This document shows positions 1-32,768 of a stretch of DNA of 32,768 nucleotides, in pieces. The notes beneath the pieces were generated by a model that was given only the letters and a program-made list of their open reading frames with translations, searched no databases and was not told the DNA's origin. This DNA comes from a virus. Within the stretch, counting starts at the first letter, position 1; the number at the start of each line of letters is the position of its first letter. The stretch covers positions 1 to 32,768 of IMG/VR virus record IMGVR_UViG_3300032770_000073; one strand, given 5' to 3'. Position numbers and translations under genes: made by a program.

Positions 1-67
1 CCGGCGGGGACAGCTTGTAGTAATCTAGCACTTCGCCGAGTTCCTGCCGGATCCACTCGGCAGACAT
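1..67 (-). CDS. 5' end of a late gene, cut by the left window edge
   Basis: An open frame starts with ATG at 67 and is still open at base 1, giving 22 codons that begin MSAEWIRQELGEV. It is co-directional with the late tail genes and is probably the next gene of that operon. No Shine-Dalgarno sequence is visible before the ATG. Too little is present to name a function. Confidence 0.45.
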   Translation of the reverse strand, partial: MSAEWIRQELGEVLDYYKLSPP

Positions 68-156
68 GTAAAAACGCGGCCGGTTTGAGAAGAATTTGAA
101 TAGGTTTGGGAACTTTTGGACGAAAATCCCGGTTTGAAAAGGCTTTTTATGGCTGG
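68..156. other. 89-bp intergenic gap with repeated CAAACC words
   Basis: Between the zinc-ribbon-like gene and the partial gene lie 89 bases without a convincing ORF. On the minus strand the word CAAACC occurs repeatedly, spaced irregularly (for example TTTTCAAACCGGG and TCTCAAACCGG). No terminator or clear promoter hexamers were found. The role is unknown. Confidence 0.3.
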
Positions 157-423
157 TTAACCGGGCGGTTTGAATGCTTGCCAAAGACCCTTTGGACAGG
201 TTTCAGAGGCAACGCGAGTCTTGCTTTGAATGTGGCAGGCGCAAGCCCGACAAAAACTCAGATTGGTCAATGTTTTACCGGTGCGTTCCGGGCAGGTGCG
301 GCAGATGTCGCGCCGACGCTGCTTTTCTTCCACCGTGGCTCGGGCGAATCCCGGCGTATACGCTTTGACCAATCCAGTAGAACCTTTTTTGACGGTGACA
401 ACCACCCGACCGCAGCAGCTCAT
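157..423 (-). CDS. Small Cys-rich zinc-ribbon-like phage protein
   Basis: An 88-residue protein whose ATG overlaps the stop of the upstream tail gene (ATGA), so the two are probably translationally coupled. Six cysteines are arranged as two clusters: C41-x2-C44, then C58-x2-C61-x-C63, followed by C76-P-x-G-x-W. This C..C/C..C.C/CPxGxW layout is typical of small zinc-binding proteins often found near phage tail-fibre and lysis genes. Three further cysteines do not fit the ribbon. Zinc binding is inferred from the pattern. The role in the virion or infected cell is unknown. Confidence 0.65.
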   Translation of the reverse strand: MSCCGRVVVTVKKGSTGLVKAYTPGFARATVEEKQRRRDICRTCPERTGKTLTNLSFCRACACHIQSKTRVASETCPKGLWQAFKPPG

Positions 424-2528
424 ATTTCGAATTCTCCAGCTTGGTCCCACGCAAAAAAATCGAAGGCGTAACCGAAGACGCTGTAGAGTCCAGTGAAGCC
501 TTGGAACGGCAGATTCCCTCCTTGATCCATGGTTGGCCGCGGATCGACGTGGGCACAGGTTGCTTCGTAAAAGGTGGAATTGTTGGCATCGCCAGACTGA
601 TATAATTGCTGCATGTCCCCCTGCCAAAAGGCGCCGTAGCGATTGTCCGGATTGAAGGTTCCAAAGCCTACAGTGACGCCGCGTGGAAAAGTCTCCCCAT
701 TTGGAGAAATACAAAGCACGCCGGCGCCACATGGGCCGGGAGTGATGGTATAGTCTGAGCAGTTCTGCTGGCGAACGCCTTGAGGCAGTCCAGGCGAACT
801 TTGCGGCGGCGCGCCGGGATCAGGAATGCTGTTGCAGGAACAAGTCACACCATTCCCATTGTCGCCGGGACAACTGGCCAGGACGCCCTGCATTCTCTCA
901 ACTTCCTGATAGTCGCGGAAATTGAAAACCCAGTCGCGGAAGGTGAAGGTCCAATGAAGCTGGCCGTCCTGTGAGGGGATCGGGCATTTGGCCTCCGCCC
1001 ATTTTTGCGCGAATACGCCATCGCACAAACCCGGAAGGTTGCCGCCAGTGGCGATGAACGCGCCTTTTGGAATGGAGGCACTGACAAAGTTGTCGGTCCA
1101 ATTGGTGGCGTTGGTGGGCAGGCCATCGGGCACAAAACCGCCGTAATAAGTTGGACCACCGTCGAAGTTATAAAACTTCTGCGCAGGATTCCAGTAACCC
1201 GAATAACCCGCCGGCAACGGAATGCCCAAAATTGTGCCGTCGCATTGCGCGGACAACGGGTCAATGAATGGGCCTGGGTTTCCGAAGTTCAAGTCGGTGG
1301 CGGGTCCAACCAGTGGTGTTACTGAAAAAGGCGCTTCGTTGTACATGACCAAGGGCGAGACGTTGACGTTGTCGTCGGTGCGCCACGGATATTGCAGGTC
1401 GTCGGACAAGTCCCAATTTGCCAGCAGAGAATTGACCATGGCAACGCAATCGCCCAAGCTCCAGGCATCCGAAAGAGTGATTGATGCGTGTGAAGTGTAG
1501 GTGCCCGTCGTGTTATTCTGAGCGTCTTCGGGTTCGTTCCAGCCGTTTTTATTAACCTGGAAGTCCCAAGAGATGAGCGTGTCGGAATAAGAGAGTTTTG
1601 ACGCGCCCGAATAAATATTGGCGCCGGCGAAAACATTGAGGTTGGAAATATATTGTGAGAGGGCGGTGTTGATGTCGGCCGGCTCGGCCAGGAGCCGCAG
1701 CGAAGGACCAGGGCCTTGAAAGTTGCAGCGGATCCCATCGCCGGAGGAACCCAGGAAACCGTTGATGGTGTCATGGTCCCAACCGCCTAATGGCAGAGTT
1801 GGGGCGCCAACATATTGTTTCTCGCCGGAAAGACCTTCGACGTATGGAAAATCCCAACCCTGCCACGGACTGTCAGACCCGGTATTTTCAAAGGTGGCCT
1901 TGGTTTCGCCGACCAGAGGCAGGCCGCCACCATCGATCGAAACGGTGACGCTGTGGGTATATAATTTTCGGTAGGGGCTTTTTACGCCGCTGGTTTTGTC
2001 AACGGAGCAAGTACAGGAGGAATTGAAGGTGACACTGGTGGTAGTGACGACGCTGCAAAAGTAACACCCGTCCGCCTTCTCGGAATCTGAAAGCTGACGG
2101 TCGGCCGGTTGCTGCGAGATCGCCTGATAAGTGGGATTGTAAAGGATGTAGGTGATGTTGGTGTTGCTATACGACATTGAGGCTTCGTAATCGACTGTCA
2201 AATAGCGTGTGTTGTAGGGGCTGTCCAGGTTAAGGGCCTCGTAATACCACTTGGAGCCGTCGCTGCAGTTGACGCTATCGGTGACGCCGGGTTCAGCGGT
2301 GAAGCCTTGGGCGCCGTGGAATAACTTACGCGCTTGAACGGCCTTCCAGCCGTTGGGCTGAAGACATTGGCTGAATTGTTTTTGGCCGCTTTTGGCCCAG
2401 GTCGGCTGAGGCCATGGGAGTGGGGCAGGACCGCCCTGGCTTTGTTGAGGATTGCTCAAATATTGGGCGACGTAACCATCGAGGAGGGTTTCTCGACAGC
2501 AAGGCGAAATGCCGATGTGCGGAGTCAT
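420..2528 (-). CDS. Cys-rich tail/tail-tip protein of unknown fold
   Basis: About 702 residues if translation begins at the ATG at 2528 (MTPHIGISP), five bases after the upstream hub gene stops. A longer reading from 2606 would overlap the hub gene by 74 bases and adds a low-quality basic stretch, so I prefer the short start. The sequence is rich in Asn, Thr, Gly and aromatics, like beta-structured receptor-binding or baseplate proteins, and has no signal peptide. It has an unusual number of cysteines for a phage tail protein (for example CYFC, CTCS and CSC clusters), which suggests disulfides or metal binding. I do not recognise a family. The tail-tip role rests on position, two genes downstream of the tape measure. 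Confidence 0.6.
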   Translation of the reverse strand: MTPHIGISPCCRETLLDGYVAQYLSNPQQSQGGPAPLPWPQPTWAKSGQKQFSQCLQPNGWKAVQARKLFHGAQGFTAEPGVTDSVNCSDGSKWYYEALNLDSPYNTRYLTVDYEASMSYSNTNITYILYNPTYQAISQQPADRQLSDSEKADGCYFCSVVTTTSVTFNSSCTCSVDKTSGVKSPYRKLYTHSVTVSIDGGGLPLVGETKATFENTGSDSPWQGWDFPYVEGLSGEKQYVGAPTLPLGGWDHDTINGFLGSSGDGIRCNFQGPGPSLRLLAEPADINTALSQYISNLNVFAGANIYSGASKLSYSDTLISWDFQVNKNGWNEPEDAQNNTTGTYTSHASITLSDAWSLGDCVAMVNSLLANWDLSDDLQYPWRTDDNVNVSPLVMYNEAPFSVTPLVGPATDLNFGNPGPFIDPLSAQCDGTILGIPLPAGYSGYWNPAQKFYNFDGGPTYYGGFVPDGLPTNATNWTDNFVSASIPKGAFIATGGNLPGLCDGVFAQKWAEAKCPIPSQDGQLHWTFTFRDWVFNFRDYQEVERMQGVLASCPGDNGNGVTCSCNSIPDPGAPPQSSPGLPQGVRQQNCSDYTITPGPCGAGVLCISPNGETFPRGVTVGFGTFNPDNRYGAFWQGDMQQLYQSGDANNSTFYEATCAHVDPRPTMDQGGNLPFQGFTGLYSVFGYAFDFFAWDQAGEFEI

Positions 2529-2532
2529 GGAA

Positions 2533-4959
2533 TCAATGGCGCGGGCCGGCGACGAAAAAGCGCTTGAAGTCCTGGGTGCCTTTGGTCGGGTCGCTGGGAT
2601 CGACATATTCGCAGTCGGTCAACTCGACGGCCCAGGCGCGGGCATCGATGTTAATGTCCTGGTAAAGGACGGGATGGCCGGCGGGATCGGTGTAGCCGAG
2701 GTCGGGAATTTCGCTGACTAAAATATGGTTTAACGCCTCAGAACCTTGAGGGGGATTTGGACCTTGATATGGGCCGGCGGCGGTCTGATAGGCGGGGAAG
2801 ATTTCAGGGGTGGGCGTGTCGTTGGGCTTGATCAAAAGCGCGAACGGCTTGAGGACATAATTTTGGGTGCCATCTTCAAAGGTGCAGAGCAGCAGTTCGT
2901 CGTTGACGATCCCGGTGATGACGGCGGCAATGGCACCGCTGCCGCCGGAGAGATCGAGCGGGCCGGTGGAAGGGATGTAGCAGTCTTTGCCGGCAGTATC
3001 TTTGCCGATTTTTCGCAATTGGACCTGGCCGGTGCCGGCGGCAACGGCAGCGGCGGGGATCTGGCTGGCCGGCGCGATATACATCGAGCCCTGGGTTGGA
3101 TCGAGGGTGTTGTCGTTTTTGACAATGCCCATGCGAAGGAAGGGATCAGCGCCATTGCCATCGGCATTGACGCCGCCGGAGCCGGCGGGATCGAAGGCGT
3201 GAATCGCCGAGGCGGTGGGCTCGGCGTTTGAATTATCGGCGGTGGCAAAAGCGGCCGGGATCAGCACCTGCGCTTGCGGCGAGGTCAGAGGATTGGCGGC
3301 GAAGATATAATTGTAGCGAGCGGCCTGCATGCGATCCATGATTTGCTGGGGATGGAGCGTTTTGTTGGGGCCGATTTCAACGGTGTAATAAAAGCCGCCG
3401 GTGCGCCGGCGCACGTTGATGCGCTGGATGGGTGCGTTCATGGCGGCATGCGAGGGCAGGCTGCCGGTCAGGTTAAAATTGTTGCCGATGGTCAGCGTGC
3501 CGGAGAACGTCGGCTCGTAGATAGGGATGCTGCCTTCCCACTGTCCGCCCGGCGGGTTGAGGTCCTCATAAATTTGCTGGGCCATGCCGGCGTAGGTGTT
3601 GGGATCGACGTAGCCGCCGGACCAGGAAGTGAAGGAGGCGAGCAGGCCATTGGGAACATTCAGGGAAGTGCAATCGCATTGTGTGCGCCAGGTGTGGGCG
3701 GCGATTTTATCGCCGTCACGGCCGGCGGTGGGACGGCGATGGTATTGCGCCTGAACCAGGACGTGATCTTTTCCGTAGTTGCCACCCATCCACGAGGTCC
3801 ATGAGCCGCCGACGATCTGGTTGGGAAAAGCATTGGGATCGAGGAGGCGGCGGGAGCTGCCGCCGATGAGCGCGAGGCTATCATACTCGACGGCGGCGGA
3901 CGGGTTCACATTGGGATTTGTCTCGGGCTTGCGCGCCTGCCACCAGCCGATGCTTTCGGGTTCGATGAGGGCGGTTTGAATGAAGGCGCGATGGGTAGTG
4001 CCGCTGATGGAGCCGAGCGGAATGGTATGAGTGAGGGCCTGGAAGTTATCCGCCGGCTTTGGATTTGGATAGACGTCAATTTGAGACTGGATGGTAGAAG
4101 CGCCGTTGATGGAGGCGGTGAGTTCGTAGAGGAGCTGGACGTAACTGACGGCGAGATCGCCCCGCCGTTTGATGGAAAACGCCTCGATGTGGTTGGCGGA
4201 GTTGTAAATGCCCTGGCAGAGCGCCCGGCTGACGGCCGGCAGATTTTTGCGCTGCTGAATTTTGATGCGGGGCGGAGTGACCGATTCATCAAAGCTGATG
4301 ACGCAATCGTAATTTTCGATCTGGCGGCGGATGCCCTCGGCATACGAAATATCCATGACCGTGGCGGCCCAGATGGGGACCTCGAAGAGATCGGCGGCGT
4401 TGAACTGCAGCCAGGCACCATCCGCGATGGCGGCGTTGAGGAGGGTGACGAGCATCTGGCGGCTATCCTGCGGGACGTAGGAATAACTGACGGAGGCCGG
4501 CGAGCCGCCGGCGGCCGGAACGAAGTTGGCCTGGTAGGCGGCATTGAGGGCGAAGTGCGTGAAATATTGCGTTTGCCAAACCGGGTTGCCGTGCGAATCG
4601 ATGTTCTGGAGCAATTGGACCGGCAGACGGAAGGGAGTATTTTCCAGGAACCACCAGATGCCGGCCAGGTGCAGGACCTGATTATCGGCGGTGCCGGATT
4701 TGGCGCGGGTATCATCGGCGACGTAGCCGTGAAAGAAGGGTTTATTGTCGCAGGTGATGAGGACGCGCGATCGCCGGGTGAAGGCGGTGCCGGTGAGGGC
4801 CAGGCCGGGGAAATCCAGCGTGAGGGAGTGCGGCGAGCCGGAGACGAATTCAGCCTGCCAATCATCGGCGATGCCCCAGGCGGCAAAGGATTTGGTGACG
4901 CCGTTGGCCGGGTAGCCACTGACCGGGTCGTAAGTCCACAGAGTAAGAGAGTCGCTCAT
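2533..4959 (-). CDS. Large tail hub / tip protein
   Basis: An 808-residue protein whose ATG overlaps the tape-measure stop (ATGA). The first ~130 residues contain strands in the pattern of phage hub and distal-tail domains (W-x-Y-D-P start, then a Leu/Thr-rich barrel-like stretch ending RVLITCDNKPFFHGYV). The middle is mixed alpha/beta, and the C-terminus is rich in Gly, Pro and Ala. No enzymatic motif or signal peptide is visible. Directly downstream of the tape measure, siphophages normally encode Dit/Tal-type tip proteins, so I infer a hub role that anchors the receptor-binding proteins. Function is by position plus general character, not a firm family match. Confidence 0.65.
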   Translation of the reverse strand: MSDSLTLWTYDPVSGYPANGVTKSFAAWGIADDWQAEFVSGSPHSLTLDFPGLALTGTAFTRRSRVLITCDNKPFFHGYVADDTRAKSGTADNQVLHLAGIWWFLENTPFRLPVQLLQNIDSHGNPVWQTQYFTHFALNAAYQANFVPAAGGSPASVSYSYVPQDSRQMLVTLLNAAIADGAWLQFNAADLFEVPIWAATVMDISYAEGIRRQIENYDCVISFDESVTPPRIKIQQRKNLPAVSRALCQGIYNSANHIEAFSIKRRGDLAVSYVQLLYELTASINGASTIQSQIDVYPNPKPADNFQALTHTIPLGSISGTTHRAFIQTALIEPESIGWWQARKPETNPNVNPSAAVEYDSLALIGGSSRRLLDPNAFPNQIVGGSWTSWMGGNYGKDHVLVQAQYHRRPTAGRDGDKIAAHTWRTQCDCTSLNVPNGLLASFTSWSGGYVDPNTYAGMAQQIYEDLNPPGGQWEGSIPIYEPTFSGTLTIGNNFNLTGSLPSHAAMNAPIQRINVRRRTGGFYYTVEIGPNKTLHPQQIMDRMQAARYNYIFAANPLTSPQAQVLIPAAFATADNSNAEPTASAIHAFDPAGSGGVNADGNGADPFLRMGIVKNDNTLDPTQGSMYIAPASQIPAAAVAAGTGQVQLRKIGKDTAGKDCYIPSTGPLDLSGGSGAIAAVITGIVNDELLLCTFEDGTQNYVLKPFALLIKPNDTPTPEIFPAYQTAAGPYQGPNPPQGSEALNHILVSEIPDLGYTDPAGHPVLYQDINIDARAWAVELTDCEYVDPSDPTKGTQDFKRFFVAGPRH

Positions 4960-6122
4960 TTGCGCAACCGAATCGCCTGAATCTTATTGTTCAAGTCGTC
5001 TTGTGTTGTCAATATGCGCTTAAGTAGCTCGCCTTGAAGATTGCCATTTCGCTCAATCGCCATGAGGATCTGGAACGATTGTTGCAGATTAACCTGGTGA
5101 CCGGCGTAGATGCTGGCAACACGAGTGAGAACATTCTGTTCATCCGGCGACACAGACCCGCGCGATTGGGAATTGCGTATAATTTCAAAAACGCCCTCCT
5201 CAGCCCGGCCGGCGCGTTCGGTGGAGAAGACGTTTTCATTCTTAGTTTTTTCAGATTGAAGGCTGTCGATTTGTTTTTGGAGCTCCTCAATTTGTTTATC
5301 CTTTTCAACGATTTGAGAGCCAAGTCGCTGGCGCTCTGCGGGGTCCTGGGTGGCGGTTGCCTGCCGTTCCAATCCCTCCCGTTCACCCATCCGTTGATTG
5401 AGTTGGGATGTGGCGGCGGCAATGACATTGCCGAGGAGATCGATGCCAGCTTGTTCGCCTCCAGCTTGAAGAGTCGCATGGCGGGCGGCGAAGGTTGCCT
5501 TAATGGCCTGTTTTTCTTCCGGAGAGGCGGCGGCGGCTAAGGCGGCATCTTCGTCGGCTTTAAGAATGTTTTCGCGGACCTTTAATTGAGCATCCAGAAC
5601 AGCTTTGCCTTGCTGGTATGCCGTGTTCAACTTCTGGACGGCGGTCTCGATATTCTCCAGCGAGTTGGCAAAGTTGGTATTTTCCTCGACAAGTTTTTTT
5701 GTTGCGTCCCGCATTTTATCGAGCGCGGCGGCCTGGGCATCGGCGACGGCTTTGACCTTTTCCTCGTAGAAGTTCCACCAGGTGACGGCGGCCTGGATGC
5801 CTTCCACCAAAACAAGCATCGGACCCATGCCGTTGATGAGGCCGCGGAAGCCTTCTCCCAAGCCGGGAAGCACACGATCCAACTCGCCCATAACGCGACG
5901 CATTTCCCGGCTGTGCCCGGCGGTTTTTTCGGTTTGAGTGCCGGTGTCGCTGAGGACATTTTTATATTTTTCCCAGAGCTTTGAACCTTCGGGAAGGGAT
6001 TCGCTGAGGTCGCCGGTTTCTTCCTTGATGCCGGCGAGGGCGGAGCGGGCGGCGGCGGCCTGATCGGCGCCGATGTAGCCGAGCTTGATGAGGATCTCCA
6101 GGATGTTGTTCGAAGAATCCAT
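4956..6122 (-). CDS. Tail tape measure protein (short)
   Basis: 388 residues. It is mostly helical and coiled-coil-like, with long Glu/Gln/Lys/Ala stretches (for example around residues 250-300, KDKQIEELQKQIDSLQSEK) and one hydrophobic helix near residues 85-115 (GLINGMGPMLVLVEG). This is the usual make-up of tape measure proteins, which set tail length and enter the host envelope. It lies between the tail tube region and the hub gene, as expected. At 388 residues it is short for the family, suggesting a short flexible tail. No lysozyme or peptidase domain is visible. ATGA overlap links it to the downstream hub gene. Confidence 0.7.
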   Translation of the reverse strand: MDSSNNILEILIKLGYIGADQAAAARSALAGIKEETGDLSESLPEGSKLWEKYKNVLSDTGTQTEKTAGHSREMRRVMGELDRVLPGLGEGFRGLINGMGPMLVLVEGIQAAVTWWNFYEEKVKAVADAQAAALDKMRDATKKLVEENTNFANSLENIETAVQKLNTAYQQGKAVLDAQLKVRENILKADEDAALAAAASPEEKQAIKATFAARHATLQAGGEQAGIDLLGNVIAAATSQLNQRMGEREGLERQATATQDPAERQRLGSQIVEKDKQIEELQKQIDSLQSEKTKNENVFSTERAGRAEEGVFEIIRNSQSRGSVSPDEQNVLTRVASIYAGHQVNLQQSFQILMAIERNGNLQGELLKRILTTQDDLNNKIQAIRLRK

Positions 6123-6127
6123 ATTGT

Positions 6128-6733
6128 TCAGTTGGTGGAGACCAGGTGCGTCACGGTGTTGCTGGCACGGACCTTGAAATAGAACTCAGGCATGTCAACG
6201 GGCGCGGTGAATTGCGTGGCGGAGGTGGATGCGTAAAAGAACCAACGCGCGCCCGGATCCAAGCTCGATTTGGCATAAATAAGGAAGACGATGTTGTTGG
6301 TTTGGGAACATGACCAGGCCATGACGACGTTGGTTCGCGGCGGCGTGGGACAGCTTGTAAAAACGGCCGCGGTGTCCAGGTTGGACCATGTGATGCAGGA
6401 GCCGTTGGTGGCCAAGGCGGTAAGATGGACCAGCGGCTTATGCGCCAATTGAGGTTGGGTGCCGATGGGGTTGATGTTCGCCTTCTGAGCTACCGGTGCG
6501 CAGCCGACAAACATGAGCGCGATGATTCCGGCCGCGATGATCAGCAGGATCGCCGCGAGAAACCCGTCAAAACCATACCAGTCAAACTGCGGCACACGGA
6601 CGATGCGATCGCCCAGGCGCCAGGCTGGTTGATGTCTTACGTCGGAGATGCTGGCGGCAGCGTTGCCCGGCTCGTCGCCGGTGCCGTTGCCGCAGGCGAT
6701 GCCGTCACGGGAGATGTACCAGCGATGACTCAT
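6128..6733 (-). CDS. Membrane-anchored or lipoprotein-like protein in the tail operon
   Basis: 201 residues. A 57-residue polar N-terminus that opens MSHRWYISRDG, weakly reminiscent of GYF_2-type domains, is followed by a strong hydrophobic segment at about 58-76. That segment ends in a lipobox-like FVGC with Cys78. After it comes a Thr/Asn-rich domain of ~120 residues that reads like an exported fibronectin-like or beta-sandwich domain. Topology is probably N-in/C-out. It could also be a lipoprotein with a wrongly long N-terminus. ATG overlaps the stop of the upstream 953-residue protein. A membrane protein just before the tape measure is unusual. The function is unknown. Confidence 0.6.
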   Translation of the reverse strand: MSHRWYISRDGIACGNGTGDEPGNAAASISDVRHQPAWRLGDRIVRVPQFDWYGFDGFLAAILLIIAAGIIALMFVGCAPVAQKANINPIGTQPQLAHKPLVHLTALATNGSCITWSNLDTAAVFTSCPTPPRTNVVMAWSCSQTNNIVFLIYAKSSLDPGARWFFYASTSATQFTAPVDMPEFYFKVRASNTVTHLVSTN

Positions 6734-9591
6734 TGGTACGCCCCTAATTTAAATACTCCGCCAGAAGCGTTGGTAAAATTGATCCACACTTTTATAACTG
6801 AGGTATTCCCCGGAGCCGTGGCGTTGGTCTGACCGGTAAAGCCACCCAAATTGGTTAGTCCGATCGTGTTGCCTATAAAGTTGGTGGCGGTAATTGCTGC
6901 GTAACTGTTCAGGCTGGAGCCCACAACAGTTGAACCTGCCGTAGTCAGAGTGTAATTTGGTCCAACATAAAACAGATGAGAGCCAATATTTACCTGAAAC
7001 ACTAAGACATTATTTGCGTACCAAGAACACGCATTCACATCACCAACGGACTCAAAGATATTAACCGCATCTGCCGTAATATCCGCTTCCGGCGATCCAG
7101 TTGAACCAGACCCAGACGGAACAAATGCCCCATTGGCGGCGTTCGTGAATATGTTAACCGGGTACGGAAACGGAACGCTTCCTATTCCCGATGAACCATT
7201 TCCAGTTGGAATTATGCCAACCGTGTAAGTGTCGGCCTGAACGGTAAATGGCTCAATATTGAACGCTCCATCCAGGGCTGTATCGTCGGTCAAAAAACAA
7301 ACCTGGTTCTGGTACGGCACAAAACCAAAGAGATGCCCCCCAAACACTCCGCGGTTATAAACGCCAGCGCCAATTGAAAGAGGCCATAATTGGCTGTAAA
7401 AATTTGTGTTGTTGTTCGCCCATTGCCCAATGACGGAGGTATAAACTCCATCGAACGTTGCATACCCGTCGCCAGAATTGTCCATTTCAATTCCGTATGC
7501 TAGGTCAGAAAAATAGCACCTGGAAACAACTGTCTCACTGGCACCGTCGGCGAACAGGCCAATGACGGCGGGCGCAACATGAACCTGAGACGGTAAAAGA
7601 ACCAAGGCACTATTGGGAGCAACACTGTTCACGCCGTCTCGGAAGGTGTCCGGGCCGGCAAAATAACAGTTAACGAAATGTGGGTTGTTGCCAAAAGCTG
7701 AAAACAGAATCGCTGGCACATTGGTTCCCGCCCGAAAAATAATATTCTCAAACGTAGGGTTGTCGCTGATGTTTGTATCCGTGCTGAACATCGAAATCTT
7801 TTGCGCCTTGGCCATTTTGTCCAACTGACTGCCGGAAGAATACCATGCCCACACGTTGTTCGTGGTGAATGCCGAAACAGAGTTAGAGCCCCCGGCAAAG
7901 TTTAACACCACCATGCCTTTTCCAACGACATGCGGGGCACCATGAAAAATAACCGGGTTGGTAATGTTGTACCATCCGGCCTGAATATCGACTTCGTGAC
8001 CATAGGCCGTGTAGGCATTGGTGCCGTTGGGCGCCTCAGAGATCAACTCCTGCAACCCAAGTGTCGAAGAGTTGGAATAATTGGTGTAATGCCCAACGCC
8101 TAAACCGGACACATACGCACTGAAATTTGAGACCAAAATGTCCGCAAGACCATTTGTCAAGATCGGCGAACCGGGCGCTGCGGTTGCGGCGTTGCTAACA
8201 CTTCCCACGATGTTGCTGCCTTGCACGTTGGTCAGTCCAGAGGCGTTGCCCGAGAATGCCGAGGCGCTGACAGTTGCCGCGGTGAGCCCATTCGTCAGGT
8301 TGAACGAGGAAGCGGAAACGGCGCCCGTCACCGCTAAATTTCCGTAGATGGTTGCATTGGTACTGGCGGCATAGGAGAGGAATGGGTTGCGATGGAGATC
8401 GTAAAGCTGCCGCGCCGACCAATCGATGGCGAGAGTACCCGCGGTGTCGTTGAGTTGATCATTTTTCCAATCGACCTGGGGCTGGCCCAAAAATAAAAGT
8501 TGCGATAGGGAAAAATCGCCATTGGTAAGGCCAATTTGGTCGGTGGTTTTGCCGGAGAAAAAGCCGCCGATGACGGCGTTGGGGGATTGGAGGCTGGTGA
8601 AGACGTTGGAACCGTTCCATACCATGGGTCCGGAGGAGGATGGAGCCTGGACGCTGGCGCCGCCAGGCCCGGTGCCGCCGGCGATGGTGAAGGTGTTGGT
8701 GTATTCGGTGTAGGTGGTGAAACGGGTGTTGCCCGCGGCATTTTGCCAGAACCACTGTCCGCCGGCGAAAGTGGCAAAATATTTGGAGGCGTAGTTGGTG
8801 ACCTGGATGGAACTGAGGGCGACAAAGAGCCCATTCATGCCCGGCTCGCCGGAGAAGCCGGAGAGGTAAGCGGAATTGGTGATGAGGCCGGCGGTGAAGC
8901 CGCCGATGACGAGGTTGGAGGCGCTGATGCCGGCGAAGGTGTTGGTGCCGAGAAAAGCGTTGTTGGAGGGAGTGTAGGCGACGGCCGCGGGCAGGTTGGT
9001 GGGCGAAAGCACGCCGGTGAAATTGGTGGAAGAAACGCTGATATTGAGGTTGCTCGAAGTCAGGTTGGCCTGGAGGTATTCAACGCCGGCGATGTTGGTG
9101 ACGCCGAAAGAAATGAAGCCGTTGCCGATGAGCTTGGTGGCCAGGAGGCCGGGGTTCACGTCGTTGGTATCGACGGTGACGCTGTAGTTGCCGGGCAGCG
9201 GATAGGTGACGACGGCGCCGCTGGTGATGAGGCTGGCGATCTCGACGGTGGCGGAGTTGGAGGAGACGGGAAAGAGCAACGCTTGCGGAATGCCGGCGAT
9301 GGTGAGCCGGTAGGTGTTGGGCCAGAGGTAGAGATCGAGCGTGGCGTTGGTGCCGCCGGGCGCGTTGGTGGGGGTGAAAGTGGTGGGCACGCCGGGAATA
9401 AAATGGACTCCGTAAAGGGAGACGCTATTGGTCATGGGCCAGGGCTGGATGGTAATGGCGCTGTTGAAAGGCGCGGCCGCGGCGGTGAGGCTCATGCAGT
9501 TGATGGCATCATAGATGCAGTGGACGGGCTGGGCGGACAGGCGCACGCCAAAGAGCAGGAGGGCCAACGAGATTTTTAAAAATGTTTTCAT
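6730..9591 (-). CDS. 953-residue exported beta-helix / fibre-like protein
   Basis: The N-terminus is a textbook Sec signal peptide (MKTFLKISLALLLFGV, then SAQ/P, cleavage near residues 20-21). The rest is very rich in Asn, Thr, Ser and Gly. It contains 'FSGNASGLTNV' near residue 445 and a related 'FIGNTIGLTNL' near the C-terminus, motifs common in tail fibres and in large secreted Verrucomicrobiota proteins. Residues ~580-800 look like a right-handed beta-helix with short N/D-rich turns (NPTFENIIFRAG, NPHFVNCYFAG). The gene sits between small tail genes and the tape measure. A signal peptide is not expected on a normal tail fibre, so this may be a host-surface adhesin-like cargo protein or an exported fibre. 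No catalytic residues are evident. Confidence 0.7.
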   Translation of the reverse strand: MKTFLKISLALLLFGVRLSAQPVHCIYDAINCMSLTAAAAPFNSAITIQPWPMTNSVSLYGVHFIPGVPTTFTPTNAPGGTNATLDLYLWPNTYRLTIAGIPQALLFPVSSNSATVEIASLITSGAVVTYPLPGNYSVTVDTNDVNPGLLATKLIGNGFISFGVTNIAGVEYLQANLTSSNLNISVSSTNFTGVLSPTNLPAAVAYTPSNNAFLGTNTFAGISASNLVIGGFTAGLITNSAYLSGFSGEPGMNGLFVALSSIQVTNYASKYFATFAGGQWFWQNAAGNTRFTTYTEYTNTFTIAGGTGPGGASVQAPSSSGPMVWNGSNVFTSLQSPNAVIGGFFSGKTTDQIGLTNGDFSLSQLLFLGQPQVDWKNDQLNDTAGTLAIDWSARQLYDLHRNPFLSYAASTNATIYGNLAVTGAVSASSFNLTNGLTAATVSASAFSGNASGLTNVQGSNIVGSVSNAATAAPGSPILTNGLADILVSNFSAYVSGLGVGHYTNYSNSSTLGLQELISEAPNGTNAYTAYGHEVDIQAGWYNITNPVIFHGAPHVVGKGMVVLNFAGGSNSVSAFTTNNVWAWYSSGSQLDKMAKAQKISMFSTDTNISDNPTFENIIFRAGTNVPAILFSAFGNNPHFVNCYFAGPDTFRDGVNSVAPNSALVLLPSQVHVAPAVIGLFADGASETVVSRCYFSDLAYGIEMDNSGDGYATFDGVYTSVIGQWANNNTNFYSQLWPLSIGAGVYNRGVFGGHLFGFVPYQNQVCFLTDDTALDGAFNIEPFTVQADTYTVGIIPTGNGSSGIGSVPFPYPVNIFTNAANGAFVPSGSGSTGSPEADITADAVNIFESVGDVNACSWYANNVLVFQVNIGSHLFYVGPNYTLTTAGSTVVGSSLNSYAAITATNFIGNTIGLTNLGGFTGQTNATAPGNTSVIKVWINFTNASGGVFKLGAYQ

Positions 9592-9597
9592 GGGCGT

Positions 9598-10041
9598 TTA
9601 AACAATGTTGAAGGTGTCGGTAACCTGGCCGAAGTGAACGGTGTATTCGAAGACAACATTCTGGCCGACGTAACTGACGCAGCGGACTTTGGGCCGGGAA
9701 CAATTTTGAAGAAAGTAGGTGATGCCGTCGTCGCAGAGGATCTGCAGGATGCCCTGGGCCAGGCCGGGCAGGACGGGAATGCTCTGCGGATGAGTGAGGC
9801 GGAAGGCAGTGGCGGCGTCGAGGGTGCCCTTGTCGTAATCGACGCGCCAGGTAAAGGAGGGCGAGTCGTTGAGGTGCTCGATGACGGCGGAATAGGCAGC
9901 GCCGGCGATGGGCCGGCGCTCGACATTGGGGTTGTTTTGCGGCAGTCCGCCGTCAATGCGATCGCCGATGGCATCGTCGCCCAGGGTGATGGGGCTGCCG
10001 GAACCGCCGGGGTAGAAGATATGTTGGAAGCCTTGCGACAC
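9598..10041 (-). CDS. Small tail-region protein, unknown
   Basis: 147 residues, starting at GTG (10041), three bases after the upstream small gene ends. Composition is that of a compact beta-rich virion protein (FTWRVDYDKGTLDA; VSYVGQNVVFEYTVHFGQV). There is no signal peptide and no recognisable motif. It lies between the tail tube and tape measure, where siphophages carry tail assembly chaperones or minor tail proteins. The beta-rich character favours a minor tail or tube-associated protein over a chaperone. Function is not assigned. Confidence 0.6.
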   Translation of the reverse strand: MSQGFQHIFYPGGSGSPITLGDDAIGDRIDGGLPQNNPNVERRPIAGAAYSAVIEHLNDSPSFTWRVDYDKGTLDAATAFRLTHPQSIPVLPGLAQGILQILCDDGITYFLQNCSRPKVRCVSYVGQNVVFEYTVHFGQVTDTFNIV

Positions 10042-10044
10042 ACG

Positions 10045-10275
10045 CTATTTTTGTATTGCGGGAGCCGCGGGGGTTTCAGGCACGGGATTGCCGATGATCC
10101 ATTTTTCCAAATGCTCGATGCGTTCGAGCGCGGCGGTGACGGGCGCGCGAACGGGCGCGACAAAGGGACAGAGGCTCAGATGCAGATCCGAGGCCAGCGC
10201 CTGGCAATCTTTTTCGATGGCGGTGAGATCGGTTTTGAGTTTGGCGATTTTTTCGATGATTTCTTCGGTCTTCAT
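10045..10275 (-). CDS. Small helical protein after the tail tube (possible assembly chaperone)
   Basis: 76 residues from the ATG at 10275 (MKTEEIIEKIAKL). An upstream ATG would add residues encoded by the intergenic CAAC-repeat leader and is not credible. The protein is mostly helical and charged, with a Pro/Ala-rich tail (PVPETPAAPAIQK). Position directly downstream of the tail tube suggests a tail assembly chaperone, but I see no clear slippery frameshift site joining it to the next gene. No Shine-Dalgarno sequence precedes the ATG; the leader is a heptamer-repeat stretch instead. Confidence 0.5.
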   Translation of the reverse strand: MKTEEIIEKIAKLKTDLTAIEKDCQALASDLHLSLCPFVAPVRAPVTAALERIEHLEKWIIGNPVPETPAAPAIQK

Positions 10276-10309
10276 GATGGGGATGAGGTTGAGAGTTGAT
10301 GGTTGAAAA

Positions 10310-11233
10310 TTATGCAAAGACCAGGCGGGTGCCGGGTGTGGGCAGGGCGGTGACCATGGCGAATTTGCCATGGCGATTCATCTTGTTGTCGAAGAGGAAT
10401 TCGCCGGTGCGCAGGCCGGCGCCTTTGAGGGTGACGCTGATGCCGGAACCGGAGACGACGAAGTCGGCGGCGTTGCCCGAGCGGCGGATGCCAATGCCGC
10501 CGCCGGAGTTGTCAAAGGCCAGGGCGGCCTGGAGCTGGGCAGTGGTCGGCTCCTGGGGATTGAAGGAGACCATGCCGCGGTAACCAGCCACGCGCATGTC
10601 GACGGTGACATTGCCCTGTTTGACGGGGTTGAGCTTGAGATCGTGCGTGAGCAGGAAACCATCCTCCGAGAACACGGTGTCCCAACCAGAAACGGCGCCC
10701 CAGGCGGCGGTGCACATTTGTTCCTGGAGCGTGGTGGGGTAATCAGATTGGGACCAGGCGGTGGTGTTAAGGGAATAAAAGGCGGCGGCGTCGGTGAGGG
10801 CGTTGCCGTTGCCGATGAAGGCGGTCCACTCGCATTCGCCGTAGAGCGCGCGACCCAGGCCGAGGAAGACCTCGGGCATGCGGGTGAGAATGGCGCGGGT
10901 GAAGGTAAAGCCGTTGGCATCCGAACCGTTGACTGAGACAGCGCGGTTGGCGGCGCCGATGAGCGAGGCGCCGGCGGTGCTCCAGGAGTGAAGGGCGGCG
11001 GGCAAAAGGACGGTGCGGCGATTGGAATCCCAAACACTCTTGGGCGTGCCGGTGATGGAATAGGTGAGGTCGACCAGGACGTCATCGAGCTCGCCGCCGA
11101 CGGATGAGGGTATGGCGCGCCAGACGGGCTTGGGCGTGATCTTGACGGGGCCGTCAAAATAAATGGAGTAGGTGGAGTCGACGATTTTGCACGGGCCGCC
11201 GATGGTGATTTGGCCGAGGGCGATGGTAGGCAT
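10310..11233 (-). CDS. Major tail tube protein (probable)
   Basis: 307 residues of mostly short beta-strands with Gly, Thr and Ser. It opens MPTIALGQITIGGP and contains the typical tube-like 'DGPVKITPKP' and 'ELDDVLVDLTYSITG' region. Its place between the tail terminator-like gene and the small pre-tape-measure genes fits the major tail protein, which polymerises into the tube of siphophages. No sheath gene lies next to it, which argues against a myovirus. Residues 100-150 read 'FTRAILTRMPEVFLGLGRALYGECEWTA' in short pieces, a common feature of tube-protein loops. The assignment is by position and composition. Confidence 0.65.
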   Translation of the reverse strand: MPTIALGQITIGGPCKIVDSTYSIYFDGPVKITPKPVWRAIPSSVGGELDDVLVDLTYSITGTPKSVWDSNRRTVLLPAALHSWSTAGASLIGAANRAVSVNGSDANGFTFTRAILTRMPEVFLGLGRALYGECEWTAFIGNGNALTDAAAFYSLNTTAWSQSDYPTTLQEQMCTAAWGAVSGWDTVFSEDGFLLTHDLKLNPVKQGNVTVDMRVAGYRGMVSFNPQEPTTAQLQAALAFDNSGGGIGIRRSGNAADFVVSGSGISVTLKGAGLRTGEFLFDNKMNRHGKFAMVTALPTPGTRLVFA

Positions 11234-11255
11234 GGTTAGAGTGAGAGTTGATGGT

Positions 11256-11978
11256 TCATGTGATCAGTTGCACGGCGGTTTGAGACGGGAGCGGCGCGGA
11301 TCCAAAGGCGGCCGCCATGAGCGTGGCGCCGGGAGCGACCTGGAAGGGCGCGGAATAAACAGCAGCGGCTTGTTCGCCGGCCAGGGAACCGTCGGTATCC
11401 GGGCCGGGATAGCTGAAGCCATCCGTTGTATAATATATGGCGGAGCCGTCGGTGACGGACAGGGTGACGAAATGGTTGCCATCAATGGCGATGGTCGGCG
11501 TGGCGGCGCGGGCGAGGGGCTTGGATTCCTGGCGCAGGAAGGCGAAGGCGTTGATGCCCAGGATGCCGGCCTTGGCGTAGGTCTTGTCTTCGACGGTGAC
11601 GTGGTCTTCGAGGACGAGGCCGGAGGAGCGCCAGAGTTGCCAGCTCCAAAGGAAATTGATGACGGAGTCGGCCCAATCATCGGCGCCGCGCAGGGTGCCG
11701 ACGTTGGGATTCCAATTGTCCTCGGGATTTTCGTAGATGGCGACTCCGAAGAGGCGTTCGCGCTGGAGGCCGTTGGGTTTGGGAAAACGAGTGGCGGGGA
11801 CCTGGACGATGAGGCCGATGCCTTGCTTGCCGGATTTGGAAGGGGTAAGCCAGGCGTTGGCCATGTCGATGCGGCGGGCGATGTAGTCGCGGCCCAGGAC
11901 GACGTTGGCGTCGGCAAAGACGGTGGAGGAACGCATGCCGCGGAAGATGGCATATTGAAGGGCGACGAGATCGTTCAT
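11256..11978 (-). CDS. Tail terminator-like protein with a C-terminal CHB_HEX_C-type domain
   Basis: 240 residues in two parts. Residues 1-~150 resemble a tail terminator or tail completion protein (helical start MNDLVALQYAIFRGMRSS, then strands). Residues ~155-240 match the chitobiase/hexosaminidase C-terminal-type immunoglobulin-like fold: 'AIYYTTDGFSYPGP', then 'YSAPFQVAPGATLMAAAFG', the typical TTDG...Y..PF.v..G.tl.A.A. pattern. Such Ig-like add-ons on tail proteins usually sit on the particle surface. ATGA overlap couples it to the preceding gp10-like gene. The terminator call is positional; the C-terminal domain is recognised from sequence. Confidence 0.6.
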   Translation of the reverse strand: MNDLVALQYAIFRGMRSSTVFADANVVLGRDYIARRIDMANAWLTPSKSGKQGIGLIVQVPATRFPKPNGLQRERLFGVAIYENPEDNWNPNVGTLRGADDWADSVINFLWSWQLWRSSGLVLEDHVTVEDKTYAKAGILGINAFAFLRQESKPLARAATPTIAIDGNHFVTLSVTDGSAIYYTTDGFSYPGPDTDGSLAGEQAAAVYSAPFQVAPGATLMAAAFGSAPLPSQTAVQLIT

Positions 11979-12487
11979 GGTTCACCTCCGATGGCGGCGT
12001 CGCTGGCCAGGATGGTAAGCGACAGAGCGCGGTTATAAACCTGGATGCGGTCGGCTATCCCACGGCGAACATAATGACGGCCTTCGATATGGGAGCCAGG
12101 ATGATTTACGGAGCGGCGGAAAATTCCGTTGAAGGCGAGCGCCTTCGCGTTGCGGGCGACGATCTTGTGAGGCGGGGTGTTCCCGCCCTCTTCGAGGATG
12201 TGGGCATAGACCACGTTGGAACCGATGGACGAGCGAATCCCGTTGCCATCCAGAGTTGATTTTTGGGCGCGAATGGAACCGCGCAGGCGGTTGGTGATGA
12301 CGCGGCAGCCGTCCATGGAGGTAGGGCCGTCCTTGGGGAGCGAAAGGTAATCGCGCTGGATGTGGGCGACGGTGAGTTGATTCTGGTAATCAATTACCCG
12401 AGCGAGACGGGGCAATATCTTCGCCGGCTCCAGGCGTTCAAGCGCCTTGGTCGCGTCGTCGTGGACGGTAATTTGTACGTCGCTCAC
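11975..12487 (-). CDS. HK97 gp10-like / Mu G-like neck or tail-completion protein
   Basis: 170 residues. The segment 'SSIGSNVVYAHILEEGG' followed by 'HIEGRHYVRRGI' matches the YA-x-(I/L)-x-E-x-G ... R-x-(F/Y)-(L/V/I) signature of HK97 gp10-like and Mu virion-morphogenesis (G) proteins, which join head to tail or complete the tail. The first 60 residues form a helix with 'ALERLEPAKILPRLARV'. ATGA overlaps on both sides place it in a tightly coupled connector block. Confidence 0.7.
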   Translation of the reverse strand: MSDVQITVHDDATKALERLEPAKILPRLARVIDYQNQLTVAHIQRDYLSLPKDGPTSMDGCRVITNRLRGSIRAQKSTLDGNGIRSSIGSNVVYAHILEEGGNTPPHKIVARNAKALAFNGIFRRSVNHPGSHIEGRHYVRRGIADRIQVYNRALSLTILASDAAIGGEP

Positions 12488-13155
12488 GTGAGTTGGTAGC
12501 GCTTATAGGTGCGGATTATTTCCTGAACCATCGGAATGAAATCGAGACCAGCCAACGCTTCGGAGGCATTACGGGTGTTGGAGCCGACCTCGGTAATTTT
12601 GGTGCCGAGCTTGTCGATGGCTTCCCACACTTTGCGGCATTGCAGGAACCAGGCGGTCTGCAGCGCGGCGGGCAGCATGAAATCGTTTGGGTTTAGGCCG
12701 GCCGGGTTGTTGGTGATCTCGTCTGGGACGGCGGTTGGGTAACCGGCGGTGTTGGGCTCGATCTGTTCCCAGAAGAATCCCCCGTTGTAGGTGATGCGCA
12801 CCTGGATGGGCCGGCGGCCGAGAGTGTAACCGAAATGGATGAGGCCCTTGCCCTCATCGGCGGCGAGTGGCTGGCCGGAAATATCGGTCCAGGGATCGGA
12901 GCGAAAATAGCGCAGCTCGACCTTGGTGAATTGAGTGACAGGGTGACAGCGCGCGTACCAGTGATCGCGCTCGCCCTGGGTGACATCCATGAGGCCAATG
13001 GCGAACATGAACTTGCGATTGCAAAATTGCTCGATGGCGTTGGCGACGCCCCGGCCAATGGCGAGGATGACGGGGTCCCAATCGGCGCGGTTCTGAAGGG
13101 CCGGAGCCAGGAGCTGGGCCTTGAGTGTGGCGAGGTTGGAAAAGCCGGCGTTCAT
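12484..13155 (-). CDS. Head-tail connector protein (gp6-like)
   Basis: 223 residues. The start MNAGFSNLATLKAQLLAPAL and helical segment 'WDPVILAIGRGVANAIEQFCNRKF' are the usual opening of adaptor and connector proteins of the gp6/gp15 type. A beta-rich middle and a helical C-terminus (VQEIIRTYKRYQL) follow. The gene lies at the head/tail boundary, before the gp10-like gene. The ATG is preceded by a CAACCCTCAACC leader instead of a Shine-Dalgarno sequence. Confidence 0.65.
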   Translation of the reverse strand: MNAGFSNLATLKAQLLAPALQNRADWDPVILAIGRGVANAIEQFCNRKFMFAIGLMDVTQGERDHWYARCHPVTQFTKVELRYFRSDPWTDISGQPLAADEGKGLIHFGYTLGRRPIQVRITYNGGFFWEQIEPNTAGYPTAVPDEITNNPAGLNPNDFMLPAALQTAWFLQCRKVWEAIDKLGTKITEVGSNTRNASEALAGLDFIPMVQEIIRTYKRYQLT

Positions 13156-13182
13156 CGGGCGGTTGAGGGTTGGGGTTTGGGA

Positions 13183-13216
13183 CTTATGGGGCGAATGGGA
13201 CGAATGGGACGAATGG
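13183..13216. repeat. Nonamer tandem repeat CGAATGGGA (about 3 copies)
   Basis: Exact units at 13192-13200 and 13201-13209, a partial unit to 13216, and a degenerate unit before 13192. On the coding (minus) strand the unit reads TCCCATTCG. Repeats of this kind are common in intergenic regions of Verrucomicrobiota, from memory and not checked. Confidence 0.7.
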
Positions 13217-13284
13217 CCGCCAAAGGCGACGGAGCTGGCCGGGTGACGGTGTCACGCGGCTTGAGCATCCGGTCCTTTGGCGGC
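13216..13284 (-). promoter_or_regulatory. Nested hairpin between head and tail genes
   Basis: Outer perfect 11-bp stem (13216-13226 with 13274-13284) and inner 5-bp stem (13243-13247 with 13251-13255). There is no poly-T tract on either strand. The role is inferred: attenuator, processing site or transcript stabiliser. Confidence 0.45.
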
Positions 13285-13310
13285 TGGTTTAACATGGAGT
13301 TTATGGACGG

Positions 13311-14165
13311 TTATTGGGGCTTGGCCACCTCGACAGCGAGGTTGGAAATGCCGGCGGTGCCAAGGCCGGAGATGGTGTCAAGCCGGCCATATCCGCCGCT
13401 CATGGCCGGAACCTGCACATTGGTGCTGGTAATTTCGCCGGCGCCGCCGATGGGCGTGAGTGGCAGCACCCAATAGTTGGACTGCCAATAGCTGCCATCG
13501 GCCGAATAACTGAATTTGCCGACGCTGGTGCCGGCAGTGCCATTGCCGACCCACAGGTTGCCCGCCATGATCAACGAGAATGGAGCGTTGGGCGGGATGG
13601 TGAAGAGACCGGGCACCGATACGGTCACATTGGTCGTGGTGGTGGTTTGGTTGGTGGCCTGGCCATTGACGACGGTCCAATTGGAGTTGGTGACGATGCT
13701 GGTGGTATTGGTGGTGAGGGCCGTGTAAGAGACCGTCGTATTGGTCCACACGGAATTGGTGCCGCCGTTAAGGCCGGCGATATACGACACATTGTAGGAG
13801 CCGGGCGAGCCGAGGAAATTGGTCGTGGTCGCGGAAGCCGACAGCACGAACAATAACACGAACAACAACATGGCGGCGGCCGCGACGGGCTCAAGGAACC
13901 GGCGCAGGGCATTGAGCTGCCAGGGATGGATTTTGGCGGTCTGCTCGGGTTCGATGATCTTGTTGTCGACGGTCACGACGTGGCCGGCGATGTTTTTGAC
14001 CTCGATCTCCTGGGGCGCCTTGTAGGTCTTCAAGCCGGTGATGAACTTGATGAGGCGCTGGGCGGTCTCGTAATACTTGTCGCTTTGCGGGACCTGTTTA
14101 AGATCGATGACGATTTTCTGCTGCTCTTCAAGCGGCAGGGATTTGATTTGGTTTTCGGTATACAT
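13311..14165 (-). CDS. Single-pass membrane protein between capsid and connector genes, unknown
   Basis: 284 residues. Residues 1-~92 are cytoplasmic-looking and end in 'NIAGHVVTVDNKIIEPEQTA' and 'LNALRRFLEPV', a compact beta/helix domain like those of small phage head accessory proteins. Residues ~94-111 are a strong transmembrane helix (AAAAMLLFVLLFVLSASA). The remaining ~170 residues are extremely Thr/Asn/Ser-rich and would lie outside the inner membrane. A membrane-spanning protein in the position of a head decoration gene is odd. It may be a fusion of a head accessory domain with a host-surface type ectodomain. No family is recognised for the whole protein. Confidence 0.6.
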   Translation of the reverse strand: MYTENQIKSLPLEEQQKIVIDLKQVPQSDKYYETAQRLIKFITGLKTYKAPQEIEVKNIAGHVVTVDNKIIEPEQTAKIHPWQLNALRRFLEPVAAAAMLLFVLLFVLSASATTTNFLGSPGSYNVSYIAGLNGGTNSVWTNTTVSYTALTTNTTSIVTNSNWTVVNGQATNQTTTTTNVTVSVPGLFTIPPNAPFSLIMAGNLWVGNGTAGTSVGKFSYSADGSYWQSNYWVLPLTPIGGAGEITSTNVQVPAMSGGYGRLDTISGLGTAGISNLAVEVAKPQ

Positions 14166-14204
14166 ATTCAGATATGGTTTTTGGTTTGGCCGTCAAGGCG
14201 CCGG

Positions 14205-15593
14205 TTATTGCGCGGCGGTGGAGAGCACGGCGAACGGTTTGAGCGTAGTGCTGGCAGCGGCGGTTTTGAGCTTGAAGCCGGCGCGGATGAGCGTGCGGTA
14301 CGCCATGAGGTTTTGGGGGAAGCCGATGTCGGCGCTGGTGGCCAGCTCGAGATCGGAACGGATGCCGACGGCCATGCCCTGCGGATCGCCGAAGACGGCA
14401 ACCGGCTGGCTGGGACCATCGGTGGTGGGCGCGACGGCCGTGGGTCGCACGGGGTAGCCCAGAATGCTGCCGATGGCGCCGGGGTTGGGCACTTCCAGCC
14501 AGGTTTGAAACAGCGGACGGCCGTTCTTGTCGCGGATGAGCGCGGCGCGGGCGATCATTTGGGAGTGCATCCACCACATGGGCTTTCGGTTCAAGACCTC
14601 GGGCGACACGGTGAGGATGGTGGCGATCCAGTCTTCAAGCGTGGTGGTTCCGGCGGTGGTATGGCCGGCGCTGGCGACGGAGGCGAGATTGGCATTGGCC
14701 AGGGCGGCGTTGAAGATGCCAACGTAGCCGGCGTTGGTGGTGTCCTGGTTGCCGGTGCCGATGAAGCCCGCGGTATCCATGCCCCAGTTGCAGCTTTGGA
14801 TCATCTGCCGGACGACGTAGGGAGCGAGGTCAACGGTGGAATCGGCCAGGAGTTCGCGGGCGACGTACATAAGGACGGCCAACGTGTTGATGATGAGCAG
14901 GACCTGGCTGCCGGAGAATGCGCCGCTGGTGATGGTGCTGCCTTCGGCCAGGGTCGATTGCGAACCGATCCAGTAGAACTGCGGACGGGCGGTGGCAACC
15001 GGCAGGACGGTGGTACGGGCGCCGACGCGCTGAACACCGAGGGAAGAGAAATCGCCGTATTCCAGGAGCAGGTCGTAAATCTCGTTGAAGGTTTCGATGG
15101 GCACGACAGCCTGGCCGAGGCCGGCGTCGACACCGGTAAGGGCTTTGGCGTTGATGTTCTCGACGATCTTCTTGAACTCGGGATCGAGCGGAGTGGCAAC
15201 GCCCTTGGTGTGGTGGGCGATGTAACGCGCCGATGCATTCAGCCACGCGCGGAACTCTTCGTTGCCGGCCAGGGCGCGTTCGATGGGATCGCGAAAACTG
15301 GAGCGGGCGTTGAGCAGGACCTGGCGCTGGACCTTCTCCATTTTTTTGGTGATGTCCTCGAAGGTGGCGTTGGTGGTGTTTTTGATTTTGGTGAGGTCCT
15401 CGAGGGCGGCTTTGACTTCCTTATCGGCGCGGTCGAGGTCGGACATGACCTTGGTGACGTCGTTGCGGAGTTTGTTTTGCTCGCCGGCAATCGACTTCAT
15501 GCCTTTGCGCATGGTGGTTTCGAATTCGCCGTTGTCGAAATCGACAGTGCTGCCGCCGGCGGCGGCATCGGAGATGTAGAGTCTGCGTAACAT
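14205..15593 (-). CDS. HK97-type major capsid protein with N-terminal scaffold (delta) domain
   Basis: 462 residues. Residues ~25-100 are a charged coiled coil (MRKGMKSIAGEQNKLRNDV, EDLTKIKNTTN), as in the delta scaffolding domain removed by the prohead protease. The C-terminal ~330 residues have HK97-fold features: 'VVPIETFNEIYDLL', 'ELLADSTVDLAPYVVRQM', 'NWGMDTAGFIGTGNQDT', 'LGYPVRPT' and the late 'LMAYRTLIRAGFKL'. It follows the protease gene by five bases. This is a HK97-type head system, not the Mu T-type, so the head module and the transposition module have different ancestries. Confidence 0.85.
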   Translation of the reverse strand: MLRRLYISDAAAGGSTVDFDNGEFETTMRKGMKSIAGEQNKLRNDVTKVMSDLDRADKEVKAALEDLTKIKNTTNATFEDITKKMEKVQRQVLLNARSSFRDPIERALAGNEEFRAWLNASARYIAHHTKGVATPLDPEFKKIVENINAKALTGVDAGLGQAVVPIETFNEIYDLLLEYGDFSSLGVQRVGARTTVLPVATARPQFYWIGSQSTLAEGSTITSGAFSGSQVLLIINTLAVLMYVARELLADSTVDLAPYVVRQMIQSCNWGMDTAGFIGTGNQDTTNAGYVGIFNAALANANLASVASAGHTTAGTTTLEDWIATILTVSPEVLNRKPMWWMHSQMIARAALIRDKNGRPLFQTWLEVPNPGAIGSILGYPVRPTAVAPTTDGPSQPVAVFGDPQGMAVGIRSDLELATSADIGFPQNLMAYRTLIRAGFKLKTAAASTTLKPFAVLSTAAQ

Positions 15594-15598
15594 AGGTG

Positions 15599-16288
15599 TT
15601 AGAGGGAGTTGATGTGGTTTAACAGATCCACTATGACGGCCGTCCGCACCCGCTGGCGGGCCTTCTCGACGGCAGCGGGACCATCGGTCGAGTCGGCAAT
15701 TGTGCGTTTGGCGCGTTCGGTGGAAATTCTTTCGAGGAAAGCGTCGTCAAGAATGCCGGCTTTGTAAGCGCGGGCGACGGCGTCGGGGTTGGCGCCCAGG
15801 ACGCAGGCGCTCAATTCCTTTTGCTGTTGCTGGACGTAGATGCAGCGTACGGGGGTCTTGTTTGGATCGAGGCCCATGTCCTGGCAATTTTCCTGCCAGC
15901 CGGCCGGGTCGCGGTCATAGGGCGTCACATATTTAATGGGCATGAACCCGACACTGACGGCTTTAAGATAACCGGCGGCGGTCATGGCGAAGCCCTTGAG
16001 CGCGGAAAGATTGGTGGGAACGTCAATGGCCCATTTGACCGTCTCGATGAGCTGCTTTTTGCGGACGGCGAAATCGACGACGCGGCCGAGGCAATTGTCG
16101 ATGCTCGAATAATCGTGACTGTCGACGAAGGGAGCATTTTTTTGGAAATCGTCGAACAGCCAGCCATCGGCGCGGATGCACTCGGAATAGCTGTCCATGG
16201 TTTCATTACTGGCGATGTATTCGACGATGCCTTGGGCCTCGTCCAGGACCTTTATCTGCGGATGTATTTCGCGTCGGAGAGTTTTCAT
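15599..16288 (-). CDS. HK97-family prohead protease
   Basis: 229 residues. Features of the family are visible: His58 in 'VDSHDYSS', Ser112 in 'LKAVSVGFMP' and an acidic residue near 158 in 'QQKELSACVLGANPDA', matching the Ser-His-acid arrangement and the 'ELSxxxxxxNPxA' signature. The enzyme cuts the capsid scaffold during maturation. The N-terminal 25 residues look like a self-cleaved propeptide. The start overlaps the upstream 60-residue gene (ATGA), and the major capsid gene follows directly. Confidence 0.8.
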   Translation of the reverse strand: MKTLRREIHPQIKVLDEAQGIVEYIASNETMDSYSECIRADGWLFDDFQKNAPFVDSHDYSSIDNCLGRVVDFAVRKKQLIETVKWAIDVPTNLSALKGFAMTAAGYLKAVSVGFMPIKYVTPYDRDPAGWQENCQDMGLDPNKTPVRCIYVQQQQKELSACVLGANPDAVARAYKAGILDDAFLERISTERAKRTIADSTDGPAAVEKARQRVRTAVIVDLLNHINSL

Positions 16289-16467
16289 GGCAATGGAGGG
16301 CGCAGGGTTGCGGCCGGGATTTTGGAGTTGATGAGAGCTGCGGTATCGGCATTGGCGCCGCGCTGGGGGATGCGATAGGTGAGGCCGCCACCGGAGACCT
16401 CAATCTTGCGGCCGACGTCACGCACTTTGATGTCAGGCCGCAGCGCGTTGGAAAATCTTTTGTTCAT
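16285..16467 (-). CDS. 60-residue basic protein between portal and protease
   Basis: The start at the ATG 16467 is supported by a good GGAGG Shine-Dalgarno sequence at the end of the portal gene, by ATGA overlap with the portal stop, and by ATGA overlap with the protease start. The product (MNKRFSNALRPDIKVRDVG...) is small and basic, with a Gly-rich centre. A longer reading from 16512 would run inside the portal gene and is less likely. The function is unknown. Tiny genes at this site may assist head assembly. Confidence 0.6.
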   Translation of the reverse strand: MNKRFSNALRPDIKVRDVGRKIEVSGGGLTYRIPQRGANADTAALINSKIPAATLRPPLP

Positions 16468-18740
16468 GTTTGTTCCTCCGGTTTTCGCACGGCGATTTGA
16501 ATGCACTGGCAATTGATGATGTTGTCAGGCGAGCCGGTTGGATCACCTGGATACATGAGCTGTTCGCCGTCGACTTCAAAAGGTTCGTCGATGGGAATGG
16601 GGTTGTCGCCGTAATCGGCCTCGGCCTGGGCGTGAGCCGGGCGAACGTGGGGGCCGTGGCTGGAGACCCAGGCTTTATATTCGATGCCGGCGTCAGTCAT
16701 GGCTTGATGGCGGGCGAAGCCGTAGGCGGCGCTGGTCTCGGTCATGGCGATGCGTTTGGACTCGTACTTGCCGAGATTGTTGAAGACGCCGCGCACGCGG
16801 TCGGCGAGCTGGTCGGCAGTCTCGCCTTTTTCCAAACCCTCGCTTAACGAGGTTTTAAGCTGGCCGAAAGCGGTGTCGCCGACGCCTTTGATGAGGTTCT
16901 CGCGCCCGGCGATAAATTCGGTGGCCTTGGCCGGAGGCATCTTCCAGGGATCATCCGGCTGGCCGATCTCGTCGTAGAGCTCATCGCCGGCCGTCTGGAG
17001 CGTGGCGTGCATGACCGGGCCGAGACCTTTGAAGAGGTCGTGGCCGAACATGCTCGAATCGAAGATGACGTCGACAAGGGACTTAACGACCGTGTGCTCG
17101 TGGCATTTTCCTTTTGCCTGCTCCAATTTACGCAGGGCGCTAACGCGATAGTCGTTGAATACTTTCGACGCCTTGGATTGGAAGAGCTTCACGGACTTTG
17201 CGCGCAAGCGCATGTGGGATTTCCACAGCGCTTCATTTTTGGAAGAGCGGACGGGATGAGGATATTCGAGCAAGCGCAACATTTCCTTGACCGGCTCGGG
17301 TTGATCGGATGGCGAGGGCGGCTCGCCGGCGCCCTCGGAATAATCATCCGGCTTGGGCTGGGTGGCGGCGAGGTCCTCGCGCGATTCGGTAGGGGTGATG
17401 TTGATGGGCACATAGCCGACGTCGTCGTTGTCGTAACGCGGAAGATTCAGGCCGAGGTAATCGCTGACCTGGTTCATGGGCATGCCCTTGGCAAAGAGGC
17501 CGTCGGCGTCTTTCATGCGCTCACTGCGGACCTGCTGCATGACGTAGTGAGCGTCCCAGTCCAGGCCGACCTCGACGTCTTCGCCGGTGAGGCGCTTGAT
17601 GAGGATCTCGAGCGCGGCGCAATATTTACCGCCCTCGGGAATGCAGGTGTTGTGGATGAGGGCGAACCAGTCACTGGCCTGGCCGATGGAATAACTGGCC
17701 TTGACGTCGGCCAGGCTGGGCGGCACTCCGAAGGCGACGAAGATTTCGTGGCGGTCCTCGAGCTGGCCGGCGATGAAGGCGGCATCGACGGAGAGCACCT
17801 TGGGATCATGGACGTCGATTTCATCGGGCAGGAAAAGCGTTTTGCTCATGCCGCGCTGTTTGGCGGAACGGCGCTCGAGGAGCTGCATTTTGATCTGGTC
17901 GATCTGCGTATCGGACGGGCTGCCGTTTTTTGCGGAGATGATGGGCGCGGTGTCGTTGTCCGAAATAAGCTGGCGTTTGAACTTGGAGCCGAGCCAATGA
18001 GATTCTGCCGCGATGGAGGCGCTGGGATAATCGCCCAAGCCGCGATGGGGATCGTATGGGTTCCAGCCGAAGAGGCGCACAACCTGGTCGGGCTCCAGCG
18101 TCCAGACCTTGCCGGAATAATCGGTGAAGGCCCAGGCATCGATCTGGCCGTTGTCGAGGATGGGCCGCATGCGATCGGGCCGCGCGACGATAATGGGAGC
18201 GAAGGCGCGTTTGGAGACTTCCGGGAAGGGTATCTTGACCTGGTCGCCAATAAGCCAGAAGCATTCCTGCATCATTTTCCAACCGAGCGAGGCTTCGACG
18301 AAGTCTTCGTAGGTGAGTCCTTTCATGGGTTCGCGGAGGAACTGGCGGATCTGCGGCAGGTCGACCTCATCCTTTTCATTGCGTTGAACAATTCCGCGGG
18401 CGGTGAAGAGGCGGCGGCCGCGGCCGCGATGGCGGCGCTGCGAAGCGTCGGTGCCGGGGCGGGAGAAAATGAGGTCGATGGAAGCGATGGGGCCCGAGAC
18501 GTAACGGATGGCGCGGCGGACCCAGGCGCTGTCCTTGTAGGGCGTGTAGAGCTGCTCGAGCATGAGCGGGTCAAGCGCGCGGGCGAACCAAAAGGCGGGG
18601 ATACCCTGGGTAAAGTTTCCGGAGCCGATGGTGGAATCGGTGGGATCGCGCCAGAGGGTGGCGGCCGCCTCGCGCCAACATTGCATGGCCCGCTCGGTTC
18701 GGGCGATGGTCATGAGCTTGTGGGCGAAATCCAAATTCAT
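16464..18740 (-). CDS. Portal protein fused to a Mu F-like minor head protein
   Basis: 758 residues. The N-terminal ~480 residues are a phage portal: 'KDSAWVRRAIRYVSGPIAS', 'PDRMRPILDNGQIDAWAF', 'NPYDPHRGLGDYPSASIA' and 'VPPSLADVKASYSIGQAS' follow the portal pattern. The C-terminal ~130 residues are a Mu F (SPP1 gp7) domain with 'RIAMTETSAAYGFARHQAM', 'HGPHVRPAHAQAEADYG', 'PIPIDEPFEVDGEQLMYPGD' and 'NIINCQCIQIAV', including the conserved R-P-x-H and INC-x-C. In Mu these are two genes; here they are a single polypeptide, so the minor head protein is tethered to the portal vertex. A basic Arg-rich loop (RRHRGRGRRLF) near residue 105 is odd. Confidence 0.85.
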   Translation of the reverse strand: MNLDFAHKLMTIARTERAMQCWREAAATLWRDPTDSTIGSGNFTQGIPAFWFARALDPLMLEQLYTPYKDSAWVRRAIRYVSGPIASIDLIFSRPGTDASQRRHRGRGRRLFTARGIVQRNEKDEVDLPQIRQFLREPMKGLTYEDFVEASLGWKMMQECFWLIGDQVKIPFPEVSKRAFAPIIVARPDRMRPILDNGQIDAWAFTDYSGKVWTLEPDQVVRLFGWNPYDPHRGLGDYPSASIAAESHWLGSKFKRQLISDNDTAPIISAKNGSPSDTQIDQIKMQLLERRSAKQRGMSKTLFLPDEIDVHDPKVLSVDAAFIAGQLEDRHEIFVAFGVPPSLADVKASYSIGQASDWFALIHNTCIPEGGKYCAALEILIKRLTGEDVEVGLDWDAHYVMQQVRSERMKDADGLFAKGMPMNQVSDYLGLNLPRYDNDDVGYVPINITPTESREDLAATQPKPDDYSEGAGEPPSPSDQPEPVKEMLRLLEYPHPVRSSKNEALWKSHMRLRAKSVKLFQSKASKVFNDYRVSALRKLEQAKGKCHEHTVVKSLVDVIFDSSMFGHDLFKGLGPVMHATLQTAGDELYDEIGQPDDPWKMPPAKATEFIAGRENLIKGVGDTAFGQLKTSLSEGLEKGETADQLADRVRGVFNNLGKYESKRIAMTETSAAYGFARHQAMTDAGIEYKAWVSSHGPHVRPAHAQAEADYGDNPIPIDEPFEVDGEQLMYPGDPTGSPDNIINCQCIQIAVRKPEEQT

Positions 18741-18859
18741 AGGAGTTTAACCTTTTTCTCCAATGCCTTTAAAACCCCTTTAAGAGCCCCGCCACGCCGC
18801 GAACGGGCTCTGGACGGCGCAAGGGAGCGGATGGCGGATTTCGGATGAAAGTGAGTCAT
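18737..18859 (-). CDS. Possible 40-residue basic peptide between terminase and portal
   Basis: An ORF whose ATG overlaps the large-terminase stop and whose TGA overlaps the portal ATG, so both junctions are four-base ATGA overlaps. It fills the only gap between the two genes exactly. The product is strongly basic (SLAPSRARSRRGG, then LKALEKKVKLL). The double coupling argues for translation, but the length and composition do not rule out a simple translational bridge. No family is recognised. Confidence 0.4.
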   Translation of the reverse strand: MTHFHPKSAIRSLAPSRARSRRGGALKGVLKALEKKVKLL

Positions 18860-20190
18860 ACGAGAAACCCAACCTTTCCACCGCCCCAGATATTGGCGGT
18901 TTTGCCGGCGTGGAGCGCCAGCGCCTTGGCCCAAAAACGGTCACAATGGGAATCGGCGGCTTCGCCGATAAAGCGGATGTTACCGGCGGCGGTGGTTTCC
19001 TTTTTGATGCCGCGCAGGTCGGCCCGCAACGGTTCGCTCCTGGCGTAACGAAGCGTGCGGTCTTCATGGGCGCTGCGGAGCGGGAAGGCGAGGTCTTCCT
19101 TGACCTGGCCGCTGAAGCGGACGCCCTCGGCCCGGTGCCCGTATTTGGCAATGGCCCGCTCGGCGAGCTGCATGCCTAGACCGGTGGAATCGATGCAGAC
19201 GCGCCGAACGGCCGGCAGGCGCATGATGCGGTCGAGTTCAAATTCCTGCTCGGCAAAGGTCTTGTTGCGAAGCTCGATGTGTTGGCGTTCCCAGAAGACG
19301 TCTCCGACCTTTTCCTCGATGTCGATGACGCTGAGGTGTGTGGTACGGGCGACATCGAAGCCGACGTAGAGCGGATTTTTGCAGGCGGCCAGATAATCAA
19401 AATCTTTTGGCGCGGAGTCGTCCTCGCAGGACGTGATCATGTCGTAGGTGATGAACGCGGCCGATTCATCCGCGGGGATGCAACAATATTCCTGGAGCCA
19501 TTGTTCCTCATCGAGGCATTCGGCGTGTTGGCGTTTCAACCAGGCTTCGCGCGTTTCAGTGCGACCGGAGGCGGCATTGATTTTTTCGACGATGCCCTGG
19601 TCGACGGCTTTCTGGATGGGAATGGTGTGCAGGCTCCAGCCCATTTTGTTCCCGCGCTCTTTGATGTCGGTGATGATTTCATTGAACACGGTGCCGACGC
19701 CGCGATGGGTGGAGATGATGCTGAGCGTGCCGCCCCATTGGATGACAGGTTTTGAAACGGCATACAGGACGCGCTGGTCCTTGTGGAGAGCGAACTCATC
19801 GAGCTTGACGTGGCCGGTCTTGCCGACGATGGCATCAGGGTTCGAGCTGAGAGCGTAGACGCTCGCGCCGCTGGCGAAGGTGAGCACCTGGATTTTGACC
19901 GGCTTGCCGGCGGCATCGGTGAAGATTTGCTCGCCGAAATCCTGGGCCGCGTATTTGAGGACGTTGGCCCAGCGTTTGCAATAGAGGATATATTGCTTGG
20001 CCTGGACTTCGTCGCGCGACATGACCCAGACGTCCTTGCCATTTTTCATGGCGGCTTTTTTTACTGAGTCGTAACTGTCGGCATACGAGAGGCCGATCTG
20101 CCGGCCCTTCTCACAAATCTTCAGGTGGCCTGGATCATTGATCCAGGCGGCCTGGTAGGGCATGAAATATTTTGTGGCGCCGGCGGTCAC
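18856..20190 (-). CDS. Terminase large subunit (Mu gp28-like)
   Basis: 444 residues from a GTG at 20190 that overlaps the TGA of the small terminase gene (GTGA). A longer reading from 20754 only traverses the small-subunit gene in another frame and is rejected. The ATPase domain has a deviant Walker A at residues 26-35 (CEKGRQIGLS) and a Walker B with Asp131-Glu132 (VKLDEF). The nuclease domain has three acidic positions: 'VGFDVART', 'VCIDSTGLG' and 'HCDRFWAKALA'. It packages DNA into proheads by ATP hydrolysis and then cuts it. The Mu gp28-like character fits headful packaging of integrated copies. Confidence 0.85.
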   Translation of the reverse strand: MTAGATKYFMPYQAAWINDPGHLKICEKGRQIGLSYADSYDSVKKAAMKNGKDVWVMSRDEVQAKQYILYCKRWANVLKYAAQDFGEQIFTDAAGKPVKIQVLTFASGASVYALSSNPDAIVGKTGHVKLDEFALHKDQRVLYAVSKPVIQWGGTLSIISTHRGVGTVFNEIITDIKERGNKMGWSLHTIPIQKAVDQGIVEKINAASGRTETREAWLKRQHAECLDEEQWLQEYCCIPADESAAFITYDMITSCEDDSAPKDFDYLAACKNPLYVGFDVARTTHLSVIDIEEKVGDVFWERQHIELRNKTFAEQEFELDRIMRLPAVRRVCIDSTGLGMQLAERAIAKYGHRAEGVRFSGQVKEDLAFPLRSAHEDRTLRYARSEPLRADLRGIKKETTAAGNIRFIGEAADSHCDRFWAKALALHAGKTANIWGGGKVGFLV

Positions 20191-20750
20191 AAGAGTTTCA
20201 ATTCGGATTCGATTTTGCGCATCGTCTCGGGAGTGATGCCGCCTGATGCCTTCGCGTGACTGAGAACTTCCTGCGCCCGATCGTAGGCGGCGGCTTTCTT
20301 CTCCAGCAGAACCAGCTTGCGATGTTCGATTGAGATTTTCTTGACGCGAACATCTTCGCGAATCGTCGCCAATCCCAACTTGAAATTGCCGGCGGCCAGC
20401 GTCTCGAAGTAACTCTGCTTGAGCACCTCGTCGCGGACCTGGTCCAGCGTCCAGTCCGGATGATCGGCCCGGATTCGCCGTTCGTTCTCCACCATCCGTT
20501 CGGCCTGTTTGTCCCGCCGATCCTGGTCGTCCAGCCAGGAACGAAATGCCGTGAGCTGGTCGTCGCGCCGAAAATGAATCTTGAGCTTCCTGAGCAGCTC
20601 GCCCCGCAAATCCGCTTGCGTGCGCTTGGAGACAAATTCCTCCCGCCAATAAGACCGCGCATCGTCGGAGAATTTTTCCGATTTCCACAGCTCTTTGAAC
20701 CGGGTCAACTCCGAGTCCGATCCGCCGCGTAATTTTGTCGAGGTGCTCAT
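20187..20750 (-). CDS. Small terminase subunit-like protein (gp27-like position)
   Basis: 187 residues, almost entirely helical and charged, with 'DWTLDQVRDEVLKQSYFETLAAGNF' in the middle and a C-terminal helix 'IEHRKLVLLEKKAAAYDRAQEVL'. This layout resembles DUF3486 / Mu gp27 proteins encoded just before the large terminase. In Mu-like phages this protein recognises the packaging start. The stop overlaps the large-subunit GTG. I see no clear N-terminal helix-turn-helix, so the family match is moderate and the function is inferred from position. Confidence 0.65.
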   Translation of the reverse strand: MSTSTKLRGGSDSELTRFKELWKSEKFSDDARSYWREEFVSKRTQADLRGELLRKLKIHFRRDDQLTAFRSWLDDQDRRDKQAERMVENERRIRADHPDWTLDQVRDEVLKQSYFETLAAGNFKLGLATIREDVRVKKISIEHRKLVLLEKKAAAYDRAQEVLSHAKASGGITPETMRKIESELKLL

Positions 20751-20754
20751 TCAT

Positions 20755-21003
20755 TCACATTTTTAACCGGGCCGATTCGCCCAGGTCGCTGATGCTCCAC
20801 ATGACGCCCTTGAACCTGGTCGTGACGCCGACGACGTATCTCTCCGTGTCCAATATTTTCAGCACCTGCCGGAATTCCTCCGACGGGCACAGGTTCAACC
20901 CGCCGATGCCGGCGTGGACGGACAGCTCGTGTTCCTGGCCTCCGTCGAGATCGTGGAGGTAATCCAGGACGCGCTTGGCAATGATGGTTTCGCGGGCAGT
21001 CAT
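20755..21003 (-). CDS. Small winged-helix-like phage protein, unknown
   Basis: 82 residues, ATG overlapping the stop of the upstream one-TM protein. The pattern helix-helix-strand-strand (TARETIIAKRVLDYLHDL ... FRQVLKILDTERYVVGV ... GVMWSISDLGESAR) is that of a small winged helix, the last part resembling 'W.it..Gr.a'. Proteins of this size lie between lysis and terminase genes in other Mu-like phages (near gp26). The role is unknown. Confidence 0.55.
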   Translation of the reverse strand: MTARETIIAKRVLDYLHDLDGGQEHELSVHAGIGGLNLCPSEEFRQVLKILDTERYVVGVTTRFKGVMWSISDLGESARLKM

Positions 21004-21461
21004 TGTTCGTTCCGGATTTTTATTTCGGTCTTCAACTCCACAATGCTCTCGCGGATGAAAGTCAATTCACCCGTAAGCCGCTCCATCGTTTGGGCGCGCG
21101 ACGTGTTGATCTCGGCCACGGCCGCCTGCAGCCCCTCCCTGGCCTCGCGCTCGACGACCTCAATTTTTTTGAAGAGTTGGCCATGCCGTTCCGTGTTGCT
21201 TTTCACCAGCTCGCGGAATTCTTCCTTGCCGGCAAACTGCTCGTGGATCGCCTTGACCACTTCCACCGCCAGCGGCTGGGGATTGATCTGCTGTTGCATT
21301 GGCCGCGTGGCGCTGTCGGCCATGATGTCGGTCTGGCGTTTCATGTACCAGGCGACCAGGCCGCTGAAGATCATGCCCGCGCCGGTCGCGCACATGGACA
21401 ACACGGCCACAGTGGACTGCCATGACGGCGCACCGTCGGCGAGGATTGGGGTTAGATTCAT
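21000..21461 (-). CDS. One-TM coiled-coil protein, holin- or spanin-like
   Basis: 153 residues: an uncharged N-terminal tail, a transmembrane helix at about 18-38 followed by Lys-Arg, then a long amphipathic helix or coiled coil (FAGKEEFRELVKSNTERHGQ, REAREGLQAAVAEINTSR). By the positive-inside rule the coiled coil is probably cytoplasmic, which fits a holin-like or membrane-tethered regulator better than an inner-membrane spanin, but topology is uncertain. It overlaps the lipase stop by four bases, so the two are expressed together. Confidence 0.55.
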   Translation of the reverse strand: MNLTPILADGAPSWQSTVAVLSMCATGAGMIFSGLVAWYMKRQTDIMADSATRPMQQQINPQPLAVEVVKAIHEQFAGKEEFRELVKSNTERHGQLFKKIEVVEREAREGLQAAVAEINTSRAQTMERLTGELTFIRESIVELKTEIKIRNEQ

Positions 21462-22288
21462 TGGTTCGCGGTTTGAGGTTCCGGTTTAACAGGAGGCAAC
21501 GGAGATAACGGAGGCGGACTGCAAGCATGCAGCCTCCTGACATAGTTGTGGACGTGGTGATCGGCCAGGGCGTCGTCGAGCAGGCCCAGAACGCCGCGCG
21601 TGCGGAAGGCGCGCCAGGCGCCGCGCGCGTCGCTGGCCAGCAACCGGGCCACTGACGGGTTCTCGATTATTTTTCCATCGGTCGGCAGAAAAATTTCCTG
21701 GCCAACATGACGGTAAGGATCAAACATGCGCGGCAGGTGCGGTATGCGCGCGACGATATCTTCCTCGTAAACTACCCGGAAGGTCTTCGCTCCCAGCGCG
21801 AAGTTATACATCCGCGAGAAGGCGCCGTTGCCGACGCGCGGTTGTCCGAAGGTGTAGACCTGGCTGACCTGGTAGCCGATCCGTTTGAGTTCCAACGCCG
21901 CCAGGATGGCCAGCGCGCCGCCCAGGCTGTGACCGGTGATGACGAGCGGACGGCAGTCCTGGTAATGAAACACCGGTTGATGCCCGAGCATGTGGCGCAG
22001 GTCCCCGATGATGCTTTCGAACGCTCTTAAAAAACCGGCGTGCACCTCGCATTTATCGCCGTTGATTTCCTCGCAGAGAAGCGTCCGGAAAAACTCCGCG
22101 TCCGTAATAAAGTTGCGCGGATCTTTGGTGCCGCGAAACCCGATGACGATGTAATGCTGCTGGAAAAAAATAAAAGCATGAGTATCCGTCTCGGTCGAAG
22201 AGACTGTCGCCTGCTCGTACGCGCGCGCGCTGACCGCCGCGCACTGATAGGCGTTTTGCAGATCGAACTTGTTGGCGGTGAGCCTCAT
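21458..22288 (-). CDS. Class 3 (alpha/beta hydrolase) lipase in the lysis block
   Basis: 276 residues from the ATG at 22288, which overlaps the lipoprotein stop. Residues 119-124 are GHSLGG with nucleophile Ser121. 'GFRGT' at ~50-54 is the oxyanion/lid-strand motif, Asp177 in 'YEEDIVARIPH' and His194 in 'DPYRHVG' complete the triad typical of class 3 lipases (PF01764). The C-terminus is a Pro-rich tail. No signal peptide is present, so like many lysis enzymes it would need a holin or another route to reach lipid. A lipase in place of a murein hydrolase suggests attack on membrane lipids during release, or a lysogenic-conversion role. Confidence 0.8.
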   Translation of the reverse strand: MRLTANKFDLQNAYQCAAVSARAYEQATVSSTETDTHAFIFFQQHYIVIGFRGTKDPRNFITDAEFFRTLLCEEINGDKCEVHAGFLRAFESIIGDLRHMLGHQPVFHYQDCRPLVITGHSLGGALAILAALELKRIGYQVSQVYTFGQPRVGNGAFSRMYNFALGAKTFRVVYEEDIVARIPHLPRMFDPYRHVGQEIFLPTDGKIIENPSVARLLASDARGAWRAFRTRGVLGLLDDALADHHVHNYVRRLHACSPPPLSPLPPVKPEPQTANQ

Positions 22289-22539
22289 TGAGCCGGTGAA
22301 TTGGTTTGCGCCTGCAGGTATTGCTCGGCAGCCACCTCGTTTTTCTGGTCTGTGTTGCGCTCCCAGGCCCAGCAGGGCCAGCCGCCCTTGGTGGCGCAAC
22401 CGGCCAGCAGGAGCCCAAGAAAGAAAATGCCGGCGGTTTTCGCTGACTTCGAATGTCGCCGAGTCGGATGACCGCCAAACCCCTTGCCGGCTGCGTTGCA
22501 ACCCAGCCGGCCGCATTTCATTTTTTTATTAGAATTCAT
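22285..22539 (-). CDS. Small lipoprotein, possible outer spanin
   Basis: 84 residues with a lipobox 'LAGC' (residues 45-48, lipidated Cys48) after a hydrophobic stretch (GIFFLGLLLAGC). The mature part is only ~37 residues, the size expected for a Rz1/o-spanin-like lipoprotein. The N-terminal ~30 residues are longer than usual for a signal peptide, and the start may lie at Met7 (22521). Its stop overlaps the lipase start. The spanin role is inferred from size, lipobox and neighbourhood. The mature part is not especially Pro-rich. Confidence 0.6.
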   Translation of the reverse strand: MNSNKKMKCGRLGCNAAGKGFGGHPTRRHSKSAKTAGIFFLGLLLAGCATKGGWPCWAWERNTDQKNEVAAEQYLQAQTNSPAQ

Positions 22540-22546
22540 TTTTAAC

Positions 22547-22571
22547 CGCGGATTGCACGGATGACGCGGAT
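22547..22571. repeat. Degenerate CGGAT repeat in the lipoprotein leader
   Basis: Three degenerate units (CGCGGATT, GCACGGAT, GACGCGGAT) just upstream of the lipoprotein gene. The type is familiar as an intergenic filler in several bacterial genomes, from memory. No function can be assigned. Confidence 0.55.
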
Positions 22572-22584
22572 TTTAAAACGCGTT

Positions 22585-23157
22585 TCAGAAACCATGGCTC
22601 CAACCCAAGACAGTGTGATAGCGGGCCACATCATTTGGCCCACTGCCCTGCCATTTGCCCCAAAGCACGCCGATATTGAACTGGCCGCCGCCGATGTGCC
22701 CGAACTTGGCGAACACGCCCGCGTCGGTTACCACGCTCGCAGCGCCGTTGAAGTTGCCGTTGCCGGAGTAGGCCGTGCCCACTCCCGCAATCGTGACGGG
22801 GATCAATTCCAGGGTCGGGAATTGTGAGGGCAACGGATGGAACGGCATTTGCAAACTCACATTGGCGTTCACCAGGCTGAGTTGGCCCAGCCAATCCGCG
22901 CCGAGGCCCAGCCCGACGTTGACCAGGTCCTGCGGGTTCACGTCGTAAACCACGAAGAGGCCGCCGCCCCATTTGGCCTGGCCTTTGGGCGCATAGGTCG
23001 CATAAGGCTCAATCGCGAAATTGGTAATGGCGCCGATGTCGGCGAGCACCTTGTCAAAAGTTGTCGGCGTCGGTAGGTTGGTCTGCTGACTGAACACTGA
23101 ACACTGAACACTGAACACTGCGACCAGCGCGGCGAGGAATACGTTGATTTTTTTCAT
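22585..23157 (-). CDS. Outer-membrane-barrel-like protein with a repeat in its signal peptide
   Basis: 190 residues from ATG 23157. The signal peptide (MKKINVFLAALVAVFSV...) covers residues 1-~24. The mature part alternates Gly/aromatic strands ('GGGLFVVYDV', 'VNVGLGLGADWLG', 'GGQFNIGVLWGKW') and ends in an aromatic 'VLGWSHGF' with C-terminal Phe, like Gram-negative outer-membrane beta-barrels. Seven-base direct repeats (ACTGAAC on the plus strand) encode residues ~13-23. It is the first gene of the lysis/surface block. A superinfection-exclusion or surface-conversion role is possible but unproven. Confidence 0.6.
   Translation of the reverse strand: MKKINVFLAALVAVFSVQCSVFSQQTNLPTPTTFDKVLADIGAITNFAIEPYATYAPKGQAKWGGGLFVVYDVNPQDLVNVGLGLGADWLGQLSLVNANVSLQMPFHPLPSQFPTLELIPVTIAGVGTAYSGNGNFNGAASVVTDAGVFAKFGHIGGGQFNIGVLWGKWQGSGPNDVARYHTVLGWSHGF
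23089..23120. repeat. 7-bp tandem repeat ACTGAAC x ~4.6 inside a signal-peptide coding region
   Basis: Exact heptamers at 23089-23095, 23096-23102, 23103-23109 and 23110-23116, plus four bases to 23120. Seven is not a multiple of three, so a gain or loss of one unit shifts the reading frame of the outer-membrane-like gene just after its signal peptide. Confidence 0.85.
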
Positions 23158-23364
23158 GATGGATTTTGGTTGGGGTTGAAGAATTGCAGCCGTGCGGACG
23201 CACGGAGGGCAAACTCTGAAGTCGCCCACACGACTGCGCCCGGCCTCGGAGGAAAACGAGCCGGGAAATTCGTTGGTGATATTCAGTTTGCCCTTCACGA
23301 GCCCGAGTAAAACACAGGCGCGGCAATTCCCTAGTTGTGCGGCACAACCAAAATGAAGAGGAAC
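23158..23364 (-). promoter_or_regulatory. Hairpin-rich leader of the late/lysis operon
   Basis: The leader of the first late gene contains three inverted repeats: CCGTGCG-GA-CGCACGG at 23190-23205, a nearly perfect ~9-bp stem around 23240-23270 (CGGCCTCG...CGAGCCG), and GTTGTGC-G-GCACAAC at 23334-23348. The last is a compact palindrome suitable for a dimeric regulator. I could not pick convincing -35/-10 hexamers. An activator-dependent late promoter, as in Mu, would be consistent. Confidence 0.45.
23334..23348. promoter_or_regulatory. 15-bp palindrome, candidate operator
   Basis: GTTGTGC-G-GCACAAC, perfect 7-bp arms, between the terminator of the upstream gene and the first late gene. Its position suggests binding of a late-gene activator or repressor. 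There is no direct proof. Confidence 0.45.
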
Positions 23365-23393
23365 AAAAAAAGGAGGGCGAAGTTTTGCCCTCC
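23365..23393 (-). terminator. Rho-independent terminator
   Basis: On the minus strand the stem GGAGGGC...GCCCTCC (arms 23372-23378 and 23387-23393, 8-base loop) is followed by seven Ts (plus-strand A7 at 23365-23371). It would end transcripts of the 23439-23879 lipoprotein gene before the late operon begins. Confidence 0.8.
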
Positions 23394-23438
23394 ATGCATC
23401 GACCCGACTAAATCACCGGCCGGCGCCGGCTGCAAGAA

Positions 23439-23879
23439 TTATTTTTCCAGGCGTTTAAAAATCAGAACCACGTGAGATGTTCTCACGTTTGGAAAATCTC
23501 CACCGGTCTCCGTTTCGGTTTGGGGAATGGCGGCAACCAATTCCCATCCATCCTCACCGGAGCGGCGGATTTCATCCTCAGCCCAATTGAATCCGCCAGC
23601 GGTACCCTTATATGTCCGAAGACGTTTAATCAACTGGTCCGCATTTGTGGATCGATCCTGAATTTCAAGCTGATGGTTAATGTTGTCCAGGTCGAGGAAT
23701 TTATATTCCCATCTGGACGGAAAAGTATTGGCCTTTGGTTGTTTTCCGCATCCACACACGAACGCGGCAATGAGGATTGTAAAAAGGGTCCTTATGTCCT
23801 CGGATTTTGGTTTATGCTGTCTATTTGGCCGCCTGCTAATAGTGTTTTCTGGCTTGAAATTTTTGGCCGTTGGCATCAT
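23439..23879 (-). CDS. Lipoprotein with a DUF4177-like domain
   Basis: 146 residues from the ATG at 23879 (a second ATG follows at 23876), with GGAG upstream. Residues ~31-44 are hydrophobic and end in 'AFVCGC', a lipobox-like site with Cys42 or Cys44. The mature part has 'WEYKFLDLDN' and 'EDGWELVAAI' and ends 'VVLIFKRLEK', the W-E-Y-K ... G-W-E-L-V ... F-K-R pattern of DUF4177-like small beta-proteins. The N-terminal ~30 residues before the hydrophobic stretch are longer than usual, so the real start may differ. It is probably expressed from the prophage with its own terminator and could act at the cell surface. The function is unknown. Confidence 0.6.
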   Translation of the reverse strand: MMPTAKNFKPENTISRRPNRQHKPKSEDIRTLFTILIAAFVCGCGKQPKANTFPSRWEYKFLDLDNINHQLEIQDRSTNADQLIKRLRTYKGTAGGFNWAEDEIRRSGEDGWELVAAIPQTETETGGDFPNVRTSHVVLIFKRLEK

Positions 23880-23960
23880 AGTCGCTCCATCAGTTTTGGG
23901 TTGCAGGGCCGAAACCGCGAATAGCTTCAAACCGAACAATCCACGATAGAAATAGCGCAC

Positions 23961-24038
23961 GAAAATTTGGTGCGGCCCGGTGTGTTCGTGAGGGCGCTTC
24001 GCGGTGCCTGGTTCGGCCGCCGGGTCCGCACCATTTTC
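23961..24038. ncRNA. Strong 78-nt hairpin in the control region (candidate structured RNA)
   Basis: Arms 23961-23980 and 24020-24038 pair over about 18 bp in three runs (6, 7 and 5 bp), broken by only a two-base and a one-base bulge. The loop contains a smaller GCG/CGC hairpin. No poly-T follows on either strand, so it is not a standard terminator. It lies between the lipoprotein gene (minus) and a small plus ORF at 24055. It could be a regulatory RNA, a leader structure of the 24055 ORF, or a small palindromic insertion. Confidence 0.45.
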
Positions 24039-24054
24039 AGAAAGGGTAAACGAA

Positions 24055-24237
24055 ATGAAGCGGGAATTGATACAGTATTTGTATGCGCTGGCGCCGGCAG
24101 AGAGAGAACAACGGATGCGGGAAATGCTTGAAGTGATAAACCGGGTCATGATCGAGGATCGGGTTTTTCACGGCCAGCATCCAGAGCGGCAATTATATCC
24201 TTGGCTGCGTTACCCGAATATTTCACAAGAGAACTAG
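24055..24237 (+). CDS. Possible 60-residue protein antisense to the repressor end
   Basis: ATG with an upstream AAAGGG at a good distance. The product (MKRELIQYLYALAPAEREQ...) is helical and charged with sensible composition. It overlaps the 3' end of the XRE repressor gene by 92 bases tail-to-tail. If real, its transcript would be antisense to the repressor message. The 18-bp hairpin at 23961-24038 would be its leader. No family is recognised, and it could be spurious. Confidence 0.35.
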   Translation: MKRELIQYLYALAPAEREQRMREMLEVINRVMIEDRVFHGQHPERQLYPWLRYPNISQEN

Positions 24238-24568
24238 GGCGGAGTTTTTCCGCCAATCGGCGCGCGATAACGAGTTTTTTTTGGGCATCGTCGATGGCAC
24301 TGAGCAGCTCATTGGACTCATAGGTGGCCGGTGTTTCGCGGAGAGCTGAATCGGACGATTCATCCTCACCCAGGAGCCAACTGATTTTCACGTCGAGGGT
24401 TTGGGCCAGCTTTTGCAACTGGCTGGCGGATGGCTCGCTCAATCCCCGTTCGTAGTCTGAAATGCTTCGCGGAGATATATTAGATCGGGCGGCAAGTTCA
24501 ACTTGTGTCAAATTGAGCCGATTGCGTCTAAAAACCAGACGCTCTTTCAGTCTCACATTTTTTTGCAT
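24146..24568 (-). CDS. XRE-family repressor (prophage immunity, probable)
   Basis: 140 residues. An N-terminal helix-turn-helix (residues ~8-66: 'RRNRLNLTQVELAARSNIS', 'RSISDYERGLSEPS', 'LAQTLDVKISWLLG') is typical of HTH_3/cI-like regulators. The C-terminal ~70 residues are helical, without the Ser-Lys protease pair of LexA/cI, so induction would not be by RecA-stimulated self-cleavage. AAGGGG precedes the ATG. It diverges from the Ner-like gene across a double promoter and probably maintains lysogeny. Confidence 0.75.
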   Translation of the reverse strand: MQKNVRLKERLVFRRNRLNLTQVELAARSNISPRSISDYERGLSEPSASQLQKLAQTLDVKISWLLGEDESSDSALRETPATYESNELLSAIDDAQKKLVIARRLAEKLRPSSLVKYSGNAAKDIIAALDAGREKPDPRS

Positions 24569-24576
24569 TTTTCCCC

Positions 24577-24613
24577 TTGACGGCTAACAGTTTTTTGCTT
24601 AAAGTTTCGTCAA
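24577..24613. promoter_or_regulatory. Divergent early/repressor promoters with the two -35 boxes as an inverted repeat
   Basis: Rightward: TTGACG (24577-24582), 17 bases, TAAAGT (24600-24605), which would start transcription ~14 nt before the Ner-like ATG (24626). Leftward: TTGACG on the minus strand (24608-24613), with a weaker TGTTAG at an 18-base spacing, just before the repressor. The two TTGACG boxes face each other across 25 bases and form the arms of an inverted repeat, so one operator could control both promoters. Start sites are predicted only. Confidence 0.6.
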
Positions 24614-24625
24614 TACTCACACCAC

Positions 24626-24826
24626 ATGAAGGAAATTGCAAGAAATAAATCCGCGGAAGATTACAGGCACCTGAGAGCGAAGCTGCTCCGGCGCGGTATG
24701 ACTCTGCGCGGATTCGCCATTTCCCGCGGGCATTGCATACAATTTGTGTACGACGCTGCCAGTGGGCGCCGCACCGGTCCCAAGGCCAAAAAAATCCGCG
24801 AGCAACTGGAGGAGCTGATCAAATGA
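24626..24826 (+). CDS. Ner/BcepMu gp16-like DNA-binding regulator
   Basis: 66 residues, first gene of the early operon. It opens MKEIARNKSAEDYRHLRAKL and continues 'RGMTLRGFAISRGHCIQFVYDA' and 'GRRTGPKAKKIREQLEEL', matching the helix-turn-helix layout of BcepMu gp16-type and Ner-type proteins that damp the repressor and early promoters. No Shine-Dalgarno sequence; the predicted leader is only ~14 nt. The next gene overlaps its stop (ATGA). Confidence 0.65.
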   Translation: MKEIARNKSAEDYRHLRAKLLRRGMTLRGFAISRGHCIQFVYDAASGRRTGPKAKKIREQLEELIK

Positions 24827-25044
24827 TGAGCAAGGAACTTCGAACGGTCATCCAATTTTGTTTGGACATGGCGCCGCTGGTTCCGCTGGCCCGCCAAGTT
24901 GAACTGTATCGTGGACTGGCAGAAATTTGCGGATCTAAAGTCGAATCTGACATTTTCCTGCGTCTGGCCAAAGATTTGGCCGCCGCCGAAAGCCGCGCCC
25001 GCGAAGCGGCATTTCGATTCACCCAATCCGGAGACGGACAATGA
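24823..25044 (+). CDS. Small early protein, unknown
   Basis: 73 residues starting at the ATG that overlaps the stop of the Ner-like gene. Helical (TVIQFCLDMAPLVPLARQV, then AKDLAAAESRAREAAF). No motif is recognised. ATGA overlaps at both ends place it in the coupled early operon. It may be one of the accessory genes that Mu-like phages carry between Ner and the transposase. Confidence 0.55.
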   Translation: MMSKELRTVIQFCLDMAPLVPLARQVELYRGLAEICGSKVESDIFLRLAKDLAAAESRAREAAFRFTQSGDGQ

Positions 25045-25241
25045 AACCCCAAAAGATCACCTGGCTTCATGGCGCCTTGAGTTACGCGGACCGGCACGAA
25101 ATGAGCGCCGACGAACGGATTGCCGCCGAGAAACGCGCCCTGGCATTTGCCGACGAAAACGATTCCGAAGTCATCGTCACTGTCTGTGATACCGCCGCCG
25201 TTGTGGAAGCGCGAACCATGGAGGCCGCAGAGGCCGCATGA
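25041..25241 (+). CDS. Small early protein, unknown
   Basis: 66 residues, start by ATGA overlap. Acidic/Ala-rich (HEMSADERIAAEKRALAF, AVVEARTMEAAEAA). No recognised domain. Tight spacing within the early operon supports translation. Confidence 0.5.
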   Translation: MKPQKITWLHGALSYADRHEMSADERIAAEKRALAFADENDSEVIVTVCDTAAVVEARTMEAAEAA

Positions 25242-25537
25242 AAGGTCGTTTCAAATACATCATCGTGCCTGCGCACGGCTCGGCCTGGGCAATCCTGATG
25301 CCCGAGTGCATCAACCATTGCGACGCCGTCAACCCCCAAACCACAAAAGTCCTGGGCGCCGGATTTTGCACCATCGCCGGAGACGAGGTGACGGTGGAAG
25401 GGCACAGCACCTCGCTGAATATTTCGGCCAAACCCGCGGACGCCACGGCGATCATTCTGACGCTCTCGCTTATTGGCGTTTTGCCAATGACGGAGGAAGC
25501 GCTCCAGAAAATTTATCTGCCGCAGGTCGCCGAATGA
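25238..25537 (+). CDS. Early protein of 99 residues, unknown
   Basis: Starts by ATGA overlap with the preceding gene. Compact alpha/beta composition (KYIIVPAHGSAWAILMP, GFCTIAGDEVTVEGHS). No transmembrane segment. Not recognised. Confidence 0.55.
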   Translation: MKGRFKYIIVPAHGSAWAILMPECINHCDAVNPQTTKVLGAGFCTIAGDEVTVEGHSTSLNISAKPADATAIILTLSLIGVLPMTEEALQKIYLPQVAE

Positions 25538-26196
25538 ACGCCGCCCTGGTCAAAATCGATGTCGCCGCCGCCGCCCTCGGTTGGAGCGCGGCTCGTCTGT
25601 TTGACCTGGTGGACGCTGGCACGCTGATCGAGCCCGGCTTCGAGTGGGTATTCGATTTTGCAAATGGCCAAGGTGGCCTGCGCGGCTCGCACCGCCGGGA
25701 CCTGCGATTCTGGTTTCCGGAGATAGAGGCTCGCTCTGAACAACGCCCGGCGCCGGCCAGGACAATCGATGCCGTCGTCACGCGCATTCTTCCGCGCGCC
25801 CGCCAGAATTTCCATGCCGGCGAAGTGGACCAGCTGTTTCAACTTCGCCCGCGCACGCGCATTGACCTCCACGATGAACTGGCCGGCAGCCTCAAGAGCG
25901 GCCGGCATCAATATCACCGCGACGACCTGGCGGCGTTCCTGATGCGCCGTTGGATCGGGTGCGATGCTTCGAAAACTTTCCCGCCGGCCATCAAGCGCGC
26001 AGCGAATGGCGCGGCTCCACAGATGGCGGGAACCGGACAATCTGTGGGGCGCCAGTCTAACTCGGCCCGGCGAGGTCATTCGCTCCGGAGCAATTTATCC
26101 GCGCCGGAAGCAACGGCAACATCGAGGGCCAATGCGAATTCTCGCGGGAGCGAGTCGGCGCGGACTATTTCCCATCCGTCCCAGGAGGCCGCATGA
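25534..26196 (+). CDS. DNA-binding protein with two helix-turn-helix-like domains
   Basis: 220 residues from the ATG overlapping the previous stop. A longer in-frame ORF from 25120 is rejected because it runs through two coupled genes. Residues ~8-65 ('AAAALGWSAARLFDLVDAGT', ending 'RRDLRFWFPEI') and ~94-142 ('EVDQLFQLRPRTRIDLHDEL', ending 'HRDDLAAFLMRRWIG') both follow the excisionase/MerR-like HTH pattern, in which a recognition helix is followed by R-D-D-L-x-x-F. The last ~70 residues are disordered and Ser/Arg/Ala-rich. A role in early regulation or in transpososome architecture is inferred. Confidence 0.55.
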   Translation: MNAALVKIDVAAAALGWSAARLFDLVDAGTLIEPGFEWVFDFANGQGGLRGSHRRDLRFWFPEIEARSEQRPAPARTIDAVVTRILPRARQNFHAGEVDQLFQLRPRTRIDLHDELAGSLKSGRHQYHRDDLAAFLMRRWIGCDASKTFPPAIKRAANGAAPQMAGTGQSVGRQSNSARRGHSLRSNLSAPEATATSRANANSRGSESARTISHPSQEAA

Positions 26197-26378
26197 GTCC
26201 CATCCACCGCTACATGCTGATCGACGAAGGCAGCGGCATTGCCGAAGTGGAAAAACGGGTGGGGCGAGCGTCCCCGCGAGCCGCTGTCATGCTCTGGTTG
26301 TTGGTCGGCGCGGCCGTGGGGTCCGCCTTCACCATCATCCTGGTTTGCATCCTGGTCTGCCATCACCTCTCCCAATGA
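26193..26378 (+). CDS. Small membrane protein, unknown
   Basis: 61 residues, ATGA overlap. One transmembrane helix at about 32-57 (VMLWLLVGAAVGSAFTIILV...), a short basic N-terminal part and a very short C-terminus. Possibly a superinfection or host-takeover protein. No family is recognised. Confidence 0.5.
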   Translation: MSPIHRYMLIDEGSGIAEVEKRVGRASPRAAVMLWLLVGAAVGSAFTIILVCILVCHHLSQ

Positions 26379-26731
26379 AAACAAAAAACCTTACCACGCT
26401 CGCGGCTGAGCCGGCGACCGCATCGCTGTGTCGTGAGCCATCAAATTCCCCGACGGCAAAGTCGCCCCTGCCGTCGGCCACTTTACTGCGCCTTGGCACC
26501 ATCGTGGCCGGCAACCAGGTCGCGGCCGGTTTCGGCGGCGAGGACGAAGCGCGCGCGGCCAACGCCGTGATCGCCGGCATCGTCATCGCCCTCAACGAAA
26601 TCGTGCCTGAAAAACAATTCCGGCAGATCATGGTTCAGTGGGAAATCGACCGAATCCGCCTGGGCCAAATCTTCGAAACCGCCGGACTGGATACCAACGA
26701 TCCCGACGTTCAAAAAGTCATCGACCTATGA
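26375..26731 (+). CDS. Early protein of 118 residues, unknown
   Basis: Start by ATGA overlap. The N-terminal third is Pro/Ser-rich and disordered-looking, and the rest is helical (GGEDEARAANAVIAGIVIAL, 'FRQIMVQWEIDRIRLGQIFE'). No motif is recognised. Coupled to the DUF3102-like gene that follows. Confidence 0.5.
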   Translation: MKTKNLTTLAAEPATASLCREPSNSPTAKSPLPSATLLRLGTIVAGNQVAAGFGGEDEARAANAVIAGIVIALNEIVPEKQFRQIMVQWEIDRIRLGQIFETAGLDTNDPDVQKVIDL

Positions 26732-27513
26732 CCGACACCGCTCTTCAAAAATCAAACCCGTCCGTTCCATCTCAAATTACCGGTACCTGGGATGGCGCCC
26801 GCCAATGGCTGAACGCCGCTGGTCTGATGGAGCAGAGTAAACTGTTTTGTCAGGTGATGGCCGGATTCGAGCTGATATCGCTGCACAAAAACGTGACCCA
26901 CGGTGGCGACCATCGATCAAGTTCCCAAAATGGGAACTTGAAAAATGCCAATGAAATTGACGTTTCCCAGAATGGGAAAGGTCTGACCTGGGACGAAATC
27001 CTCGAAAAGGAGACAAACCTATCCACTTCCACAGCCTATCGCTTCATGGACATGGCCAAGGCCGCCGCGCCGCGCCTCAAGAAGATCGTGGCGCTGCGCG
27101 ATTTCGACCCGATGTCCAAGCCGATGAATCTTCTGACCGCGCCGCAGAAAAACGCCCTGGCCACCGGCGTCAAGAAACTCACCGATGGCAAGACGCAGAA
27201 GGATTTCGCCGAGCAGCTCGGGCTGTGGAAAAAGCCGTCCGGCAACGCGAGCCCCACGCCCGGATCGCGCCGCAAACTTTCCATCGGTGAGCAGGCGGAG
27301 CTGCTCAAGACGCTGGCCGTGGAAGATTGGCGGGCCATCGTCGAACTACTTGGCGCCTATCGCGGCAAGTTCACCGTGCTCAAAGATGACACTATCGAGG
27401 CACAGATCGCCGTTCTTGAGCGCCATTTAAAGGCGCGTAAAGCCTGGCTTAATCAGCCCAAAACAAACCGGGTGGCTTCCGCCATCGAGGACCTTTTCGA
27501 CAGCAAATCATGA
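26728..27513 (+). CDS. DUF3102-like DNA-binding protein before the transposase
   Basis: 261 residues, start by ATGA overlap. Residues ~35-110 show 'FCQVMAGFELISLHK', then 'TWDEILEKETNLSTSTAYRFM', the S-x-x-T-A-x-R-x-M signature of DUF3102-like proteins. The C-terminal half is basic and helical. Two TTCCCA-N3-TGGGAA palindromes lie inside its coding sequence (26917-26941 and 26963-26979) and encode the two SQNG tetrapeptides. Its stop overlaps the transposase start. Possibly part of the transposition or partition machinery. Confidence 0.5.
   Translation: MTDTALQKSNPSVPSQITGTWDGARQWLNAAGLMEQSKLFCQVMAGFELISLHKNVTHGGDHRSSSQNGNLKNANEIDVSQNGKGLTWDEILEKETNLSTSTAYRFMDMAKAAAPRLKKIVALRDFDPMSKPMNLLTAPQKNALATGVKKLTDGKTQKDFAEQLGLWKKPSGNASPTPGSRRKLSIGEQAELLKTLAVEDWRAIVELLGAYRGKFTVLKDDTIEAQIAVLERHLKARKAWLNQPKTNRVASAIEDLFDSKS
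26917..26941. repeat. 25-bp perfect palindrome inside a coding region
   Basis: Perfect 11-bp arms around a 3-base centre, core TTCCCA-AAA-TGGGAA. A second, shorter copy of the same core lies 38 bases downstream. Together they could form protein-binding sites or hairpins within the early transcript. Confidence 0.7.
26963..26979. repeat. Second TTCCCA-N3-TGGGAA palindrome
   Basis: Arms TTTCCCA / TGGGAAA (7 bp) with centre GAA. Same core as the palindrome at 26917-26941, also in frame to encode Ser-Gln-Asn-Gly. Confidence 0.6.
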
Positions 27514-29375
27514 ACACATCCATCACGGCCCAATTGCAGTCCCACGAGCTGACCGAATTCCTCCAACTGCCCGTTGAGGTTCGTGCCCAGGTCGAACAAT
27601 GGGACTCCGCGCTGCGCAAGATTTGCAAACCGATCCAGAACAACCTGGCCAAACTGGCGGCCGCCAAGGGCGTATCGCTCCAGACGGCCCGGCGCAAATA
27701 CGACGACTGGCGCCGGCAGGGATGGCGCGGACTGATCAATCGCGCCAAGGTGCCCGAGGATCGCGGCCTCTCACCGGAGTTCATCGAATTCTGGAAGAAG
27801 CTTTGCCAGGAAAACGGGCGCAAATGCAAACCCGCTTACCGGGAATTTCTGCGCCGGTTCAAGGCCGGTGAAATGATTCCCGGCATCGAGCCAGGCACGC
27901 CGCGCCATTCGCTTCCTCCCGGTTTTTCCTACGACAATCTCATTCGCTACAAACCCTCGCAGTTCGAATTGACCGCCGCCCGGATCGGCCGGGGCGCCGC
28001 CGCCGATTTCCGGCCCAAGGTTTTCACCACGCGCAAGGACCTGCGCGTTGGCGAGCGGTTCATCTTCGACGATATGTGGCACGACTTTAAAGTCGTCATG
28101 GTGGGCCAGCGCCGGGCCATGCGCCTGCTCCAGCTCCACGCTCACGACCTTTTCAGCGGCTGCCAGTTTGCCCGAGGAATCAAACCGCGAATGGAAGCGC
28201 CCGACGGCACCAGCATCGGCCTCAACGAAAATGAAATGCTCTTCCTGGTCGCGCATGTCCTCTCCGAGTTCGGTTTTCATCCGGACGGCTGCGTGCTGAT
28301 GGTCGAGCACGGCACGGCTGCGATCCGCGAGGACCTGGAAAAGGTCCTCTTTGACCTCACGGCCGGCAAGGTGCTCGTGGATCGCAGCGGCATCGGTGGC
28401 GCCAGCTCGTTCGCTGGACAATATGCCGGCCGCAGCAAGGGCAATTTCCGGTTCAAGGCCGCTCTGGAATCCCTCGGCAATCTCATCCACAACGAGACGG
28501 CCGCCCTGCTGGATGTTCCCGGCCAGACCGGCAGCAACAGCCGCCTCAACGCGCCCGAGGAATTGGCCGGCCGCGACCGTCACGCCGACGCCTTGCTCAA
28601 GGCAATGGCCGCGTTGCCGCCGGCCCGCATCGCGCAATTGCGTCTGCCGTTTCTGGAAGTCAACTCGGCCAAGTGGCTCGTGGAAGAAATCAACGAGCGC
28701 ATCAACCAGCGCACCGAACACGAGATGGAAGGGTGGGAGGAAGCCGGATTGACGACCATCGATTTCGAAGTGCCCGGCGTTGGCCTGTTGACCGGTTCCA
28801 GGGTGCTCGCGTTGCCCGAGGCAAATCGCCAGGCCGTGCTGGCCGCCGCCACGCCGCTGGCCCGCAAGTTGAGTCCACGGGAAGTATTCGACGCCGGCCG
28901 GGCCGATCTGATCCGTTTCCGGCCAGCGCAGACGGCAATGTTGCTCAAGGAACGCACCGCCCGCGAGGTCAAGGTCGGCACCGACCATCTGATCGAGTTC
29001 GAGGATCAGGATATTTCTCCGGCGCCGCTGCGTTATCTCGCCCATCATTTCAAGCCCGGTGAAAAGTTCGCCGTGGTGGTCAATCCCTTCGCTCCTCAAT
29101 CGGCCCACCTATTCGACGCCGCCGGCCGCTGGATCGGCATGGTGGATGCATGGCAAACAATCAGCCAGACCGATGTCGCCGGCCTGCACCGTCAAATGGG
29201 TGCCGCCGCAAAAATTGAGAACCAGCTTCTCTGTCCGCTCGCCGCCCGTGGCGCCGAGATCACCCGCAAACGGCTCGAAGACTCGCAGCACAACGTGGCT
29301 GTGCTGACCAGTGACGGCGCAGAAAAAACCGAGAAGAAACGCGCGGCCCGCAATGCATTGATGTCGGTGGATTAA
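27510..29375 (+). CDS. MuA-like DDE-type transposase
   Basis: 621 residues, start by ATGA overlap. Residues ~46-78 are a helix-turn-helix 'LAKLAAAKGVSLQTARRKYD' typical of MuA-like N-termini. The catalytic RNase-H-like core starts near 183 ('RFIFDDMWHDF', first acidic Asp187/188). The second strand motif, normally D-N-G, here reads 'VEHGT' with Glu266. The third acidic residue is in 'FKAALESLGNLIHNE' (Glu320 or Glu329). The order before a MuB-like ATPase is diagnostic of Mu-type replicative transposition. The C-terminal ~230 residues form a beta-rich domain, as in MuA domain II, plus a helical tail. The D-E-E reading is unusual; see findings. Confidence 0.85.
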   Translation: MNTSITAQLQSHELTEFLQLPVEVRAQVEQWDSALRKICKPIQNNLAKLAAAKGVSLQTARRKYDDWRRQGWRGLINRAKVPEDRGLSPEFIEFWKKLCQENGRKCKPAYREFLRRFKAGEMIPGIEPGTPRHSLPPGFSYDNLIRYKPSQFELTAARIGRGAAADFRPKVFTTRKDLRVGERFIFDDMWHDFKVVMVGQRRAMRLLQLHAHDLFSGCQFARGIKPRMEAPDGTSIGLNENEMLFLVAHVLSEFGFHPDGCVLMVEHGTAAIREDLEKVLFDLTAGKVLVDRSGIGGASSFAGQYAGRSKGNFRFKAALESLGNLIHNETAALLDVPGQTGSNSRLNAPEELAGRDRHADALLKAMAALPPARIAQLRLPFLEVNSAKWLVEEINERINQRTEHEMEGWEEAGLTTIDFEVPGVGLLTGSRVLALPEANRQAVLAAATPLARKLSPREVFDAGRADLIRFRPAQTAMLLKERTAREVKVGTDHLIEFEDQDISPAPLRYLAHHFKPGEKFAVVVNPFAPQSAHLFDAAGRWIGMVDAWQTISQTDVAGLHRQMGAAAKIENQLLCPLAARGAEITRKRLEDSQHNVAVLTSDGAEKTEKKRAARNALMSVD

Positions 29376-29401
29376 ATCAACCAACCATTAAGAGGAAAAT
29401 A

Positions 29402-30397
29402 ATGTCAGACAACACCACGCAGTCTCTTGTTAAAATATATCCGTGCGATGAAGAATTGCGGGCGCGTCTCCGCGCCATACGCGAATCCGGCGAGCTTTCC
29501 AACGCGAAAATTTGCAAGGGTGCCAGGGTCAATGAATCCATCCTGAGCCAATATCTAAACGACGCCGGCAACGTGTATCCCGGCGACGTGCCAAAACATG
29601 AAGCATTGCTTCGGGCCTGGCTTGAACGTCGGGAAATCGAATCTCTGGCGGGAATTCCCACCATCGCAACCCCGGTCTCGGAACAAATTGCCAGCGCGGC
29701 TCGCATGATCCGCCGGTGCGGCATCATGGGCAAGGGATTAGGCAAGGCGGGCATTGGCAAGACCCGTGGCGCCACGCTGCTTCAGTCTTCGGATGAAAGC
29801 TCTGTGATGGTCGCCGTGTCGCGCGAGACCGGAACGCGCGAGGCCATCCGGTCCACGCTGTTCAAAAAGTTCGGCATTCGAGGGCCGCGCAAACGTATCG
29901 GCAACCGCGCCCGCCTAATGTATTCCGAGCTGACCAAACGCCTACGCGGCTCTGATGTTCTTTTGATTTTTGACCAGGCCCACAAGCTCACGTCTCCGGC
30001 CATTGATTTCCTGGTCGAGTTATGGAACGAAACTCATTCGCCCCAGCTCTGGTTGGGAACCCGCGATTTGCTCGACAAGCTTGAGCGCGACGAGCAATGG
30101 GCCAGCCGCCTGGCGTTCACGTTTGAACTCACGGTTGCCGTTGATAAGGAAGTCAACGAAGTGCGGGATCTGGTGCAGCATCAAATCAGATCGCGCCTGC
30201 CCGAACTCAATGGCGAGATGTCACGCCTTACCAACCTTTGTGAAAAGTTGGCCCTTACCGGCAGCTTCCGCCGGGTGGAAATGCGGCTCACCACGATGCT
30301 TTATTTGAGCCAATCACCGCGCAACAAAGGCAAGAGCTGGACCGACCTGTTTGAAATGTCGGGCGAATTCCTAACCGAAAATGATATGGAGGATTGA
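29402..30397 (+). CDS. MuB-like AAA+ ATPase (transposition target protein)
   Basis: 331 residues with AAGAGG in the leader. Residues 1-~75 contain a cro-like HTH (AKICKGARVNESILSQYL), as in MuB. The AAA+ core has Walker A at 114-121 (GKAGIGKT), Walker B at 186-192 (VLLIFDQ) and a sensor-like LWLGTRD at 216-222. MuB binds target DNA, stimulates MuA and protects the phage from self-insertion. The Walker B is DQ instead of the usual DE. The gene follows the transposase after 26 bp. Confidence 0.8.
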   Translation: MSDNTTQSLVKIYPCDEELRARLRAIRESGELSNAKICKGARVNESILSQYLNDAGNVYPGDVPKHEALLRAWLERREIESLAGIPTIATPVSEQIASAARMIRRCGIMGKGLGKAGIGKTRGATLLQSSDESSVMVAVSRETGTREAIRSTLFKKFGIRGPRKRIGNRARLMYSELTKRLRGSDVLLIFDQAHKLTSPAIDFLVELWNETHSPQLWLGTRDLLDKLERDEQWASRLAFTFELTVAVDKEVNEVRDLVQHQIRSRLPELNGEMSRLTNLCEKLALTGSFRRVEMRLTTMLYLSQSPRNKGKSWTDLFEMSGEFLTENDMED

Positions 30398-30398
30398 T

Positions 30399-30581
30399 AT
30401 GCAAATCCGCGATTTAATCACGTCGCTACTCGCATTCGATCAGTCCATGAAAATCGGCGTGGAAATTCACGGCGGCGACGATGCCGACTGTCAGGGAATC
30501 GTCGGCGTGGAAAAATTCGACGCGGGCCACATCAACATTATCCCAGCCAGAGAGATCAAGGCGAAGATCGTGTTCGAATAA
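30399..30581 (+). CDS. 60-residue conserved-type early protein
   Basis: Good GGAGG Shine-Dalgarno sequence and ATG at 30399. The form 'MQIRDLITSLLAFDQSMKIG' followed by short strands ('HINIIPAREIKAKIVF') resembles small phage proteins that begin with a helix and end with 'I..V' strands. The function is unknown. Confidence 0.55.
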   Translation: MQIRDLITSLLAFDQSMKIGVEIHGGDDADCQGIVGVEKFDAGHINIIPAREIKAKIVFE

Positions 30582-30582
30582 C

Positions 30583-31017
30583 ATGCTCACGCTGCCATCA
30601 CCCATTTCCGACGCCGAACGCGCCGTGTCGCAGTACAAACACGAGCTGCTGGTCCGGGTGATGGCTCATATTTTGCGCCGGGCATTGGTGCAGGATTACG
30701 TATCCGCAGGCGATGTGCCCGAGGACATCATCGAGAAGGAACATCGCCAGGGCGTCGCCAGCAATGCGTGGAACACGCTTCGCGCCCTGGAGATCATCGA
30801 GGCCGTACCCATGCGGCTCACCAATGAGGCCAGCGGCATATTCGGCGGCCGCATCCAGAACAAAAACCCCGGCGCCAAGCTGCGTTGGGTCACCGCGTAT
30901 CGGTTGCGTTCGCGCAGCGCGGCCGTGACCTGGGCCAATCGAAACAACGTCCAGCTTTCCCAGGCCGAATTACAACCCGCCCAACCTGGCATTCAAGCCG
31001 AGTTAACCATCGTTTAA
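30583..31017 (+). CDS. Winged-helix-like early protein of 144 residues
   Basis: ATG at 30583. A longer in-frame ORF from 30481 is rejected as a shadow of the preceding gene. The segment 'EHRQGVASNAWNTLRALEII' followed by 'RWVTAYRLRS' resembles wHTH proteins of Mu-like and other phages, in which a helix with 'A..AL..lGiI' is followed by a wing and 'v.vyrl'. The C-terminus is polar. Replication or regulation is possible. Confidence 0.5.
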   Translation: MLTLPSPISDAERAVSQYKHELLVRVMAHILRRALVQDYVSAGDVPEDIIEKEHRQGVASNAWNTLRALEIIEAVPMRLTNEASGIFGGRIQNKNPGAKLRWVTAYRLRSRSAAVTWANRNNVQLSQAELQPAQPGIQAELTIV

Positions 31018-31039
31018 ACCTACAACCATCGGAGGAAAT

Positions 31040-31315
31040 ATGAGACGCAAACGTAAACCTATAACTGAACGGCAATGGCAGCGAACCATGCACAAGCTTT
31101 GCATGATCCTTTTCGGGGCCATCGCTGAGGATGGTGACCAAGAAGCCGAGCGCTTATTGGAATCTGTCGAACCGGATGGGCACCGGATGGCCGGTTACGC
31201 TCGCTATTGTCGACGTGGTCCATTGGCTCTCTTGAACGCGCCTTCACAGGGGACAATATGCCTGACTCTAAACCCTCAACTCTCAACCCTCAACATCCAT
31301 GATCGCACCACATGA
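31040..31315 (+). CDS. 91-residue early protein, unknown
   Basis: Strong GGAGG Shine-Dalgarno sequence at 31032-31036. The first ~60 residues look folded (QWQRTMHKLCMILFGAIAED, EPDGHRMAGYARYCRRG). The last ~20 residues are encoded by the CAACTCT-type heptamer repeat and read as low complexity (LNPQLSTLNIHD). It overlaps the Gam-like gene by 17 bases. The C-terminal tail is probably a by-product of the repeat. Confidence 0.5.
   Translation: MRRKRKPITERQWQRTMHKLCMILFGAIAEDGDQEAERLLESVEPDGHRMAGYARYCRRGPLALLNAPSQGTICLTLNPQLSTLNIHDRTT
31265..31298 (+). repeat. CAAC-type heptamer repeat in front of the Gam-like gene
   Basis: Units CAACTCT, CAACCCT, CAACATC in tandem immediately before the ATG at 31299, with no Shine-Dalgarno sequence. 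The same motif occurs on the minus strand at 10284-10307, 11234-11258 and 13156-13181, always just before a start codon. Confidence 0.75.
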
Positions 31316-31862
31316 CCAAATCGCCGGCACGTCTGCCGACTTCGCCACCATCGAACGCCAGGTTGCCGCGTACGACCAGGAAAACCAAAACCTCGAACTC
31401 ATGATCGCCGAGCTTGAGCATGATCTTGAGGCGATCAAAAACAAACACCTGCGCGGGCTCAAGAAACAGGCCGGCGTGGTCGCCAATCTTGAGGCGCAAT
31501 TGCACAGCTCCATCGAGAGCGCGCCGGCGCTGTTTAATAAACCGCGCACGATCACCATTCACGGCACCAAGATCGGATTCGTTCCCAGCGTCGGATCAGT
31601 CGCCTGGAATGACGACGACCAGGTCTGCACCCTCATCAAACGCCATTTCAAGGCTCGCGCGGCCGAGTTCATCAAAACCGAGGAGACGCCGAAGAAAGAT
31701 GCCCTACGCTCGCTGAGCGAAGCCGATCTGGCCAAGGTCGGCTGCCATATCGAAGGCGCCGGCGACCACGTGCTGATCAAGCGCGTGGCCGGTGACGTGG
31801 AGAAACTCATCAACAAGCTGATCGACAAACTCGTCAGCTCCATGATCGAAGACGAACAATAA
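31299..31862 (+). CDS. gam: Gam-like DNA end-binding (host-nuclease inhibitor) protein
   Basis: 187 residues. The N-terminal ~80 residues are a long coiled coil ('QENQNLELMIAELEHDLEAI'). From ~83 the sequence 'RTITIHGTKIGFVPS', then 'DDDQVCTLIKRHFKAR', then 'SEADLAKVGCHIEGAGDHVLI' follows the Mu Gam pattern. Gam binds DNA ends and blocks exonucleases during transposition, like Ku. Position downstream of MuB-like genes fits Mu. The ATG has no Shine-Dalgarno sequence; a heptamer repeat lies in its place. Confidence 0.75.
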   Translation: MIAPHDQIAGTSADFATIERQVAAYDQENQNLELMIAELEHDLEAIKNKHLRGLKKQAGVVANLEAQLHSSIESAPALFNKPRTITIHGTKIGFVPSVGSVAWNDDDQVCTLIKRHFKARAAEFIKTEETPKKDALRSLSEADLAKVGCHIEGAGDHVLIKRVAGDVEKLINKLIDKLVSSMIEDEQ

Positions 31863-31894
31863 CCAACAAACCAATAACCATAGAAAAAAACACC

Positions 31895-32248
31895 ATGAAA
31901 AAAACACACTACCGACAAGGCGACGTGCTCATCGAGTGCATCGAAACCATACCCACCGAGGCCGTTAAACAGAAGCGCTCACGTCGCATCATCCTGGCGC
32001 ACGGAGAAGTCACCGGTCATCACCATTCGTTGGAGACTTCCGATCCGGCCGACTGGTGGAAGGAAGGCGAGATTTCTTTTGCCAATGAAAAGCCCAGCAC
32101 CCTGGCTGGGGCGCTTTTTCTCGCGCTGCCTGACGGAGGCGCCGTCATCCACCAGGAACACGGAAAGATCGAATTGCCGGCCGGCAATTATCGGGTCACG
32201 CGCCAGCGTGAGTATTCACCGGAAGCCATCCGCAACGTCGCCGACTAA
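31895..32248 (+). CDS. Conserved phage protein with 'HGEVTGHHH' motif
   Basis: 117 residues. Features visible: 'YRQGDVLIECIETIP', 'IILAHGEVTGHHHSLE', 'GAVIHQEHGKIELPAGNYRV' and the end 'QREYSPEAIRNVAD'. This combination recurs in many phages and mobile elements, where the function is not known. The several His residues suggest metal binding. Its stop is directly followed by the ATG of the repeat-array gene. Confidence 0.6.
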   Translation: MKKTHYRQGDVLIECIETIPTEAVKQKRSRRIILAHGEVTGHHHSLETSDPADWWKEGEISFANEKPSTLAGALFLALPDGGAVIHQEHGKIELPAGNYRVTRQREYSPEAIRNVAD

Positions 32249-32768
32249 ATGAAAACACCATCGGAGGAACAACGCTTCGCCGAAGCCTGTAATTACCCTG
32301 GCACGCTCGACGTGCCGGCGGTAACCAGGCACCTGGAAGAATATCTCAAAGCTCTTGGCGTCACCCGCAAAATCATTCGGCTAGAGGCCGGTTGGGAGAC
32401 GGAAGACCATCCACCTCTCCAGAAGGCGGTCGATTGGGTCTTGACGGATTTCGCGAAGCGAAATCCGTCCACCGCCCGCGACGCCCGCGCCGCCCGCGCC
32501 GCCCTCGACGCCCGCGACGCCCTCGACGCCCGCGACGCCCGCGACGCCCGCGACGCCCGCGCCGCCCGCGCCGCCCTCGACGCCCGCGACGCCCGCGCCG
32601 CCCGCGACGCCCGCGACGCCCTCGACGCCCGCGACGCCCGCGACGCCCGCGACGCCCTCGACGCCCGCGACGCCCGCGCCGCCCGCGACGCCCTCGACGC
32701 CCGCGACGCCCGCGACGCCCTCGACGCCCGCGCCGCCCGCGCCGCCCTCGACGCCCGCGACGCCCGCG
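32249..32768 (+). CDS. Gene with A-[RL]-[DA] repeat array, runs off the right edge
   Basis: ATG at 32249 directly follows the previous TAA. The first ~75 residues are a normal-looking domain ('VPAVTRHLEEYLKALGV', 'LEAGWETEDHPPLQKAV', 'LTDFAKRNPST'). From 32474 to the window end the reading is tandem tripeptides Ala-[Arg/Leu]-[Asp/Ala], about 33 units, still open. Every unit is GCC-C[G/T]C-G[A/C]C. This type of Ala/Arg/Asp-rich tail is known in some phage proteins, from memory, but the two-base binary variation is striking. The product would be one long charged helix or solenoid. Confidence 0.7.
   Translation, partial: MKTPSEEQRFAEACNYPGTLDVPAVTRHLEEYLKALGVTRKIIRLEAGWETEDHPPLQKAVDWVLTDFAKRNPSTARDARAARAALDARDALDARDARDARDARAARAALDARDARAARDARDALDARDARDARDALDARDARAARDALDARDARDALDARAARAALDARDAR
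32443..32469. repeat. Perfect 12-bp hairpin at the base of the repeat array
   Basis: Arms 32443-32454 and 32458-32469 (GACGGATTTCGC / GCGAAATCCGTC) with loop GAA. It lies in the coding frame (LTDFAKRNPS) four bases before the first repeat unit. Confidence 0.85.
32474..32768 (+). repeat. 9-bp tandem array GCC-C[GT]C-G[AC]C, ~33 units, open at window end
   Basis: By my count 16 ARD, 8 ARA and 8 ALD units; ALA never occurs. Three times two ARA units are followed by ALD. The regularity suggests recent duplication of larger blocks, with point changes limited to two positions. Copy number is likely variable. Confidence 0.9.

Follow-up and report, generated by a model that had tools for sequence, protein, structure and literature searches.

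The window analysed here, a stretch of viral DNA of 32,768 nucleotides, ends inside an open reading frame whose last 295 bases form a tandem array of 9-bp units. The locus raises the question of what kind of protein carries such an array, and why its units are not all alike. The open reading frame lies on the plus strand at 32249–32768 (called as 32249–32767) and runs off the contig on its 3′ side. It begins with a 75-residue N-terminal domain (32249–32473, plus strand), defined by alignments with relatives and by our own HMM, followed by a hypervariable A-[RL]-[DA] array (32474–32768, plus strand) of 32 full units and 7 further bases.

TRF placed a 9-bp array at 32473–32768, with 32.9 copies and a score of 480. 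Counted in frame from 32474, the array consists of 16 units of GCCCGCGAC (ARD), 8 of GCCCGCGCC (ARA), and 8 of GCCCTCGAC (ALD). Both results agree with the unit length and the counts given in the initial annotation of this DNA. Within the unit, variation was confined to bases 5 and 8 (G/T and A/C, respectively), and either change replaces an amino acid. The earlier statement that only two bases vary holds for the window; it does not hold for the relatives, whose units also carry S, H, I, Q, M, G, and V at the variable position. Similarly, ALA was indeed missing from the 32 units of the window, for which the chance under independence is ~0.13, i.e., (1 − 1/16)^32, but 160 ALA units were tallied in 46 arrays of relatives, and ALA as a forbidden unit was therefore ruled out. 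The string ARA-ARA-ALD, which had been taken as a sign of nested duplications, occurs three times in the window array. Across 36 tripeptide arrays, however, unit order was nearly uncorrelated, and nested duplications imprinting the unit order were ruled out.

A perfect 12-bp inverted repeat with a 3-base loop (GACGGATTTCGC/GCGAAATCCGTC) is present at 32443–32469, a few bases 5′ of the array. It was considered as a conserved start of recombination and rejected: only one relative (L056) has it, and there it is shortened; in most relatives no long stem is present. Other short tandem repeats of the window are a 7-bp ACTGAAC repeat (4.6 copies, 23089–23120) and a 9-bp TGGGACGAA repeat (4.3 copies, 13178–13216).

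Architecture and neighbours of the array protein

The closest relative found (L003) is 52% identical to the window protein in the best segment. It shares the N-terminal domain, which is followed by an array of ~66 units and then by a C-terminal part of 226 residues that matches Pfam DUF6745 (PF20530) with E = 2.1e-43 and 148.5 bits (cut-off 27). For another relative, L006, the score was 151.7 bits with the same cut-off. The whole protein was found in ~50 related viral loci (L003, L006, L110, L123, L130, and L133 among them) and consists of an N-terminal domain of ~75 residues, an array of 8–67 units, and a C-terminal DUF6745. The N-terminal domain has the motif ACNYPGxLD...YLxALGVxR...GWxxxxxPxL, and that of the window had no Pfam or PHROG match. 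With our own HMMs, the N-terminal domain was detected in ~35 viral loci and the C-terminal domain in more; a search for the former in genome contigs, annotated phages, and plasmids gave no match. Sixteen open reading frames had the N-terminal domain only, and every one of them runs off its DNA; all the remaining ones reach DUF6745.

A direct scan of viral contigs for A-x-x arrays gave 103 stretches. A second sample was picked by a DUF6745 motif, blind to arrays. Setting aside L158 and L159, both of which start at or near the end of the array, an array was present in every locus of this sample that had upstream DNA. Hence, the array belongs to the protein as a constant part, and its presence in the window is no accident. 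The window has all the three features of the subfamily (the N-terminal domain, an in-frame A-x-x array, and the GEVTGH gene upstream), and by comparison with the relatives its gene should continue into DUF6745 beyond the contig end. The initial annotation was correct in joining the array to an N-terminal domain, homologues of which keep the same kind of array and not unrelated tails. It did not mention that the contig end truncates the gene. The array is not the tail of the protein, since in relatives it links the N-terminal domain to DUF6745; a tail peculiar to the window was likewise ruled out, the array being internal and common to the relatives.

The +2 frame, read as (PRR)n, and one minus-strand frame pass through the window array without any amino acid change. 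Were such a frame the coding one, the variable bases would be silent and the variation simply neutral. We find this scarcely credible, as frame 0 joins conserved domains at both sides in all complete loci. Moreover, frame-0 third bases differ between arrays while A-[R/hydrophobic]-[D/A] stays, and the +2 reading varies by array.

DUF6745 is a named Pfam family, of which no mention was found in the literature searched; a literature search for phage tripeptide or tetrapeptide repeats also gave no description of the array module. The family includes gp174 of Microcystis phage Ma-LMM01 and gp38 of the Mycobacterium abscessus prophage prophiGD102-1. It shares with the relatives of the window the C-terminal domain (E ~1e-44) and with the window the GEVTGH neighbour gene. 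Like the window protein, gp38 also has an array, though of a tetrapeptide type, whereas the Ma-LMM01 protein and most chromosomal members seen are without one. DUF6745 genes without arrays in L040, L148 (Deinococcus), L145, and L146 (Streptomyces plasmids) adjoin genes of the STM4011–STM4015 family, a set of radical SAM proteins, a hydrolase, and STM4014/STM4015 proteins, for which a literature search gave no function.

The array gene follows directly upon the GEVTGH partner gene (31895–32248, plus strand; phrog_27831), whose stop codon abuts its start codon. The partner protein has conserved RQGDV, GEVTGHxH, and HxEH motifs, and because of the conserved histidines we suggest that it is a metal-binding protein. 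In 30 out of 35 loci with the N-terminal domain, some of which represent the same phage, the partner gene lies −1 to 30 nt upstream of the N-domain gene; in the other five it is either downstream (two loci) or was not found (three loci, one of them without upstream DNA). It also adjoins DUF6745 genes in Actinobacteria, Deinococcus, phage Ma-LMM01, and a Mycobacterium prophage.

Upstream of the partner gene, all on the plus strand, are a Mu Gam-like gene (31299–31862; PF07352, E = 8.4e-8; phrog_491, E = 6.4e-12), a gene for a MuB-like AAA ATPase, a DNA transposition protein (29402–30397; phrog_296, E = 8e-28), and one for a MuA-like transposase (27510–29375; phrog_310, E = 7.9e-15). The transposable-phage context proposed earlier does not extend to the other array loci: no match to these genes was found in their flanks, which are limited (phmmer, E ≤ 1e-4). 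Hence, the module has no fixed link to transposable phages. It may be noted that the window also has an esterase/lipase-like phage gene (21458–22516, minus strand; phrog_21992, E = 2e-16), close to those for the terminase and the portal.

In other DUF6745 proteins, the array is built of tetrapeptides, namely NAT[LRDY] (L007), [SN]Q[VM][GWER] (L014), SSL[GREW] (L038), and [DG]QL[GRW] (L039, the prophage protein gp38). A scan for tetrapeptide patterns gave 118 stretches. By HMM, 72 open reading frames of this class include DUF6745, and most of the rest are truncated ahead of it. No relation was detected between the N-terminal domains of the two classes (hhalign probability 0.1%), the tripeptide class having one of its own. 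Matches to Pfam Plasmodium_HRP, PDB chain 9e5c_0q, and PADLOC (L014 array) were discarded as being due to low complexity. The array module is present in well over a hundred phage contigs, the protein being widespread but unstudied.

Turnover of array units

The number of units was found to differ between genomes that are otherwise nearly identical. Relatives L123 and L130 are 99.3–99.5% identical, and their arrays differ by exactly 19 units, the leftmost 24 units and the rightmost 18 being shared. A five-unit (45-bp) stretch that is repeated marks the borders of the difference. In the tetrapeptide class, the gp38 locus L039 (complete prophage record MW584211) and L236 show no difference in the 240 bp preceding the array or in the 3,046 bp following it; the arrays have 47 and 20 repeat blocks, respectively, in different order. 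The flanks of L272 match those of L039 at 240/240 and 554/555 positions, and its array has 63 repeat blocks. From their IMG/VR record numbers, we take L170, L236, and L272 to be isolate genomes. When four loci with 90–94% flank identity (L047, L060, L113, and L118) were compared, their array orders were about as similar as those of shuffled arrays. These sequence comparisons show units being gained, lost, and reordered in frame, much faster than the flanking gene changes. A change of unit number without a frameshift, as foreseen in the initial annotation, was thus observed in relatives; for the phage of the window itself, no further isolate was found. Array turnover beside kilobases of identical flank offers a ready natural experiment.

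The array loci are mostly metagenome contigs, and short-read assembly could in principle produce the array differences, through collapsed repeats or chimeric joins. Many contigs, like that of the window at its 3′ end, stop inside the array; the few differences between L080 and L108 and between L042 and L048 all lie within ~55 bases of a contig end; and a repeat bounds the L123/L130 difference, as described above. Such an artefact is nevertheless extremely unlikely. Complete arrays of 8–67 units occur in many independent contigs as well as in the complete prophage record of L039, collapse shortens an array and could not readily make the 63 near-shuffled units of L272 from the 47 of L039, and the lack of silent variation described below would be left unexplained. 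For some contigs both ends were inside the array (e.g., 3300044822_000062, 3300031576_000162, and 3300049733_000051 and, in the second class, 3300032897_000003 and 3300046813_000129), as would be expected of a circular or circularly permuted genome in which nothing but the array resists assembly. The arrays account for many broken phage contigs, and they would mislead strain comparison and gene annotation.

Replacing and silent variation among units

Variation was analyzed in 36 independent tripeptide arrays comprising 1,257 units. Departures were defined as codons differing from the commonest residue of the array at the two variable positions, synonymous departures being silent. There were 1,013 (529 + 484) replacing departures compared to 15 silent ones, a ratio of 67.5, and 26 out of 36 arrays had no synonymous difference at all. 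The scaffold of the unit is constant, with one or two codon positions mixed (Arg vs. hydrophobic; Asp vs. Ala). Silent third bases were uniform inside each array and different between arrays, so that seven codon dialects could be distinguished. The hydrophobic partner of Arg is Ile (ATA) where Arg is AGA, and Leu where Arg is CGC, CGG, or CGT. Because the Arg/hydrophobic pair follows the codon dialect of the array, the mixed alphabet seems to have had more than one origin, with a single base separating the alternatives each time. For the tetrapeptide (Gln-Leu/Val) class, 2,486 replacing and 126 silent departures were counted (126 arrays, 2,499 units). The two classes differ in unit type and share the same evolutionary pattern.

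As nearly every difference between units replaces an amino acid, it is suggested that selection maintains the variation itself. Unit turnover was simulated, giving a direction and no fitted rate: the ratio of replacing to silent departures was 0.10–0.30 if variation was neutral within the allowed alphabet and ~1–5 under selection on composition, as against the observed 67.5. A ratio as high as the observed one additionally calls for turnover well in excess of the mutation rate. Differences that are almost exclusively amino acid-changing amid codon-uniform repeats provide a measurable signature of selection for heterogeneity.

Slippage at the DNA level expands tandem repeats, and both the length and the order of the arrays vary, as would suit a neutral low-complexity expansion with no role in the protein. 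In view of the ratio of 67.5 against the neutral simulations, we consider this very unlikely. Furthermore, Ala is kept and Arg/hydrophobic kept mixed across the codon dialects, and the array was present in every relative with upstream DNA in the sample chosen independently of arrays. Had heterogeneity served to stabilize the DNA and nothing else, silent differences would have sufficed equally well, yet they are nearly absent.

Alternatively, a dedicated mechanism might alter particular bases of the unit, the amino acid-only variation then reflecting mutation and not selection. In each unit, the variation affects one or two codons only and spares third bases, which would agree with such targeted mutagenesis. 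We regard it as improbable, because the variable bases differ by unit type (G/T, A/C, A/G, and three at one site) so that no single base-specific mutator fits, and because reshuffling and the gain or loss of units were seen directly. In the variable proteins of diversity-generating retroelements, a constant scaffold carries selected variable positions, and almost all variation is amino acid-changing. The arrays are similar in their constant scaffold and in varying almost only by amino acid-changing differences. They differ in that the changes are not adenine-specific (other changes than those of the window are found elsewhere) and the units are tandem. Selection acting on reshuffled units fits the array pattern, as far as can be judged from sequence.

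A second comparison is provided by NeuO, the polysialic acid O-acetyltransferase of prophage CUS-3 (PMC3046976). NeuO has uniform N-terminal RLKTQDS heptads from 7-bp units, the copy number of which varies between isolates; repeat length tunes its activity, and frameshift switches the gene on or off (PMC3046976). Like NeuO, the proteins studied here have an in-frame coding tandem repeat of variable copy number and can be prophage-encoded. In contrast, their units, of 9 or 12 bp, always preserve the reading frame, lie inside the protein, and vary at fixed positions, and there is no sequence relation to NeuO. Arrays of uniform units were not the rule here: nearly every array is mixed at fixed positions of the unit. 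Length-variable coding repeats are already known from prophage proteins, but as uniform repeats.

Predicted structure and possible role of the array

AlphaFold2 predicted one continuous helix for residues 73–172 of the window protein, with block means of 85–98 pLDDT; for Ala-rich repeats, such a prediction is weak evidence. For L110, a relative with a short array, the DUF6745 part was well predicted (mean pLDDT 83.8). Foldseek gave no match at E ≤ 0.001 against PDB, and DUF6745 proteins only against BFVD at the same threshold. The array is thus predicted to be one long, roughly charge-neutral helix of ~4–30 nm for 8–67 units. A rigid helix may not be general, as Ala-rich sequence is easily predicted to be helical and the Gln-Leu class contains Gly. 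The proposal of a length-variable helical spacer gains support from the predicted single helix together with the differences in unit number among relatives, and the refuting outcome named beforehand (unrelated tails behind the same N-terminal domain, without variation in copy number) was not what the relatives showed. On the other hand, "charged filament" was too strong a description, as the mean net charge per unit is close to zero (−0.02).

Taken as a whole, the explanation we favor would be as follows. The window encodes the first half of a phage protein, directly after the GEVTGH partner gene; the protein is made up of the N-terminal domain, a hypervariable array predicted to be helical and, past the contig end, probably DUF6745. 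Recombination or slippage between units would yield new versions of the array, and selection would keep the alphabet mixed. Least certain of all, the array would be an arm that joins and spaces the end domains and presents a changeable surface to a host or phage partner protein. We consider the chances of this explanation (a three-part protein, reshuffled units, a selected mixed alphabet, and a predicted helical arm) to be about evenly balanced.

It is a distinct possibility, though short of an even one, that the array is an inert spacer of tunable length. Its length and overall composition (helical, soluble, charge-balanced) would then be all that counts, order being irrelevant and nothing being bound. 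The predicted continuous helix, the near-zero net charge, the nearly uncorrelated order, and the wide range of lengths with a conserved domain at either side all agree with this. An inert spacer hardly explains, however, why nearly every array retains a mixture of chemically different residues at one fixed position, Trp among them in the second class, and it offers no ready reason for two unit lengths in the same protein family. Near-random unit order does not in itself tell a diversified surface and an inert spacer apart. A bolder version of the favored explanation, which we hold as a tentative and rather doubtful suggestion, is that the array is a phage-borne repertoire generator, in which fast in-frame reshuffling of units and selection for a chemically mixed alphabet would give ever-new helical binding surfaces. 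If true, an outcome like that of diversity-generating retroelements would be reached by tandem-repeat recombination, without a reverse transcriptase.

The array habit extends beyond DUF6745 proteins. Array-like repeats (A-[RL]-[DA]-like or [SY]A-rich) without DUF6745 were seen in L114, L140, L139, L144, L128, L065, L089, and L120. A second open reading frame of L007 (3748–4485; phrog_13065 and phrog_3416) also represents an array family without DUF6745, and these families have an N-terminal motif like LLSGAH...CxMEA. Several short open reading frames with [NSD]QV[WGR] repeats, again without DUF6745, were found in viral contigs of 117–158 kb (L185, L230, L237, L248, L174, and L209), where the repeats are preceded by EPS-rich sequence.
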